Shown here: one piece after another, positions 1 to 64,000 of the stretch
Position numbering within the stretch: the first letter of the stretch is position 1
Layout: every line of letters starts with the position of its first letter
From: Kumtagia ephedrae
Lineage (GTDB): Bacteria; Pseudomonadota; Alphaproteobacteria; Rhizobiales; Rhizobiaceae
Reading direction: 5' to 3'
Length of the DNA stretch: 64,000 nt
NCBI RefSeq assembly: GCF_003012745.1
Contig: NZ_PXYK01000001.1
Coordinates: 1-64,000 of the forward strand
The notes under the pieces: generated by a model
Database searches by the model: none
The model's input: only the letters and a program-made list of their open reading frames with translations
Told to the model about the DNA's origin: nothing
Position numbers and translations under genes: made by a program

Positions 1-125
1 GCGACAACGTGACGGTCGACGTCGAGCTGATCGTGCCGATCGCCATGGAGGAGAAGCTGCGCTTCGCCATCCGCGAAGGCGGCCGCACCGTCGGTGCCGG
101 CGTCGTCGTGTCGATCACTGAATAA
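1..125 (+). CDS. tuf: Elongation factor Tu, C-terminal end (partial)
   Basis: The window opens inside a gene; the reading frame starting at base 3 encodes the last 40 residues and a TAA stop. The sequence contains the C-terminal beta-barrel signature of EF-Tu, with the segments [19 protein letters not shown] and VVSITE. EF-Tu is the GTPase that delivers aminoacyl-tRNA to the ribosome. It is followed at once by a strong terminator, so this copy ends its transcript and is not followed by rpsJ as in the str operon. The short length leaves little room for error in identity because these residues are nearly invariant in bacteria. Confidence 0.97.
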
Positions 126-146
126 GACGACACGAAAAAGGAAGCT

Positions 147-182
147 CGGCCGGGGCGCTGTCGCGCCCCGGCCGGCGTTTTA
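147..182 (+). terminator. Rho-independent terminator after tuf
   Basis: A perfect 12-bp GC-only inverted repeat (147-158 with 163-174) closes on a 4-base loop and is followed within three bases by a run of four T. It lies 22 bases after the tuf stop and isolates tuf from the methyltransferase gene downstream. Confidence 0.88.
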
Positions 183-204
183 AGCAGCCGGGGGCGCTTT
201 AGGC

Positions 205-942
205 ATGAAGCTCAGGGACATGATGACGCTCGCCTTCGGCTCCGAGCAGAACAAGCGGGTTGTCTGGAAGCGGCAGTTGAAGCGAGCTGCCCTGCGCTAC
301 GGCTTCTATCACTATACCGCGCATATGGTCTGGAAGGACCAGCCGTTCTTCGCAAGCGCGCGCGAGCGGGCCAATGGAATCGCCGGCATTCCCGACCCGC
401 GCTGCTTCGTGCTGCAGAGTTGTTTGCGCTCGATCGGCGGCCTCGAAGGCGATGTGGCCGAGTGCGGCGTTCGCCAGGGGCGCTCGGCTCTGTTCATGCT
501 GACCGCCGATCTCCGCAAGCGCGATTATCATCTCTTCGATTCCTTTGCCGGACTTTCCGAGCCAAGCCTGGAAGATCGGAACGGGAAGGGTGATCTCAGT
601 TGGGCCGCCGGCGACCTGCGCACTGACGAGGCTGTGGCGCGTAAGCATCTCGCCGACTTCGATAACGTTCGCTTTCATGTCGGCTGGATACCGGACACGC
701 TATCGGCGGTGGCCGACCGCAGCTTTGCCTTGGTTCATATCGATGTCGACCTCTACGAGCCGACACGCGATGCGCTCGACTTCTTCTACGGGCGGACGAA
801 GCAGGGCGGCCTGATCGTCTGCGACGATTACGGATCGGCCAAATGTCCGGGGGCCCGCAAGGCTTTTGACGAGTTCTTCGCCGAACGTCCGGAGGGGGTG
901 ATCGAAATCCCGACAGGCCAGGCGATCGTCGTCAAGCAGTAG
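205..942 (+). CDS. TylF/MycF-type O-methyltransferase
   Basis: This 245-residue protein looks like the TylF/macrocin O-methyltransferase family, SAM-dependent enzymes that methylate sugar hydroxyls. The glycine-containing SAM loop is in GDVAECGVRQGRSALF (about residues 80-95), the DSFAGLSEP segment follows near 113, and the metal and catalytic acid region HIDVDLYEPTRDAL lies near 177, with CDDYG near 206. Length is normal for the family. It sits just after the tuf terminator and heads a group of glycan-type genes, so a role in methylating a surface polysaccharide or O-antigen sugar is likely but inferred. Confidence 0.85.
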   Translation: MKLRDMMTLAFGSEQNKRVVWKRQLKRAALRYGFYHYTAHMVWKDQPFFASARERANGIAGIPDPRCFVLQSCLRSIGGLEGDVAECGVRQGRSALFMLTADLRKRDYHLFDSFAGLSEPSLEDRNGKGDLSWAAGDLRTDEAVARKHLADFDNVRFHVGWIPDTLSAVADRSFALVHIDVDLYEPTRDALDFFYGRTKQGGLIVCDDYGSAKCPGARKAFDEFFAERPEGVIEIPTGQAIVVKQ

Positions 943-1151
943 CTCGGCTCGTCTGTCGGGATCGACAGGTCACGATTTGCCGGCGTCGTCGTGAGGATCT
1001 TAGGCTTCCGCAAGCGTCGATCTGGAGGCCGAGTCTTCACGGACCCGCCCTTTCTGTTTCTGGGATGACAAGGTAGAGTCCTCCTTCAGCTAGTGGCAAT
1101 CGGGGCGTCTGCTCGGCAAATCCGAGCGCTTCCCAAGCCTTGGGGATCGAG

Positions 1152-1856
1152 ATGTCTGACGCTGCACTTTTGCCGTTTCCGGCGCCTGCGGTTGATTCCA
1201 AGGCAGAGCTTCAATGGCAGAGGACGCTTGGGTTCCATCGCAACTGGGCGCAGCAGAGAGGTTTTCTCGGCCGGCCATGGTTCGTGCTCGGTTCCGCGCC
1301 CTCTCCTACCATCCCAGATCGCCTGCCCGAGAACACTGCCTACGTCTATGTGAAATATGCGGGGCATTCGGCGAAAAGGCGCGGACTCCCGGACGCCGAT
1401 CTGACGCTTCTCCTGACCAAAACCGAACCACAGCAGATCGCCGGGCTCAAGTCGAGCAACACTTTGATAATGGGAAGGGCCTTTCCCTTGAGCGCCAAAT
1501 TGAAGCGGCTCATCGGCTACTCCCGGTCCAACCAAGCCGAACTGTATCGCGTGGAGCGTGACCAGTTCATCGTCCGCGCGCTCGGTTCGCTTTTTTCCGG
1601 AATTGGCGAGGAGAAGCGTCCATCCAACGGCATCAGCCTTCTCGCCTACGGGCTGGCGCTCGGCGTGCCCCAGATCATCGTGGCCGGCATGTCGCTCGAG
1701 TCAAACGGTCATGACTACAACGGGGTGGGCAAGAAGCGCCGTCATGTCGCCGAGGACCGCGCGGCTCTTAAAGAGATCGCTGCGACCTATCCCTTCGTTT
1801 CGACGACTGAAGAGAATCTGAACCGTCTCACCGGCCTACCCCTTTACGACGGATAG
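1152..1856 (+). CDS. Unnamed glycan-island family protein, paralog A
   Basis: A 234-residue protein that I cannot name. The ATG at 1152 is preferred over a TTG at 1140 because a GGGGA stretch lies 5 bases before it. Two segments are shared with the gene at 3175-3870: LGSAPSPTIP near residue 45, and a GVPQIIVAGMSLESNGHDY block near residue 180 followed by RRHVAED. The alternating strand/loop pattern and glycine-serine motif after a beta strand suggest a Rossmann-like nucleotide-sugar fold, perhaps a glycosyltransferase of sialyltransferase-like type, but this is inference. No signal peptide or membrane helix is seen. Confidence 0.7.
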   Translation: MSDAALLPFPAPAVDSKAELQWQRTLGFHRNWAQQRGFLGRPWFVLGSAPSPTIPDRLPENTAYVYVKYAGHSAKRRGLPDADLTLLLTKTEPQQIAGLKSSNTLIMGRAFPLSAKLKRLIGYSRSNQAELYRVERDQFIVRALGSLFSGIGEEKRPSNGISLLAYGLALGVPQIIVAGMSLESNGHDYNGVGKKRRHVAEDRAALKEIAATYPFVSTTEENLNRLTGLPLYDG

Positions 1857-1861
1857 GAGCA

Positions 1862-2070
1862 TCAGCCAGGTCGATAAAACGGAAGCCCTGTCGCTTCGTG
1901 GACGCTTTGTTCGGTCTTGGAAACGTCGGGAAAGCGTTCGGCCATGACAGTAGGTGCGGCACGATCCTCTGATCGTCGGATCGGACGCGGAGCCGAGAAA
2001 GAAAGAACCAGGTTCGCCCAAGATGCTTGTGGCGTTCAAGCCAGCTGTGGTGATGGATGAAGGCATCATC
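1862..2070 (-). pseudogene. Decayed third paralog of the glycan-island family
   Basis: On the minus strand the three reading frames carry consecutive pieces of a protein like the gene at 1152-1856. One frame has SWLERHKHLGRTWFF, the next frame continues with LGSASDPTI, and the third frame carries EDRAA and then AERFPDVSKTEQSVHEATG LPFY before a TGA at 1862-1864. These match FLGRPWFVLGSAPSPTI and the C-terminal EDRAALKEIAATYPFVSTTE plus TGLPLY of paralog A. At least two frameshifts and an internal deletion of roughly 130 codons separate the two ends. It lies just downstream of the ELM1-family gene, in the same orientation. Confidence 0.75.
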
Positions 2071-2107
2071 GTAGGTTGCGGCGACAGCGGAAAAAACCTG
2101 CGTCCAG

Positions 2108-3109
2108 CTATTTCGCCGCATTCTTGCGAGCGTTCTCCCTCCGAGTGGCATGTTCCGCGAGATCGGGTCGCCGCCGCGCGACTTCGCTTTCAATCAGGCT
2201 GGCAATGCGCCGAGATTCGTGAGGCGGCTCGTAATCATACCCTTCGAGCGTGCCGTTGAATGGTCTTGTGAGCTTGAGCGTCTCGCTCATGTCGCGATGG
2301 AACCATTCGAATTTATCGAGACGGGCGCCGGGGTTTTTGGCCAGATCGAAAACATAAGTCGGTTGCCCCGTGGCCAGCGCCTCGCACGTCATGGTGATCG
2401 AATCTTTGGTCACAAGGAATGCGTCGGCCGCCGCGAGAAAGTCGCGAAATGGGTTCGCGCCCTGGCGATCCCAGACGACAATTCTGTCGCTGCGCAAAGA
2501 GAGGAGCCGGTCGAGCAGATCGGCGCGCGAGCGGCGGGAGGTGGAGGCGAGCACGGTCCAGCCATTGGCGGCCAGTTGTTTGACCGTCTCGATCAGGCGA
2601 TCGATCGTCGCGTCGTCGTAGAGATAGGCTCGGTTCGCCCCGCCGGCGAGCACGGTAACGACCTTGTCGCCCTTGGAAGCCCAGCGCTTGCGCGCCTGCT
2701 CGCGGAGCCGGTCGACGATTTGGTGGTCGATCTGGTGGGGCACGCCGACCATCTCATGCCAGTTCGTGTGACGCGCCTTCTCATCGCTCCAGTCGTGGCG
2801 CGAGATGAACGCCATGTCGAAAACCCCGGTATATTCCGGTTGTGGCGTCGCGAGGTGGACAGTGAAAGGTTTTACCTTGCAGGCCGCGACGATGGCTTCG
2901 ACATGCGAGTTCGCAACACCGCCGCAGGAGACGACGAGCTGGGGCTCGGGCACTTTCAAACGACGATAGGGAGAAAAGATGCCCCGCCGCCATGCCGGAA
3001 GCTCGCGCTTGACCACGACCTGATACGGTTCCGGATCGATCAGGCGCGCCACACCCAGGCACTGCGTCAAGGTGCCCGCCTTGGCTTCGCTTACTGTCCA
3101 CACGCGCAT
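2108..3109 (-). CDS. ELM1/GtrOC1 family putative glycosyltransferase (DUF1022)
   Basis: The 333-residue product has the layout of the ELM1 family (formerly DUF1022), bacterial proteins related to the plant mitochondrial fission protein ELM1 and regarded as GT-B-like glycosyltransferases. It opens with MRVWTVSEAKAGTLTQCLGV, has a SCGG motif near residue 60, a VTVLAGGANRAY segment near 170 and a C-terminal TKDSITMTCEAL plus GQPTYVF block typical of the sugar-nucleotide side. Earlier starts exist at 3175 (ATG overlapping the upstream stop as TGATG) and 3199 (GTG); I chose 3109 because it matches the usual N-terminus of the family, though the 3175 overlap would favour translational coupling. Confidence 0.8.
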   Translation of the reverse strand: MRVWTVSEAKAGTLTQCLGVARLIDPEPYQVVVKRELPAWRRGIFSPYRRLKVPEPQLVVSCGGVANSHVEAIVAACKVKPFTVHLATPQPEYTGVFDMAFISRHDWSDEKARHTNWHEMVGVPHQIDHQIVDRLREQARKRWASKGDKVVTVLAGGANRAYLYDDATIDRLIETVKQLAANGWTVLASTSRRSRADLLDRLLSLRSDRIVVWDRQGANPFRDFLAAADAFLVTKDSITMTCEALATGQPTYVFDLAKNPGARLDKFEWFHRDMSETLKLTRPFNGTLEGYDYEPPHESRRIASLIESEVARRRPDLAEHATRRENARKNAAK

Positions 3110-3174
3110 CTTTGCACCACTATTTACAAGCAGCGCGTCAACAAACGCAACCTGCGATGAACCGGCGGTCAGCA

Positions 3175-3870
3175 TCAATCGGCCGATCTGGAATTCCACA
3201 ATTTGAGCCCTGCGTCGCTGGCCAGATCTTGCTCGGTCGTGAACAGCTCTGCCCGCGAACGCAGCCGCTCGAGGATGAACGCGTCCTCCTCGACCTGCCG
3301 GCGCGGGCGGCCCTGCTGATCGTAGGAGTGGCCGACCTTGGAAAGCGAGATGCCCGCGACCACGACCTCAGGCACGCCCATGAGCATCGCGTAGCAGATC
3401 ATGGCCACCCCGTTGGTGACCTTGCCCAGATCTCCAACTGCCCGGACGGAGACGCCGGCCACATGCGTGACGATAGCGTCGCGCTCGGGCCGCTTCAGGG
3501 ACATGAGGCTGCCGATGTGGTCGTAAGGCTTGCCGATCAGTTGCAGCCGGAGAAGGGCGGGCGGCCAAGTATGCATCCATAAGAGCCCGCGAGTGTCGAT
3601 ATGAGGATGTTCCTCCCAGGATTTCTTTCGCGCACGCACCGTCAGGTCGGCCCGCCCGAGACCCAGGGCGGCGGCCGTGCGTCCGGCATTGTTGATGTCT
3701 ATGCGGGCGTGGCTATGCGCGATTTCTGCAGGGATCGTAGGGTTGGGCGCAGATCCGTGAATTAGCCAAGGCTTATGTCGAATGCCGAGTTCGTCCAGCC
3801 ACTGCATATGTCGCACGGCGATTCGTTCCAGGTCCCTGCTGACAATTGCCGGGGTAGGTTCAGCATTCAT
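3175..3870 (-). CDS. Unnamed glycan-island family protein, paralog B
   Basis: A 231-residue homolog of the gene at 1152-1856: it shares HGSAPNPTIP near residue 40, a NNAGRTAAALGLGRADLT block, and LMGVPEVVVAGISLSKVGH followed by RRQVEED. The two differ widely elsewhere, so they are old duplicates. The start at 3870 is chosen because GGGAG lies upstream at good spacing; an extension to 3957 would overlap the preceding gene. It is followed without a gap by the ELM1-family gene, probably in one transcript from the gene at 3947-4933. Function unknown; a nucleotide-sugar binding fold is my guess. Confidence 0.72.
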   Translation of the reverse strand: MNAEPTPAIVSRDLERIAVRHMQWLDELGIRHKPWLIHGSAPNPTIPAEIAHSHARIDINNAGRTAAALGLGRADLTVRARKKSWEEHPHIDTRGLLWMHTWPPALLRLQLIGKPYDHIGSLMSLKRPERDAIVTHVAGVSVRAVGDLGKVTNGVAMICYAMLMGVPEVVVAGISLSKVGHSYDQQGRPRRQVEEDAFILERLRSRAELFTTEQDLASDAGLKLWNSRSAD

Positions 3871-3946
3871 TCGCCTGTCTCCCGCGCCGAATCGTCCGCC
3901 AAGGCGCATTGCGGTTGGGCGCGGCCTTCTGCCTGACGAGGAATCC

Positions 3947-4933
3947 TTACGGCTCAACCACCCGCGAGACGTTGGCGAGATCAGGAAACCTCTGCAAAAC
4001 TTCTCGGCGGGCGTTCTTGTAGCGGTCCGAGTCTTTCCCGCGCCAAGCTTGCGCTGTCCAGATAACGGAGTCGTTGGCGAAATCGAAGTCGATGAATTTT
4101 TTCGGCATATCTTTGACCATCAAATTTGTGCGTCTTGATGTTGCAATCATTAGATAATGAAAGACGATCTGATCGATATGATAGCTCGGGCGGAGATCCA
4201 AAACCGATGCGAGTGCGCGCGACAAGTTTGCAGCGAAGCGGACGCCTTCAGGTGTCGGATTAAGTCCGATTGCGCCTGCCAATATCTTGCGCCAGGGCTT
4301 CTCTTGTTCGGGTCGCCTGGTTACCAGAACATCGGCGTCCCGGCGCACCGGTTCATAAGCAGGCCAGATTTTTTGAATGGCAATGCCGTCAATGTCGATA
4401 CAGAGCACCGGGGCGCCGGCCGCTTCGATGACAGCCGGAGCTATTAAAAAGCGGGAAGCGGCGTAATATATGGTTTTATACGGCAGGCCTTCGGCGAGAT
4501 TGCAGTCGTCGACTGTCCAAGTCAGCGACACGTACCGCAGCGATCTCGACATTTGTTCGATATGGGTGACTGCTTGCAGCGATGGCGCGCATAGATGGAG
4601 ATGTAGCCGCTGAGCGGTCTCAAGCAGTTCTATCGACAGCACGAGAGTGATAGCGAAATGCTTGTAATAGTAGTCGTCGCATGCCGCGACGATCACGCCG
4701 CCCTCGCCCGGTTGGGGTAGGGTGCCTGAAACTCCGCGCTTGAAGCGCTCCAATTCGTTAAAGCGAGTTGAGGACGTCAAGGACCTCCGCACTCGGTTCG
4801 CTATCAGGAAGCGGGCGAACAACGAATGGCGCTTCCTTTTGATGACAGCGGGTCTTCCCTCGCTCTCGCTCGTGTCCAAGGGTTCCCTTCCAATTATCGC
4901 GGCCGGCAACCGCAACATGGCGTCTGCTAACAT
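3947..4933 (-). CDS. Glycosyltransferase-like protein (GT-A type, uncertain)
   Basis: The 328-residue product is not clearly nameable. A central segment begins with VIVAACDDYYYKHFAITLV, followed later by VLCIDIDGIAIQ, which has the acid-X-acid pattern of GT-A glycosyltransferases, and a histidine near the C-terminal third (SYHIDQIVFHYL). This order resembles GT8-like or nucleotide-diphospho-sugar transferase proteins. The start at 4933 has GGAAG at proper distance; a start at 5017 is possible. The coding sequence is visibly richer in A and T than its neighbours, and it lies next to tRNA-Trp, both consistent with acquisition by transfer. It is the first gene of the minus-strand glycan group. 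Confidence 0.6.
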   Translation of the reverse strand: MLADAMLRLPAAIIGREPLDTSESEGRPAVIKRKRHSLFARFLIANRVRRSLTSSTRFNELERFKRGVSGTLPQPGEGGVIVAACDDYYYKHFAITLVLSIELLETAQRLHLHLCAPSLQAVTHIEQMSRSLRYVSLTWTVDDCNLAEGLPYKTIYYAASRFLIAPAVIEAAGAPVLCIDIDGIAIQKIWPAYEPVRRDADVLVTRRPEQEKPWRKILAGAIGLNPTPEGVRFAANLSRALASVLDLRPSYHIDQIVFHYLMIATSRRTNLMVKDMPKKFIDFDFANDSVIWTAQAWRGKDSDRYKNARREVLQRFPDLANVSRVVEP

Positions 4934-5068
4934 AATTCGCGCTTCCGGCAACCTAAATCTAACAGGGACAGTCGATAGAGCGCTTCGCAAAGCTGTTGGC
5001 CCATGACCAGAATGCAACAGCGAACCTATTGCAAAATTGCCGAGAGCGAACTATCGGTTCGCTCCATT

Positions 5069-5144
<76 letters not shown>

Positions 5145-5289
5145 GCGATCACACAGCGGTCGAGCCGAAATCGGCGCCGAAACGCCCGCCATCTTATGTC
5201 CCGTGCCGGCTTCGTTGCACCGAGCGAGTTGCGGGTACTAAGGTTTCGCGGATCGCATCGCCGAGAGACTCGGGCTGGGCGGGGACGCC

Positions 5290-6414
5290 ATGAAGGCTTC
5301 GCATATCCGGTTCTGGGCACTAGTTCTTGCGTTCCTGACCTTGTTTGCGCCCGCCGACCCGGTGAATGCCGCGGCCCGCATCTGCAGGCAGCTCGAAGCC
5401 GAGCTCGCCGGAGGCGTCGCGAAAAGCCCGGCGCGCGTGCGCAAATACGATGCGGCGATCGTCCGCCAGCGCGAGCAGATGGCGGTCGCGCGGGCGCAAG
5501 CGCGCGACGCCGGCTGCGGCTTCGCGCTCGCCGGGCGCGCCGTGCGGCAATGCGCGGTCATCAACGCCACGCTGCAGCGCATGGCCGACAATCTGGAGAC
5601 GCTGCAGCGCCAACGCGGACAGCTTGCCGGCGGCAAGCGCTCGCGCGCGAGCCTGTTGGCGGCGCTGAACGCGAACGGTTGCCGCGGCGGGGGCAACGAC
5701 GAAGGCGACCGGGGCGGCATGCGCACCGCCGCCGACCCGGAAAAGGCGCCGGACAGGCGGCCCGCCGAGGCGCCAGCGCGCGTGCCGGACAAGACCGCCG
5801 GCGGCCCCGGATACGCCCTTCTCGGCGCGCCGCCGGCGGAGCGTTTTCGCACCATGTGCGTGCGCGTCTGCGACGGCTATTTCTTCCCGATGTCGCAGTC
5901 CTCCTCGATCGGCGACTTCGATCGCGACGTCCGCAACTGCCGGTCGTCCTGTCCGGGCGCCGAGACGCAGCTCTTCTACGGCCCGCCGGAGGCGGAAGGC
6001 GCGGCCGACATGCTGTCGACGGCGACCGGCCGCGCCTACCAGGCGCTTCCCACCGCCTTCCTGCACCAGAACATGTCGGAGTCGCGCACGCCCGGTTGCG
6101 GCTGCAAGGCGAATAGAAGTTTTGAAGTGGTCGCCGGCGGGGCCGGAAACCAGCGCCTTGCCGTGCCGCCCGCCCCTGCCCCGGCCGGCATAGAAAAGCC
6201 CCGCTCCGGCGAGGCGTCCGCGAGCATCGTGGCGATTCCGGCGCCGCCGCAGGCGGCGAGACCTGCCGGCCCCGCTGCTCCGCCGATGGCCCCGGCACAC
6301 GGCACCGAACGGCCGCTGGAAGACCGCAAGGTCAGGGTCGTCGGGCCAGCGTTCCTTCCCGATCCAGAAGCGGCAGGAGATCCGCCAGCTCCGGTCCCGC
6401 CTCGCGTCCGGTGA
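5290..6414 (+). CDS. DUF2865 domain secreted protein
   Basis: The 374-residue product begins with a hydrophobic signal sequence ([20 protein letters not shown]). A helical region with repeated arginine and glutamine (about residues 35-120) precedes the conserved DUF2865 core near 185-260, which has [12 protein letters not shown], then CRSSCPG and the GCGC cysteine motif. The last 100 residues are proline- and alanine-rich and probably unstructured. Its final 83 bp overlap the 3' end of the convergent gltX. The family is of unknown function and is common in Hyphomicrobiales; an envelope role is inferred from the signal peptide and cysteines. Confidence 0.8.
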
Positions 6415-7708
6415 GCGCCAGCCTGAGCGGCAGGAACAGTGGCTTGCCCTTGCGGCCGGTTTCGGCCTTCACCGCCTCGGTCCACTGCTTCCAGGTGGAG
6501 CGGTCCCATGGCTCCTCCGGCAGGAGGTCGAAGGCGGTGCGGACGTAATCGCGGTCCTCGTCGCCGAACTCCGGCGTCTCGGCAGGCCCATCGCGCAAGA
6601 TGCACCACCAGGTCGCAGCGTCCTGCACGCTGTCGACATTGCCGCGCACGGCCAGCCAAAACGGCTCGGCCTTGTCGCCCGAAATGCCGAGCACGCCCAG
6701 CCGATCGCGCGCTTCGGCGAAGGGCATGTCCTTGAGCAGCGTATGGTTGAGAGCGACCAGATCGGCCGGATCGAATTTCGCCGCCGATTTTGATGCGGCG
6801 GCGGGATCGAAGCGCTCGGCAAGCTCGCTCATCGTCGGCACGGCGGCGATCGCCTCCGACGTCCCGGTGAGCACGGCCAGCGAAGCCACCGCCATCGGCT
6901 CGATGCCCTGGTCGCGCAGGCTGCCGACCGACAGCGCGCCGGTGCGTTTCGACAGCCCCTCGCCCGTTGCCGTCGTCAACAGATTGTGATGGCCGAAAGT
7001 CGGCGGCTCGGCGCCCAGCGCCCGGAACAGGGCGATCTGCACGCCGGTATTGGTGACGTGGTCGTCGCCGCGGATGACATGGGTGACGCCCATGTCGATG
7101 TCGTCCACCACCGAGGGCAAAGTGTAGAGATAGGTGCCATCCTCCCGAACCAGCACCGGGTCGGACACCGACGCCAGATCGACGGTTTCGTCGCCGCGCA
7201 CGATGTCGGCCCAGGCGATCTCGGTGCGTTCCGGATTCTCCGGCTCGCCGGCGGGAAAATTCGGCAGCAGGAAGCGCCAGTGCGGCCGGCGCCCCTCCGC
7301 CTCGAGTGCTGCTGTCTCTTCCGAGGTCAGCGCCAGCGCCTCGCGGCCATAGACCGGTGGCAGCTTTCGCGACAGCCGGACCTTCCGGCGCAGTTCCAAC
7401 TCCTCCTGCGTCTCGTAGCAGGGATAGAGCAGGCCCGCCGCCTTCAACCGCTCGACCGCCGCGTCGTAGCGGTCGAAGCGCCGCGACTGGTATTCCGTCC
7501 GGTCGGGATAGATGCCGAGCCAATGCAGGTCGTAGAGGATGGCATTGGCGTATTCCTGCTTCGAGCGCGCCTGGTCGGTGTCGTCGAAGCGCTGGATGAA
7601 GCGCCCCTTGTGCCTGGCGGCGAACAGCCAGTTGAACAGTGCCGTGCGGGCATTGCCGATGTGGATGTTGCCCGTCGGCGACGGGGCGAAACGAACGGTG
7701 ACTGTCAT
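6332..7708 (-). CDS. gltX: Glutamate-tRNA ligase
   Basis: The 458-residue product charges tRNA-Glu, and in alphaproteobacteria one GltX form also misacylates tRNA-Gln for later amidation by GatCAB. The class I signature appears as [19 protein letters not shown] at the N-terminus and the KMSKS-equivalent is GEGLSKRTG near residue 255. The length and the LSKRTG form suggest the shorter second paralog (GltX2-like) that many alphaproteobacteria carry beside the main enzyme, but the other copy is not in this window. It overlaps the end of the convergent DUF2865 gene. Confidence 0.93.
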
Positions 7709-7749
7709 GGTCGGGCGGGTTAACGGAAGCGTCCGGCCATTTCAAGGCA

Positions 7750-8985
7750 TCAGGCAGGCCCGCCGGCTACAGGCTGCCCCGCCCTGCCCCGGGCGAGCGC
7801 CGATGCGCGCCACAACACCGCCGATACCGCCAGGCAATAGATGCCCATGGCGACGATCTGGGCGGGATAGCTGACACCGGCATCGATCAGGATGCCGCTC
7901 AGGCCCGGCCCCGCCGCCGAGGCGAGCACGGATGCCGCCACGATCAGCGAGCGGATGGCGCCGAGATGCTTCAGCCCGTAGATTTCGGGCCAGACGGCGC
8001 CGAACAGCGTGGTCGACAGCCCGTTGGAGACGCCGATCAGCGCCATGAAGGCGAAGGCGCTCCACTGCGCCTCGACGCCGCCGAGCACGAAACAGGCGGT
8101 GCCCAGCGGCAGCAGCACGAAGGGCAGCAGCCTCACCCCGGAATAGCGGTCGATCAATTGCCCCGATACCAGGGTGAAGCCCGTATTGACGGCGGCCATC
8201 AGCACGAAGGACGAAGCGAAGGCGGTCAGCGACCAGCCGCGCAGCTCAACCAGATAGACCTGATGGAAGAACACCGTGGTGACGATGAAGCTCGGCGCCG
8301 CTACGCCGAGCAGCGCCATGTAGAAGACCGGATCGCGGATGACTTCGGCGCGCGTCCAGTCGCGCGCGTCTGCGACGCGGGGCACCGGATCACTGGCGCG
8401 CGGCGTGCGGTCGACAGCGACCAGCGCGGCTGCCGCCGGCAGCGCCACCAGGATGAGCAGAGCCGCAGCCACCAGCCAGCCGTTGCGCCATCCGATCGCC
8501 GCGGCGAGCGCGACGAAGGCCGGCGGGAAGCCGGCGTCGCCGGCATTGTGGCCGATGATGATGATCGACAGCGCCCGGCCGCGCTGCGCCGAGAACCAGC
8601 GAGCGATCGCCGTATAGGCGTTGTGCACCATCATGCCCTGGCCGAAGAGACGCAGCAGGTAGATGGTCAGCAGCAGCAGCACGACGTTGCTCGAATAGGC
8701 CATCGTAGCCGCGGCCAGCGCCAGCATCGGCACGACCAGCAGCGTGACCGAGCGTACGCTGAAGCGGTCGACGATCGGCCCGAGCCGCGGCAGCGTCAGC
8801 GCGCTGGCAAGCGTTGCGACCATGTAGATCGTGCCGAACTCGCCATGCGAAAGCCCATAGTCCTGACGGATGTGGCCGGATGAGAGCGAGATGAACGTGG
8901 TCTGCCCGACCGTCGAGAAGAAGGTGAGCAGGAAGCCGCCGGCGAGCCAGCGCACGTTGTCGCGAAGGAATGTCAGAAGGGCCAT
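7750..8985 (-). CDS. MFS transporter (monocarboxylate-type fold)
   Basis: A 411-residue protein with about twelve hydrophobic helices, starting MALLTFLRDNVRWLAGGF. Loop features of the major facilitator superfamily are present: RLGPIVDRFSVRSV after helix 2, and RWFSAQRGRALSI with GHNAGDAGFPP in helices 4-5. Substrate is unknown. It is transcribed divergently from an ArsR-type regulator, and the operator-like palindrome at 9086-9113 lies between the two starts, so control by that repressor is likely. The extra in-frame sequence upstream of 8985 overlaps arsR and is rejected as a start. Confidence 0.88.
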   Translation of the reverse strand: MALLTFLRDNVRWLAGGFLLTFFSTVGQTTFISLSSGHIRQDYGLSHGEFGTIYMVATLASALTLPRLGPIVDRFSVRSVTLLVVPMLALAAATMAYSSNVVLLLLTIYLLRLFGQGMMVHNAYTAIARWFSAQRGRALSIIIIGHNAGDAGFPPAFVALAAAIGWRNGWLVAAALLILVALPAAAALVAVDRTPRASDPVPRVADARDWTRAEVIRDPVFYMALLGVAAPSFIVTTVFFHQVYLVELRGWSLTAFASSFVLMAAVNTGFTLVSGQLIDRYSGVRLLPFVLLPLGTACFVLGGVEAQWSAFAFMALIGVSNGLSTTLFGAVWPEIYGLKHLGAIRSLIVAASVLASAAGPGLSGILIDAGVSYPAQIVAMGIYCLAVSAVLWRASALARGRAGQPVAGGPA

Positions 8986-9085
8986 GCAGGGATCGCCGAG
9001 GAGGTCCGGCTTTGATAGGGCGGCTGCTGCGGCATGGAAAGCGCCGAAACCGTCTGGCCCAATCGAGCAAGGTTGCTCTCTTGCC

Positions 9086-9113
9086 AAACAGATAAGTATC
9101 TGCTTATTTGTTT
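9086..9113. promoter_or_regulatory. ArsR-type operator palindrome
   Basis: An 11-bp inverted repeat with one mismatch (9086-9096 with 9103-9113, spacer 6) has a core of ATAAG-N6-CTTAT, the classical shape of an ArsR/SmtB operator. It ends two bases before the ATG of the ArsR gene and lies 101 bases upstream of the divergent MFS start, so a bound repressor could block both. Confidence 0.75.
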
Positions 9114-9115
9114 GC

Positions 9116-9430
9116 ATGAACGAGACGGACATATTCCGCGCGCTTTCCGATCCGACCCGACGGGCCGTGTTCGAGAAACTGGCGGCGGGCGAGAGGAACG
9201 CCACCGAGCTGCGCGAGGGTTTCGGCGTCTCGCAGCCGGCGATCTCGCAGCATCTGGCCATCCTGCGCGGCGCCGGCCTGATCCGCGAGCGGCGGGCCGG
9301 ACGGCACGTCCACTACAGCGTCGAGCCGGACGGGCTGGAGCCGCTGTTTTCCTGGATCGAGCGGCACCGCGCCTTCTGGCCGGCGCGGGTCGACCGCCTC
9401 AAGGATCTGCTCAGGGAGATGGACCAATGA
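9116..9430 (+). CDS. ArsR-family transcriptional repressor
   Basis: The 104-residue protein is a winged-helix regulator: LSDPTRRAVFEKLAAGERNA forms helices 1-2, VSQPAISQHLAILRGAGL is the recognition helix-turn-helix, and RERRAGRHVHYSV is the wing. It lacks the CxC metal site of metal-sensing ArsR proteins, so a non-metal ligand is expected. It overlaps the SRPBCC gene by four bases (ATGA), an arrangement common for ArsR-SRPBCC pairs. The palindrome immediately before its start suggests autorepression. Confidence 0.93.
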   Translation: MNETDIFRALSDPTRRAVFEKLAAGERNATELREGFGVSQPAISQHLAILRGAGLIRERRAGRHVHYSVEPDGLEPLFSWIERHRAFWPARVDRLKDLLREMDQ

Positions 9431-9822
9431 CCGCGACGACGATCGGCGAGGACGGCGAGGTGGTGGTCGAATGCGGCCTGGACGCCCCTGCCGAGCGGGT
9501 GTGGCGCGCGCTCGCCACCCCGGAACTCGCGGCCGACTGGCTGGATGCGACGTGGGCGGCGGGACGATGTGATGGCGATGTGCCGCCGGACCGGGAACCT
9601 CAACCCGACGGTCCGAACCCGGGAGCGAAAACGTTCGAGATCGTCGAGGCCGAACCGTTTTCGCGCCTTACCTACCGCTGGCGCGAGGGTCGCGTGGAGA
9701 GTTTCGTGACGGTCGAGCTGTCGCCGCGCGGAGCGAAAAGCACCTGGTTCCGGCTGGTTCACAGGCCGCCGGAATCCCGGACGGCCGCTAACGGCAACAC
9801 GCCGATGGCGCTCGCCGCCTAA
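9427..9822 (+). CDS. SRPBCC/AHSA1-like domain protein
   Basis: A 131-residue protein of the START/SRPBCC ligand-binding fold: it opens with EVVVECGLDAPAERVWRALATPELAADWL, the standard helix-grip beginning, and closes with the LTYRWREG and STWFRLVH strands. Family members bind hydrophobic ligands. Its coupling to the ArsR gene (ATGA overlap) implies joint expression, and a shared small-molecule signal with the divergent MFS pump is a reasonable inference. Confidence 0.82.
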   Translation: MTATTIGEDGEVVVECGLDAPAERVWRALATPELAADWLDATWAAGRCDGDVPPDREPQPDGPNPGAKTFEIVEAEPFSRLTYRWREGRVESFVTVELSPRGAKSTWFRLVHRPPESRTAANGNTPMALAA

Positions 9823-9882
9823 GCATGTCTCCCGAACGTGTGCAGCGGTTTCGGGACATCGGACATGCGCAAAATCAAGAAC

Positions 9883-9926
9883 CTACAGCGCGTCGCGTGA
9901 ATTCTTTTTCACGCGACGCGCTGTAG
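9883..9926. repeat. Perfect 19-bp inverted repeat upstream of clpP
   Basis: CTACAGCGCGTCGCGTGAA (9883-9901) is repeated in exact inverse at 9908-9926 with a 6-base loop of TTCTTT. The hairpin is 41 bases ahead of the clpP start. It may be an intergenic repeat unit of rhizobial type, or a terminator-like fold for the SRPBCC transcript, although no T-run follows it. Confidence 0.8.
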
Positions 9927-9966
9927 CCGAAGTCACTGCAACACGGAAAATCTGGAGGATCGCGCC

Positions 9967-10575
9967 ATGCGCGACACGATGCAACTCGTCCCCATGGTCG
10001 TCGAACAGTCGCCGCGCGGCGAGCGCTCGTTCGACATTTTTTCCCGCCTCCTGCGCGAGCGGATCGTCTTCCTGAACGGCATGGTCGACGACAATTCGGC
10101 GGCGCTGATCTGCGCCCAGTTGCTGTTCCTCGAAGCCGAGGATCCGAAGAAGGAGATCGCCTTCTACATCAACTCGCCGGGCGGCGTCGTAAGCAGCGGC
10201 TTCGCCATCTACGACACCATGCAGTTCATCAAATGCCCGGTGGCCACGCTGTGCATGGGCACCGCTTGCTCGATGGGCTCGTTCCTGCTGATGGCGGGCG
10301 AACCCGGCCGCCGCGTCGCGCTGCCCAATTCCAGCATCGTCGTGCATCAGCCGCTCGGCGGCTTCCAGGGCCAGGCTTCCGACATCGAGCGCCACGCCCG
10401 GAACATCCTCAAGACCAAGCGCCGCATGATCAGGCTCTATGCAAGGCATTGCGGCCGCACCGAGGAAGAGGTGGAGCGCACGCTCGACCGCGACTTCTTC
10501 ATGACGGCGGAGGAAGCAAGGGATTGGGGCATCGTCGACAAGGTCAACGGCAATCGCCTGGATGTCGAAGGATGA
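9967..10575 (+). CDS. clpP: ClpP protease subunit, orphan paralog
   Basis: The 202-residue product is a ClpP-family serine peptidase with the catalytic triad in place: Ser102 in GTACSMGS, His127 in VVHQPLGG and Asp176 in DRDFF. The family-typical YINSPGGVV and [12 protein letters not shown] segments are present. It has no clpX next to it and departs from the usual housekeeping form (GTACSMGS instead of GQAASMGS, and an unusual GEPGRR loop), so it is probably a secondary ClpP as found in several rhizobia. A clear GGAGG lies eight bases before the ATG. It is convergent with nadE. Confidence 0.9.
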
Positions 10576-10659
10576 TTGGAAAAGCCCGAAGGTGGGCTTC
10601 CCTCCGTTTGGCTTGCGAGTACCTATGATGGTACGGTCGGCACTCCGGATATCGTCGGC

Positions 10660-12333
10660 CTACCCCCGGTCGCGGAAACGGTTGGTGATCGGGTAGCGGC
10701 GGTCCCGGCCGAAATTCTTTCTGGTGATCTTGACGCCGGGCGCCGCCTGCCGGCGCTTGTATTCGGCGATGTAGAGCAGGTGCTCGATCCGGTGCACCGT
10801 GTCGCGGTCGTGGCCGCGCGCCACGATCTCGTCGACCCCCATCTCGTTCTCGACCAGGCATTCGAGGATGTCGTCGAGCACCGGATAGGGCGGCAGCGAA
10901 TCCTGGTCCGTCTGCTTCTCGCGCAATTCGGCCGACGGCGCCTTGTCTATGATGTTCTGCGGGATCACCTCGCCGGAGGGCCCGAACGCGCCCGGCGGCA
11001 CGTTGCCGTTGCGCCAACGCGCCAGCGCGTAGACCTGCATCTTGTAGAGGTCCTTGATCGGATTGAAGCCGCCGTTCATGTCGCCATAGAGCGTGGCGTA
11101 GCCGACCGACATCTCGCTCTTGTTGCCGGTGGTCACCACCATCGAGCCGAACTTGTTGGAGATCGCCATCAGGATGGTGCCGCGCGCCCGGCTCTGCAGG
11201 TTCTCCTCGGTGATGCCTTCCTTGGTGCCCTCGAAGAGCTGCGTCAGCGCATGCGAAAAGCCCTCGACCGGCTCGGCGATCGGCACGATGTCGTAGCGGG
11301 AGCCGAGCGCGCGGGCGCAGTCCTCGGCGTCCTTGAGCGATTCCATCGAGGTGTAGCGGTAGGGCATCATCACGGCGCGCAGCCGCTCCTCGCCAAGCGC
11401 GTCGACGGCGAGGGCCGCGCAGATCGCCGAATCGATGCCGCCGGAGAGGCCGAGCACGACGTTCTTGAAGCCGTTCTTGTTGACGTAGTCGCGTAGTCCG
11501 AGCATGCAGGCGCGGTAGTCGGCTTCCTCCTTCTCCGGAATTTTCGACATCGGCCCGCCGGTGCAGGTCCAGCCTTCCGCACTTCGCTTCCAGGTGGTGA
11601 CGGCGAGCTGTTCCTCGAACTGCGACATCTGCATGGCCAGCGCCTTGTCGGCATTGATGGCGAAGGAGGCGCCGTCGAAGATCAATTCGTCCTGGCCGCC
11701 GAGCTGGTTGGCGAAGAGCAGCGGCAGGCCGCTCTCGATCACCTGGCGGATCGCCACCTGGTGGCGCACGTCGAGCTTGCCCCGATAGTAGGGCGAGCCG
11801 TTCGGCACCAAAAGCAGCTCGGCGCCGCTCTCGGCCAGCGTCTCGCACACACCGAGGTCGTTCCAGATGTCCTCGCAGATCGGGATGCCGAGCCGCACGC
11901 CGCGGAAATTCACCGGTCCCGGCATGTCCGGACCGGCCTGAAAGACGCGCTTCTCGTCAAACTCGCCATAGTTCGGCAGGTCGACCTTGTAGCGCTCGGC
12001 GACGATCTTGCCGCCGTCGAGCAGCATGATCGAATTGTGGGTGCCGCTCTTGCGCTTCAGCGGCGTGCCGATAATCACGCCCGGCCCGCCGTCGGCGGTG
12101 TCGGCGGCGAGTTCCTCAACCGCCCTCTCGCAGGCGGCCAGCAGCGCCGGCTTCAGCACCAGATCCTCCGGCGGGTAGCCAACGATGAACAGTTCCGTGA
12201 ACAGCACAAGGTCGGCGCCCTGGCGGGCGGCGTCGGCGCGCGCCTCGCGCGCCCTGGCAAGGTTGCCGGCGACATCGCCGACGGTCGGGTTGAGCTGGGC
12301 GACGGCGATGCGGAGTATGTCTGGCGCGGTCAT
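10660..12333 (-). CDS. nadE: NAD+ synthase, glutamine-dependent
   Basis: The 557-residue enzyme makes NAD from deamido-NAD with ammonia drawn from glutamine. The N-terminal nitrilase-type glutaminase has its triad in FTELFIVGYPPEDL, YKVDLPNYGEFDEKR and PICEDIW; the C-terminal ATP-pyrophosphatase half has the P-loop LGLSGGIDSA near residue 295 and the TGNKSEMSVGY loop. Length fits the two-domain bacterial form. The start at 12333 (ATG, MTAPDILRIAVAQLNP) is chosen over an upstream ATG at 12369 because it matches the usual N-terminus. Confidence 0.95.
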   Translation of the reverse strand: MTAPDILRIAVAQLNPTVGDVAGNLARAREARADAARQGADLVLFTELFIVGYPPEDLVLKPALLAACERAVEELAADTADGGPGVIIGTPLKRKSGTHNSIMLLDGGKIVAERYKVDLPNYGEFDEKRVFQAGPDMPGPVNFRGVRLGIPICEDIWNDLGVCETLAESGAELLLVPNGSPYYRGKLDVRHQVAIRQVIESGLPLLFANQLGGQDELIFDGASFAINADKALAMQMSQFEEQLAVTTWKRSAEGWTCTGGPMSKIPEKEEADYRACMLGLRDYVNKNGFKNVVLGLSGGIDSAICAALAVDALGEERLRAVMMPYRYTSMESLKDAEDCARALGSRYDIVPIAEPVEGFSHALTQLFEGTKEGITEENLQSRARGTILMAISNKFGSMVVTTGNKSEMSVGYATLYGDMNGGFNPIKDLYKMQVYALARWRNGNVPPGAFGPSGEVIPQNIIDKAPSAELREKQTDQDSLPPYPVLDDILECLVENEMGVDEIVARGHDRDTVHRIEHLLYIAEYKRRQAAPGVKITRKNFGRDRRYPITNRFRDRG

Positions 12334-12413
12334 GACATGCGATTTAACCCGCGCGCGCCCGCGCGGCAATGCCGGGCGGGCGCGTCAGCGTCGCGGGTCG
12401 TGCGCCAGGATGC

Positions 12414-14414
12414 TCAGGCCACTTCGGCAGCCTCGTCCTCGCGCCTCAGATCGGGCGGCGTCGCCTCGTCGGTGAGTGCCGTCACCGCCGCCTCCAGCGT
12501 CAGCGACTGCTGGTCGCGCGAGCCGAGCCGACGCATGTTGACGGTGCCCTCCTCCGCCTCGCGCTTGCCGCAGACGAGGATCACGGGCACCTTGGCCAGC
12601 GAGTGCTCGCGGACCTTGTAGTTGATCTTCTCGTTGCGCAGATCCGCCTCGGCGGCCAGCCCCGCCGCCTTCAGCCGCTTCACCACCTTTTCGGCATAGG
12701 CGTCGGCATCGGACGTGATGGTCGCCACCACCACCTGCAGCGGCGCGAACCACAGCGGCATCTGCCCGGCATGGCTCTCGATCAGGATGCCGAGGAAGCG
12801 TTCGAGCGAGCCGCAGATCGCGCGGTGCACCATCACCGGCTGCTTCTTCTCCGAATCGGAGCCGATGTAGAAGGCGCCGAACCGCTCCGGCAGGTTGAAA
12901 TCCACCTGCGTGGTGCCGCACTGCCACTCGCGGCCGATGGCGTCCTTCAGCGTGTATTCGAACTTCGGCCCGTAGAACGTGCCCTCGCCCTCGTTGATGC
13001 CGGTCTTGATGCGGTTGTCCTCGCGCGCCATGCGGCCGAGCGCGCGCTTCAGAATGTCTTCCGCGTGGTCCCACATGGCGTCGGTGCCGACGCGTTTCTC
13101 CGGCCGAGTGGCGAGCTTCACCACGACCTCGTCAAATCCGAAATCCTTGTAGACCGACATCATCAGGTCGTTGATCTTCAGTATTTCCGCCTCGAGCTGC
13201 TCCTCCGTGCAGAAGATGTGAGCGTCGTCCTGCGTGAAGGCGCGCACACGCATCAGCCCGTGCAGCGCGCCCGACGCCTCGTAGCGATGCACGTTGCCGA
13301 ATTCGGCAAGCCGGATCGGCAGATCGCGGTACGACTTCAGACCATGCTTGAAGATCTGCACATGGCCGGGGCAGTTCATCGGCTTCAGCGCGAAGACACG
13401 CTGGTCGGCTTCCGGATCGTCGGGATGGGTGAAGGCATGCGCCGACTTCACCGCGAACATGTTCTCCTGGTACCAGCCCCAGTGGCCCGACGTCTCCCAC
13501 AGGCTCTTGTCGAGGACCTGCGGGGCGTTGACCTCCTGGTAGTCGTCGCCGAGGCGGCGACGCATATAGGCGATGAGATTCTGGAACATCTTCCAGCCCT
13601 TGGCGTGCCAGAAGACGACGCCCGGGCCCTCTTCCTGGAAATGGAAGAGATCCATCTCGCGCCCCAGCCGGCGGTGGTCGCGCTTCTCGGCCTCCTCCAG
13701 CATGTGGAGATAGGCGTCGAGTTGCGTCTGGTCGGCCCAGGCGGTGCCGTAGATGCGCGTCAGCATTGGATTGTTGGCATCGCCGCGCCAGTAGGCGCCA
13801 GCCACCTTCATCAGCTTGAAGGCGTTGCCGATCTGCCCGGTCGAGGCCATGTGCGGCCCGCGGCAGAGATCGAACCAGTCGCCCTGGAAGTAGATCTTCA
13901 GGTCCTGGTCTTCGGGAATGGCCTCGATCAACTCGATCTTGTAGGCCTCACCCTTGTCGCGAAACACTTTTTTCGCACGCTCGCGGTCCCACACCTCCTT
14001 GGTGAAGGGTTTGTTGCGCAAAATGATCTCGCGCATCTTCTTCTCGATGACCGGAAAGTCCTCGGGCGTGAACGGCTCGTTACGGGCAAAGTCGTAGTAG
14101 AACCCGTTTTCGATGACCGGGCCGATGGTTACCTGGGTGCCCGGCCACAGCTCCTGAACCGCCTCCGCCAGCACGTGCGCGGCGTCGTGGCGGATAAGTT
14201 CCAAGGCGCGCGGGTCGTCGCGGGTGACGATCTCGACCTTGCCCGAGCGGCCGACCGGATCGGACAGATCGCGCACTGTACCGTCGAGCGCATAGGCGAC
14301 CGCCTTCTTGGCGAGCGATTTCGAGATCGACTCCGCGAGCGCGGCGCCGGTCGTCGCCGCGTCGTAGTCGCGGACGGAACCATCGGGAAATGTCAGGGGA
14401 ACGGACTGGGACAT
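12414..14414 (-). CDS. thrS: Threonine-tRNA ligase
   Basis: A 666-residue class II aminoacyl-tRNA synthetase. The TGS domain covers roughly residues 1-65, the editing domain carries [12 protein letters not shown] with its HxxxH zinc-like motif, and the catalytic core has [23 protein letters not shown] and the zinc cysteine and histidines. The C-terminal anticodon-binding domain is intact. The final [15 protein letters not shown] tail is slightly extended compared with common forms. No leader or attenuator structure was seen in the 111 bases upstream. Confidence 0.97.
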
Positions 14415-14525
14415 AAGATGCTCCTGCTATCCAGTCCCGCAAACGAGCGCGGGTGGTGAATGCCGGCAAGCCGGCAGCAGCGGCTTTTAGTAGCCGCAGG
14501 CGCCCGCGTAAAGCAGGATTGCCCG

Positions 14526-15050
14526 ATGATTCTCTTTCGCGGAGCAATCGGGCCGATGTTCCTCCTGAAACGCAGCGTGAAGCGAAAGCCGGACCTGCAA
14601 TGGGCGCTTGGCGACCGCCAGTTCTTCGCCTGCGGCGCCTGCCATATCCTTGCCTATGCCTTCCTGGGGAAGTACCCCGCCTCGGGCTTCGGCGCGGTCT
14701 GGATCAAGCCGGCCGCCGGCTACACCGGCAATCACGTCGTCGCCACCGACGGCGATATCGCCTTCGATTATCACGGCTTTTCACGCTGGCGGCACCTCCT
14801 GGAGCACACGACACGCAAGGCCGAGCGGCTGATGCCTGGCTGGAGCTGTACCTTGGTGCCACTGCCGCCGGAGGCACTGACCTCGGAGGCAAGGTCGAAA
14901 GAGACCGAAGGGTTGTGGTTGCGCGGGCCGGAACAGTATCTGCACGACGCGCTGCCGCACGCCCGCGCCTTTCTCGACCGGTTCGAGCCACCGGAGGGCG
15001 CTCAGGGACTCTCCAGCCGAAAATACCGCCACGGGGTGAACCAGCGATAG
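14526..15050 (+). CDS. Conserved hypothetical protein beside yidD
   Basis: The 174-residue product is not recognised as a named family. It has a central GDRQFFACGACHILAYAF segment with two cysteines and a WIKPAAGYTGNHVVATDG stretch, and no signal peptide or membrane helix. It is divergent from thrS and its last 49 bp overlap the 3' end of the convergent yidD. Codon use is like its neighbours. Continuous coding on this strand with alphaproteobacterial composition supports a real gene, but nothing points to a function. Confidence 0.7.
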   Translation: MILFRGAIGPMFLLKRSVKRKPDLQWALGDRQFFACGACHILAYAFLGKYPASGFGAVWIKPAAGYTGNHVVATDGDIAFDYHGFSRWRHLLEHTTRKAERLMPGWSCTLVPLPPEALTSEARSKETEGLWLRGPEQYLHDALPHARAFLDRFEPPEGAQGLSSRKYRHGVNQR

Positions 15051-15373
15051 CGCGCGGACAGCCGCTCCGGCACGTTGTCGATGCCCTGCGTGCCACCAGG
15101 ACCGCAGCGCATCACGCGGAACAGCCCCATCCACCCGCCTGCCCATAAACCGTGGCGGGCGATCGCCTCATAGGAATATTCCGAGCAGGTCGGCAGGTGG
15201 CGGCAGGTATTGCCGACGAAGCCGGAAAGCGTGAGTTGGTAGAGGCGCACAATGCCGGTGCCGAGAAGACGTCCTGGCGTCTTCCGCCAGGGGCCGCGCC
15301 AGTTGCGGCCGCGCGGGCGGCGGGCCTCGCGCCCATCGTCTTTCCCCGACCCGCGGCATGCCTTGTGCTCCAT
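15002..15373 (-). CDS. yidD: Membrane protein insertion efficiency factor YidD
   Basis: The 123-residue protein carries the whole YidD signature: IRLYQLTLS-like segment (VRLYQLTLSGFVG), CRHLPTCSEYSYEAIARHG and RCGPGGTQGIDNVP. YidD is a small peripheral membrane protein that aids YidC-dependent insertion. The ATG at 15373 gives a normal length with the arginine-rich lead common in rhizobial forms; the frame remains open to 15637 but that extension has no family likeness. It is not beside rpmH-rnpA here. Confidence 0.93.
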   Translation of the reverse strand: MEHKACRGSGKDDGREARRPRGRNWRGPWRKTPGRLLGTGIVRLYQLTLSGFVGNTCRHLPTCSEYSYEAIARHGLWAGGWMGLFRVMRCGPGGTQGIDNVPERLSARYRWFTPWRYFRLESP

Positions 15374-15679
15374 CGCCCAGACATGTTCATCCCGAACGAT
15401 CTTGGCAAGAGGCTGCCTGGGCCGAGCTCGGCTCAGGAGAATGGTCGGAGGCCGTTCCTGGAGGGTGGAAATGTCTTCGCCGGAATCCGTTCGCGGCTGC
15501 GCGGCGTGTCGAACGGGTGTCCGCCCGGCCGGTACTGGAACGTAGCGATCCGAAGAACGTCGGCGAAGATTTCGAGAAAGTCGCGCATCACGGTTCTCCT
15601 TCGAGGGGATTGAACCGCCGCTGGCACCCGGCTTCAAACGAGTATAGTGTTGGCATCGTATGCCTTGAGGTTATGCGAA
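15374..15679. other. Divergent intergenic region yidD / LysR, no gene seen
   Basis: About 306 bases between the yidD start and the LysR start. No RNA gene, repeat or family-like reading frame was found; it should hold the two promoters, but I could not assign boxes with confidence. Confidence 0.4.
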
Positions 15680-16669
15680 ATGAAACGCGGACGCCTGCCG
15701 CTCACCGCCCTGCGCAGCTTCGAGGCGGCCGGCCGGCATTCGAGCTTCAGCCGCGCGGCCGACGAACTCTACGTCTCGCAGGCGGCGATCAGCCGCCAAG
15801 TCCGCGAATTGGAAGCTTCGGTCGGCCGGGCGCTGTTCTTCCGCAATCACCGCCAGGTCGTTCTCACCGAGGCGGGCCGGCACCTTCTCGACCAGTTGAC
15901 GCAAAGTTTCGACGCCATCGACCGCCGGCTCGGCGAGATCATCGAGCGGCCGGCCCAGCATGTGGTGACGGTCAGCGTCGAGCCGTCGCTGGCGGCGGCC
16001 TGGCTGGTGCCGAGGCTGAACGCCTTCAATGCCGTGCTGCCGGACGTCGACGTCTCGATCGACGCGAGCCCGCTGCTGGTCGACTTCAGAGGGCACCGGT
16101 TCGACCTGGCGATCCGCCACGGCATGACGGCGACGTCCTGGCCGCGGACGCAGTCGCGCCATCTGTTCGACTGCACGAGGACGGCCCTGATGGCGCCGGC
16201 GATGCTGGCCGCGGGACCTCCCGTCACGTCCGCCGCGGATCTCCTCCACTTTCCCCTTCTTCACGAGGACGACCGCGACGGCTGGGCCGACTGGTTCAAG
16301 GCAGCCGGCGCCGGAGCCACGGAGCCGCGTCGCGGACCGATCTTTCCCGATGCCGCGCTCTCCGCGCAGAGCGCAGCGCTCGGCCATGGCGTCGCGCTCG
16401 GCTGCCGGCTGCTGACCTGGCCGGACTTCTCGGCCGGCAGGTTGATCGCACCGGTGGATTTCGAGATCCCGGGCGGTGCCTATTGGCTGGTCGCATCGGG
16501 TTTCGACCGGCTCAGCGAGCCGGCAAAGGCCTTCGCGGAGTGGGTTGCAGAGGAAATCGCGAGAGACCTCGGCGTGATCGACGCAGCTACACCATCGGCC
16601 GATGAAAGCAAAATTGCATCACGTCAAAGCGAGGATCGGTTCGGACCGCCATCGACGGTTGAGCGCTGA
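15680..16669 (+). CDS. LysR-type regulator, GcvA-like
   Basis: The 329-residue product is a LysR regulator of the GcvA subgroup. The N-terminal winged helix reads LPLTALRSFEAAGRHSSFSR then AADELYVSQAAISRQVRELE, as in GcvA/AmpR proteins, and the effector domain follows. The ATG at 15680 is preferred to an upstream ATG at 15647 because the family starts with MKRGRLPLTALR. No obvious target is adjacent in divergent position apart from yidD. The 3' end overlaps hepT by 46 bp in convergent orientation, and the last 20 codons look like an extension beyond the usual family end. Confidence 0.9.
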   Translation: MKRGRLPLTALRSFEAAGRHSSFSRAADELYVSQAAISRQVRELEASVGRALFFRNHRQVVLTEAGRHLLDQLTQSFDAIDRRLGEIIERPAQHVVTVSVEPSLAAAWLVPRLNAFNAVLPDVDVSIDASPLLVDFRGHRFDLAIRHGMTATSWPRTQSRHLFDCTRTALMAPAMLAAGPPVTSAADLLHFPLLHEDDRDGWADWFKAAGAGATEPRRGPIFPDAALSAQSAALGHGVALGCRLLTWPDFSAGRLIAPVDFEIPGGAYWLVASGFDRLSEPAKAFAEWVAEEIARDLGVIDAATPSADESKIASRQSEDRFGPPSTVER

Positions 16670-17016
16670 CGTGCGGTGCGTGCAGCCGCAACCATGGGCG
16701 GAAGGAAGTTGTGCGCCGTAGTCCACAGTACGGAAAGGTCGACGCCGCCATAGCCATGGCTCAGGCGGTTTCGCATCGCATACGCCGCCCTCACCTGCAG
16801 ATCGGGATATTTCCGTTCGATGCCCGGATCGATCTTGAGGATTCTGCCCGAGGCCTCGCCAACCACCTCAAGACACTTCCATACGGCGAGATGGGTGCGA
16901 TGATCCTCTTCAAACTGCTCGAACGTCATTCCGCCAAGGAGCGCAGGAACACGTTCGCCCCAAAGAACGATATCCGACAGCAATTCCAAGAACCGGCTAT
17001 CGGGCTGGTCCTTCAT
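16624..17016 (-). CDS. hepT: HepT-like RNase toxin (type VII TA)
   Basis: A 130-residue DUF86/HEPN protein. The RX4HXY catalytic motif is present as R82, H87 and Y89 in RNRLSHGY, with the preceding LEVVGEASGRI helix typical of the family. HepT enzymes are ribonucleases kept inactive by their MntA partner, which adenylylates a tyrosine next to the motif. The start overlaps the MntA stop by four bases (ATGA), so the pair is translationally coupled. The C-terminal dozen residues run into the 3' end of the convergent LysR gene. Confidence 0.93.
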   Translation of the reverse strand: MKDQPDSRFLELLSDIVLWGERVPALLGGMTFEQFEEDHRTHLAVWKCLEVVGEASGRILKIDPGIERKYPDLQVRAAYAMRNRLSHGYGGVDLSVLWTTAHNFLPPMVAAARTARQRSTVDGGPNRSSL

Positions 17017-17312
17017 AGGGGACGCACGTCCCGCCGAACCCTTGCGGCGACCGGCTCGGAAAACCCGCCGGGCGTCATGATGTCCACGGGCACGCCCAGC
17101 AATTCCGAAATATCGCTTTGCAGCCCATCTAGATGAACGAAGGTGGTCTCCCCATGCCGGCCATCGACCAGAATATCCAGGTCGCTGCCATCGACGTCCT
17201 CGCCGCGGGCCACCGAGCCGAAGACGCGCGGGTTGCTGACGGGATAACGCGCGATGATCGCGCGCACCTCGTCCCGATGTCTTGCCAGCGCTTCCGAGGG
17301 TCGCATCGCCAT
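17013..17312 (-). CDS. mntA: MntA-like nucleotidyltransferase antitoxin
   Basis: The 99-residue product is a minimal nucleotidyltransferase with an exact GSX10DXD motif (G32-S33, D44-x-D46 in SDLDILVD). Such proteins act as antitoxins by transferring AMP to the HepT partner encoded next. Size and gene order (antitoxin first, ATGA overlap) match the MntA-HepT class. ATG codons at 17312 and 17306 are both possible; the first is given. The pair sits between a LysR gene and a Fe-S scaffold gene and has the same orientation as the latter, with only 26 bases between them. Confidence 0.92.
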   Translation of the reverse strand: MAMRPSEALARHRDEVRAIIARYPVSNPRVFGSVARGEDVDGSDLDILVDGRHGETTFVHLDGLQSDISELLGVPVDIMTPGGFSEPVAARVRRDVRPL

Positions 17313-17338
17313 CGCTCCGGCCAGGTTCCGTTCCGGCG

Positions 17339-17785
17339 TCAGGCCGCCTTCTCGGCCTGCTTGCGCTCGATCTGGCCGATGGCGTCCACCACGGCGTCGA
17401 AGGTCAGCATGGTCGAGGCGTGACGCGCCTTGTAGTCGCGCACAGGCTCCAGATATTTGAGGTCGGCGAAACGGCCGATCGGCGGCGGACCATTCTCCTT
17501 CAGCATTTTTCGCATCGCCTCGCGCACCTCGCGCAACTCGTCGGCGGTCGCACCGACGACGTTCTGCGCCATGATAGCCGAGGAGGCCTGTCCGAGCGCG
17601 CAGGCTTTCACGTCGTGGGCGAAATCGGTCACCACGCCATCGCGCATCGACAGGTCTACGACCACGGTCGAGCCGCACAGCTTGGAATGCGCCCGCGCCG
17701 TCGCATCGGGATCGGCCAGCCGGCCGATGCGGCCGATATTGCCGGCAAAGCCAAGGATTTTCGCGTTGTAGACGTCGTCGATCAT
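17339..17785 (-). CDS. IscU/NifU-like iron-sulfur cluster scaffold protein
   Basis: A 148-residue protein related to the U-type Fe-S scaffold fold. The first conserved cysteine is in KLCGSTVVVDL and the second in ACALGQASSAIMA; the third cysteine of canonical IscU is not obvious, as is usual for the rhizobial subgroup of this protein. The ATG at 17785 (MIDDVYNAKILGFAGNIG) matches the family; upstream in-frame sequence is ignored. It is divergent from folE. Whether it builds clusters or serves another sulfur role cannot be told from sequence. Confidence 0.82.
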   Translation of the reverse strand: MIDDVYNAKILGFAGNIGRIGRLADPDATARAHSKLCGSTVVVDLSMRDGVVTDFAHDVKACALGQASSAIMAQNVVGATADELREVREAMRKMLKENGPPPIGRFADLKYLEPVRDYKARHASTMLTFDAVVDAIGQIERKQAEKAA

Positions 17786-18172
17786 GATCGCGATCCATTG
17801 CTCACTGTCGGCGGTCGGCGCCGCTCGCAGCCTTCGGTCACCTATATAGTGCGTCAGGCAAATCCCCGCATGCACATTTTCGCCGGTCGGGCCTCGCCAG
17901 TGAAGCGCCGGGCTCGATGCGGCAGGCCAACCGAATGATTTTCGCCGAAATCACGCTTGCCATTCCGCCCGAAGGCCATGGCGCAAGCGGACTGTGTCAT
18001 TCCGGCGTCTTTCATTGACGCCTGCGCCCCTTATATAATGATCCGGTCCGGGTCGCAGGCTCGGACATGCCGTATTGCCGCTTTTCGGACACCGCAGGGT
18101 CAGGTGGCCGCGAAAGGCAGTGGTCCGTTCAACTCGTCGCTCCAGAGAGAGCGACTACGGGAGACTCCTTTC
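17786..18172. other. Divergent intergenic region, scaffold gene / folE
   Basis: 387 bases with no convincing gene. A frame open ahead of folE from 17957 has no family likeness. The plus strand holds a good TATAAT box described separately; on the minus side the stretch CACCTATATAG near 17839 is the only promoter-like sequence seen. Confidence 0.4.
18015..18039 (+). promoter_or_regulatory. Candidate folE promoter
   Basis: A perfect TATAAT hexamer lies at 18034-18039, about 134 bases before the folE start, in an otherwise GC-rich region. TTGACG at 18015-18020 is only 13 bases upstream, shorter than the normal 16-18 base spacer, so the true -35 box may be the poorer sequence just before it. Confidence 0.35.
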
Positions 18173-18811
18173 ATGGACGCTGTCGTCAAGAAGATCATGC
18201 CGCGGTCCGACTACATGGACAAGCCGGCGACCAACCGCCCCTCGCAGGCCGAAGTCGAGGCGGCCGTGCTGACGCTGCTGCGCTGGACCGGCGACGACCC
18301 CGAGCGCGAGGGCTTGAGGGACACGCCGAAACGGGTCGCCAAGGCCTTTCTCGAAATGTTCAACGGCTACGACATGTGCCCGGCCGAAGAGCTCGGCCGC
18401 ACCTTCGAAGAGGTCGCCGGCTACGACGACCTGGTGATCGTGCGCGACATAAAGTTCCACTCGCATTGCGAGCACCATATGGTGCCGATCATCGGCAGGG
18501 CGCATGTCGGCTATCTGCCCGACGGCAAGGTGGTCGGCCTCTCCAAGATCGCGCGCGTCGTCGACATCTTCGCCCATCGGCTGCAGACGCAAGAGGCGCT
18601 CACGGCGCAGATCGCCGGCGTCATCCAGGAGGTGCTCAACCCGCGCGGGGTTGCCGTTATGGTCGAAGCCGAGCATATGTGCATGGCGATGCGCGGCATC
18701 CGCAAGCAGGGCTCCAGCACCCTGACCTCCACCTTCACCGGCGTGTTCAAGGACAATCCCGAAGAACAGATCCGGTTCTTGACAATGGTCCGGGCGGGCC
18801 AGGGCGGCTGA
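18173..18811 (+). CDS. folE: GTP cyclohydrolase I
   Basis: The 212-residue enzyme converts GTP to dihydroneopterin triphosphate, the first step of folate and tetrahydropterin synthesis. The zinc and catalytic residues are visible in [14 protein letters not shown] and [16 protein letters not shown], and the C-terminal RFLTMVRAG is typical of the alphaproteobacterial form. The ATG at 18173 gives the family length; an in-frame extension upstream has no likeness. It is 34 bases ahead of hisI, suggesting co-transcription. Confidence 0.97.
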
Positions 18812-18845
18812 CCCTAGCCCACCGGCTTCAGACAAGGAGCCGGCA

Positions 18846-19298
18846 ATGCCGGATAGGTTCCCTGCCCCGCCTTCCGACAAGACGCTGCTCGAGGCGGGCG
18901 GCACGCTGACGCCGCGTTTCGACGCCAACGGACTGGTGACCGCCGTGGTGACCGATGCCGGCGACGGCACGGTGCTGATGGTCGCCCACATGAACGCCGA
19001 AGCGCTGGCGCTCACGCTCAAAACCGGCATTGCCCATTTCTGGTCACGATCGCGTGCATCCTTGTGGAAAAAGGGGGAAACGTCGGGCAACGTTCAGCAA
19101 GTGGTCGAAATGCGGGCCGATTGCGATCAGGACGCGATCTGGCTGAGTGTCAAAGTAGCGGGCGACGGTGCAACTTGTCACACCGGGCGGCGTTCTTGTT
19201 TTTACAGGATTGTCGAAATCACGGACGGGGAAGCTGGCCTGCGCGACGATGGAAGCGCGGTGCTGACGAATGCGTCTGCGCCACACGCACACGGCTGA
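18846..19298 (+). CDS. hisI: Phosphoribosyl-AMP cyclohydrolase
   Basis: A 150-residue single-domain HisI, which opens the ring of PR-AMP in histidine synthesis. Metal-binding motifs are DCDQDAIWL and [11 protein letters not shown], and the substrate loop is WKKGETSGN. Only the cyclohydrolase domain is present, without the HisE pyrophosphatase half, as is usual in alphaproteobacteria. AAGGAG lies nine bases before the ATG. It follows folE and precedes a patatin gene on the same strand. Confidence 0.96.
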
Positions 19299-19394
19299 CT
19301 GGCCCATCTCTTTCCGGTTTGAAAACCAACCTGCTTCATGCTTTCGATACGCTGCGGGCGTTAAAAGCATGAACGGGAGGCTTGGGAGTTGAAG

Positions 19395-20351
19395 ATGCTC
19401 GATTGGGCGTCGTTCAGGGGAAGACCCGGGGTCAGCGAAGCGGACGGCTTTTCCTCGCACGCGCCGGAGGACGGCAAGCCTGTCAAGAAAACCGGGATCT
19501 CGCTTGCCCTCGGCGGCGGCGCGGCGCGCGGCTGGGCCCATATCGGCGTGCTCAGGGCGCTCGACGAGGCAGGCATCGAGATCAGCATGATCGCCGGCAC
19601 CTCGATCGGCGCGCTGGTCGGCGGCTGTTACCTCGCCGGCAAGCTCGACCAGCTGGAAGAATTCGCCCGCAGCCTGACCAAGCGCCGCATCTTCGGGCTG
19701 CTGGACTTCAATTTCGGCGGCAACGGCCTGTTCAGCGGCATGCGGCTCGACGCGCGCATGCAGCAGCACCTCAACGGCATGACCTTCGAGGACCTGCCGA
19801 AGCCGTTCGTCTGCGTGGCGGCGGAAATCCGCACCGGTCACGAGATCTGGCTGTCCAGCGGCTCGCTGATCACCGCCATGCGCGCCTCATATGCCCTGCC
19901 CGGCGTGTTCGAGCCGGTGACCGCCAACAAGCGCGTCCTGGTCGACGGAGCACTGGTCAATCCGGTGCCGGTGTCGGTCTGCCGCGCCTACGAACAGCCG
20001 CTGGTGGTGGCGGTCAACCTGCATTACGACCTGTTCGGCCGCGCCGCGGTGATCAAGCACAGCGCCGGCGAGCTGGTGGTCGAGACCAATGGCGGCCGCC
20101 GCGTTCCCGGCATCCAGCATGAGTCGCGGCTCGGCATCAGCGGCGTCATGGTCGAGGCCTTCAATATTATCCAGGACCGCATCTCGCGGGCCCGGCTGGC
20201 CGGCGACCCGCCGGATCTGTCACTGCAGCCCAAGCTCGGCCATATCGGCCTGTCGGAATTCTATCGCGCCGACGAGGCGATCCGCATCGGCTACGAGACC
20301 ACCAAGGAGCGGCTCGGCGAGCTCATCCGGCTGCAGAGTGTGCTCGCCTGA
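19395..20351 (+). CDS. Patatin-like phospholipase family protein
   Basis: The 318-residue product has the patatin catalytic elements in order: the oxyanion loop LGGGAARGWAHIGVL near residue 38, the nucleophile motif GTSIGALVGG and the Asp of the dyad in VDGALVNP. It resembles RssA-type cytoplasmic or membrane-associated lipases. The ATG at 19395 has GGGAG six bases upstream; a TTG at 19389 is less likely. Substrate unknown. It is convergent with recJ. Confidence 0.92.
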   Translation: MLDWASFRGRPGVSEADGFSSHAPEDGKPVKKTGISLALGGGAARGWAHIGVLRALDEAGIEISMIAGTSIGALVGGCYLAGKLDQLEEFARSLTKRRIFGLLDFNFGGNGLFSGMRLDARMQQHLNGMTFEDLPKPFVCVAAEIRTGHEIWLSSGSLITAMRASYALPGVFEPVTANKRVLVDGALVNPVPVSVCRAYEQPLVVAVNLHYDLFGRAAVIKHSAGELVVETNGGRRVPGIQHESRLGISGVMVEAFNIIQDRISRARLAGDPPDLSLQPKLGHIGLSEFYRADEAIRIGYETTKERLGELIRLQSVLA

Positions 20352-20373
20352 GCGACAGGCCCGCCGCTCAACC

Positions 20374-22164
20374 TCACATCGGGCTCTCAGCCGCGTCGAC
20401 GATCCTGAACTGGACGCTGCGGGCGCCATTCCAGTAGTTCGCCTGCACCTGTCCGGCGACATGGATGCGGGCGCCGCGGCTCCTGCCCAGGAATTCGCCG
20501 AGTTCGGTGCCGGCGGCCCGGAAAGCCATCGCCTGCAGCGATCCGCCGGCATCGGAGCGCAGGTCCAGCCGCAGATGCGAACCGCCGACCGGCCGCACGT
20601 CGCGCAGCTGGTGGCGCGGCAGCACGAAGGTCGGCGCCGGATACCCCGCGCCGAATGGGCCCGCCTGCTCCAGCGCGTCGAGCAGCGCCTGCGTCGCGCC
20701 CTCGGCCGACAGCGCCGCGTCGACCAGCAGCGTCTCCTCGTCTCGCAGCCGCGACACGTCGGCCGCCGCCTGCTCCTCGAAATAGGCGCGAAGCTCGCCG
20801 AGCCGGGCACGCTGCACCGTGATGCCCGCCGCCATGGCGTGGCCGCCACCCTTGTCGATCAGCCCGCGCTCGAAGGCGCCGCGCACCAGCCGGCCGAGGT
20901 CGAACCCGGCCACCGAGCGGCCCGAGCCGGTGCCGACGCCGTTGGCGTTGAAAGCGATGGCGAAGGCGGGGCGGCGCACATGGTCCTTGAGCCGCGACGC
21001 AAGCAGACCGACGATGCCAGGATGCCAGCCGTCGTTGCCGGTCACCATCACCGCGGGGCCGACACCGCCGGCGAGCTCGGCGTCGGCCTCGGCGCGGGCC
21101 TGCTCCAGCATAACCTGCTCCATGGCCTGCCGCTCGCCGTTCAGGCGGTCGAGCACCTCGGCGATGCGTTCGGCCTCGACCGGGTCGTCGGTGGCCAGGA
21201 GGCGACTGCCCAGCGCCGCATCGCCGATGCGGCCGCCGGCATTGATGCGCGGGCCGATGAGGAAGCCGAGATGGAAGACGTTGATCGGCTCGCCGACGCG
21301 CGCCGTCCTTGCCAGCGCCGCCAGGCCGACATTGCGCTGCTGCCGTATCGCCAGCAGGCCCTTGACGACGAAGGCGCGGTTGACGCCGGTGAGCTGCACC
21401 ACGTCGCAGACGGTCGCCAGCGCCACTAGGTCGAGCATGAACAGCAGGTCGGGCGGCGGCAGATCGGGGCGGCGTTGCCGTAACACCCTTGCCGTCTGCA
21501 CCAGCGCCAGGAAGACGACACCGGCCGCGCACAGATGGCCCTGCCCCGAAAGGTCGTCGTCTCGGTTCGGATTGACCACCGGCACGCCTTCCGGCAGCGC
21601 CCCGCCGACCTGGTGATGGTCGAGCACCACCACATCCGCTCCGGCCTGGCGCGCTGCTTCGATGGAGGGCGCGCTGTTGGTGCCGCAGTCGACGGTGACG
21701 ACAAGCCGGGCACCGCGCCCAACCAGCTCGCGCATGGCATCCGGATTGGGGCCATAACCCTCGAAAATGCGGTCGGGGATATAGATTTCGGACTCGATGC
21801 CGAAATGATTGAGGAACCGCTTGAGCATTGCCGAGGAAGCGGCTCCGTCGACGTCGTAGTCGCCGAAGATCGCCACCCGCTCACGCCGCTCGATCGCCGC
21901 GGCGAGCCTATCGGCCGCAGCCTCCATGTCGGTCAGCGTCGCCGGATCCGGCAGCAGGTCGCGGATGGTCGGGTCGAGGAACTTCGTCACGGCGTCGGTC
22001 GCGACGTTGCGGCCGGCGAGCAAGCGCGCCACGATCTCCGGCACGCCTTGCCCCTGGGCGATGGCGAGCGCCGTCATTTCCTGGCGCTCGCTCAGCCGGT
22101 GCGCCCAGGCCGCCCCAGCGGCCGAGCGGCGCACGCCGAGGAAGAGGCGTTTTTCGGGAGTCAT
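20374..22164 (-). CDS. recJ: Single-stranded-DNA-specific exonuclease RecJ
   Basis: The 596-residue protein has the DHH phosphoesterase motifs of RecJ: FGDYDVDGAASSAM (motif I), VTVDCGTNS, VVLDHHQVGG (motif III), and the DHHA1 GGGHAMAAGIT signature, then a C-terminal OB-type domain. RecJ is a 5'-3' exonuclease in recombination and mismatch repair. The ATG at 22164 (MTPEKRLFLGVRRSAAG) is chosen for its family-like start. It lies 22 bases downstream of glpX and the two are probably co-transcribed, a common pairing in rhizobia together with hom. Confidence 0.96.
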   Translation of the reverse strand: MTPEKRLFLGVRRSAAGAAWAHRLSERQEMTALAIAQGQGVPEIVARLLAGRNVATDAVTKFLDPTIRDLLPDPATLTDMEAAADRLAAAIERRERVAIFGDYDVDGAASSAMLKRFLNHFGIESEIYIPDRIFEGYGPNPDAMRELVGRGARLVVTVDCGTNSAPSIEAARQAGADVVVLDHHQVGGALPEGVPVVNPNRDDDLSGQGHLCAAGVVFLALVQTARVLRQRRPDLPPPDLLFMLDLVALATVCDVVQLTGVNRAFVVKGLLAIRQQRNVGLAALARTARVGEPINVFHLGFLIGPRINAGGRIGDAALGSRLLATDDPVEAERIAEVLDRLNGERQAMEQVMLEQARAEADAELAGGVGPAVMVTGNDGWHPGIVGLLASRLKDHVRRPAFAIAFNANGVGTGSGRSVAGFDLGRLVRGAFERGLIDKGGGHAMAAGITVQRARLGELRAYFEEQAAADVSRLRDEETLLVDAALSAEGATQALLDALEQAGPFGAGYPAPTFVLPRHQLRDVRPVGGSHLRLDLRSDAGGSLQAMAFRAAGTELGEFLGRSRGARIHVAGQVQANYWNGARSVQFRIVDAAESPM

Positions 22165-22186
22165 GTCGGCTGCGCCCGATCCGTCC

Positions 22187-23158
22187 TCACACCCGCTCCA
22201 GGTCTTTGTGGCGCGCCCTGATCTCGCGCACGGTGCGCGACGACGAGCGCAGCACGATCGTGTCGGTGGCAATCGCGGTGCGGCCGAAGCGGACGCCGGA
22301 CAAGAGGTTGCCGTCGGTGACGCCGGTCGCGGCGAACAGCACGTCGCCCTTCGCCATGTCCTCGACCCCATAGACCCGGTCGAAGTCGGCAATACCCGTT
22401 CGTGCGCCCAGCGCGCGCTTTTCCTGAGTGTCGAAGATCAGCCGCCCCTGCATCTGCCCGCCGATGCAGCGCAGGGCGGCGGCGGCCAGCACCCCTTCCG
22501 GGGCGCCGCCCGAACCGAGATAGATGTCGACGCCGGTCTCTTCCGGCTCCGTCGTGTGGATGATGCCGGCCACGTCGCCGTCGCCGATCAGCCGGATCGC
22601 CGCACCGGTCGCCCGCACCGCCTCGATCAGGCGGGAGTGGCGCGGGCGGTCAAGAATGCAGGCGGTGATCTCGCCCACCGGAACACCCTTCGCCCGGGCG
22701 AGACTGCGGATATTATCTTCCGCCGGGGCGTCGATGTCGACCAGACCGGCGGGATAGCCAGGTCCGATCGCGATCTTCTGCATGTAGATGTTGGGCGCGA
22801 ACAGCAGGCTGCCCTTGTCGGCCACCGCGATCACCGACAATGCGTTCGGCAGGTTCTTGGCGCAGACGGTGGCGCCCTCGAGCGGTCTGACGGCGATATC
22901 GACCTCCGGTCCCTCGCCGCCTCCCAGCGTCTCGCCGAGATAGAGCGTCGGCGTCTCGTCGCGCTCTCCCGCTCCGATCACCACGGTACCGCGGATCGGC
23001 AGCCGGTCGAGCTCGGTGCGCATCGCGGCGACAGCCGCGTCGTCGGCCGCCTTCTCGTCGCCGCGGCCGCGCAACCGCGCGGCGGCGATCGCGGCGCGTT
23101 CGGTAACGCGGACGGCTTCCATCGTCAGGATGCGGTCGAGGCTGGAATTCTTGGTCAC
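22187..23158 (-). CDS. glpX: Class II fructose-1,6-bisphosphatase GlpX
   Basis: A 323-residue lithium-sensitive FBPase acting in gluconeogenesis. Motifs include RVTERAAIAAARLRGRGDE near residue 15, GAGERDETPTLYLGE, EVDIAVRPLEGATVCAKN and the GDGDVAGI and GSGGAPEGVLAAAALRC segments. A GTG start at 23158 gives the family-typical MTKNSSLDRILTMEAVRV beginning with AAGGA ten bases upstream; an ATG at 23239 would add an unlike tail. In related genomes glpX follows hom directly; here a membrane coiled-coil gene on the other strand lies between them. Confidence 0.94.
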   Translation of the reverse strand: MTKNSSLDRILTMEAVRVTERAAIAAARLRGRGDEKAADDAAVAAMRTELDRLPIRGTVVIGAGERDETPTLYLGETLGGGEGPEVDIAVRPLEGATVCAKNLPNALSVIAVADKGSLLFAPNIYMQKIAIGPGYPAGLVDIDAPAEDNIRSLARAKGVPVGEITACILDRPRHSRLIEAVRATGAAIRLIGDGDVAGIIHTTEPEETGVDIYLGSGGAPEGVLAAAALRCIGGQMQGRLIFDTQEKRALGARTGIADFDRVYGVEDMAKGDVLFAATGVTDGNLLSGVRFGRTAIATDTIVLRSSSRTVREIRARHKDLERV

Positions 23159-23302
23159 CGCGTGAATGTCCTTGAAACGAAATGGCGGGCGGCGGGGTCG
23201 AAACCGGATCTTCTTGGCAAAGTAACCAGGCAACAGCAAGACCCGTTGCGAAAATCCCGGGCAGACGCTTCAATCGAGATCCATCTCGATTGGGGGGATA
23301 CC

Positions 23303-23992
23303 ATGTTCGAGACTGGTTTGCTGATCGGCCTGATTATCTGGCCGATCTCGGGAATTTGGCTCGTTGTTTCGCTACTGAGAATTATTCTCCCTCGATGGCG
23401 CAGGAGCGGCATCCGACAGTCCGCGATCTCGGCCGCCGTGTTCGTTTGCTCATTCGTCGGCATTATCGTGTGCAATCAACTGCTCTATCTCGACTATGGC
23501 CTGAGCTCACGCGATGGCCTGGAGGAGGCGCAAGCCGCGAAAAAGGCGCTGGCCGATGCCGAGAGTGCACGTGCAAAGGCTGCCGCCGAAAAGAAGGCAG
23601 CGCAAGACGCCCAAAGGAAGGCCGAAGAGGAAGCCAGGCAGGCAGCCTTGGACGCTGAGCGCCGCAAGCGGGACGCCGAAGAGCAGGCGGCCAGAATGGT
23701 GGCCGAGAAGGCCGCCGAGCTCGTCGAAAAATGTGCCGACAAGACCATGGCATTCGTGATGTCGCAGGAATTCGTCAGGCGGAACCTCAAGGCGCCTTCG
23801 ACTGCCGAATTCCCATGGTACACGGACGATCAGGTCGCCGTCTCCACCAAGCCGGGCTGTGCTTTCCGGGTCATTGCCTGGGTGGACGCGCAGAACAGCT
23901 TCGGTGCCCAAATCAGGTCGGTGTACATCGTGGATATGAAATACAACGACGACGCAGGAACGTGGATGCTTACCGACATAAGCATTCAATAG
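23303..23992 (+). CDS. Membrane-anchored coiled-coil protein, unknown function
   Basis: The 229-residue product has two hydrophobic helices (about residues 5-26 and 42-62), then a long charged coiled coil rich in Ala, Lys, Glu and Gln (about 72-145), and a small C-terminal domain beginning near KCADKTMAFVMSQEF with RRNLKAPSTAEFP. The C-terminal domain resembles small domains found in phage and mobile-element proteins, but I cannot name it. Start is supported by GGGGGG just upstream of the ATG. It is on the opposite strand between glpX and hom, two genes usually adjacent in relatives, and has somewhat lower GC, which suggests insertion. Confidence 0.75.
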   Translation: MFETGLLIGLIIWPISGIWLVVSLLRIILPRWRRSGIRQSAISAAVFVCSFVGIIVCNQLLYLDYGLSSRDGLEEAQAAKKALADAESARAKAAAEKKAAQDAQRKAEEEARQAALDAERRKRDAEEQAARMVAEKAAELVEKCADKTMAFVMSQEFVRRNLKAPSTAEFPWYTDDQVAVSTKPGCAFRVIAWVDAQNSFGAQIRSVYIVDMKYNDDAGTWMLTDISIQ

Positions 23993-24009
23993 ACGCTGCC
24001 GGGACGTAT

Positions 24010-25323
24010 CTAATCCGCCCGCTCGATGCGGATCACCTGCGGCTTGTCGGCGAGATGGCCGTCCTTGGTGATGCCGTCGACGGCCTTGCGTACCGCCGCC
24101 TCGGTCGTCTCATGGGTGACCAGGATGACCGTCTTCAGCGCCGCGTCGCCGAGGTCGGAGGCGTGCTGCACGATCGATTCCAGCGAGATCTGGCTGTCGG
24201 CCATGCGCTTGGCGACGGCGGCGAAGACGCCGACGCGGTCGTGCACGGTCAGGCGGATGAAATAGCCGCCCTCGTGGCTGCGCATCTTCGCCTGCTTGTA
24301 GGGTTTCAGCTCCTTGGCCGGCCGGCCGAACACCGGGCCGTGCTGGAAACCCGGCCGGCTCTTGGCGATGTCGGCGATGTCGCCGACCACCGCCGAGGCG
24401 GTGGCGTTGCCGCCGGCGCCCGGCCCCGACAGCAGCAGTTCGCCGAGAATGTCGGTTTCGATCGCCACCGCATTGGTCACGCCATGCACCTGCGCGATCA
24501 CCGACGCCGTCGGCACCATGGTCGGGTGCACGCGCTGCTCGATGCCGCTTTCGGTGCGCTGCGCCACGCCGAGCAGCTTTATGCGGTAGCCGAGTTCGGC
24601 GGCGGCGCGGATGTCGGCCTGGGTGATGTTGGAAATGCCTTCCAGATAGATGTCGTCGGCCGCGATCCTGGTGCCGAAGGCCAGGCTGGTCAGGATGGAC
24701 AGCTTGTGCGCAGTGTCTTGGCCCTCGATGTCGAAGGTCGGGTCGGCCTCGGCATAACCCAGCCGCTGCGCGTCCTTCAGCACCTCGTCGAAGGAAATGC
24801 CTTCCGCCTCCATGCGGGTGAGGATGTAGTTGCAGGTGCCGTTGAGGATGCCGAAGACGCGGTTCACCGTATTGCCGGCCAGCGCCTCGCGCATCGTCTT
24901 GATCACCGGGATGCCGCCGGCCACCGCCGCCTCGTAGTTGAGCAGCACGCCTTTCCGCTCGGCGATCTCCGCCAGAGCGACGCCATGCTTGGCAAGCAGC
25001 GCCTTGTTGGCGGTGACGACATGGCGCCCAGCCTCGAGCCCGGCCTTGACGCTGGCGCGCGCCGGCCCGTCATCGCCGCCGATCAGCTCGACGAAGACGT
25101 CGATCTCGGCATTGGCGGCGAGTTCGGCCGGGTCGGCGAACCAGGCGGTCCGGAACAGGTCGATGCCGCGGTCGCGGCTGGTGTCGCGCGCCGACACCGC
25201 GGTCACGACGATTTCCCGGCCGCACTGGCGCGCGAGTTCCGCCTGCTTTTCCGCGATCACCCGCACCACCGAGGCGCCGACCGTGCCGAGACCGGCCACC
25301 CCAATACGCAAAGCTTCGGCCAT
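24010..25323 (-). CDS. hom: Homoserine dehydrogenase
   Basis: The 437-residue enzyme reduces aspartate semialdehyde to homoserine for threonine and methionine synthesis. It has the NAD(P) loop GVAGLGTVGASVV, the catalytic NGTCNYILTRMEAEG block, the LGYAEADPTFDIEGQDTAHK signature and a C-terminal ACT domain (FIRLTVHDRVGVFAAVAKRM), indicating feedback control by threonine. The ATG at 25323 fits the family. It lies 43 bases after an aminotransferase gene on the same strand, a pairing often seen in rhizobia. Confidence 0.97.
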   Translation of the reverse strand: MAEALRIGVAGLGTVGASVVRVIAEKQAELARQCGREIVVTAVSARDTSRDRGIDLFRTAWFADPAELAANAEIDVFVELIGGDDGPARASVKAGLEAGRHVVTANKALLAKHGVALAEIAERKGVLLNYEAAVAGGIPVIKTMREALAGNTVNRVFGILNGTCNYILTRMEAEGISFDEVLKDAQRLGYAEADPTFDIEGQDTAHKLSILTSLAFGTRIAADDIYLEGISNITQADIRAAAELGYRIKLLGVAQRTESGIEQRVHPTMVPTASVIAQVHGVTNAVAIETDILGELLLSGPGAGGNATASAVVGDIADIAKSRPGFQHGPVFGRPAKELKPYKQAKMRSHEGGYFIRLTVHDRVGVFAAVAKRMADSQISLESIVQHASDLGDAALKTVILVTHETTEAAVRKAVDGITKDGHLADKPQVIRIERAD

Positions 25324-25366
25324 GACCGGTCCGCCCTCTGAAAATCCGTCGACTTGAATGATGCGA

Positions 25367-26584
25367 TCAGCGCCGCGCCACCAGTGGCACCACATTGTTG
25401 GGCTGCTTGGCGGCGGTGCTCAGGAAGCGCTTGATGTTGCGCGCGGCCTGGCGGATGCGGTGCTCGTTCTCTACGAGCGCGATGCGCACATGGTCGTCGC
25501 CGTGCTCGCCGAAGCCGATGCCCGGCGCCACCGCGACGTCCGCATGCTCGATCAGCAGCTTGGAATATTCGAGCGAGCCGAGATGGCGGAACGGTTCGGG
25601 GATCGGCGCCCAAGCGAACATCGAGGCCGCCGGCGCCGGAATATCCCAGCCGGCGCGGCCGAAGGCGTCGACCATCACGTCGCGGCGCTTGCGGTAGACG
25701 TCGCGCACTTCCGCTATGTCGGAGCCGTCGCCGTTGAGGGCGGCGGTCGCCGCCACCTGGATCGGCGTGAAGGCGCCGTAGTCGAGATAGGATTTCACCC
25801 GCGTCAGCGCCGCGATCAGGCGGGCATTGCCGACGGCGAAACCCATGCGCCAGCCCGGCATGGAAAATGTCTTCGACATGGAGGTGAACTCGACGGTGAC
25901 GTCGATGGCGCCGGGCACCTGCAGCACCGAAGGCGGCGGATTGCCGTCGAAATAGATCTCCGAATAGGCGAGATCCGACAGGATGATGATGTCGTTCTTC
26001 TTGGCGAAGGCGACGACGTCCTTGTAGAAGTCGAGGCTCGCCACCAGCGCCGTCGGATTGGACGGATAGTTGAGGATCAGCGCCAGCGGCTTGGGGATCG
26101 AATGGCGGATGCCGCGCTCGAGCGCCGGGATGAAGCCGTCGTCCGGCTCCACCTGCAACGAGCGGATGACGCCGCCCGACATGATGAAGCCGAATGCATG
26201 GATCGGATAGGTCGGGTTGGGGCAGAGAATCACGTCGCCGGGCGCGGTGATCGCCTGCGCCATGTTGGCGAAGCCTTCCTTCGAGCCGAGCGTGGCGACG
26301 ACCTCGGTCTCCGGGTCGAGCTTCACCCCGAAGCGGCGGGCGTAGTAGTTCGCCTGGGCGCGGCGCAGGCCGGGAATGCCGCGCGACGACGAATAGCGAT
26401 GGGTGCGCGGGTCGCGCACCACCTCGCACAGCTTGTCGACGATCGCCTTCGGCGTCGGCAGGTCGGGATTGCCCATGCCCAGATCGACGATGTCGGCGCC
26501 ATTGGCGCGGGCTGTGGCCTTCAGCCGGTTGACCTGCTCGAACACATAAGGCGGAAGCCGGCGAACCTTGTGAAACTCTTCCAT
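25367..26584 (-). CDS. PLP-dependent aminotransferase, AlaA/DapL-like
   Basis: A 405-residue class I fold aminotransferase. The PLP lysine is in SMSKTFSMPGWRMGFA, the cofactor-binding NYPSNPTA is near residue 165 and SDLAYSEI near 195, with the C-terminal arginine in VRIALVENEHR. The sequence MEEFHKVRRLPPYVFEQVN is typical of the rhizobial protein that precedes hom, usually annotated as LL-diaminopimelate or alanine/aspartate aminotransferase. Exact substrates cannot be told from sequence. It probably forms an operon with hom. Confidence 0.92.
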   Translation of the reverse strand: MEEFHKVRRLPPYVFEQVNRLKATARANGADIVDLGMGNPDLPTPKAIVDKLCEVVRDPRTHRYSSSRGIPGLRRAQANYYARRFGVKLDPETEVVATLGSKEGFANMAQAITAPGDVILCPNPTYPIHAFGFIMSGGVIRSLQVEPDDGFIPALERGIRHSIPKPLALILNYPSNPTALVASLDFYKDVVAFAKKNDIIILSDLAYSEIYFDGNPPPSVLQVPGAIDVTVEFTSMSKTFSMPGWRMGFAVGNARLIAALTRVKSYLDYGAFTPIQVAATAALNGDGSDIAEVRDVYRKRRDVMVDAFGRAGWDIPAPAASMFAWAPIPEPFRHLGSLEYSKLLIEHADVAVAPGIGFGEHGDDHVRIALVENEHRIRQAARNIKRFLSTAAKQPNNVVPLVARR

Positions 26585-26654
26585 CGTCGTTCCAAGAAAA
26601 GGGAGGGCAGCGTTGCGCGCGCTATATACCCAAAGTCGGCAGCGGTCGAGGCCG

Positions 26655-27011
26655 TCACTGGGCCTCTATCGCCTTCAGCGTGTCGCCGCCATGCTCTTCG
26701 GCGAGCTTCTGCAGGCGCCGCGGATCGCCGGTCGTGCCGACGCCACGTCCGGAGGTCGCCTGGGCCGATTGCGCCGACTGGATGCGGGCGGTGACCCTGC
26801 CCTTGTCCTCGTCCGTCATCGGCGGCGCGGCGACCTGCGGTGGCACGTTGAGATTCGGATAGGTGCCGGTATTCAGCGGGCCGCGTTGCGGCACCAGCGG
26901 CATCGCCGTATCGGAAGCACTCGAAGCGCAGCCGGCAAGGATGGAGACCAGCACGGCCGCAAGACCGGCGCGGCACATGGCCGCCGGAGAGGATTTGTAC
27001 CCGACCGTCAT
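26655..27011 (-). CDS. Small lipoprotein, conserved hypothetical
   Basis: A 118-residue protein with a signal sequence ending in the lipobox LAGC near residue 28, so an inner- or outer-membrane lipoprotein. The mature part is short, proline-rich and then has a DEDKGRVTARIQSAQ helix. Starts at 27011 or 26978 both retain the signal peptide. It is divergent from phaC and upstream of the aminotransferase gene. No catalytic features are seen. Confidence 0.75.
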   Translation of the reverse strand: MTVGYKSSPAAMCRAGLAAVLVSILAGCASSASDTAMPLVPQRGPLNTGTYPNLNVPPQVAAPPMTDEDKGRVTARIQSAQSAQATSGRGVGTTGDPRRLQKLAEEHGGDTLKAIEAQ

Positions 27012-27132
27012 GATCTTTTCCGAAGTCCCCGTTAGTCGAACGCCGTGAGTCGACGTTGGACCCTTTCGAATGTGTCATGCTAGTATGTCAATAAAAAGCC
27101 TTGGGAAAAGCCCCGGGAGGACCGTGGACGGC

Positions 27133-28977
27133 ATGAACAAAACTTCGGATGCGGGCAAGCCGGGCGCTGCCGACAGGAATGGCGCCGAGACGGCATCCGT
27201 GGAGCAGTACCTCGTCAAGGATCCGGAACGCTTCGCCCTCAACATCGCCCGCATGGTCGAGCAGGCCGGCAAGGCCGCCGCCGCCTGGGCCGAGCCGCGC
27301 GAGAAAGGCGAAGTGCGCGACACCGTCGCCGAGCCGGCCGTCGACATGGTCAAGACGTTCTCCAAGCTGACGGAATACTGGCTGTCCGATCCGCAGCGCG
27401 CCCTGGAGGCGCAGACGCGGCTGTTCGCCGGATACATGAACGTCTGGACCAGCGCCATCCATAAGGCGGGCGGCGAGCCGGCCGCCGACGCGGTGAAGCC
27501 GGACAAGGGTGACAAGCGCTTCCTGGACCCGGACTGGGGCCGCAACGCCTTTTTCGACTTCCTCAAGCAGGCCTATCTCGTCACCTCCCGCTGGGCGGGC
27601 GATCTGGTCGAGCAGGCGGAAGGCCTCGACGAGCACACCAAGCACAAGGCGTCCTTCTATGTGAAGCAGGTCTCCAACGCCCTGTCGCCGTCGAATTTCA
27701 TCCTCACCAACCCCGAACTGTTCCGCGAGACGGTGGCCAGCAGCGGCGAGAACCTGGTGCGCGGCATGAAGATGCTGGCCGAGGACATCGTGGCCGGGCG
27801 TGGCGACCTGAAACTCCGTCAGGCCGACTACACGCCGTTCGAGATCGGCCGCAACGTCGCCGTGACGCCCGGCAAGGTGATCGGCCGCAGCGACGTGGCG
27901 GAGATCCTGCAATACGAGCCGACGACCGACAAGGTGCTGAAGCGGCCGCTGCTGATCTGCCCGCCCTGGATCAACAAGTACTACATCCTCGACCTCAACC
28001 CGCAGAAATCCTTCATCGGCTGGGCTCTCGACCAGGGCCACACGGTCTTCGTCATCTCCTGGGTCAACCCCGACCAGCGGCACGGCATGAAGGGCTGGGA
28101 GGCCTATGTCCGCGAAGGGCTGCAATACGGGCTGGACTGCGTGGAGACGGCGACGGGCGAGAAGAAGGTCAATGCCATCGGCTACTGCGTCGGCGGCACG
28201 CTGCTGGCGGCGGGGCTCGCCCTGCTCGCGCAGGAGGGCGACGACCGCATCGCCTCGGCAACATTCTTCGCCACCCAGGTCGACTTCACCCATGCGGGCG
28301 ACCTGAAGGTGTTCGTCGACGAGGACCAGATCGCCGCGCTCGAGCGTGCCATGAACGAGAAGGGATTCCTCGAAGGCACGAAGATGGCGACCGCCTTCAA
28401 CATGCTGCGCTCGGGCGACCTGATCTGGCCCTATTTCGTCAACAACTACCTGCGCGGCAAGGATCCCCTGCCCTTCGACCTGCTCTACTGGAACGCCGAT
28501 TCCACCCGGATGGCCGCAGCCAACCACTCCTTCTACCTGCGCAACTGCTATCTGGAGAACAATCTCACCGCGGGGCGGATGGAGATCGCCGGCCGGCAGC
28601 TCTCGCTCGCCGACGTGACCATCCCGGTCTACAATCTTGCCACACGCGAGGACCACATCGCGCCGCCGCGCTCGGTCTTCGTCGGGTCGAAATTTTTCGG
28701 CGGGCCGGTGGAGTTCGTGATGGCCGGCTCGGGCCATATCGCCGGCGTCGTCAATCCGCCCGCGCTGAACAAGTATCAGTTCTGGACCGGCGGCCGGGCG
28801 ACGGGCAGTTTTGACGAGTGGGTTGCCGGCGCCAGCGAGAATGCGGGCTCCTGGTGGCCGCACTGGCAGAAATGGATCGAGCGGCAGGACGCGAAGAAGG
28901 TGCCGGCGCGCAAGCCCGGCGCGCATGGCAAGGTCCTCGGCGACGCGCCGGGAACCTATGTCAAGGTGCGCGTGTGA
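27133..28977 (+). CDS. phaC: Class I poly(3-hydroxyalkanoate) polymerase
   Basis: The 614-residue PHA synthase polymerises (R)-3-hydroxyacyl-CoA into storage granules. The nucleophile cysteine (about residue 352) is in the lipase-like box GYCVGG, the catalytic Asp in REDHIAPP and the His in [12 protein letters not shown]; the N-terminal PhaC_N domain precedes them. Length fits class I. The ATG at 27133 is 12 bases after GGGAGG; a GTG at 27124 is a close alternative. phaR or phaP are not adjacent, while a lipoprotein gene is divergent. Confidence 0.95.
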
Positions 28978-29176
28978 GGCAGCCGCCCGCGGCCGGCGGC
29001 CACTGCCTAAAAAGCCGGCAGAATCATGGCGCGACCATGATGCCGCCTCATTTGCTCCCTAGCTGGATTCTGGTTAAAAATCACGAATCACGCGTGCGCC
29101 TCTCGAAGGCGTGACTCATAGTTGAAATCGATACTATGCCGGCGGGCGGGACCGGCACCACGCGAGGGATTTCGGT

Positions 29177-30439
29177 TTGCGAGTACGGGGACAACGTAGC
29201 GCACGAGGGGGAAGCTTTACCGTCATCGGAGCCCTGGTCTCCGTCCTGCTCGCGTCCTGCACGTCCGCGACCGATCCAAATCTCGATGTGAACGGCTTCA
29301 ATTCGGCGGCGATGACGGCGCCCGCGCCTGCCGACGGCACCAACCGCCTGGCCAGCTCCGGCAAGGCAACGGCCGCGACCGAAGCTCAGGGCGACGCCGA
29401 GCTCCCTGCCCGGGCTGCCGCCGTTCCCGCTACCTCCACGCAGCAGCCGAAACCCGCGCAGCAGACGGCCGAGGCCGCCGCGGCGCCGGCCGAAGCCGCC
29501 GCCGCGGAGAAGCCGGCCGAGCCAGGCGCCATCCAGTCGGCAGGGGCGGAAGGCGAACAGCCGGCGCAGACGGCGGACGCTTCCGCCAGGCCGGGCGCAA
29601 ACGACAAGACTGCCGGCGAAGCCAAGGCACAGGTGGTCGCCAGCGCCGCCGAATGGCCCCAGACCGCAGCGCCGCCACCCAAGAAGAAGGGGCTCCTCTC
29701 CTTCTTCGGCTCCACGCCGGCATCCGCGGCTCCCTCGCCGATCGTCCGCCAGGATCGCGACTCGGCCGCCACCCCCGCCAGGGACCAGGCGAAGACCTTC
29801 ATCGAGAACCGCCCCGCCCGGGCCGCCGCCGAAGCGGGCGAGACGAAGCGCGAGGCGGAAAAAACCGCCAAACCCATCATCGACCTCGAAGCGGCACCGA
29901 ACCGCAAACCGGTCCAGCTGGCTTCCTTGGGCGGCGAGAACGGCAACGGCCTGCCCGGCGTGCGCACCACCGCGCTGTTCGAGATCAAGCGCAAGTCCGG
30001 CATAGACGACGACAGTGACATCGACCTGCACGAGGAAGAAGGTCCGGGCGTCATCCTGGCATCGGCAGCCGGCATGGCGCGGCTCGCGCCGAACGGCCTG
30101 CTCAAGCAGACGGAGAGCGTCGACGTCGCCTGCCTGAAGCCGTCGCTGGTGCGCGTGCTGAAGACGATCGAGCGGCGCTTCGGCAGGAAGCTGATCGTGA
30201 CGTCAGGATACCGCAGCCGCTCCTACAACATGCGGGTGCGCGGCGCCAAGAACTCCCAGCACATGTATTGCGCGGCCGCCGACATCCAGGTGCCGGGCGT
30301 CAGCAAGTGGGAGCTGGCCAAATTCGCCCGCTCCATGCAGGGCCGTGGCGGCGTCGGCACCTATTGCCACACCAATTCCGTGCATGTCGACATCGGGCCG
30401 GAGCGCGACTGGAACTGGCGCTGCCGGCGCGGTTCATAA
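29177..30439 (+). CDS. Peptidase M15-like cell-wall hydrolase with lipoprotein signal
   Basis: A TTG start at 29177, six bases after GAGGGA, begins a 420-residue protein with an N-terminal signal and lipobox-like LLASC. A long disordered Ala/Pro/Glu-rich stretch (about 40-300) leads to the C-terminal peptidase_M15_3-type domain: VTSGYRSRSYN, then the metal site in NSQHMYCAAADI and HTNSVHVDIG. This family cleaves peptide stems of peptidoglycan. An envelope-anchored reach across the periplasm is implied by the long linker. It is next to tRNA-Glu. Confidence 0.85.
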   Translation: MRVRGQRSARGGSFTVIGALVSVLLASCTSATDPNLDVNGFNSAAMTAPAPADGTNRLASSGKATAATEAQGDAELPARAAAVPATSTQQPKPAQQTAEAAAAPAEAAAAEKPAEPGAIQSAGAEGEQPAQTADASARPGANDKTAGEAKAQVVASAAEWPQTAAPPPKKKGLLSFFGSTPASAAPSPIVRQDRDSAATPARDQAKTFIENRPARAAAEAGETKREAEKTAKPIIDLEAAPNRKPVQLASLGGENGNGLPGVRTTALFEIKRKSGIDDDSDIDLHEEEGPGVILASAAGMARLAPNGLLKQTESVDVACLKPSLVRVLKTIERRFGRKLIVTSGYRSRSYNMRVRGAKNSQHMYCAAADIQVPGVSKWELAKFARSMQGRGGVGTYCHTNSVHVDIGPERDWNWRCRRGS

Positions 30440-30503
30440 GGCCGAAAAACTTTGACGACGCGGGTTGCCGACCCGTTGGAAGCCCACTATAAGCCGCGTC
30501 GCT

Positions 30504-30579
30504 GCGCCCATCGTCTAGCGGTCTAGGACGCCGCCCTTTCACGGCGGAAACACGGGTTCGATTCCCGTTGGGCGTGCCA
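30504..30579 (+). tRNA. tRNA-Glu (anticodon TTC)
   Basis: Acceptor GCGCCCA (30504-30510) pairs with TGGGCGT (30569-30575, first pair G-U), the anticodon arm CCGCC-CTTTCAC-GGCGG carries TTC, the T-loop reads GTTCGAT, and CCA is encoded at 30577-30579. The D-arm has the GTCTAGCGGTCTAGGAC form typical of tRNA-Glu. Confidence 0.96.
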
Positions 30580-30635
30580 TCGCAATCGCGATTGCCGGCA
30601 CCGTTCGGCCGATGGCCTGGAATGCCGTTGCCGCC

Positions 30636-31733
30636 TCAGATCACCACGAAATCCGCCGACGTCATGGCGTAGCCATTGTCGATGTGGGCGAACAAAACCC
30701 TGCCGCCGGCGCCCGAGCCGTTGCTGTCGTAGAACAGGTTGCCCGCCGCCTGGTCGTAGAGGATGCGGTCGTCCGCATCCACTGCGGCGATGTTGAGGTT
30801 CTTGAAGCGTTCGGGCGCGAGCGCGCCCGTCGCAGCCAGCGCGGCGAAATAGGCGTTGTCCAGTTGGATGGTATCGGCGCCGTTGAAATCCTTGATCGTG
30901 TCGACGTTGGTCGCCGCGTTCAGCGGGGAGTTGAAGACGAAATTGTCGGCGCCGTTGCCGCCATACAGCGTGTCGTTGCCCCGGTAGCCCTTGAGCGTGT
31001 CGGCGCCCGCGCCGCCGGCGATGATGTCGTTGGTCTCGTTGGCCCCGTACAGATAATCGTTGAAGTTCGAGCCGACCAGCCGCTCGATCGATTCATAAGT
31101 GTCGCCGGCGGCGTCCCCGGCATTGACCGCCGGATTGGCAAGGCTCGCGATCACGCGCTGGGCGGCGCCGGCGTAGGATGCCGTGTCCGTACCGGTACCG
31201 CCGGCGAGGAAGTCGCCGCCCGCGCCACCGGTGAGCGTATCGTTGCCGGCATCGCCGAAAAGTTCATCTTTGCCGGTCAGGCCGAACAGGCTGTCATTGC
31301 CGGAATTGCCGTTGATCTCGTCGCCCGACAGCCCGCCGGTGATGGTGTCGGCCGCGGCGCTGCCGTTGAAGGTCCAGGCCTGGCCCTCGATGAATGTCCG
31401 CAGCGTGCTGGCATTGCCGTAGACGAACAAGCCGTAGAAGTCGTTGACCGTGATCGCGAGGCCGGTCATCTCGGCCACCGCATAGCCCTCCGCGGTGACG
31501 ATGCGGAAGCCCGTCACTGTGCCGGTGTTGTAGGGATACCATTCCTCGTCGTCGTAGTAGCCGCTGAGCCCGGTCCCCAGGACCTGCAGATGGATACCCT
31601 CGATCGAGAATATCCCGTAGCCGAAGTTGAAATAGGTCGAATCGCCCGCAAAGGTATGTTGGCCCGACCGGGTGGTGATGTTGGTGAACAGCGTCTCCGG
31701 ATTGCCGGGCGCGAACTGCGTCATCGTGGGCAT
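30636..31733 (-). CDS. RTX-repeat calcium-binding protein, probable type I secretion substrate
   Basis: The 365-residue protein has no signal peptide. An N-terminal domain of about 130 residues is followed by glycine-aspartate nonapeptides (GNDSLFGLTGKDELFGDAG and GNDTLTGGAGGDFLAGGTG, then ADTLKGYRGNDTLYGGNGAD) that bind calcium as a beta-roll. The C-terminus resembles the M10_C/serralysin-type tail used by type I secretion. GGGAGA lies six bases before the ATG. No transporter genes are nearby. It is convergent with tRNA-Glu. The N-terminal domain is unrecognised, so the activity is unknown. Confidence 0.87.
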   Translation of the reverse strand: MPTMTQFAPGNPETLFTNITTRSGQHTFAGDSTYFNFGYGIFSIEGIHLQVLGTGLSGYYDDEEWYPYNTGTVTGFRIVTAEGYAVAEMTGLAITVNDFYGLFVYGNASTLRTFIEGQAWTFNGSAAADTITGGLSGDEINGNSGNDSLFGLTGKDELFGDAGNDTLTGGAGGDFLAGGTGTDTASYAGAAQRVIASLANPAVNAGDAAGDTYESIERLVGSNFNDYLYGANETNDIIAGGAGADTLKGYRGNDTLYGGNGADNFVFNSPLNAATNVDTIKDFNGADTIQLDNAYFAALAATGALAPERFKNLNIAAVDADDRILYDQAAGNLFYDSNGSGAGGRVLFAHIDNGYAMTSADFVVI

Positions 31734-32092
31734 GAAACGTCTCCCGCGGCGGGATCACTCATCCCGCTCCCTGGTTTCGCCCCAAGCTCAGCATGGACCG
31801 AAAGGCAATGGAAGGCAAGATCAACGATGGTTTTTGCAGTAGCCTCCAGATAAAGCGGACATCCTGAAGTTTATTTTCGCAAGAAATTCAGATTTTCCGT
31901 CGCATGGCGGAGCAAAATGGCCGAAGCCCCTCCGCAGATCCAAGCGCGCGGGGCCGGCGAGCTGATCGCTTCCATCAGGCCTCCCGCGGAGCCGTTGCCA
32001 CGCTTTGCCCTTGAAGCTTTGGCGTTCCGGTGTCACATGAGGCGACTGTTCAACTTTCACGCTTGCAAGAACCCGACACGTCCGACGAAGCC
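31734..32092. other. Divergent intergenic region, RTX gene / map
   Basis: 359 bases, distinctly AT-richer around 31820-31900 than the coding DNA, as expected for promoters. A short hairpin GCGGGAT-N5-ATCCCGC at 31749-31767 lies in the RTX leader. A GTG at 32030 is in frame with map but the sequence between has no family likeness. Confidence 0.4.
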
Positions 32093-32920
32093 ATGGTCAT
32101 CTATCTCGACGCCGACGCCGCGCCGGCCCGCAACACCGGCCAGATCAAGCTCTATGGCGACGACGCGTTCGCCGGCATGCGCAAGGCCTGCCAGCTGACC
32201 GCGCGCTGCCTGGACGAACTGGTCGGCATCGTCGCCCCGGGCGTGACCACCGACGAGATCGACCGCTTCGTCTTCGCGTTCGGCATGGACCACGGCGCGC
32301 TGCCGGCCACGCTGAACTATCGCGGCTATACCAAGTCCACCTGCACCTCCATCAACCATGTCGTCTGCCACGGCATCCCCGACGGCAAGCCGCTGCGCGA
32401 GGGCGACATCGTCAACATCGACGTCACCTACATCCTCGACGGATGGCATGGCGATTCCAGCCGCATGTACCCAGTCGGCACGATCAAGCGTGCGGCCGAA
32501 CGCCTGCTGGAAGTGACCCACGAATGCCTGATGCGCGGCGTGGCGGCGGTGAAGCCCGGCGCCCGCACCGGCGCGATCGGCGCGGCGATCCAGAAATTCG
32601 CCGAGGCCGAGCGCTGCTCGGTGGTGCGCGACTTCTGCGGCCACGGCGTCGGCCGGCTGTTCCACGACGCGCCCAACATCCTGCACTACGGCAATGCCAA
32701 CGAGGGCGTCGAGATGCGGCCCGGCATGATCTTCACCATCGAGCCGATGATCAATCTCGGTCGTCCGCATGTGAAGGTGCTGTCGGACGGCTGGACCGCT
32801 GTCACCCGCGACCGCTCGCTGTCGGCGCAGTACGAGCACACGGTCGGCGTGACCGCCGGCGGCTGCGAGGTCTTCACCCTGTCGCCCGCCGGCCTCGACC
32901 GCCCCGGCCTGCCCGGCTGA
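32093..32920 (+). CDS. map: Methionine aminopeptidase, type I
   Basis: The 275-residue enzyme removes the initiator methionine. All five metal ligands are seen: Asp in VNIDVTYI and DGWHGDSSRM, His in CGHGVGRLFHD, Glu in TIEPMI and Glu in QYEHTV; His of VCHGIPDG is the catalytic one. The ATG at 32093 fits the usual alphaproteobacterial beginning (YLDADAAPARNTGQIKLYG). It is followed by radC on the same strand, an arrangement common in rhizobia. Confidence 0.96.
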   Translation: MVIYLDADAAPARNTGQIKLYGDDAFAGMRKACQLTARCLDELVGIVAPGVTTDEIDRFVFAFGMDHGALPATLNYRGYTKSTCTSINHVVCHGIPDGKPLREGDIVNIDVTYILDGWHGDSSRMYPVGTIKRAAERLLEVTHECLMRGVAAVKPGARTGAIGAAIQKFAEAERCSVVRDFCGHGVGRLFHDAPNILHYGNANEGVEMRPGMIFTIEPMINLGRPHVKVLSDGWTAVTRDRSLSAQYEHTVGVTAGGCEVFTLSPAGLDRPGLPG

Positions 32921-33014
32921 GGCGCGCTTCGCCAGCAGCCTTCGCGCTCCGGCAAAGCACCGTTTCCTTCCAAAGCCATCATGGTAAGCTCACATCTCGA
33001 CCGTGGGGGCGGAC

Positions 33015-33758
33015 ATGGCGGACAAGGACGACGAACGCGGTTCCTTCGGCGAGCAGCCGCTGGCCGTTGGCTCCGCCAAGCCGCCGAAGCCGCATCATGC
33101 CGGGCACCGCGACCGGCTGCGGCAGCGTTTCCGCGAGGCCGGCGCCGGGGCGCTTGCCGATTACGAACTGCTCGAACTGCTGCTGTTCCGTTCGATACCG
33201 CGCGCCGACACCAAGGCGCGCGCGAAGGTTCTGCTGAAGAAATTCGGTTCGCTGGCGGAAGTGCTCGGCGCGCCGGAGCATCTGCTGCGCGAGGTGGAGG
33301 ATGTCGGAGAAGCCGCGGCTCTCGATCTCAAGATCGTGGCCGCCGCCGCCCAGCGCATGGCGCGCGGCGAGATCAAGGGCCGCGAGATCCTGTCGTCATG
33401 GATGCAGGTGCTCGACTACTGCCGCGCCGCAATGGCCTTCGAGGACCGCGAGCAGTTCCGCATCCTGTTCCTCGACAAGAAGAACGCCCTGATTGCCGAC
33501 GAGGTCCAGCAGACGGGAACCGTCGACCACACGCCCGTCTATCCGCGCGAGGTGGTGCGCCGCGCCCTCGAACTGTCGGCGACGGCGGTCATCCTGGTCC
33601 ACAACCATCCCTCCGGCGACCCGACGCCGTCGCGCGCCGACATCGAGATGACCAAGACCATCATCGCCTCCGCCAAGCCGCTCGGCATTTCGGTTCACGA
33701 CCACATCATCATCGGCAAGAAGGCGCATGCCAGCATGAAGGGGCTGCTGCTGATTTAG
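33015..33758 (+). CDS. radC: RadC/JAB-domain protein
   Basis: The 247-residue product has a helix-hairpin-helix region ([19 protein letters not shown]) and the JAMM metalloprotease-like motif [14 protein letters not shown] near residue 198. RadC proteins were once linked to DNA repair, but this role is not supported and the function is unknown. The ATG at 33015 has a G-rich stretch just upstream; a GTG at 33003 is possible. Notably, its TAG stop (33756-33758) shares its AG with the first unit of the downstream 8-bp repeat array, so the array forms the end of the gene. Confidence 0.93.
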
Positions 33759-33855
33759 GGCAGTAGGGCAGTAGGGCAGTAGGGCAGTAGGGCAGTAGGG
33801 CAGTAGGGCAGTAGGGCAGTAGGGCAGTAGGGCAGTAGGGCAGTAGGGCAGTAGG
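33757..33855 (+). repeat. Tandem array (AGGGCAGT)x12 plus AGG
   Basis: Twelve exact copies of an 8-bp unit run from 33757 to 33852, followed by a partial AGG. There are no mismatches. GGG runs are spaced by five bases, so the plus strand matches the G3N5 pattern of G-quadruplexes. Because 8 is not a multiple of 3, the TAG in the repeat falls in all three frames every 24 bases. The final AGG plus A gives an AGGA Shine-Dalgarno for the next gene. Confidence 0.98.
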
Positions 33856-33861
33856 AAAAGA

Positions 33862-34230
33862 ATGCCCGAGCGAATTGATTCGTACAGGGATCTCGTCGTC
33901 TGGCAGCAGGCGATGGATTTGGCCGTGGCTGTGTATGCCACCACCAGAACCTGGCCGAAGGAAGAACTCTACGGGCTGACAAGCCAAGTTCGTCGGGCCG
34001 CCGCTTCTGTTCCGGCCAACATCGCCGAAGGCTACGGCCGCGAAAATCTCGGCTCCTATCAGCAGTTCTTGAGAATTGCACAGGGCTCGCTGAAGGAAAT
34101 GGAGACCCATCTGTTGATTGCCGAACGGATAGACATAGCTCGGCGAGACACCATACGCCCTCTTATGGATAGCAGCGAAAGCGTTGGAAAATTGCTGCGG
34201 CTCCTGATTCGAAAACTCTCGAACGAATAA
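33862..34230 (+). CDS. Four-helix-bundle protein, S23/IVP-like
   Basis: A 122-residue protein of the family found as S23 proteins in 23S rRNA intervening sequences and related to the Avd accessory protein of diversity-generating retroelements. Signature segments are YRDLVVWQQAMDLAVAVY, TSQVRRAAASVPANIAEGYG and LRIAQGSLKEMETHLLIAER. These proteins are basic helical bundles that form pentamers and may bind nucleic acid. No reverse transcriptase or rRNA gene is near. The ATG lies six bases after the repeat array, which supplies its ribosome binding site, and a second array begins two bases after the stop. Confidence 0.9.
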   Translation: MPERIDSYRDLVVWQQAMDLAVAVYATTRTWPKEELYGLTSQVRRAAASVPANIAEGYGRENLGSYQQFLRIAQGSLKEMETHLLIAERIDIARRDTIRPLMDSSESVGKLLRLLIRKLSNE

Positions 34231-34231
34231 C

Positions 34232-34287
34232 CCCTACTGCCCTACTGCCCTACTGCCCTACTGCCCTACTGCCCTACTGCCCTACTG
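34232..34287 (-). repeat. Inverse tandem array, 7 copies of CCCTACTG
   Basis: Seven exact copies of CCCTACTG, which is the reverse complement of CAGTAGGG, the same unit as the array at 33757 in the other orientation. It begins two bases after the stop of the S23-like gene and ends one base before the stop of the convergent reductase gene. For a ribosome coming from that side the array again presents TAG in every frame. Confidence 0.98.
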
Positions 34288-34288
34288 C

Positions 34289-35341
34289 TCACGGACACGG
34301 ATTGCCAAACCGCTGGTGCAGCCCGTCGACCGCCTCCTGCATCTCCCTCGTCCACTGGACCTCCGCGGCGGCCAGCGCCGTCTCGAGCTGCGGCATGCTA
34401 GTGGCGCCGATGATGCTCGAGGTCACGACAGGCTGGCTGAGCACGAAGGCGGCGGCGAACAGCGCCGGCTCCAGGCCGAACGACTGCGCCAGATCGCAAT
34501 AGGCGAGGATCGCCTCGGCGGCGTGCGGCGTCTCGTAGCGCTGGCCGCGGTTGAACAGCGTCGTGCGCGCGCCGGCCGGCCGCGCCCCGTGATTGTATTT
34601 TCCGGTGAGATAGCCCTGCGCGAGCGGCGAATAGGCGAGCAGGCTGACATCCTCGCGGTCGGCGACCTCGGCGAGATTCACCTCGAAGGTGCGGTTGAGC
34701 AGATTGTAGGCGTTCTGGATGGAGGCGACACGCGGCCCCCGCCCCTGCTCCGCCTCGAACAGAAAGCGCATGACGCCCCAGGAGCTCTCGTTCGAAACGC
34801 CGAGATGGCGGATCTTTCCCGCCTTCACCAGCTCGTCGAAGACGGACAGCGTCTCGGCGATCGGCGTCTCGTCCTCGTCGCGGCCGGCCGGCCATTTGCC
34901 GACGCGCGTCGGGTTCGAACCCCACGGCACCTGCCGCTCGGGGAAATGGATCTGGTAGAGGTCGACATGGTCGGTCTCAAGGCGGGCCAGCGACTTGTCG
35001 ATGGCATCGAGAATGTCCGCCCGCACCAGCCGCGACGGGCGATCGCCGCGGAACCAGTCCATGGCCGTGCGGCCGACCACCTTGGTCGCGAGAATCACGT
35101 CGCCGCGGTTGCGGCGCGCCTTCATCCACGAGCCGACGATGCGCTCGGTGCTGCCCTGCGTCTCCGCCCTGGGCGGGATCGAATAGAGTTCGGCCGTGTC
35201 GAGGAAGTTCACGCCATGCTCGAAGGCCATATCCATCTGGGCGTGGCCTTCGGCCTCGGTATTCTGCTGGCCCCAGGTCATGGTGCCCAGGCAGATTCTC
35301 GAAACGAGCAGGTCGGTACGGCCGAGGCGGCGCTTCTCCAT
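34289..35341 (-). CDS. Aldo/keto reductase, Tas-like
   Basis: The 350-residue product is a TIM-barrel NADPH-dependent oxidoreductase of the Tas/AKR11-like group. It starts MEKRRLGRTDLLVSRICLGTMTWG; the catalytic Tyr is in FLDTAELYSIPP, the Lys in ILATKVVG and the His in DLYQIHFPER. The substrate cannot be told from sequence. Its stop codon abuts the repeat array of the S23 cassette. The ATG at 35341 agrees with the family; a longer open frame upstream overlaps the neighbouring region without likeness. Confidence 0.93.
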   Translation of the reverse strand: MEKRRLGRTDLLVSRICLGTMTWGQQNTEAEGHAQMDMAFEHGVNFLDTAELYSIPPRAETQGSTERIVGSWMKARRNRGDVILATKVVGRTAMDWFRGDRPSRLVRADILDAIDKSLARLETDHVDLYQIHFPERQVPWGSNPTRVGKWPAGRDEDETPIAETLSVFDELVKAGKIRHLGVSNESSWGVMRFLFEAEQGRGPRVASIQNAYNLLNRTFEVNLAEVADREDVSLLAYSPLAQGYLTGKYNHGARPAGARTTLFNRGQRYETPHAAEAILAYCDLAQSFGLEPALFAAAFVLSQPVVTSSIIGATSMPQLETALAAAEVQWTREMQEAVDGLHQRFGNPCP

Positions 35342-35522
35342 GGCGAATTCTCCGAAATGCTTGGGATGTGGGAGCGGAACGAATGTCCGGCCGCAACCTA
35401 TCGCGAAAAGACGGGCAGCCCAAGTCCTTGAGCCTGGAAGTTCCGAGCGACCATTTCGAAATGGCTTGGCGCAGCCCTCTCTACTCTGCACGAAGTTCGC
35501 GATCGCCAGCGGATTTCGACAG

Positions 35523-36542
35523 CTACGGCTTCCATGCCGTCCTGGACGACCACACCGGAAACAGGTCGCCCTCTGCCGGCGTGGCGGCGAAGACGCCGCG
35601 CGCGATGGCGCGTGCCATGGTCGCGCCGGCCGCGGCATAGAGGTCGATCGCCTCGTCGGCGGCCAACACCTTGCCGCTGCGGCCGGTCGCCAACGCGAAG
35701 ACGAGGTCGCCGTCGGCCGGCGTATGGGCTGGCCAGATGGCGCGGGCAAAACCGTCATGCGCGGCGATCGCCAGCCGCTTGGCCTCCGCCTTGGTGAGCA
35801 CGGCGTCCGTGGCGATCACCGCGATGGTGGTGTTCGCCAGTTCCGCCTTGTCGCGGAATTTCAGCCGGACCTTGGTCGCATCGGCGGGCATCGGCGAGGG
35901 ATGGCCGAGGCCGCCGAACTCGTCGCCGATCTCGAAGGGTGCCGCCCAGAAATGGCGGCTGCGCCCGATCGTCACCGAACCGGTGGGATTGACCGCCGCC
36001 AGCGCGCCGATGGTGATGCCGTTGGCCAGCACGGTCGAGGCGGAGCCCAGCCCGCCCTTGAGCCCGGCGCTGAGCGCGCCGGTGCCGGCGCCTGCCGTCC
36101 CGATCGCGAAGTCGGTGCCGGCGTCCGCGACGGCCTGGTAGCCGAGCTCGCGATAGGGCGGAAAACGGCCCCATTGCTTATCGCCGCCGTTGCGCAGGTC
36201 GAACAGGATGGCAGCCGGCACGATCGGCACGCGAAACCCGCCAACTTCGAAGCCGATGCCCTGTTCGCGCAGCGCCGCCTGCACGCCGGAGGCGGCGTCG
36301 AGCCCGAAAGCCGAACCGCCCGCCAGCACCAGCGCGTTGACGGCCTGGACGGAATTGTGCGGTTCCAGAAGATCGGTCTCGCGTGTCCCCGGCGCCCCGC
36401 CGAGTATCTGCACGCCGGCCACCGCCGGCTCCTCGCAGACGACGACGGTGACGCCCGATTTCAGGCCGGCGTCGGCGGCATTGCCGATCTTCAACCCGGC
36501 AACGTCGGTGATCAAGTTGCGCGGTCCGGCGCGGTCCATCAC
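35523..36542 (-). CDS. P1 family peptidase (S58, DmpA-like)
   Basis: A 339-residue N-terminal-nucleophile peptidase like DmpA aminopeptidase. The family pattern is clear: NLITDVAGLKIGNA at the start, ALVLAGGSAFGLDAASGV, a glycine-rich GTAGAGTGALSAGLKGGLG segment, and the autocleavage and nucleophile site near ELANTTIAVIATDA, where Thr takes the place of Ser in DmpA. It overlaps the start of the substrate-binding protein gene by four bases at its own start side (36539-36542), so the two are coupled. Confidence 0.92.
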   Translation of the reverse strand: MMDRAGPRNLITDVAGLKIGNAADAGLKSGVTVVVCEEPAVAGVQILGGAPGTRETDLLEPHNSVQAVNALVLAGGSAFGLDAASGVQAALREQGIGFEVGGFRVPIVPAAILFDLRNGGDKQWGRFPPYRELGYQAVADAGTDFAIGTAGAGTGALSAGLKGGLGSASTVLANGITIGALAAVNPTGSVTIGRSRHFWAAPFEIGDEFGGLGHPSPMPADATKVRLKFRDKAELANTTIAVIATDAVLTKAEAKRLAIAAHDGFARAIWPAHTPADGDLVFALATGRSGKVLAADEAIDLYAAAGATMARAIARGVFAATPAEGDLFPVWSSRTAWKP

Positions 36543-37591
36543 GGCTCCTCCAGCGGCACGAAGCGCGTTCCGTCATAGCGGAACAGGCGATAGGGATTTG
36601 CGGAGAGGTCGCCCTTGCCGTCGAACATAATCCTCCCGAGCGCGGTGTCGTAGGGGCCGGCCAGCGTCGGCGTTCCCGACGGCTCGGCCTGAACGGCGGC
36701 GACCGCCACCTGCATAGCCGCGTAGGCAGGCAGCACGTAGCCGTCCGGCACGACATGGCGCTCGGCTAGGGCTACAAGGGAGGCCTGGTCGGCGATGTCC
36801 GACCATTCCGGCAGGCCGATCATCAGCGTGCCGGCGGCGAGCGCGACCCCGTTGGAAGCCGAGCGCAGCGTCTCGCCGCCGGCGAAGGTGAGCGGCGCGC
36901 CGAGCGCGGCCGCGTCGCGCGTCATGGCGGCGACGTCGTCGCGGTCGCCGCCGACCATGACGTTGACGGCGCCTGCCCGGCGCAGCCGCCCGACCAGGCC
37001 GATCTGATTGTCCATCTGCGGCCTGTACGTGTCGACGAAGACTGCCTTCAGCGCCCGCCGCTCGGCCGCGCCGCGAAAGGTCTCGGCGAGGTCCCGGCCA
37101 TAAATGGTTCCGTCGTCGACGATGGCGAACAGGCTGTCGCGCCAAAGCGGCACCAGCAGCGAGGCGAAGGCCTGGCCTTCGGCGTCGGCGCGGGGTGCCA
37201 GGCGATAGACCAGCCAGCCGGTCTTGTCGCGCCGGTCGGTCAGGCTGTCGGTGCGCACGCCTGGCGTGATCGTCGGGATGCCGGCGTCCTTCAGGATCGG
37301 CAGCGCCGCCTCGATCGCCTCGGTGCAGAGGAAACCGACGACGATCTTCACCTCCGCCTCGGCGAAACGACGCGCCGCCGCCGCCCCGCCCTCGCCCGTG
37401 CAGGCATCGTCCGCCACATCGAGCATGGCGTCGCCCGCGGCAGCGCGAGCGCCGTTCACGAGTTGGCGGCCAAGCAGTTCGGAAGGGCCGCTCAGCGGCG
37501 CGGCGACGCCGATGCGGACTGCCTCGGCACGCGCCGCCTCTCCGGCCAGGACCAGAGCCAGCAACGCCATCGCCGTCTTGGCAAGCAGCAT
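36539..37591 (-). CDS. Branched-chain amino acid type ABC substrate-binding protein
   Basis: The 350-residue product has a Sec signal peptide (MLLAKTAMALLALVLAGEAARA) and the LivJ-like type I binding fold: RIGVAAPLSGPSELLGRQLVNGARAA at the mature start and YGRDLAETFRG in the hinge region. It is probably periplasmic and may bind small amino acids or amides. No permease or ATPase genes are adjacent, so it is an orphan here. Its stop overlaps the start of the P1 peptidase gene (ATGA), which suggests a link between peptide or amide hydrolysis and binding of a product. Confidence 0.85.
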   Translation of the reverse strand: MLLAKTAMALLALVLAGEAARAEAVRIGVAAPLSGPSELLGRQLVNGARAAAGDAMLDVADDACTGEGGAAAARRFAEAEVKIVVGFLCTEAIEAALPILKDAGIPTITPGVRTDSLTDRRDKTGWLVYRLAPRADAEGQAFASLLVPLWRDSLFAIVDDGTIYGRDLAETFRGAAERRALKAVFVDTYRPQMDNQIGLVGRLRRAGAVNVMVGGDRDDVAAMTRDAAALGAPLTFAGGETLRSASNGVALAAGTLMIGLPEWSDIADQASLVALAERHVVPDGYVLPAYAAMQVAVAAVQAEPSGTPTLAGPYDTALGRIMFDGKGDLSANPYRLFRYDGTRFVPLEEP

Positions 37592-37772
37592 GAGGCCGAC
37601 TGTCCTTTCGAAGCCCGATTCCGCGCGCCTGGACCGCGCGCCGGAGCAAACTGGTAACGGCGGCATGCGGCCGGCGCAACCGGCGATTTCGCGCGTACCG
37701 GTTCGGCGATTTCCTTGTGGCCCGCCGTCTATGCCCATATATAGCGGTCGGTCCTCCAGTCGGGAAAAATCG

Positions 37773-38267
37773 GTGCTGAAGAAAAGCGACGTCGAACCGC
37801 AGGCCTATCGCGACGCCATGGCGCGCTTCGCCGGCGCCGTGCATGTGGTGACCACCGACGGCGAGGCCGGCCTGCGCGGCGCCACCGTGATCGCCGCCTG
37901 CTCGGTGACCGACGCGCCGCCGACGATCCTGGTCTGCCTCAACCGCGAGAATCTGAAGAACGAAGCGTTTCTCACCAACCGACGCTTCGCGCTCAACACC
38001 CTGACCCCCGAGCAGCAGCCGATCGCCATCGGCTTCTCCGGCGTCACCGGCCTGCCGGTCGAGGAGCGTTTCGCGCTCGGACGCTGGGATAAGATCGCCT
38101 CCGGCGCGCCGACGCTGGTCGGCGCCATGGCGGTGTTCGACTGCGAGCTGTTCGACTGGAAGGATCTGGCCACCCATCGTGTGCTTTTTGGCAAGGTGAC
38201 GGGCCTGCGGATCGGCGATAGCGTGGATCCGCTGCTCTATTACAACCGCGCCTATCGGGTCCTGTGA
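37773..38267 (+). CDS. Flavin reductase family protein
   Basis: The 164-residue product has the FMN-binding split-barrel of flavin reductases: YRDAMARFAGAVHVVTTDGEAG, then GATVIAACSVTDAPPTILVCLN and FALNTLTPEQ. Such enzymes supply reduced flavin to monooxygenases. A GTG at 37773 is taken as start because the preceding frame has no likeness. It is 17 bases upstream of the moxR gene on the same strand, so it may lead that operon, but a functional tie to the molybdenum genes is not evident. Confidence 0.88.
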   Translation: MLKKSDVEPQAYRDAMARFAGAVHVVTTDGEAGLRGATVIAACSVTDAPPTILVCLNRENLKNEAFLTNRRFALNTLTPEQQPIAIGFSGVTGLPVEERFALGRWDKIASGAPTLVGAMAVFDCELFDWKDLATHRVLFGKVTGLRIGDSVDPLLYYNRAYRVL

Positions 38268-38284
38268 CCCCCGGCGGAGGCCCG

Positions 38285-39214
<930 letters not shown>

Positions 39215-39215
39215 G

Positions 39216-40583
39216 ATGGACAGCTCCGATCGCAGTTCACGCCCGCCTCTTACCCCTCCCCTCAAGGGGGAAGCGGATTCTAAGGCGCCGACGCTCCCCT
39301 CCCCCTTGAGGGATGGGGGTGAAGCAACCACTCCCCTCGTCATCGGCGGTGCAGATGCGACGACTGCGCATTCCGAAGGCCGGCTCGCCGACAACATCGT
39401 CTATTTCGCCCGCGCACTGCGCAAGGCCGGCATGCGGGTGGGGCCGGCGTCGGTGAAGGACGCCATCGAGGCGGTGCTGGCCGCCGGCATCGGCAGCCGC
39501 GACGACTTCTACTGGACGCTGCACGCCGTGCTGGTAACCCGCCACGAGGACCATCCGGTGTTCGACGAGGCGTTCCGGCTGTTCTGGCGGTCGCGCGAGC
39601 TGATCGAAAAGATGCTCGCCATGTTCTCGCCGGTGGCGCCCGACATGCGCGAGCGGCAAAAGCCGCGGGCGGCCGAAAACCGCGTCAGCCAGGCGATGTT
39701 CGAGGGTCACCGGAAGAACGAGCCACCGAAGGAGATCCCCGAAATCGAGGTCGACGCGCGTTTCACCGTGTCCGGCAACGAGGTGCTGCGCGGCAAGGAT
39801 TTCGCCCAGATGACGGCGGCCGAGCTTTCCGAGGCGCGGCACGAGATCGCCGCGCTCAGGCTGCCCTTCGACCTGGTCGCCACGCGCCGCTTCCGCCCCG
39901 ACCCGCGCGGCAAGAAGGTCGATCCGCGCGCCATGATGCGCGCCTCCGCCCGTACCGGCGGCGCGCTCATCCTGCCGAAATTCCGCTCGGCCCGCGAGGT
40001 GCATCCGCCGCTGGTGGTGCTTGCCGACATCTCCGGCTCGATGAGCCAGTACACGCGCATCTTCCTGCATTTCCTGCATGCGCTGACGGAGAAGCGCAGG
40101 CGTGTTCATGCCTTCGTCTTCGGCACCAGGCTCACCAATCTCACCCGCCAGATGCGCCACCGCGATCCCGACGCAGCGCTCGCCGACTGCTCGGCGGCGG
40201 TGCAGGACTGGTCGGGCGGCACCCGCATCGGCGAGACGCTGCACGAGTTCAACCGGCTGTGGTCGCGCCGCGTGCTCGGCCAGGGCGCGGTGGTGCTGCT
40301 CATCACCGACGGACTGGAGCGCGACGACGTGGTCGGGCTGCAGGCGGAGACGGAGCGGCTGAGAAAATCCTGTCGCCGGCTGATCTGGCTGAACCCGCTG
40401 CTGCGCTTCGACGGTTTCGAGGCGCGCGCCCGCGGGGTGAGGGCCATGCTGCCGCATGTCGACGAGTTCCGGCCGGTGCACAATCTCAACGCACTGGCCG
40501 ATCTGTGCGCCTCGCTCGACCAGGGTGCCCCCGCCGGCGGCGATCCGCGCCGCTATCTCTTGCCCGCAGACCGGGCCGCCTGA
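39216..40583 (+). CDS. VWA domain protein, CoxE-like
   Basis: The 455-residue product is a CoxE-type protein: after the N-terminal 55 residues it has RLADNIVYFARALRKAGMRVG, and the von Willebrand A fold carries an intact MIDAS start in LADISGSMSQYTR near residue 270 and a Ser/Thr-rich LITDGLERDD later. It is thought to work with the MoxR ATPase before it. The first 37 codons contain a palindromic repeat inserted in frame (39248-39323), giving the segment RPPLTPPLKGEADSKAPT that is foreign to the family. The ATG at 39216 is the only sensible start. Confidence 0.9.
   Translation: MDSSDRSSRPPLTPPLKGEADSKAPTLPSPLRDGGEATTPLVIGGADATTAHSEGRLADNIVYFARALRKAGMRVGPASVKDAIEAVLAAGIGSRDDFYWTLHAVLVTRHEDHPVFDEAFRLFWRSRELIEKMLAMFSPVAPDMRERQKPRAAENRVSQAMFEGHRKNEPPKEIPEIEVDARFTVSGNEVLRGKDFAQMTAAELSEARHEIAALRLPFDLVATRRFRPDPRGKKVDPRAMMRASARTGGALILPKFRSAREVHPPLVVLADISGSMSQYTRIFLHFLHALTEKRRRVHAFVFGTRLTNLTRQMRHRDPDAALADCSAAVQDWSGGTRIGETLHEFNRLWSRRVLGQGAVVLLITDGLERDDVVGLQAETERLRKSCRRLIWLNPLLRFDGFEARARGVRAMLPHVDEFRPVHNLNALADLCASLDQGAPAGGDPRRYLLPADRAA
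39248..39323. repeat. Palindromic repeat inside the coxE-like gene
   Basis: An imperfect inverted repeat built of CCCCTCAAGGGGGA-type and TCCCCCTTGAGGGA-type arms. It has the composition of intergenic palindromes found in rhizobia but lies within the open frame, adding codons near the N-terminus without a stop. Family alignment would show whether the segment is absent in relatives. Confidence 0.7.
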
Positions 40584-40600
40584 CCGCAAGGAGAAGGACG

Positions 40601-40939
40601 ATGAGCGAAACGACCGTACTCGACGAAAGCCGCGATCCGCTGGCGATCGCGGAGGAATGGACCGACGGCGGCCGCGACGTGGCGCTCGCCACCGTCATCG
40701 AGACCTGGGGCTCGGCGCCGCGCCCGGTCGGCAGCCATCTGGTCATCGACGCCGACGGCAATTTCCACGGCTCGGTGTCCGGCGGCTGCGTCGAGGGTGC
40801 CGTCGTCACCGAGGCGCTGGACGTCATCGGCGACGGCAAGCCGCGCATGCTGGAGTTCGGGGTCGCCGACGAGACCGCCTGGCGCGTCGGTCTCTCCTGT
40901 GGCGGCCGCATAAAGGTCTATGTCGAGAAGCTGGGCTGA
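40601..40939 (+). CDS. XdhC/CoxI family protein, N-terminal domain only
   Basis: A 112-residue protein that equals the N-terminal half of XdhC: DPLAIAEEWTDGGRDVALATVIETWGSAPRPVG followed by GSVSGGCVEGAVV, a highly conserved pair. XdhC-type proteins bind the molybdenum cofactor and hand it, sulfurated, to xanthine dehydrogenase-like enzymes. The Rossmann half is encoded by the next gene, so the protein is split. GGAGAAGG precedes the ATG. Confidence 0.92.
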   Translation: MSETTVLDESRDPLAIAEEWTDGGRDVALATVIETWGSAPRPVGSHLVIDADGNFHGSVSGGCVEGAVVTEALDVIGDGKPRMLEFGVADETAWRVGLSCGGRIKVYVEKLG

Positions 40940-40942
40940 GCC

Positions 40943-41653
40943 ATGAAGCTGGATTCCCTGAAAGCCCTCAATGCCGAGCGCCGTGCCCGCCGCGCCGCCG
41001 TACTGCTCACCGATCTGGCAACCGGCGCCGACCGGCTGGTGCGCGAGGACGACGTGATTGCCGGCGAGCTCGGCGACGCGGTGAAGAAGGCTTTCCGCAC
41101 CGGCATTTCCGGAACGGTCCAGGCCGACGGCGCCTCCTGGTTCCTCAACGCCAGCCTGCCGCGGCCGCGCCTCGTCGTGGTCGGCGCGGTGCATATCAGC
41201 CAGGCGCTGGCGCCGATGGCAAAGGTGGCCGGCTTCGACATGGAGATCATCGACCCGCGCACCGCCTTCGCCACCGCCGAGCGCTTTCCCGGCGTGCCGC
41301 TCTATGCCGACTGGCCGGAGCCGGTGCTCGCCGCGAAGCCGCTCGACGCCTACACGGCGCTGGCCGCCCTCACCCATGATCCGAAGATCGACGATTTCGC
41401 GCTCAAGGCCGCGCTCGACGCCGGCTGCTTCTATCTCGGCGCGCTCGGCAGCCGCAAGACGCATGCCGGTCGGGTCGAGCGGCTGCGCGCGGACGGCGCA
41501 AGCCCCGAGCAGATCGGGCAGATCCATGCGCCGATCGGCCTCGACATCGGCGCCTCAAGCCCGGCCGAGATCGCCGTCGCCGTCCTGGCCGAGGTGGTGC
41601 GGGCGCTGCGCACGCGCGGTCTCGGCGAAGCCGGAAAGGCCAGGGCGGCGTGA
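40943..41653 (+). CDS. XdhC family protein, Rossmann domain
   Basis: The 236-residue product carries the C-terminal XdhC domain: RLVVVGAVHISQALAPMAK near residue 73 and FYLGALGSRKTHAGRVERL near 168. An N-terminal part of about 70 residues is weakly XdhC-like. It begins three bases after the stop of the N-domain gene and overlaps the next gene by four bases (GTGA), so all are one operon. It most likely cooperates with the preceding half in delivery of molybdenum cofactor. Confidence 0.92.
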   Translation: MKLDSLKALNAERRARRAAVLLTDLATGADRLVREDDVIAGELGDAVKKAFRTGISGTVQADGASWFLNASLPRPRLVVVGAVHISQALAPMAKVAGFDMEIIDPRTAFATAERFPGVPLYADWPEPVLAAKPLDAYTALAALTHDPKIDDFALKAALDAGCFYLGALGSRKTHAGRVERLRADGASPEQIGQIHAPIGLDIGASSPAEIAVAVLAEVVRALRTRGLGEAGKARAA

Positions 41654-43257
41654 GGTTCGGCCCGGTCGCCACCGAGGAAGCCGAAGGCGCGCTGCTGGCG
41701 CATGCCGTCCAAACTGGCGAGCGGCGCCTGCCCAAGGCCCACCGCATCGGCCCTGAGGATATTGAAGCGCTGCGCGCCGCCGGCCTGCGCGAGGTGGTCG
41801 CTGCCGTGCTGGAAGCCGGCGATCTCGACGAGAATGCCGCGGCCACGCGCATCGCGGCGGCGGTCAGCCCCGACAATCTCGAGGTGAAGCCGGCCGCCAC
41901 CGGTCGCGTCAACCTGCATGCGGCGGCGGCCGGTGTCTTCACCGTTGAGGCGGCCCGGATAGACGCCGTCAATGCCATCGATCCGGCCATCACCATCGCC
42001 ACGCTCGCCGACAAGGCCGTGGTCGAGCCCGGACAGATGGTGGCGACGGTCAAGATCATCCCCTTTGCCGTCGGGGAAAACCTGGTCGCAAAGGCGGTCG
42101 ACATCCTGGCTGGCCCCGCGCCCTTCCAAATACATCCGTTCGTTGCGCGGAACATCGGCCTCGTGCACACCCTGCTGCCCGGTCTGAAGGACAGCGTGAT
42201 CGACAAGACGGCGCGCATCACACGGACGCGGCTGGAGCGCTCGGGCAGCGTGGTGACCGGCGAGACGCGGGTGGCGCATGAGGCTCCGGCGCTGGCCGCC
42301 GCGCTTGCCGGCAGCCTTGCCCGAAGCGACATGGCGATCGTCTTCGGCGCCTCGGCGCTGTGCGACTTCGACGACGTGATCCCGGCGGCGATCCGCGCCG
42401 CCGGCGGCGAGGTCGTCCGCGCCGGCATGCCGGTCGACCCGGGCAATTTGATGGTCCTGGGCCGCATCGGCGGCAAGACGGTGATCGGCGCCCCGGGCTG
42501 CGCCCGCAGCCCGAAGGAAAACGGCTTCGACTGGGTGCTCGACCGGCTGCTCGCCGGGCTCGAAGTGACCTCGGCCGACATAGCCGGCATGGGCGTCGGC
42601 GGCCTGCTGATGGAGATCGCCAGCCGGCCGCAGCCGCGCGAGGCGCGGCGCCCCAACGGCGAAGCGGTCCATGCCATAGTGCTGGCGGCAGGCCGCTCGA
42701 CCCGCATGGGCGGCCCCAACAAGCTGCTCGCCCGCTTCGGCGGCGAGCCGCTGATCCGCCGCGTCGTCCAGGCGGCGCTCGCCAGCAGGGCGAAATCGGT
42801 CACCGTCGTCACGGGCCATCAGGCGGAGCGCGTCCGCACTGCTCTCGACGGGCTTGGCGTGCGCTTCGCCGACAATCCGGATTTCGCCAGCGGGCTGGCC
42901 AGTTCGCTCAAGGCGGGCGTCGACAGCCTGCCGGACAATGCCACCGGCGCGCTGGTCGTGCTCGGCGACATGCCGGCGGTGTCCGCCGCCGATCTCGACC
43001 GGGTGATCGCCGCCTTCGCCGCTTCCGGCGGGCAGCAGGTGGTGCGCGCCAGCCATGACGGCAAGCGCGGCAACCCCGTCATCCTGCCGCGTCTCCTCTT
43101 TGCCGAGGTGGCCCGGCTGGAAGGCGACGTCGGGGCTCGCCACGTGATCGAGTCGGGCTCGGCAGGCGTCATCGACGTGGAGATCGGCGAAGGCGCGTTC
43201 GTCGACGTCGACACGGCCGAGGCGATGGCGGCGGCCGGCGGGGAGTTGCAGGAGTGA
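41650..43257 (+). CDS. Molybdopterin-binding / MocA-like nucleotidyltransferase fusion
   Basis: The 535-residue protein joins two domains. Residues about 1-330 are a MoeA/CinA-like molybdopterin-binding region (VFGASALCDFDDVIPAAI then GGEVVRAGMPVDPGN and GKTVIGAPGCARSPKENGFD). Residues about 340-535 are a MobA/MocA-like NTP transferase with IVLAAGRSTRMGGPNK and LVVLGDMPAVSA. MocA-type enzymes add CMP to molybdopterin, which is the cofactor form used by many xanthine dehydrogenase-like enzymes. The GTG start overlaps the XdhC stop. This fusion closes the operon. Confidence 0.93.
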   Translation: MRFGPVATEEAEGALLAHAVQTGERRLPKAHRIGPEDIEALRAAGLREVVAAVLEAGDLDENAAATRIAAAVSPDNLEVKPAATGRVNLHAAAAGVFTVEAARIDAVNAIDPAITIATLADKAVVEPGQMVATVKIIPFAVGENLVAKAVDILAGPAPFQIHPFVARNIGLVHTLLPGLKDSVIDKTARITRTRLERSGSVVTGETRVAHEAPALAAALAGSLARSDMAIVFGASALCDFDDVIPAAIRAAGGEVVRAGMPVDPGNLMVLGRIGGKTVIGAPGCARSPKENGFDWVLDRLLAGLEVTSADIAGMGVGGLLMEIASRPQPREARRPNGEAVHAIVLAAGRSTRMGGPNKLLARFGGEPLIRRVVQAALASRAKSVTVVTGHQAERVRTALDGLGVRFADNPDFASGLASSLKAGVDSLPDNATGALVVLGDMPAVSAADLDRVIAAFAASGGQQVVRASHDGKRGNPVILPRLLFAEVARLEGDVGARHVIESGSAGVIDVEIGEGAFVDVDTAEAMAAAGGELQE

Positions 43258-43387
43258 GGCGACGGCAGCGACTAGTGCCCGCAAAATCATCGGCCGAGTG
43301 ACAACGTGCTCACTGAGATGACGGACACGGCTATTCGACGCTACAAGATAGGAATGTCGTTCCTGTTTCCGCTGATTGGCTGGTGCT

Positions 43388-43545
43388 CCTTCGCACCCCC
43401 GTCTGTCTCCCCCGCAAGGGGGGAGATTGGCCGGCCACTTTGGTTTCGCCAATCTCCAGCGTCGCTGAATGAGCGGCAAGGGAGAAGCTGCCAATCTCCC
43501 CCCTTGCGGGGGAGATGTCCGGCAGGACAGAGGGGGGTGCGAAGG
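43388..43545. repeat. Palindromic intergenic repeat element, about 158 bp
   Basis: The left arm (43388-43430) and right arm (43491-43545) are inverse copies, beginning and ending in CCTTCGCACCCCC/GGGGGGTGCGAAGG and including CTCCCCCGCAAGGGGGGAGA. The left arm lacks about 12 bases that the right one has. This is the composition of a repeat family common in Mesorhizobium-like genomes. It lies before a gene whose frame is open through the element, so the upstream ATGs are not credible starts. Confidence 0.8.
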
Positions 43546-43572
43546 GGCGCATCCTTTCCCGTATCTGGACCG

Positions 43573-44448
43573 GTGCGAGGATTCGCATTTGTCACGGCAG
43601 CCCTTCTAGGACTTCTCACCGCCGCCGCCTCGGCCCAATCGCTAAAACCCTTCAAGGACGAGCTGTTCGCCTATCCCGGCATCCTGAAGAGCGAGGACGG
43701 CGGCGCCTACAGGGTGGTCGACTACAAGGAGGCGCGCGACATCGATGCCCGCGACGAGATTCCGGAACGACGGGCGCGCGGCAAATATGTCTCGACCGGC
43801 GTGCGCAAGGTGCAGAAGGATCTCGTGCTGCGCACCGACGCGGGAAACATCCGCCATTTCGCGGTGGGCACGCCCGCGAATGCGCGCTTCATCGCAATCT
43901 ACCTGCACGGCCAGGGCGGCAGCCGCAAGCAGGGCGTCGACGACTTCACCTTCGGCGGCAATTTCAACCGCATCAAGAACCTGATGGCCGGTAATGGCGG
44001 GCTCTATCTCTCGCCGGATTTTCCGGATTTCGGCGCCAAGGGCGCGGCGCAGGTGTCGGCGCTGATCGCCCACTATGCCGGGCAGTCGCCTTCGGCAAAG
44101 ATCTTCGTCGCCTGCGGCTCGATGGGCGGCGCTCTGTGCTGGCGGCTCGCCGACGACAAGGCGGTTGCCGGCCGCCTGTCCGGCCTGCTGCTGCTCGGCT
44201 CGCATTGGGACGAGACTTTTCTCGCCAGCGCCGCCTTCAGGCGCAAGGTGCCGGTGTTCTTCGGCCATGGCAGCCGCGACACGGTTTTTCCGGTCGACAA
44301 GCAGGAAGCCTTCTTCCGCTCGATCCTTACCAGGACGCCGGGTTATCCCGCCCGCTTCGTGCGCTTCGAGACCGGAACGCACGGTACGCCGATCCGCATG
44401 AGCGACTGGCGCGACACGCTCGACTGGATGCTGTCGCGGCAGCCGTGA
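43573..44448 (+). CDS. Secreted alpha/beta hydrolase
   Basis: A GTG start at 43573 gives a 291-residue protein with a signal peptide (FAFVTAALLGLLTAAASA). The fold is alpha/beta hydrolase: FIAIYLHGQGGSRKQGVDD near residue 112 (oxyanion region), nucleophile Ser in VACGSMGGALCW, and a late VPVFFGHGSRDTVFP with the Asp and ETGTHGTPIR with the His. The substrate is unknown; esterase or phospholipase activity is likely. In-frame codons upstream come from the palindromic repeat and are not part of the protein. Confidence 0.85.
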   Translation: MRGFAFVTAALLGLLTAAASAQSLKPFKDELFAYPGILKSEDGGAYRVVDYKEARDIDARDEIPERRARGKYVSTGVRKVQKDLVLRTDAGNIRHFAVGTPANARFIAIYLHGQGGSRKQGVDDFTFGGNFNRIKNLMAGNGGLYLSPDFPDFGAKGAAQVSALIAHYAGQSPSAKIFVACGSMGGALCWRLADDKAVAGRLSGLLLLGSHWDETFLASAAFRRKVPVFFGHGSRDTVFPVDKQEAFFRSILTRTPGYPARFVRFETGTHGTPIRMSDWRDTLDWMLSRQP

Positions 44449-44454
44449 AGCAGC

Positions 44455-45500
44455 TCACGGCCCGGTATGGAAATCCAGCACCGTCTCGGGGTTGATCTCG
44501 CCGTCATAGGAGGCGTCGACGTCGTATCTGACCAGCGTGAAGGTGCCGTCCCGGAACATCCAGGTGCCGGAGGACGAGGCATCGCCGACGCCGCGCCATT
44601 TGGCAGCCGACGTGATGCTCTTGCTCGCATCGTCGTAGAAGGAGTTCACCAACGCATCGTCGGTGCGTAGCCGATGATCGTCATGCTCTCGACCTTGCCA
44701 TCGGAATCGTCGTTCTCGTAGCGGATGTCGAGTTCCGGCGTGGCGAAGTGCAACTCGCGCAGGCCCTCGACCTCGGTGTGCAGGTAATAGACGTGGCTCT
44801 CGTTGTAGGCGCCGGCGCCGCAGTAGAAGCGGAACAGGCGCGCCGTGCTTTCCGGATCGTCCTCGGCGCCCGACGTGTAGCGGAACGGAATCGTGTAGTT
44901 CTCCGGCGCGTCGGTGCTGCCGTCCGGCCGGATCGCCGAGCATTCCGACGCATGCAGCGCCGCGAAAGCTTTTCGCGCCTGCTCGAGCACGGCGTCGCGC
45001 GGCTCCGGCGCAGGCCCGTCGCCGCATCTTGCAGGCAGCTTGTCCTCGAAGGGCTGCTCGGACGGCTGCAGCTCGGCGCGCTCAATGGTGAGGCCGCGGA
45101 ACGGCGGCTCCTGGATCTGGGGATTGACGAGGCGCGCCGTGTAGCAGCCCGCAAACACCTGCTCGCTGCCGTCCTTGTTGGTGGCAAGGATGGCGACCGG
45201 AAGCGAGAAGAAGGTGCTGCCGGCAGCGCCCTCGGCGCCCGGCTCGCCGGTCACCACCTGGACCGCGGCCGTGTTCTCATAACCCTTCGCGAAACTGGCA
45301 AAATCCTTCGACGGCTTCCTTTCACCGAAATAGTCCCAGGCGCGGGCGAATTCGCCCCGGTCGATGGCGTTGTAGAAGGATTTGACGATCCCGGCCGCGT
45401 CGGAGCGATCGTCGAGATAGGCAGGCGGCTCGACGGTCTGGGCGAAGCTCGCGGTCGCCGCAAGCAGCGAGAACGCCGTGGTGCAAAATGCCGTCCGCAT
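44455..45500 (-). pseudogene. DUF1176-like secreted protein, frameshifted
   Basis: The frame from 45500 encodes a signal peptide (AFSLLAATASFAQ), an N-terminal domain of about 150 residues and the start of a DUF1176-like region (RLFRFYCGAGAYNESHVYYL, LDIRYENDDSDGKVESMTII), then stops prematurely at 44646 after GYAPTMRW. The rest of the domain (DDALVNSFYDDASKSITSAA through KWRG and TWMFRDG) continues in another frame to 44455. One missing base near 44672 restores a single protein. This is either a recent null mutation or a sequencing error. Family name is by likeness. Confidence 0.75.
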
Positions 45501-45628
45501 CGCCGAATCTCCGCAGGTCGGACCTTCAGCCTCGCCACGGAATGCGGCAGCGCCATGGCACTTGCGCTATCGGCCCGCGCATCCCTATCTGCGCCTGGGG
45601 CCGTTCCGGCTCCGGCGGAGGAATTCTC

Positions 45629-46135
45629 ATGACCATGTCCATGTACCGGGCCAGCGTGCCGGTGTTTCAGGCGCGGCTCAAGGGCCTTGCGCACTGCCTG
45701 CGGATCGCCGAGGCCAACGCGGCAGAACGCAAGATCGATCCGGCCGTGTTGCTGGCGGCGCGCCTGGCGCCCGACATGCTGTCGCTCACCCAGCAGGTGC
45801 AGATCGCCACCGACCATGCGAAAGGCGCGCCGTCGCGCTTGGCGCAGCGGGACATCGTCCGGTTCGAGGACGTCGAGAAGTCGTTTCCGGAGCTGCAGGC
45901 ACGGATTACCCGCACGCTCGACCTGCTCGACACCTTCGAGCCGGCGGAGATCGACGGCAGCGAGGAGCGGACAATCGAGATCAAGGGACGGACGCGCGAC
46001 CTCTCATTCACCGGCAGCGACTATCTGCTGCATTTCGCGCTGCCGAACTTCTATTTCCACGTGACCACGGCGTACGGCATCCTGCGGCACAATGGCGTGC
46101 CGCTGGGCAAGCCGGATTTTCTCCGGCGCGACTGA
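45629..46135 (+). CDS. DUF1993 family protein
   Basis: A 168-residue protein of the DUF1993 family, helical bundle proteins related to DinB-like folds. Family features are FQARLKGLAHCLRIAE near the start, LAPDMLSLTQQVQIATDHAKGA and LPNFYFHVTTAYGILRHNGVPLGK at the end. No catalytic function is established. GGAGG lies eight bases before the ATG. It is divergent from the DUF1176-like pseudogene, 128 bases away. Confidence 0.88.
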   Translation: MTMSMYRASVPVFQARLKGLAHCLRIAEANAAERKIDPAVLLAARLAPDMLSLTQQVQIATDHAKGAPSRLAQRDIVRFEDVEKSFPELQARITRTLDLLDTFEPAEIDGSEERTIEIKGRTRDLSFTGSDYLLHFALPNFYFHVTTAYGILRHNGVPLGKPDFLRRD

Positions 46136-46149
46136 TGGCCCGCCTGCCC

Positions 46150-46314
46150 TTACGCCTCGGCGAAGCGGCGCGGCAGCCGCGGAAAATCGGCCGGCCGCAC
46201 GTCGGTGTCGGTGCGACCCGTCTCGCTGAGCGATTCGATGATGGCGCGGGCGACGCGGATGCGGCCGATATCGCGCGGCCGTGGACGGGAGAAGAGTTCT
46301 GTGAAGAAACTCAT
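46150..46314 (-). CDS. Small hypothetical protein, 54 aa
   Basis: The frame begins MSFFTELFSRPRPRDIGRIR and encodes a basic helix-forming peptide with RAIIESLSETGRT. It is convergent with the DUF1993 gene, 14 bases away. Composition agrees with real alphaproteobacterial coding, but no family is recognised and no strong Shine-Dalgarno is seen, so this is a tentative call. An upstream in-frame extension to 46455 is unlikely. Confidence 0.4.
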   Translation of the reverse strand: MSFFTELFSRPRPRDIGRIRVARAIIESLSETGRTDTDVRPADFPRLPRRFAEA

Positions 46315-46548
46315 GACAAGGCTCTTTTGATCTGTCCTCCCTATCTCACCATATAGGTGATTCGTGACGATTGTGCAGTGCAGCATCACGCAGGGCAGCC
46401 ATGCGTTGCGCGACGGCGACAAATGGGCGCAGCCGGAGCGGCCGATGCCGAGCAATTGTCACAATTCCACCGGACGCTTCCATCGGAATCTTAACGCTCC
46501 GGCTATAGATCGTCCGGTATAGAGGGCAGTCACGGCTTACAACCTGTC

Positions 46549-47007
46549 ATGGCAATGCTGGCGAACAAGGATTTTGCGTCGCTCCTGGACGAACTGATCG
46601 CCACGCGCGATCAGTCGGTAGCGGCGGCGGCCGCGCCGTCCATTCCGTTCGACTATCTCGCCGTCGCCGAAGAGCTGCATTCCGGCCGCATCCGCGTTTC
46701 CGACGAGGCGGTGGCCGCGGAATATCACGATGCGGCGGGCGCCGAGCCCGCACAGGCGCTCGAGAACCCGCCGGAGCTTCCGCTCGCCACCGAACCGGAG
46801 GCGATCGCCGCGGAACTCGGGCTCGAGCGCGCCGCCGTCGCGGACTTCGCCCGCATCCGCCGCCGCTTCGCCTTCGCCAATCATCCCGACCGCGTCGCCC
46901 CGCACCTGCGCGAGCGCGCGATGATCCGCATGCAGGTCGCCAACCGGCTGATCGATGATGCGGCGCGGCGCGCCCGCCCCGGCGACAAATCCGTCACCCC
47001 GCGTTAA
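46549..47007 (+). CDS. Protein with a J-domain-like HPD segment
   Basis: The 152-residue product has no signal peptide. Its C-terminal 70 residues read like a reduced J-domain: ARIRRRFAFANHPDRVAPHL followed by RERAMIRMQVANRLIDDA, with an HPD tripeptide between two helices, as DnaJ proteins use to stimulate Hsp70. The N-terminal part is Ala-rich and acidic. A true chaperone role is inference; the J-domain could be degenerate. It stands alone, with a DUF2259 gene 45 bases downstream. Confidence 0.75.
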   Translation: MAMLANKDFASLLDELIATRDQSVAAAAAPSIPFDYLAVAEELHSGRIRVSDEAVAAEYHDAAGAEPAQALENPPELPLATEPEAIAAELGLERAAVADFARIRRRFAFANHPDRVAPHLRERAMIRMQVANRLIDDAARRARPGDKSVTPR

Positions 47008-47051
47008 GACACCCGGCACTAGACTCGTCGCGCAACATCGCGGAGGTGCCG

Positions 47052-47780
47052 ATGCGCGCTGCCCTTCTCGCCTGCCTTGCCGCCATGGCGATGCCTGCCG
47101 CCGCCTCGACAGGCGACGCCGCCGACCTCGCCTTGCTCGGCTTCAGCGCCGACGGCGCGATCTTCGCCTTCGAGGAACACGGCATCCAGGACGGCTCCGG
47201 CTTCCCCTATGCCAACCGCTATTACATCGACACCGGCAAGGACGCCTTCCTGCCCGGCTCGCCGGTCCGCGTGCGCCTCGACGACGAGGGCCAGACGGTG
47301 CGGGCCGCCCGCGACGCCGCGCGCCAGAAGGGGGAAACGATCATCACCGACGCCGAGCTGGCGGAAAACCCCGGCTACACCGCGGCAATGAACGCGGTCG
47401 CCGAGCTTTCCGCCGATCCCTTCCGCGTCGTCGCCAATTCCAGCCCGGCCTTCGCGCGGCCGTTCGATCCGATGGAGTTCCGCATCGAGGAATTTGCCGC
47501 CAGGCCCGGCGCCACCTTCTGCCCCGAACCGGAGCAGATCAAGGGATTCCGGCTGACGAGCGTCGATTCCCGGCCGGGCGGCGTCACAAAAGTGCTGCAC
47601 GAGGACAAGGACGTGCCGGCCAGCCGCGGCTGCCCGCTCGGCTACCGCATCGGCGCCGTCCAGACCTATTTTCCGGAGGGCAAGTCGGGCATCGCGATGA
47701 TTGTCGTCTCGGTGCGCTCCTTCGGCTTCGAAGGGCCGGACTATCGCTGGCTGGCCGTCGCGACCACGCTGCCGGACTAG
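47052..47780 (+). CDS. DUF2259 secreted protein
   Basis: The 242-residue product begins with a signal peptide (MRAALLACLAAMAMPAAAS) and shows the DUF2259 pattern: LALLGFSADGAIFAFEEHG and GIQDGSGFPYANRYYID near residues 25-65. Two cysteines (FCPEPEQ and RGCPLGYR) may pair in the periplasm. Function is unknown; such proteins are widespread in rhizobia. Its stop is six bases before the GTG of a small membrane protein. Confidence 0.85.
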   Translation: MRAALLACLAAMAMPAAASTGDAADLALLGFSADGAIFAFEEHGIQDGSGFPYANRYYIDTGKDAFLPGSPVRVRLDDEGQTVRAARDAARQKGETIITDAELAENPGYTAAMNAVAELSADPFRVVANSSPAFARPFDPMEFRIEEFAARPGATFCPEPEQIKGFRLTSVDSRPGGVTKVLHEDKDVPASRGCPLGYRIGAVQTYFPEGKSGIAMIVVSVRSFGFEGPDYRWLAVATTLPD

Positions 47781-47785
47781 GGATC

Positions 47786-48325
47786 GTGAGCGCGGCGCCG
47801 ATCGACGCGGGTCTGGCCGGCGCAAGGCTGCCGGGCCTGCGCGCGCGCATCAGGCAGGCGTCGCCGTCCTGGCGGGTGGGAACCGCCGGCGCCGTCCTGT
47901 GGGCGGCCGCGATGGCTGCGAGCGCGGCAACGAACCTTACGCTCGCCGGCTGGGGCACCGGCCGGCATGTCGCCACCGTGGCGCTGGTCTTCGCGCTGAG
48001 CGCCTCCCTCGCCTTTCCGCTCGGCTTCGCCGCGGCCAATCTTCTCGCCGGCAAGCGGCATCCGGAAGCGCGCTTCGCCGCGGCGCTGCTGTGCTTCACG
48101 GCCGCGACGCTCGGCATCACCGCCGTGTTCTATGCGCTCGACTACCGGCAATATTACGCGAACTGGCATGCAGAGCCGCTGTCGGCGGTCTGGCTGATCC
48201 AGCTCGCCTTCACCACAGCCGGGGCGCTGGTGCAATTCGCCGTCACCGGCGTCCGCCTCTATTTCCCCATCGGCTTCCTCGCCCTGCTGCTGGTTTCGCT
48301 CTGGTTCGCGCGCCGCGCACGTTGA
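47786..48325 (+). CDS. Integral membrane protein, about four helices
   Basis: A GTG start at 47786 gives 179 residues with four strongly hydrophobic stretches (about 34-52, 60-82, 92-112 and 130-170). There is no recognised family motif; the sequence WRVGTAGAVLWAAAMAASAATN opens helix 1. It follows the DUF2259 gene by six bases, so they are probably co-transcribed, and it precedes purB by 59 bases. Function unknown. Confidence 0.7.
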   Translation: MSAAPIDAGLAGARLPGLRARIRQASPSWRVGTAGAVLWAAAMAASAATNLTLAGWGTGRHVATVALVFALSASLAFPLGFAAANLLAGKRHPEARFAAALLCFTAATLGITAVFYALDYRQYYANWHAEPLSAVWLIQLAFTTAGALVQFAVTGVRLYFPIGFLALLLVSLWFARRAR

Positions 48326-48384
48326 GCCGCGCCGCCGCCTCTGTTAGGACGCGGCAGGTTTTTTCGCCAACGCAGGACCGATCG

Positions 48385-49686
48385 ATGATCCCTCGCTATT
48401 CACGGCCGGAAATGGTCGCCATCTGGTCGCCGGAGACGCGGTTCCGCATCTGGTTCGAGATCGAGGCGCATGCATGCGACGCGCTCGCCGAGATCGGGGT
48501 GATCCCGAAGGAAGCGGCGAAAACCATCTGGGAAAAAGGCGGCGCGGCGAAATTCGACGTCGAGCGCATCGACGAGATCGAGCGCGTCACCAAACACGAC
48601 GTCATCGCCTTCCTCACCCATCTCGCCGAATTCGTCGGGCCGGATGCCCGCTTCATCCACCAGGGCATGACCTCGTCCGACGTGCTCGACACCTGTCTGG
48701 CGGTGCAGTTGGCGCGCGCCAGCGACCTCCTGCTGGCCGACATCGACGCGCTGCTGACAGCCCTCAAGCGCCGCGCCTTCGAGCACAAGGACACCGTCAC
48801 CATCGGCCGCAGCCACGGCATCCATGCCGAGCCGACCACCTTCGGCGTGAAACTGGCCCAGGCCTACGCGGAATTCGCGCGCTGCCGCGAGCGGCTGGTC
48901 AGCGCCCGCGCCGAGATCGCCACCTGCGCCATCTCCGGCGCGGTCGGCACCTTCGCCAACATCGACCCGCGCGTCGAGGAGCATGTCGCCGAAAAGCTCC
49001 GGCTGACGCCGGAGCCGGTGTCGACGCAGGTCATCCCGCGCGACCGCCACGCCATGTTCTTCGCCACCCTCGGCGTCATCGCCTCGTCGATCGAGCGGCT
49101 GTCGGTCGAGATCCGCCACCTGCAGCGCACCGAAGTGCTGGAGGCGGAGGAATATTTCTCGCCGGGCCAGAAGGGCTCGTCGGCGATGCCGCACAAGCGC
49201 AACCCGGTGCTCACCGAAAACCTCACGGGCCTCGCCCGCATGGTGCGCTCCTACGCCCTGCCCGCGATGGAGAACGTGGCGCTGTGGCACGAGCGCGACA
49301 TCTCGCATTCCTCGGTGGAGCGCATGATCGGCCCGGACGCGACGATCACGCTCGACTTCGCGCTGGCGCGGCTCACCGGGGTGATCGACAAGCTGGTCGT
49401 CTACCCCGACAACATGTCGAAGAATCTCAACAAGTTCCGCGGTCTCGTTCACTCTCAGCGCGTGCTGCTGGCGCTCACCCAAGCCGGCGTAAGCCGCGAG
49501 GACGCCTACCGGCTGGTGCAGCGAAACGCCATGAAGGTGTGGGAGCAAGGCGCTGACTTCCTTGAAGAACTGCTCGCCGACAAGGAAGTGCGCGCGGCGT
49601 TGTCCGAAGAAGACATCCGCGAGAAATTCGACCTCGGCTACCACACCCGGCAGGTGGACACGATCTTCCGCAGGGTGTTCGGGTAA
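48385..49686 (+). CDS. purB: Adenylosuccinate lyase
   Basis: The 433-residue enzyme acts twice in purine synthesis, on SAICAR and adenylosuccinate. The fumarase-superfamily signature [10 protein letters not shown] near residue 263 is exact, the catalytic His lies in [14 protein letters not shown], and the N-terminal [22 protein letters not shown] is typical. It is separate from the other pur genes at 56-64 kb. The ATG at 48385 is the family start. No purine-sensing leader structure was seen upstream. Confidence 0.97.
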
Positions 49687-49892
49687 AGCGGCGGCCTGCG
49701 CCTCCGCCGTGGTCTAGGGCGAGGCCGAGAGCCGGTCGCTTCGGTCAAATGCATGAGCAGCGAGGCTACGCTCGGGCTCCGGCCAAGCGGGCCGCTGCTC
49801 GGTCGCCCGCCAGCGCCTGCCCCCCGGTCCCGGGAACCGGCTCCGGTCCTGCCGCGTTTCTGGCGCGGTCCCACGGCCAAGGAGGGCTCGAC

Positions 49893-50072
49893 ATGAACGA
49901 CGATCCGGCAGCCGACACAGGCAGTCCGAGCCGCGTTGTGTGGTTCGCGGCCGGCGCCCTGACGATCGCCGCCGCGCTGGCGCTCTTTCTCTATGTCGAC
50001 GGCTTCTTCGCAGCCCGAGCCGAACTCGACGCGTCCGCCGGCTCATCCCGCACCATCATCGAGGGGCAGTAA
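49893..50072 (+). CDS. Small single-span membrane protein, 59 aa
   Basis: A strong AAGGAGG lies seven bases before the ATG at 49893. The 59-residue product has an acidic N-terminus and one hydrophobic helix (VVWFAAGALTIAAALALFLY, residues about 16-35), then a short polar tail. The longer open frame from 49749 does not look coding. Function is unknown. It is convergent with the VOC gene, with four bases between the stop codons. Confidence 0.72.
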   Translation: MNDDPAADTGSPSRVVWFAAGALTIAAALALFLYVDGFFAARAELDASAGSSRTIIEGQ

Positions 50073-50076
50073 GCGG

Positions 50077-50970
50077 TCAGGCCGGCACGATCCGGACGAC
50101 GTTGCCCCACGGGTCCTCATGCACCGACTCCTTCGCCGCGGTCTTCGACCGGAACTCGACGAAGGACAGGCCCGAGCGGTCGGGATCGCGGTCTTTCGCG
50201 CCGGCGCTCTGCCAGGAGTTCGCGCCGACATGGTGGTGATAGCCGCCGGTCGACAAAAAGACCGCGCTGCCGCCCAGGCTCATGATCGTGTCGAAGCCGA
50301 GTTCGTCGTTCCACCAGCGCTCCGCCTCGCCGGCATTGCCGACGCGCAGATGGACGTGGCCGACCATGCTGCCCTCCGGCGCGCCGACCCATGCGGAGTC
50401 GCCCGGCCGCAGTTCGCCGAGCAAATTGTCGACGTCGAGCCGCACCGTGCCGATCTTCAGCCCGCCGCCTTCGTAACTCCAGGCGTCGCGGGGCCGGTCG
50501 GCGTAGATCTCGATGCCGTTGCCTTCCGGGTCGGTCAGGTAGATCGCCTCGCTGACGAAATGGTCGGATGCGCCGGTCACCTCGATGCGACGGTCGATCG
50601 CCTGGCGTGTCCATTTCGCCAGGTGGAGGCGCGACGGCAGGAGGAAAGCCGTATGATAAAGCCCGGCGGCGCGTGGGTCGTCGGGGCGCGCGGCGCGAAA
50701 CTCCTCGATCTCCAGCAGCGGCAGACCGCCTGCGCCGAGCACGATGACGCCGGGCCGGCGCGAGACCTCGGCCAGGCCGACCGCATCCTTGTAGTAGTCG
50801 GCGAGCGCGTTCACGTCGCGCGCCTTGATGCCGACCGCGGCGACGCTCACCGGCGCGTCGGCGGCAAAGGGAAGTTTGGTCATCGTCATCTCCGCTCCGG
50901 CAAATCCAGTCGCCGCATCGAGCGCCACCAGGCCGGCCGCACCGCAAAAACCGCGTCGCGATATCCGCAT
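50077..50970 (-). CDS. VOC family (glyoxalase/extradiol dioxygenase-like) protein
   Basis: The 297-residue product has tandem VOC modules like CatE-type catechol 2,3-dioxygenase: AAVGIKARDVNALADYYKDAVG in module 1 and HVHLRVGNAGEAERWWNDELGF in module 2, with metal ligands likely in LYHTAFLLP, HVHLRV and FVEF. The usual start would be near 50889 (MTMTKLPFAADAPVS with GGAG upstream). The ATG at 50970 adds RISRRGFCGAAGLVALDAAT, which looks like a twin-arginine signal, unusual for this family. Substrate unknown. Confidence 0.85.
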   Translation of the reverse strand: MRISRRGFCGAAGLVALDAATGFAGAEMTMTKLPFAADAPVSVAAVGIKARDVNALADYYKDAVGLAEVSRRPGVIVLGAGGLPLLEIEEFRAARPDDPRAAGLYHTAFLLPSRLHLAKWTRQAIDRRIEVTGASDHFVSEAIYLTDPEGNGIEIYADRPRDAWSYEGGGLKIGTVRLDVDNLLGELRPGDSAWVGAPEGSMVGHVHLRVGNAGEAERWWNDELGFDTIMSLGGSAVFLSTGGYHHHVGANSWQSAGAKDRDPDRSGLSFVEFRSKTAAKESVHEDPWGNVVRIVPA

Positions 50971-51167
50971 TCGATCCCCCGGCGCCTCTTCTTGTCGCTG
51001 CCAACATCGGGCTCTCCACCCGCGCGCGCAAGGGTGCAGACGGCGAACACGGTGTTCACCGCATGAGAACGACTAGCCGAACTGCGGTGCCAGCACCGTT
51101 GACAATCCCGGCCCATGGCTTTGGCGGCGGCGTTGCCAGCCTTGCCCGGTATCGCTAAACCCGCCGC

Positions 51168-51722
51168 ATGAAGGTCAAGGACGCAGACATCCTCATCGTG
51201 CCCGGCTACACGAATTCCGGACCGGAGCACTGGCAGAGCCGCTGGCAGCAAAAACTGTCGACGGCGCGCCGCGTCGAGCAGGCGGAATGGTCGAAACCCG
51301 TCCGCGACGACTGGACGCGGACGCTGGCCAACGCGGTGAACGAGGCCGAAAGGCCGGTCGTCATCGTCGCCCACTCGCTGGGCGTGGCGACGGTAGTGCA
51401 GGCGCTGCCGCTGTTCAGTCGCCAGGTGGCGGGGGCCTTCCTGGTCGCCCCGCCGGACGTGGCGAACCCGTCGATCCGGCCGAAACATCTGATGACGTTC
51501 GGGCCTTATCCCCGCGATCCCCTGCCCTTTCCGTCGATCGTCGCCTCCAGCAGCAACGACCCGTTCTGCCCGATCGAAGTGGCCGAGGATATTGCGGCGG
51601 CCTGGGGCTCGCTGTTCATCCACGCCGGCGAGGCCGGCCACATCAACGCCGAATCCGGCTACGGCCCCTGGCCGGAAGGCAGCATGGCCTTCGCCAATTT
51701 CATGACCCGGCTGGAGGCGTGA
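51168..51722 (+). CDS. RBBP9/YdeN-like alpha/beta hydrolase
   Basis: The 184-residue protein has the short serine hydrolase layout of RBBP9/YdeN: ILIVPGYTNSGPEHWQSRWQ near the start, nucleophile Ser in VIVAHSLGVATV, Asp in SSNDPFCP and His in EAGHINAESGYGPWPEG. These are intact, so it is probably active. Physiological substrate unknown. It is 94 bases ahead of a FAD-dependent oxidoreductase gene on the same strand. Confidence 0.92.
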   Translation: MKVKDADILIVPGYTNSGPEHWQSRWQQKLSTARRVEQAEWSKPVRDDWTRTLANAVNEAERPVVIVAHSLGVATVVQALPLFSRQVAGAFLVAPPDVANPSIRPKHLMTFGPYPRDPLPFPSIVASSSNDPFCPIEVAEDIAAAWGSLFIHAGEAGHINAESGYGPWPEGSMAFANFMTRLEA

Positions 51723-51816
51723 GCGGCGGTTAGACGTCGATCGCTCCGGCATGAACCAGGAGAGCGGCGCCGGCCACGACCTTAGGACACCCGCCTTTAC
51801 GGATCGGAGAAAATGC

Positions 51817-52893
51817 ATGCCCAAACATGTCCTCGTCGTCGGTGCCGGCATCGTCGGCGCATCGATCGCCTGGCATCTGGCGAAGGCCGGGTGCGCCGTC
51901 ACCATCGTCGACGCGGGCGACGGCGGCGGGCTGGCGACGCGCCATTCCTTCGCCTGGATCAATGCGAGCTGGGGCAATCCGAAATTCTATTTCGACTTCC
52001 GCAGGCGCGCCATGGCCAGCTGGCGGCGGCTGGAGCGCGACGTACCCAGCGTGTCGGTCGACTGGTGCGGCGGGCTGATTTGGGACCTGCCGCCCGACCA
52101 ATTGACTGCCTATGCCGAGGAGCACGCAGGCTGGGGGTATGGCCTGCGCCGGGTCACCCGGGCGGAGGCGCAACGCATCGAGCCGAACCTGACCGCGCCG
52201 CCGGAGCAGGCCCTCCACGTCGCGGAGGAGGGCATGGTCGAGCCGGTCGCGGCGGCGCGGGCGCTGCTTGCCGGAGCGATCGCGTCGGGAGCGCGCTTCC
52301 TGCCGAACACGCCGGCGGCTGCGCTGCTGGAGCGGGGCGGCCGGGTGGCCGGTGTGCTCACCGAGGCGGGTGAAAGACTGGAAGCCGACGAGACGGTCGT
52401 CGCCGCCGGTGCCGATACCGCGCGACTGCTGGACAGCGCCGGCGTCCGCCTCGCCGTGAACGCTCCGGCAGGGCTGATCGCGCATTCGACGGTCGCCGAC
52501 CGGAGACTGCTCAACGGGCTGGTGATGGCGCCGGACCTCCATGTTCGCCAGACGCGCGAGGGGCGGCTGATCGCCGGAACGGATTTTGCCGGCGGCGACC
52601 CCGGCGGTCGGGAGCGGGAAATGGCACTGGAATTGATCGAGCAGGTCAAGGCGATGATCGACGGGGCGTCAAACCTCGCGCTCGACTTCCTGACGGTCGG
52701 TCACCGGCCGACACCGGCGGACGGCTTTCCGGCGATCGGCCGCCCCGGCCCCGATGGTCTCTACGTGGCGGTGCTGCATTCCGGCATCACGCTGGCGCCG
52801 CTGGTCGGCGAGCTGGCCGCGCGCGAAATAGCCAGGGGTGAACGCGATGCGGACCTGGCGCCCTACGATCTCAGGCGGGCGGCGGTTGCGTAG
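51817..52893 (+). CDS. FAD-dependent oxidoreductase (DAO family)
   Basis: A 358-residue D-amino-acid-oxidase-type enzyme. The FAD loop reads VLVVGAGIVGASIAWHLAKAG at the N-terminus and the C-terminal FAD contact is in GLYVAVLHSGITLAPLVGEL. The family includes oxidases of glycine, sarcosine and other N-substituted amino acids; the substrate here is not evident. The ATG at 51817 has GGAG upstream and aligns with the family; an ATG at 51751 is less likely. It is convergent with an AraC gene. Confidence 0.92.
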   Translation: MPKHVLVVGAGIVGASIAWHLAKAGCAVTIVDAGDGGGLATRHSFAWINASWGNPKFYFDFRRRAMASWRRLERDVPSVSVDWCGGLIWDLPPDQLTAYAEEHAGWGYGLRRVTRAEAQRIEPNLTAPPEQALHVAEEGMVEPVAAARALLAGAIASGARFLPNTPAAALLERGGRVAGVLTEAGERLEADETVVAAGADTARLLDSAGVRLAVNAPAGLIAHSTVADRRLLNGLVMAPDLHVRQTREGRLIAGTDFAGGDPGGREREMALELIEQVKAMIDGASNLALDFLTVGHRPTPADGFPAIGRPGPDGLYVAVLHSGITLAPLVGELAAREIARGERDADLAPYDLRRAAVA

Positions 52894-52904
52894 CCGGCTC
52901 CTGT

Positions 52905-53888
52905 CTACTCCGCCGCCAGTCCGACATCCTGCGGCGGTTCGCCGGCGCGAAAATGGCTGGGCGGCGCGCCGATCACCCGCTTGAAGGCGCGGCTGAAGGA
53001 AGCTTCCGAATCGTAGCCCAGGCGTTTTGCCGCCACCGAAATCCGCATGCGGTCGCGCACCAGCCATTGCCGCGCCTGGTGCATGCGCACCTGCGCGACG
53101 TAGCGGGCCGGCGTCTCGCCCACCACGCTCGCGAACCGTTCGGCGAAACCCGAGCGCGAGGCGCCCATGATCTTGGCTAGCGCCGTCACCGTCCAGTCGC
53201 GGTGCGGCTCCAGATGGATGGCGGCGAGCACGCGCCCGACATCCGGGTTGCGCACCGCCGCGATCCAGCCGGTGGCGTCGCCGCAGCCCTTCTCCACCCA
53301 CACCCGGATGATGCTGGCGGCGAGCACGTCGGCGAGCCTCGCCAGCATGCCGCCGGCGCCGACGCGGTCCATCGTCACCTCCCGCGCCATCGCCTCCAGC
53401 AGGAAGGCGATGTTCGGCTCGACCGCGGCCAGTTCGTGCACCCACATTACGTCCGGCATCATGCTGAGCAGCGGATGCAAGCTGTCGACGTTGAAATGCA
53501 TGCTGCCGCAGAACAGCAGCGTCACCTCCCCCTCGCCGCCGCCGCAGACGTCGAAGACGTTGCCGCAGATCGGCTTGACCTCGTAGCGCTGGATCGGCAG
53601 CGCGCTCACATCCGGCTTGCTCGCCAGAATGTGCTCGGCGCCGCGCGGCAGCAGAACCGCGTCGCCGGTCTTGAGCTCGACCCAATCCTTGCAGGGGGTG
53701 AGCAGCCAGCAGCGATGCCTGCCGATGAAATGAAAACGTGCCGCCGCCTGTGCGGGAAACAGGATCGCCCACGGCTCCGTCATCTGGCAGCGGCCGTAGT
53801 CGACCCCGTCCAGCCGCAAGCCCCGCAGCATCTCGGTCAGCGGATCACCGGCTTCGATCCCGACAGATTTGGACGAATGGTCAAGCAT
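52905..53888 (-). CDS. AraC-family regulator with cupin domain
   Basis: The 327-residue regulator has an N-terminal cupin_6-type sensor (about residues 15-190) and a C-terminal AraC helix-turn-helix pair: TVTALAKIMGASRSGFAERF in the first and ISVAAKRLGYDSEASFSRAF in the second. It is divergent from an MFS efflux gene with only 74 bases between the starts, the usual layout for an activator of that transporter. The signal is unknown. The ATG at 53888 is preferred to one at 53924. Confidence 0.93.
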   Translation of the reverse strand: MLDHSSKSVGIEAGDPLTEMLRGLRLDGVDYGRCQMTEPWAILFPAQAAARFHFIGRHRCWLLTPCKDWVELKTGDAVLLPRGAEHILASKPDVSALPIQRYEVKPICGNVFDVCGGGEGEVTLLFCGSMHFNVDSLHPLLSMMPDVMWVHELAAVEPNIAFLLEAMAREVTMDRVGAGGMLARLADVLAASIIRVWVEKGCGDATGWIAAVRNPDVGRVLAAIHLEPHRDWTVTALAKIMGASRSGFAERFASVVGETPARYVAQVRMHQARQWLVRDRMRISVAAKRLGYDSEASFSRAFKRVIGAPPSHFRAGEPPQDVGLAAE

Positions 53889-53962
53889 TTTGGCTTCTCT
53901 AGCATGGAAGCTCCAACCGGTCACTTCCTATTTTGCGCTGCACAACCTCCTGGAGTGACCCC

Positions 53963-55189
53963 ATGTCCGATTCCCTGTCCGCCGCGGCCGCCGAAGAGGC
54001 AATCGAGGCGTCCGACGAGCCCGTCGAGCGCAGCGAGGCGCTGTGGGCCGCCGTCGTCTCCCTGTCGCTCGGCGTGTTCGGCCTGGTCACGGCGGAATTC
54101 CTGCCGGCCAGCCTGCTCACCCCGATTGCCGCCGATCTCGGCATCAGCAACGGCGCGGCCGGCCAGGCAGTGACGGCGACGGCCGTGGTCGGCGCCATCG
54201 CAGCGCCCACGACCGCCATCCTCACCAAGGGCATCGACCGCCGCCTGGTGATGTGGACATTCACGCTGCTGCTGATCGTCTCCAGCATTCTCGCCGCCAC
54301 CGCGTCCGGACTGGTCACGCTGCTGGTGGCGCGCGTCGTGCTCGGCGTGGCGCTCGGCGGCTTCTGGTCGATGGCCGGCGCCATGGCGATGCGTCTCGTT
54401 CCCTCCCATCTGATGCCGCGGGCGCTTTCGATCGTCTTCACCGGCGTCTCGGTCGCCACCGTCTGCGCCGCGCCGGTCGGCGCCTATATCGGCGATTTGT
54501 GGGGCTGGCGCACGGCCTTTGCGCTGGCCGCCGGCATCGGCGTGGTCACGCTTGTCGTGCAGATGCTGAGCATCCCGCGCCTGCCGCCGGTCGGTGCGCC
54601 GGGCCTGGCGTCGCTGGCCAAGATGCTGCGCCGGCCGAGCGTCAGCATGGCGCTGCTCGCCACGCTGCTGATCGCGTCGGGCCATTTCGCCGGCTTCACC
54701 TATGTCCGGCCGTTCCTCGAGGAGGTGCCGGCGCTCGACATCGAGACCATCTCCTTCGTGCTGCTCGCCTTCGGCATCGGCGGCTTCTTCGGCAACCTCT
54801 TCGGCGGCTTCCTGATCGAGCGCAGCCTCAAGGCCGACATTGGCACTGGCGCCCTGGCGATTGCCGCGGCGGCGCTGGTGCTGGTGCTGCTCGGCAGTTC
54901 CGAATGGCTGTCGGCCGGCGCCGTCACGCTGTGGGGCTTCGCCTTCGGCATGCTGCCGGTCGGGCTGCAGACCTGGATCGTACGGGCGGCGCCCGACCAG
55001 GCCGAGAGCGCGGGCGGGCTGCTGGTCACCGCCTTCCAGGTGGCGATCGCCGGCGGCGCCATCTTCGGCGGCCTGCTGGTCGACGGTTTCGGCCCGCTCG
55101 GCGCCTTCATCTATGCCGGCACGGCGATGCTTGCCGGCGCGCTGCTGGTGTTCTCGCTCGGCGCGAGAAGTTTGCCGCGGGCGGGTTAG
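53963..55189 (+). CDS. MFS efflux transporter, DHA1 family
   Basis: The 408-residue protein has twelve predicted helices after an acidic 25-residue N-terminal segment. Typical DHA1 features are GLVTAEFLPASLLTPIAADLG in helix 1-2, the LTKGIDRRLVM loop, and motif C-like ALGGFWSMAGAMAMRL, resembling the NepI/YdhP subgroup of purine-nucleoside or drug exporters. The divergent AraC gene is the likely regulator. Its last four bases overlap the end of the convergent aldolase gene. Confidence 0.92.
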   Translation: MSDSLSAAAAEEAIEASDEPVERSEALWAAVVSLSLGVFGLVTAEFLPASLLTPIAADLGISNGAAGQAVTATAVVGAIAAPTTAILTKGIDRRLVMWTFTLLLIVSSILAATASGLVTLLVARVVLGVALGGFWSMAGAMAMRLVPSHLMPRALSIVFTGVSVATVCAAPVGAYIGDLWGWRTAFALAAGIGVVTLVVQMLSIPRLPPVGAPGLASLAKMLRRPSVSMALLATLLIASGHFAGFTYVRPFLEEVPALDIETISFVLLAFGIGGFFGNLFGGFLIERSLKADIGTGALAIAAAALVLVLLGSSEWLSAGAVTLWGFAFGMLPVGLQTWIVRAAPDQAESAGGLLVTAFQVAIAGGAIFGGLLVDGFGPLGAFIYAGTAMLAGALLVFSLGARSLPRAG

Positions 55190-55962
55190 GCCTTGCCGAT
55201 CGACTCGCTGATCGCTCCGAGCTGCGCGGCCGCGCCGCGCGCGATCAGTTGGCCCTCGCTGCCGGTCGCCAGCAACCTGTAGCCCATCTTCACGAAGCGG
55301 CCGGCGATCGCCGGATCGATGACATAGATGCCCGTGAACTTTCCGGCGGCGCGGGCGCGCGCCGCCACCGAGGCAACCGTCTCCATCATGTCCTCGAGCG
55401 TCGAATTGACGGTCTTGCCGCGGCTCCAGGCTATCGAGAAGTCGGATGGGCCCAAGAAGACGGCATCAATGCCCGGCACGGCCAGAATGTCGTCCAGCGC
55501 GTCAAGCGCGCTGCGCGTCTCGATCATGGCGAAGGAGACGGTGCGCTTGTTGCTCTCCTCCAGCCATTGCTGCTGCGTGCCCTGCCCGTACCGCGGCATG
55601 GCGAAGGTCGGCCCCCACGAGCGCTCGCCGACCGGCGGATATTTCATCGCCGCGGCGAAGCGGCGGGCGTCCTCGGCCGAGTTCACCATCGGGGCGATCA
55701 CGGCATCGGCGCCGAAATCCAGCGCCCGGCTGGCCATGTCGAAACGGCCGACCGGGATGCGCACGATGGCCGGCTTCCCGGCCCGCTTGATCGGCACGAT
55801 TCCCCGCAGGACGCTGTCCTCGTGGTGGCCGCCATGCTGCATGTCGAGCGTCACGGCGTCGAAGGGCTGGGCCGCAAGGATCTCGACGGTCAGCGCATCG
55901 GGCACGCCCGACCATGCGGTGACGACGGGCTTGTCTCCGGCCAGCCGGTCGATCAAGGTCAT
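55186..55962 (-). CDS. HpcH/HpaI family aldolase
   Basis: A 258-residue class II aldolase of the HpaI type, which splits or joins pyruvate-containing acids. Motifs are FDAVTLDMQHGGHHED, KPAIVRIPVGRFDMASRALDFGADAVIAP, AMIETRSALDALDDI (metal-binding Glu) and IDAVFLGPSDFSIAW (metal Asp). Substrate not evident. GGAGGAAG precedes the ATG at 55962. The gene lies downstream of a DUF1476 gene and its terminator on the same strand. Confidence 0.93.
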   Translation of the reverse strand: MTLIDRLAGDKPVVTAWSGVPDALTVEILAAQPFDAVTLDMQHGGHHEDSVLRGIVPIKRAGKPAIVRIPVGRFDMASRALDFGADAVIAPMVNSAEDARRFAAAMKYPPVGERSWGPTFAMPRYGQGTQQQWLEESNKRTVSFAMIETRSALDALDDILAVPGIDAVFLGPSDFSIAWSRGKTVNSTLEDMMETVASVAARARAAGKFTGIYVIDPAIAGRFVKMGYRLLATGSEGQLIARGAAAQLGAISESIGKA

Positions 55963-56019
55963 CCGCTTCCTCCATTCCAAGGTGGGCCGTAGATTGACCC
56001 GCGCGCGGTGCAAAACGCA

Positions 56020-56047
56020 AAGAAAAACCGCCCGGCGAGCGGGCGGT
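56020..56047 (-). terminator. Rho-independent terminator after the DUF1476 gene
   Basis: On the minus strand an 8-bp GC-rich stem (56040-56047 with 56027-56034) closes on a five-base loop and is followed by five T. It lies 23 bases after the DUF1476 stop and separates that gene from the aldolase gene downstream. Confidence 0.85.
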
Positions 56048-56069
56048 CGATTGGTCCAGGCGACGGCTG

Positions 56070-56390
56070 CTAACTGTTCTTCACCGCTTCGACGGCCTGC
56101 GCCATCAATTCTTCCATGGTGCGGCGGATCTGGTGGTCCGACTGGTCGACGCCGGCGGCGTCGAAATCCTTGCGGACCTTTCGGAACACGTCGTGATCGC
56201 CGGCCTCCTCGAAATCCGAGGCGACGACCTCCTTGGCATAGGCCTCCGCGTCGGCGCCGGTCTTGCCCAGCTTCTCGGCGGCCCACAGTCCGAGCAGCTT
56301 GTTGCGGCGGGCGGTGGCCCTGAAGCGCTGCTCCTCGTCTATCGCGAACTTGCGCTCGAAGCCTTCCTCGCGGTCCTTCATGCTGGTCAT
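56070..56390 (-). CDS. DUF1476 protein, zeta-type inhibitor of F1-ATPase
   Basis: The 106-residue helical protein is the DUF1476 family, whose Paracoccus member is the zeta subunit that blocks reverse ATP hydrolysis by the F1-ATPase. The start TSMKDREEGFERKFAIDEEQ is the inhibitory helix, followed by RRNKLLGLWAAEKLG and the C-terminal SDHQIRRTMEELMAQAVE. Family members are found almost only in alphaproteobacteria, which supports the taxonomic call. It is monocistronic, with its own terminator. Confidence 0.94.
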   Translation of the reverse strand: MTSMKDREEGFERKFAIDEEQRFRATARRNKLLGLWAAEKLGKTGADAEAYAKEVVASDFEEAGDHDVFRKVRKDFDAAGVDQSDHQIRRTMEELMAQAVEAVKNS

Positions 56391-56661
56391 GGCAAATCCT
56401 CCGGCTGGGAATCCGATTCGTCGGATCCCATATAAGCTGTCCAAGCTGCACAAACCAAAACGCCGCGGCGGGGTCAATATCGACGGGCATGCTGCGCTGC
56501 GGCAAATGGCGGCGGAAAGCCGTCGACTGCGCGGAATTGCCAATTGAGGAAAGACCGCGATTACGATAGAGACCGCCGTTGAAACCCATCATCGCGAAAT
56601 TGCAGCGCGACTCGGAGGGTAGGGTTATGATCCGCCTTCCAGCAAATCCAGAGAACCCGCT

Positions 56662-57456
56662 ATGAAAAATCGCCGCCGAATCTACGAAGGCAAGGCCAAG
56701 ATCCTTTATGAGGGACCCGAACCGGGCACGCTCATCCAGTTTTTCAAGGACGACGCCACCGCTTTCAACAAGAAGAAGCACGAGATCGTCGACGGCAAGG
56801 GTGTCATCAACAACCGCATTTCCGAGCATATTTTCAATCACCTGAACCGGATGGGCATCCCGACCCACTTCATCCGCCGCATCAACATGCGCGAGCAGCT
56901 GATCAAGGAAGTCGAGATCATTCCGCTGGAAGTGGTGGTGCGCAACATCGCCGCCGGCTCGCTGGCCAAGCGCCTCGGCATCGAGGAAGGCACGGTGCTG
57001 CCGCGCTCGATCATCGAGTTCTATTACAAGGCCGACGCGCTCGACGACCCGATGGTGTCGGAAGAGCACATCACCGCCTTCGGCTGGGCCTCCCCGCAGG
57101 AGATCGACGACATCATGGCGCTCGCCATCCGCGTCAACGATTTCCTCTCCGGCCTCTTCCTCGGCGTCGGCATCCAGCTCGTCGACTTCAAGATGGAGTG
57201 CGGCCGCCTCTACGAGGGCGACATGATGCGCATCGTGGTCGCCGACGAGATTTCGCCGGACTCCTGCCGGCTGTGGGACGTGGCCACCCAGGACAAGCTC
57301 GACAAGGACCGATTTCGCCGCGACATGGGCGGACTGGTGGAGGCTTATCAGGAGGTCGCCCGTCGCCTCGGCATCATGAACGAGAACGAGCCGCCGCGTC
57401 CGGCAGGGCCCATCCTCGTCGCCTCCTCCGGCACCGGCAAGGGCAAGCCGCACTGA
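56662..57456 (+). CDS. purC: Phosphoribosylaminoimidazole-succinocarboxamide synthase
   Basis: The 264-residue SAICAR synthetase joins aspartate to CAIR with ATP. It has [21 protein letters not shown] near the start, [15 protein letters not shown], the [12 protein letters not shown] block and [12 protein letters not shown] near residue 195. Length is normal. It is the first of the clustered purine genes, with purS 48 bases downstream. No purine riboswitch-like fold was recognised in the 271 bases upstream. Confidence 0.97.
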
Positions 57457-57504
57457 GCGGCCGCCTCACCTTCTCTTCGTAGTCAGTCAAGGAACGACAG
57501 TCCC

Positions 57505-57747
57505 GTGATCAAGGCCCGCGTCACCGTCACCCTCAAGACCGGCGTGCTCGACCCGCAAGGCAAGGCGATCGAGGGCGCGCTCAGCACACTGGGCTTTTCG
57601 GGCGTCGGCCAGGTGCGGCAGGGAAAGGTGTTCGACGTGCAGCTCGACGGCACCGACACGGCGAAGGCCGAGGCCGACCTCAAGGCCATGTGCGAGAAGC
57701 TGTTGGCCAACACGGTGATCGAGAATTATAGTGTGACGCTTACCTGA
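57505..57747 (+). CDS. purS: Phosphoribosylformylglycinamidine synthase subunit PurS
   Basis: The 80-residue small subunit of the three-part FGAM synthase; it bridges PurL and PurQ. It begins with a GTG codon (MIKARVTVTLKTGVLDPQGK) after AAGGAA, and the GFSGVGQVRQGKVFDVQLDG core is clear. The gene is followed at once by two coiled-coil paralogs that separate it from purQ. Confidence 0.96.
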   Translation: MIKARVTVTLKTGVLDPQGKAIEGALSTLGFSGVGQVRQGKVFDVQLDGTDTAKAEADLKAMCEKLLANTVIENYSVTLT

Positions 57748-57764
57748 GGTTGCCGGAGCGGGTG

Positions 57765-58022
57765 ATGGCGGAAATTGATGGTAACCTGCTCTGCGAGATT
57801 CTGAAGAGCGTCCAGCAGGACATCCGGCAGCTCAAGGATGGGCAGGCCGAACTCAAGCAGGAGCTGATTTCGATTCGTCTGCAGCAGCTTGGCATGCAGA
57901 ACGATATTCATAACATCTATGCCATGCTCGCGCGAAGTGATCAGCGTTTGGAGCGAATCGAAAATCGGCTTGAACTGCGTGAACTCGCCGAACCTCAGCG
58001 GCCGTTCGATCCGAGAACGTAG
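57765..58022 (+). CDS. Small coiled-coil protein, paralog 1
   Basis: An 85-residue protein beginning [20 protein letters not shown], with a long amphipathic helix and a tail [16 protein letters not shown]. It starts 17 bases after the purS stop with GGAG upstream, so it is in the pur operon. Its pattern repeats in the next gene, which ends in a nearly equal tail. Similar proteins sit near other alphaproteobacterial genes as small oligomeric coiled coils, without a known role. A TTG start at 57750 is possible. Confidence 0.72.
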
Positions 58023-58057
58023 ACGGACTTCAACCTGCATCGAAAGTTGCAGCCGGC

Positions 58058-58291
58058 ATGGCGGAAGTGACGAACGACCTGATTTACGGGATGCTAAAGC
58101 TAGTCCACGCCAATCTCGCGGAAGTGAAGTTCGACGTGCACGAACTGAAGAAGCGGATGACCGGCGCCGAAGATGCGCTCGCCGGTGTGAACCGTCGACT
58201 GGACCGTCAGGACGACCGGCTGGAGCGCATCGAGCGCCGACTCGATCTTCACGAACTCGCCGAAACGCAAAAACCCTACGAGCCCAAATGA
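58058..58291 (+). CDS. Small coiled-coil protein, paralog 2
   Basis: A 77-residue protein beginning [20 protein letters not shown] with an amphipathic helix rich in heptad leucines and [20 protein letters not shown], ending in [11 protein letters not shown]. The last third matches paralog 1 closely (ER-x-LDL-x-ELAE-x-Q-x-P). It overlaps the purQ start by four bases (ATGA), so its translation is coupled to purQ. Function unknown; tandem duplication followed by divergence is likely. Confidence 0.72.
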
Positions 58292-58962
58292 AATCCGCCG
58301 TCGTCCTGCTCCCCGGCCTCAACCGCGACCGCGACATGATCGCGGCACTGACGAAGATTTCCGGCCACGCGCCGGTCACCGTCTGGCAGACCGAGACGGA
58401 GATTCCCGACGTCGACCTGATCGTCATCCCCGGCGGCTTCTCCTATGGCGACTATCTGCGCTGCGGCGCCATCGGCGCGCGCAAGCCGGTGATGCGGGCC
58501 GTCGCCGAGAAGGCAAAAAAGGGCGTGCCGGTCATCGGCGTGTGCAACGGCTTCCAGATTCTTCTTGAGGCCGGCCTACTGCCGGGCGCGCTGATGCGCA
58601 ACACCTCGCTGAAATTCGTCTGCCGCGAGGTGAAGATGTCGGTGGCCAACGCCAACACGCGGTTCACCCGCAACTATGCGCCCGGCCAGATCATCCGTAC
58701 GCCGGTCGCCCATCACGACGGCAACTACTTCGCCGATCCGGAAACGCTCGCCCGCATCGAGGGCGAGGGCCAGGTGGTGTTCCGCTATGCCGAAAACACC
58801 AATCCCAACGGCTCGATCAACGACATCGCCGGCATCATGAACGAGAGCGGCAACGTGCTCGGCCTGATGCCGCATCCGGAGGACCTGATCGAAGCGGCGC
58901 ATGGCGGCATCGACGGGCGCGGCCTGTTCGAAAGCGCGCTCGGCATCAAGGCCGCCGCCTGA
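58288..58962 (+). CDS. purQ: Phosphoribosylformylglycinamidine synthase subunit PurQ
   Basis: The 224-residue class I glutaminase supplies ammonia to PurL. The nucleophile Cys is in [17 protein letters not shown] near residue 88, and the His-Glu pair is in [12 protein letters not shown]. The N-terminal [10 protein letters not shown] is typical of alphaproteobacteria. The ATG overlaps the stop of the preceding coiled-coil gene. In relatives purL normally follows closely; here it is about 4.6 kb away. Confidence 0.97.
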
Positions 58963-59009
58963 CCAACCTACCCTCCAGACCTTCCCGCACCCCAACCAGG
59001 ACCCTGCCG

Positions 59010-59417
59010 ATGCGATTTGTCCTCGCCGCCCTGCCCGTCCTGGTGCTGGCGCTGGCGGCCTGCCAGGCGCAGGCGCCCAAAAGCGGCGGCGGTGGCGGCG
59101 GCGGCAAGAGCGCGGCGCTGCACGCCATGGAGACGGTGGCGATCGCCGCGCACAAATGCTGGTTCGCCTCGAAGGACCCGGCCTTCCGGTCCTACCGCTT
59201 CGCCAACGAGCTGAATTCCATGACCGGCCAGCCGCGCTTCCTGCTGGTGCCCGCCAAGGATTTCGGCGGGCGTCCGCTGCTGGTCGTCCAGGCCAAGGGC
59301 GGCTCGTCCAGGGTCGACGCCTTCGGGCCGCTGCTTTCGGAGCCGCTCGGCGCGCGCATCTCGGGCGATCTCGGCCGCTGGACCAGGGGCGACACCTCCT
59401 GCGGCGCCGCCGCCTGA
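59010..59417 (+). CDS. Small lipoprotein, conserved hypothetical
   Basis: The 135-residue product has a short signal with lipobox LAAC near residue 18, then a glycine stretch and a conserved-looking domain with HKCWFASKDPAFRSYRFANE and PLLVVQAKGG. Two cysteines (KCWF and TSCGAAA) could form a disulfide. No activity is apparent. It lies between purQ and a membrane protein gene, 47 bases after the former. Confidence 0.78.
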   Translation: MRFVLAALPVLVLALAACQAQAPKSGGGGGGGKSAALHAMETVAIAAHKCWFASKDPAFRSYRFANELNSMTGQPRFLLVPAKDFGGRPLLVVQAKGGSSRVDAFGPLLSEPLGARISGDLGRWTRGDTSCGAAA

Positions 59418-59421
59418 TCGC

Positions 59422-60069
59422 ATGGCCCGGTTGCTCCAGCTCGCAGGATTGATCGTCGGGGCGGGCGGCCTCGCCCTGCAGGCGGCGATCACGATACCGG
59501 CGTCGATCGAGGCGGGTCGTGGACCGATTGCCCCGATCGTCTTCTTCCTGAGCTTCTTCACCATCCTGACCAACTTCGGCGCTGTCTTCGTGCACGCGGC
59601 GTCGCTGTTCGGCTCCGGCCGCGACGGGCCACCGTTCTTCGCCCGGCCGCGGGTGCGTGCCGGCGTCGCCGTCGCCATGACCGTGGTGCTGGTCGTCTAT
59701 GCCACCATGCTTGCGCATCTCTGGAAGCCGCAAGGGCTTTTTCTCCTTTGCGACATCCTCCTGCACTATGTCACGCCGGTCCTGTTCGTCGGCTGGTGGC
59801 TGCTTTTCGGTGCCGATGGGTCTTCTCGCTGGCGCGACATCCCGTTCTGGCTGATCTATCCCTTCGCCTATCTCGCCTATGTGCTGGCGCGGGCGCCGCT
59901 CGCCGGCGAAGTGCCCTACCCGTTCTTGGATGTCGGCACGAACGGCATCGGCGGCGTCGCCGCGATGGCCCTTGCCGTCGCGGCGTTGTTCGTGGTGCTC
60001 GGCATTCTGGCCGTGCTCGTCGACGGCGCGATCAGCCGACGCCGCGCCGCGGCCGCCGGGCTGACCTGA
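59422..60069 (+). CDS. Pr6Pr family membrane protein
   Basis: A 215-residue protein with six hydrophobic helices. It resembles the Pr6Pr (FAR-17a/AIG1-like) family: an N-terminal helix, FFLSFFTILTNFGAVFVHA, the LLHYVTPVLFVGWWLLFG helix and the IPFWLIYPFAYLAYVLARAP helix with its conserved aromatic run. Function unknown in bacteria; eukaryotic relatives hydrolyse fatty acid esters of hydroxy fatty acids using Thr and His. It begins four bases after the lipoprotein stop. Confidence 0.85.
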   Translation: MARLLQLAGLIVGAGGLALQAAITIPASIEAGRGPIAPIVFFLSFFTILTNFGAVFVHAASLFGSGRDGPPFFARPRVRAGVAVAMTVVLVVYATMLAHLWKPQGLFLLCDILLHYVTPVLFVGWWLLFGADGSSRWRDIPFWLIYPFAYLAYVLARAPLAGEVPYPFLDVGTNGIGGVAAMALAVAALFVVLGILAVLVDGAISRRRAAAAGLT

Positions 60070-60161
60070 CATTCCCGTTTCCGGCAGCCTCCGTCGCCGC
60101 CACGCCGCGAAAAAATCCGCGATGGCCATCCACCTTAGCTGTCCGCGTCCGGAGGGCGCAA

Positions 60162-60986
60162 TCACGACGTATCGGCCGGCTCCAGCGCCCACTGGGCAAG
60201 CCCGTGCACGACGTCGAGGACCTCGTGCACCTCATGAACGGGCTTTTTTCGCTGCCAGCCTGGCGGCCGGCCGGGCTTCAGCGGCGAGAAGCGGCCGAAC
60301 CGGCGCAGGCAGCCGGATTCCCGCTCGCGCGCGAGGGCGGCGTCGCGGCGTGCTCGCCAGCGGGCGAAGCGCCTTGCCTGGCCCGGCAGGTCGTCGAGCG
60401 CCAAAACCAGCGCCCGCAGCCGCGCGTCCAGCCGTGACGCGTCGATCGGATCGTTGGGCGACCAGACGGGGATGCGGAACGGCTCGCTGTAGCCGGGACA
60501 GGAGATGCGCGGCACGCCCCTGGGCGCCCGCCGCGGGCGGCGGTTCCAGGGTTTCAGCGGGTCGAGCAGCGGCAGGGAGGTGCGGCGGGCGCGGGCTTTC
60601 GGCCGTGCCGGCATGCGAACCGGGCCGGCTCCGGGCCGATATTTCGGCGGCGGTTTCTGCCGCGGCGGCGGCAGGGTCACGACGAGCCCGCGCGCGGCCA
60701 CGACGATGAGGCGCCGCACCGCGGCTTCGGCCGGGCGCAGCAACCTGAGTATGGCGCGATGGAGGCGGCGGGGAAGGGCAAGCGCGGGGTCAAGTGCCGG
60801 CGCAAGCGCCGGGGACAGTTTACTTTTTTCGGCCCGCGCGAGGCCTGAACCGCTGCCGCCTTTCTGCCGAAACAAAGTAAACTGTCCCCTGAGTTCCCCG
60901 GCATCCAGCCCGGCCATGGCAAGCAGCATGGCGACGATGCGCTTCAGCGCTTCCCGGTTCTTGTCGATCGCCGCATCCCAGTCCAC
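60162..60986 (-). CDS. Hypothetical arginine-rich protein interrupted by a REP-like insertion
   Basis: A GTG start at 60986, after AAGGAAG, gives a 274-residue basic protein with DWDAAIDKNREALKRIVAML at the start and SFPLLDPLKPW-like and FRIPVWSPNDPIDASRLDAR segments later. Frame position 60811-60889 is occupied by an inverted repeat that encodes QFTLFRQKGGSGSG and following residues, an in-frame intrusion. Otherwise it resembles a rhizobial hypothetical family without named domain. It is convergent with the Pr6Pr gene. Confidence 0.68.
   Translation of the reverse strand: MDWDAAIDKNREALKRIVAMLLAMAGLDAGELRGQFTLFRQKGGSGSGLARAEKSKLSPALAPALDPALALPRRLHRAILRLLRPAEAAVRRLIVVAARGLVVTLPPPRQKPPPKYRPGAGPVRMPARPKARARRTSLPLLDPLKPWNRRPRRAPRGVPRISCPGYSEPFRIPVWSPNDPIDASRLDARLRALVLALDDLPGQARRFARWRARRDAALARERESGCLRRFGRFSPLKPGRPPGWQRKKPVHEVHEVLDVVHGLAQWALEPADTS
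60811..60889. repeat. REP-like inverted repeat inside a coding frame
   Basis: Left arm GGGGACAGTTTACTTTTTTC (60811-60830) and right arm AAACAAAGTAAACTGTCCCC (60870-60889) form an inverted repeat over a 39-base centre. The GGGACAGTTTACTTT sequence is typical of REP units mobilised by RAYT transposases in many proteobacteria. No transposase gene is in the window. Confidence 0.8.
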
Positions 60987-61177
60987 CGCCGCTTCCTTTC
61001 CAGCACAGGCGGACGAAAGTATCGCTGCGGTCGGGAGGGTGGGGATAAATTTGCGAAAACAATCCTGACGGATGCTGACAAGGACCGTTGCGGGTGATCG
61101 CATATGGGTCTGGCCGGTCACAGGCGGCGGAAGCGCCCCCTCACCGGCCCTTCGGGCCGTCTCCGAGAGAAGGTCTT

Positions 61178-61431
61178 CATCGGCTTTGGCGTCTTCGAGT
61201 CCGAGGCCTGGATTCCCGACACTCTCCGCTCGCTTCGCTCGCTCACGAGGTCGGGAATGACGACAATCATGATCTGGTTCGCCAATCACAGACGATCTGC
61301 TTTGCCAATCACAGACGTTGGTGATTGGCGCAGTATCGGTCGATGTCGTCATTCCCGACCTCGTGAGCGAGCGAAGCGAGCGGAGAGTGTCGGGAATCCG
61401 GGCCTCGGACTCGAAGACGCCAAAGCCGATG
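61178..61431. repeat. Large inverted repeat with 87-bp arms
   Basis: The arm 61178-61264 is repeated inversely at 61345-61431 with one mismatch. The spacer of 80 bases itself holds two copies of GCCAATCACAGACG and a small palindrome GCCAATCAC/GTGATTGGC. The arms include GTCATTCCCGACCTCGTGAG and GAGCGAAGCGAGCGGAGAG, a composition seen in dispersed rhizobial repeats. It is in the 501-base intergenic stretch between the hypothetical gene at 60162-60986 and the DUF1127 pair, which holds no other gene that I can support. Confidence 0.9.
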
Positions 61432-61487
61432 CCGAAGATCCGAAACTGTAGCCCTCTTAGCCTTTGCCCCGCAGGCTCGAGGCAAGC

Positions 61488-61664
61488 TCAATTCGACCGG
61501 CGCCTCCGCGGCGGCATGCCGAGCTCGGCCAGCTGATCGTCGCTCAATTCCATCAGCCCGCGCCGCGTGAGTTGCTTTCGCGGCAGCCCGTTCCACCAGC
61601 GCAACGCGGCGTCGAGACAGCGGACGGGCAGCGGCCGTGCCGGAATGGTCGATCGCCTCCGCAT
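61488..61664 (-). CDS. DUF1127-like small protein
   Basis: The 58-residue protein ends with the DUF1127 pattern LTRRGLMELSDDQLAELGMP, preceded by AALRWWNGLPRK. AAGGCGA precedes the ATG at a suitable distance. It follows the other DUF1127 gene by 47 bases. DUF1127 proteins are small arginine-rich factors that in Agrobacterium affect phosphate uptake and RNA turnover; the function of this copy is not shown. Confidence 0.75.
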   Translation of the reverse strand: MRRRSTIPARPLPVRCLDAALRWWNGLPRKQLTRRGLMELSDDQLAELGMPPRRRRSN

Positions 61665-61711
61665 CGCATGATCGCCTTTTCTGCCCGCGTCCATCCCCGG
61701 CAATGCGGGCA

Positions 61712-61957
61712 TCAGTCGAAGAAGGGGCGGATTCCCTCGCGATGAGCATCGGCGCGCGACAGGCCGATGTCCTTGAGCTGGTCGTCGGTCAGCCCCAGCA
61801 GCGCCAGCCGGCTGCGCCGCCGCTCCAGCATGACCGAGACCCTGTCCGAGACGGTGTTGAGAAGGCGGGCCGCAGCGGCGCCCTGCCGCCGGAAGAAACC
61901 GCGCGCCGGGCCTGAATGAATCGACCGGCTCTGAGCCAATGTCTCTATTGCACTCAT
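61712..61957 (-). CDS. DUF1127 domain protein
   Basis: The 81-residue product has RLALLGLTDDQLKDIGLSRADAHREG at its C-terminus, an exact DUF1127 signature. The ATG at 61957 has AGGACAGG upstream; a GTG at 61975 is in frame. It is divergent from the MocR-type gene, with 90 bases between the starts, so it is a natural candidate target of that regulator. Function of the family is only partly known. Confidence 0.88.
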   Translation of the reverse strand: MSAIETLAQSRSIHSGPARGFFRRQGAAAARLLNTVSDRVSVMLERRRSRLALLGLTDDQLKDIGLSRADAHREGIRPFFD

Positions 61958-62018
61958 TTTCCTGTCCTCTCGCACAAAATGTCCTCTTCAATGGGTACAA
62001 TCTTGTGAATTGACCCTA

Positions 62019-62047
62019 TTGCAATTGCAAGCTATGAAATTGTCATC

Positions 62048-62053
<6 letters not shown>
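62019..62053. promoter_or_regulatory. Two palindromes between DUF1127 and MocR genes
   Basis: TTGCAATTGCAA is a perfect 12-bp palindrome at 62019-62030, and TGTCAT-C-ATGACA is a perfect 13-bp inverted repeat at 62041-62053 that includes the MocR start codon. In this short AT-rich divergent region both are plausible operators, the second for autorepression. Confidence 0.5.

Positions 62054-64000
<1,947 letters not shown>

Follow-up and report, generated by a model that had tools for sequence, protein, structure and literature searches.

The S23-type gene between radC and a convergent reductase gene in Kumtagia ephedrae, together with the inverted tandem arrays that enclose it, is probably the gene-carrying copy of a mobile family that resembles the RAYT/REPIN system, with a protein of the Avd fold replacing the known transposase. 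Either end of such an element is a tandem array of a 7- or 8-bp unit, the two arrays being in inverse orientation, and its sole gene encodes the S23/Avd-fold protein. The pieces of this system were already known and the link between them is new; no known element that pairs such ends with such a protein was found described. Among the matches listed from open-licence PMC papers, none was found that reports the S23-array link, the gene-less copies or the exact insertions. The feature coordinates are collected in Table 1, in which the window is the whole 64,000-nucleotide stretch that was analysed.

Table 1. Features of the window cassette, its host genes and the nested S23 regions of two other loci.
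Feature	Position	Strand	Remarks
Whole S23 element	33756..34288	+	533 bp, between radC stop and convergent reductase stop
Left arm, TAGGGCAG x12.5	33756-33855	+	Tandem, 100% matches; G-rich strand inward
S23-type four-helix-bundle gene, 122 aa	33862-34230	+	PF05635, TIGR02436, NF008911
Right arm, inverse units, CCCTACTG x7.1 on + strand	34232-34288	-	100% matches
radC, upstream host gene	33003-33758	+	Context, outside element; profile match
Aldo/keto reductase ORF, convergent	34289..35758	-	Context, outside element; family match
Nested S23 regions	L149:2157-6359; L153:723-3914

The initial annotation described an array, a gene and an inverse array set between two stop codons, and this is borne out by the coordinates and by repeat matches of 100%. 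The TAG stop codon of radC (33756-33758) forms the first bases of the left array, and the reductase ORF ends at 34289, one base past the right array. The family match of the reductase begins near residue 140 of the listed ORF, whose true start is probably further downstream. The last AGG of the left arm, just 5' of the S23 ATG, is a possible ribosome-binding site, and the window copy is probably transcribed together with radC. The S23 gene is the only family-matching ORF within the element (PF05635, E=3e-35; NF008911, E=2.8e-55); PF05635 is its sole Pfam match, with no Y1 transposase family, and no known transposase type is present. The copy lies outside rRNA, in a locus (L001) without an rRNA match in an Rfam scan, and its unit is the octamer AGGGCAGT, not a (GGGANTN)n heptamer. 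A stem of up to 56 bp had also been envisaged; the seven inverse units could engage no more than seven of the 12 direct ones, in several alternative registers, and a single fixed 56-bp stem is therefore rejected.

The AF2 model of the window S23 protein (mean pLDDT 93.1) is a four-helix bundle, which Foldseek matches to 2gsc (TMq 0.86, E 1.9e-7), the solved structure of XCC0516 from Xanthomonas campestris, and to the DGR protein Avd (8ub7, TMq 0.79, E 0.01; 4dwl, TMq 0.78, E 0.029). The proposed relation to Avd is therefore supported at the level of the fold only, with a sequence identity of about 10% and modest E-values (0.01-0.03). Unlike in diversity-generating retroelements, no reverse transcriptase was detected near the window copy in a Pfam scan of radC, the reductase and eight further window proteins (27070-40583). 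We know of no catalytic motif or activity for S23, and its invariant residues form no motif that we recognise. XCC0516 has been described as a homopentamer (PMC4990558).

The initial view of the cassette needs amending in one respect: far from being a single case, its architecture is the usual one in the PF05635 family, in which units differ between clades and gene-less copies also occur. The survey drew on the 80 best of 505 loci from named genomes, on eight loci from the same genus and on further loci from the host family, Pseudomonadota, Xanthomonadaceae and plasmids (L294-L301). These gave 184 S23 ORFs, 160 after duplicate removal and 155 with enough flank, and the 477 control intervals came from the same loci. 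The inverted-pair score was at least 18 at 101 of the 155 genes and at none of the 477 controls. Both arms were tandem (score at least 10) at 102/155 genes and at one control interval. With an inverted score of at least 13, 120 of the 155 genes are included; at least one array accompanies 143, and nine have neither. Of periods 5-12, only 7 or 8 occurs among the S23 arrays scoring at least 10 (125/125 left, 120/120 right), and control arrays have periods of 6, 7, 8, 9, 10 and 12. The left arm is G-rich inward in 123/125 cases, the exceptions being L135 and L248, and the arms lie within 200-260 nt of the S23 gene.

The proportion scoring at least 13 varies by source, with 71/74 in the best-80 set, 12/13 in the host family, 7/8 in the same genus, 17/24 in Pseudomonadota, 5/7 on plasmids and 8/29 in Xanthomonadaceae. 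In the last group the arrays are degenerate or further downstream, and GGGAATC/GGGATTC-type units lie beside most of the S23 genes (28 scored, two at contig edges). The closest intact XCC0516 relative found (L266, 89% identical) has GGGAATC-type arms, and the neighbours of its S23 gene are what we take to be accB and accC. Units of the whole set include AGGGCAGT, AGGGGAGT, AGGCAGT, CGGCAGT, CGGGAGT, AGGGTGT, GGCGAAT, GGTGAAT and GAGTGAG, together with CAGAATT- and GGGAACA-types seen by eye on plasmids. The hosts include members of Pseudomonadota, Cyanobacteriota, Chloroflexota and Latescibacterota, with weaker arrays in Gemmatimonadota (L296) and Bacteroidota (L298), and six of the 80 named-genome loci have extra arrays. 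One S23 copy (L036, G003:C11) has an internal stop and long regular arrays on both sides, and looks recently decayed.

The array unit is not confined to the cassette. The pattern AGGGCAGTAGGGCAGT occurs 73+61 times in the 6.11-Mb window genome, and the array excess is not due to chance, given that the reversed control pattern gave 0 matches. Among the places listed, gene-less inverted pairs of the AGGGCAGTAGGGCAGT type are found on contigs C4, C9, C20, C32, C34 (two) and C60, with one arm short in C4, the other arm short in C9, and interiors of 91-100 bp in the remaining five. Single clear arrays are present at C7, at one C54 site and at the contig ends of C30 and C54. Unit numbers vary freely among copies, and a subterminal motif near GGGAACGCGA or its complement is, by eye, common to several interiors. 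The two C34 pairs (L046, about 1054-1297 and 2935-3150) are 1.9 kb apart and have interiors that match in 87/97 aligned columns, and interiors have therefore been copied or exchanged between arrays. When 12 gene-less interiors were folded against shuffles, none was clearly better folded (z -1.3 to 1.4), and the idea of structured interiors is not supported.

A second S23 gene in the window genome (C4:243978-244328), 50% identical, has GGTGAAT arms. A search of the whole genome with GGTGAATGGTGAAT, one mismatch being allowed, gave 15+22 matches (control 0), and all 37 fall inside nine inverted pairs; one of these encloses the second S23 gene, and the other eight lack a gene and have interiors of 7-76 bp. 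The strongest single argument for gene-unit pairing is that one cell thus combines two S23 genes with two units and with two sets of dispersed gene-less copies. The repeat that flanks the S23 gene is also dispersed as inverted doublets, as in systems of the RAYT/REPIN type.

The pairing is also seen across the surveyed elements. In a comparison of 109 elements with both arms scoring at least 9, with only periods 7 and 8 allowed, the two arms of each element had the same period. Arm similarity was 0.90 for the own pair and 0.55 between elements, and the own right arm was best or tied for 39 of 56 representatives. Unit similarity tracks protein identity (Mantel r 0.377, against a maximum of 0.173 in 2000 permutations). 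Three tandem AGGGSAGT units were detected in 39/297 host-family genomes (reversed control, 0), 93 of which 297 have an S23 gene. For the close subfamily (E<1e-44, a class picked after the table had been seen), 28 genomes have both gene and array, 11 the array only, 3 the gene only and 255 neither; for any S23 gene the figures are 33, 6, 60 and 198, the 60 being counted against AGGGSAGT as the one unit type sought. Among 198 Xanthomonadaceae genomes, GGGAWTC x3 is present in 75 (reversed control, 3 genomes) and an S23 gene in 85, with 61 genomes having both, 14 the array only, 24 the gene only (GGGAWTC again being the one unit type sought) and 99 neither. The corresponding P values of 4e-27 (297 genomes) and 5e-18 (198 genomes) ignore phylogeny and are descriptive only.

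In the mechanism proposed here, S23 would recognise its cognate unit in trans, bring two inverted arrays together and promote movement of the DNA between them, and an enzyme would cut and join. Gene-less inverted pairs would be non-autonomous copies riding in trans, as REPINs do with RAYTs. It is also conceivable, if rather unlikely, that an unrelated host or IS transposase moves or copies the arrays, or that they expand by replication slippage, S23 being a passenger or a protein that binds and tolerates hairpins. Such an account would fit the fact that no catalysis is known for S23 and the free variation in unit number, which suits slippage. It would also fit the arrays without a detected S23 gene in 6/297 and 14/198 genomes, which count against the mobile reading. 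However, it does not predict two S23 genes in one genome, each with its own matching array set, nor the covariation of unit and protein. Arms within 200-260 nt of the gene leave no room for a transposase gene, and the ends at the two insertion sites resolved below share no terminal repeat beyond the units.

Evidence for insertion comes from plasmids. At site B, plasmid C of Trichormus variabilis ATCC 29413 carries a 423-bp element with the target-site duplication (TSD) GTAAT, and the site is empty in plasmids of Nostoc linckia NIES-25, Tolypothrix PCC 7601 and Nostoc carneum NIES-2107; the 150-nt flanks are identical to those of the N. linckia plasmid at 150/150 and 148/150 positions. At site F, plasmid pNsp_a of Nostoc ATCC 53789 has a 413-bp insertion, with TTCTA repeated, relative to the empty pNsp_c (flanks 138/150 and 141/150, one base gap on the right). 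The element is likewise present or absent at sites A, C, D and E, where the divergence or complexity of the flanks prevents a TSD from being read. A 5-bp TSD is thus readable at two of six plasmid sites, both occupied by members other than the window copy, and the ends at these two sites have no common terminal repeat beyond the units. These sites establish insertion as a unit; the role of S23 in that insertion, and the chemistry, we infer. The view of the cassette as an IVS-like, selfish-looking S23 element outside rRNA is supported, with exact empty sites at other members. Two Calothrix plasmids bear an S23 gene between identically annotated neighbours, and this part is taken to be a region common to both.

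Two further observations were made on plasmids. In Picosynechococcus PCC 7003, an S23 element lies between cas10 and cmr3 in a type III-B CRISPR operon (L312, 1489-1845) and is absent from pAQ6 of PCC 7002. A gene-less element was recognised by eye on pNsp_c of Nostoc ATCC 53789 (L304:1519-1780), at a site occupied by an S23 element in Nostoc C052 and N. edaphicum.

Chromosomal sites vary in a similar manner. At site a of C34, which differs among three species, the window genome has a gene-less pair, genome G003 has an S23 element with AGGGGAGT arms, and G001 is empty; G002 has no array, but its left flank is on another contig and it was not counted as empty. At site b, gene-less pairs with differing interiors and units are present in the window genome and G003, and nothing is present in G001 or G002. 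The cyanobacterial loci L149 (Nodosilinea) and L153 (Phormidium) have 86%-identical S23 elements within one and the same large gene but at different positions, and neither genome has the element where the other carries it, although L153 has another inserted sequence at the first of these positions; the further arrays of L153 are spread gene-less copies. The arrangement is neither fixed at radC in all relatives nor confined to that locus. A radC match was obtained in 56/61 genomes (55 besides the window genome), and 30 loci were fetched, 29 of them non-window. The comparison of the radC 3' junction suggested in the initial annotation gave no array (score at least 12) within 400 nt after radC in all 29, but no matched pre-insertion sequence, because the reductase adjoins radC in 0/29.

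Insertion would leave a 5-bp duplication, as at the two plasmid sites, and position statistics suggest that it would occur mostly at stop codons. In 117/134 cases the left end is no more than 15 nt away from the stop codon of an inward-reading ORF of at least 100 codons, compared with 33/588 control positions, a statistic that is inflated by shared sites and by TAG-containing units that themselves supply the stop. The same is true of the right end in 50/127 cases. Both readable TSDs overlap the stop codon of the upstream gene. Stops are present in all three frames of the tested strand in arrays of AGGGCAGT, AGGGGAGT, AGGCAGT, GGTGAAT and AGGGTGT, and in none of these frames in arrays of CGGCAGT, CGGGAGT, GGGAATC and GGCGAAT. 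Clustering of upstream flanks places 65/88 loci in three clusters (36, 19 and 10). Given these clusters and the variable sites, the gene appears largely vertical with occasional moves and gene-less turnover; many S23 genes would stay at one site and be inherited, while units and gene-less copies turn over. S23 genes are probably transcribed from the upstream gene, and the long hairpin may be trimmed in RNA as in 23S IVSs.

The position directly after stop codons, and the similar flanks of S23 genes across genera, could alternatively point to a fixed RNA-processing or regulatory device. On this view the inverted arrays would form a hairpin or G-quadruplex in the 3'-UTR, by which the upstream transcript would be protected or terminated, S23 would bind this structure, and the spread would reflect ancestral inheritance only. 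G4 formation in vitro and transcription of most repeats (Rehm et al. 2015, PMC4692102) would agree with such a device. As a full account it is disfavoured and must be considered improbable, given the exact empty sites with 5-bp duplications, the species-specific presence at C34 sites a and b, the nesting inside coding regions described below and the 12 gene-less interiors, none of which folds clearly better than shuffles. Moreover, GAGTGAG, GGCGAAT and CAGAATT units have no G-triplet; the G-quadruplex is rejected as a common factor, several units being without G-triplets. It is possible that a regulatory role was gained after insertion.

Returning to the mobile family, some members are found inside other genes. 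In five loci from two phyla, namely L149, L153, L134 (Pleurocapsa), L146 (Herpetosiphon) and L152 (Caldilineaceae), an open host frame of 998-1401 codons encloses the S23 gene and stays open through both arms and through the +2 frame of that gene (in four loci the host frame is cut by the locus edge). The best PADLOC model of the host is a Type IIG restriction-methylase in L149 and L153 and DrmMI in L134, L146 and L152. The +2 frame is open in 23/156 S23 genes, where shuffling with protein and codon use preserved predicts 3.1; the other frames give 0 (expected 0.3) for +1, 0 (1.6) for antisense -1 and 6 (2.3) for -2. Among 53 representatives (<70% identity), nine are open in +2, against a mean of 1.6 and a maximum of 6 in 1000 shuffles. 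We interpret this pattern as selection for elements that permit read-through.

Several known systems share features with these elements. The 23S rRNA intervening sequence with an S23p ORF likewise has a PF05635 protein and inverted ends and has been called selfish (PMC4990558), but the window copy and 36/37 scanned loci are outside rRNA, and tandem arrays or gene-less copies of the present kind are not mentioned in the available part of that text. The same source, on the Coxiella IVS, attributes the ideas of a transposition remnant and of a mobile element to others and cites mobility as a so far untested proposal, and a 2024 paper notes that rRNA insertions in CPR bacteria can carry 23S_rRNA_IVP ORFs. 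In Rfam scans of 37 chosen loci, one true 23S IVS was detected (L297, Azospirillum lipoferum plasmid AZO_p2), and a reading of all elements as IVSs was rejected on this count. By eye, its ends (GAGGACG GATGACA GAGGACG GAGGACA and the inverse) form a degenerate heptamer array; the suggestion that arrays replace the usual IVS stem was thus not confirmed, the stem here being itself such an array. That the cassette is a classical 23S rRNA IVS escaped to an intergenic site would explain the common protein family, the inverted ends and the array ends of this one IVS, but is highly improbable, given that with 1/37 loci in rRNA the rRNA copies look exceptional.

The S23 arms of Xanthomonadaceae have the same heptamer units as the GGGAATC and GGGGA(C/T)T repeats described in Xanthomonas and Nostoc (PMC4692102). 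In Xcc, these repeats include 70 inverted close pairs and lie near ORF ends, and their role was left open. Two findings of that study weigh against the mobile reading: 90% of the Xcc repeats have the same neighbouring ORFs in Xac, and the repeats were not generally linked to mobile elements (Rehm et al. 2015, PMC4692102). They form G4 in vitro and most are transcribed, and neither 'S23' nor 'four helix' occurs in the available text of that paper. The RAYT/REPIN system (PMC3116915) is similar in having a distinctive, largely vertical gene with its own short repeats, dispersed inverted doublets and covariation of repeat and gene. It differs in that its gene is a tyrosine transposase rather than an S23/Avd-fold gene, and in having a single palindromic REP rather than tandem 7-8 bp arrays. 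The present elements also have interiors of 7-100 bp where measured and, unlike RAYT/REPIN, a 5-bp TSD (two sites) and copies in rRNA and in-frame in proteins. Rickettsia palindromic elements likewise insert in-frame into coding genes (review PMC10969869), but are about 150 bp in length, whereas the nested copies described above bring in a complete gene, which is read in a different frame.

Taken jointly, these observations raise the tentative possibility that S23 represents a new mobility class (not DDE, Y1, serine or tyrosine) whose substrates are hairpins, or arrays of a word of 7-8 bp. Heptamer repeats, 23S IVSs and nested insertions might then be products of one superfamily, from which Avd was recruited and one branch of which keeps a second frame open for sitting inside coding genes. 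The proposed mobile system as such would provide a candidate cause for rRNA intervening sequences that carry an ORF of no assigned function and for the heptamer repeats of cyanobacteria and xanthomonads, whose role the published work leaves open. It would also offer a testable protein partner for each repeat family, a candidate context for the solved S23 structures 2gsc and 2rld, published without function, and a possible source of the DGR protein Avd. The process would be transposition-like, with an only encoded protein that has no known catalytic fold, and in the nested copies a gene lives inside the reading frame of another, in restriction-methylase genes.

Elsewhere in the window, a tRNA-Glu gene (30504-30579) is followed on the opposite strand by an RTX calcium-binding-repeat protein (PF00353; region 30504-31733), and a 23-bp direct repeat is present in two copies with 91% matches at 61271-61317.
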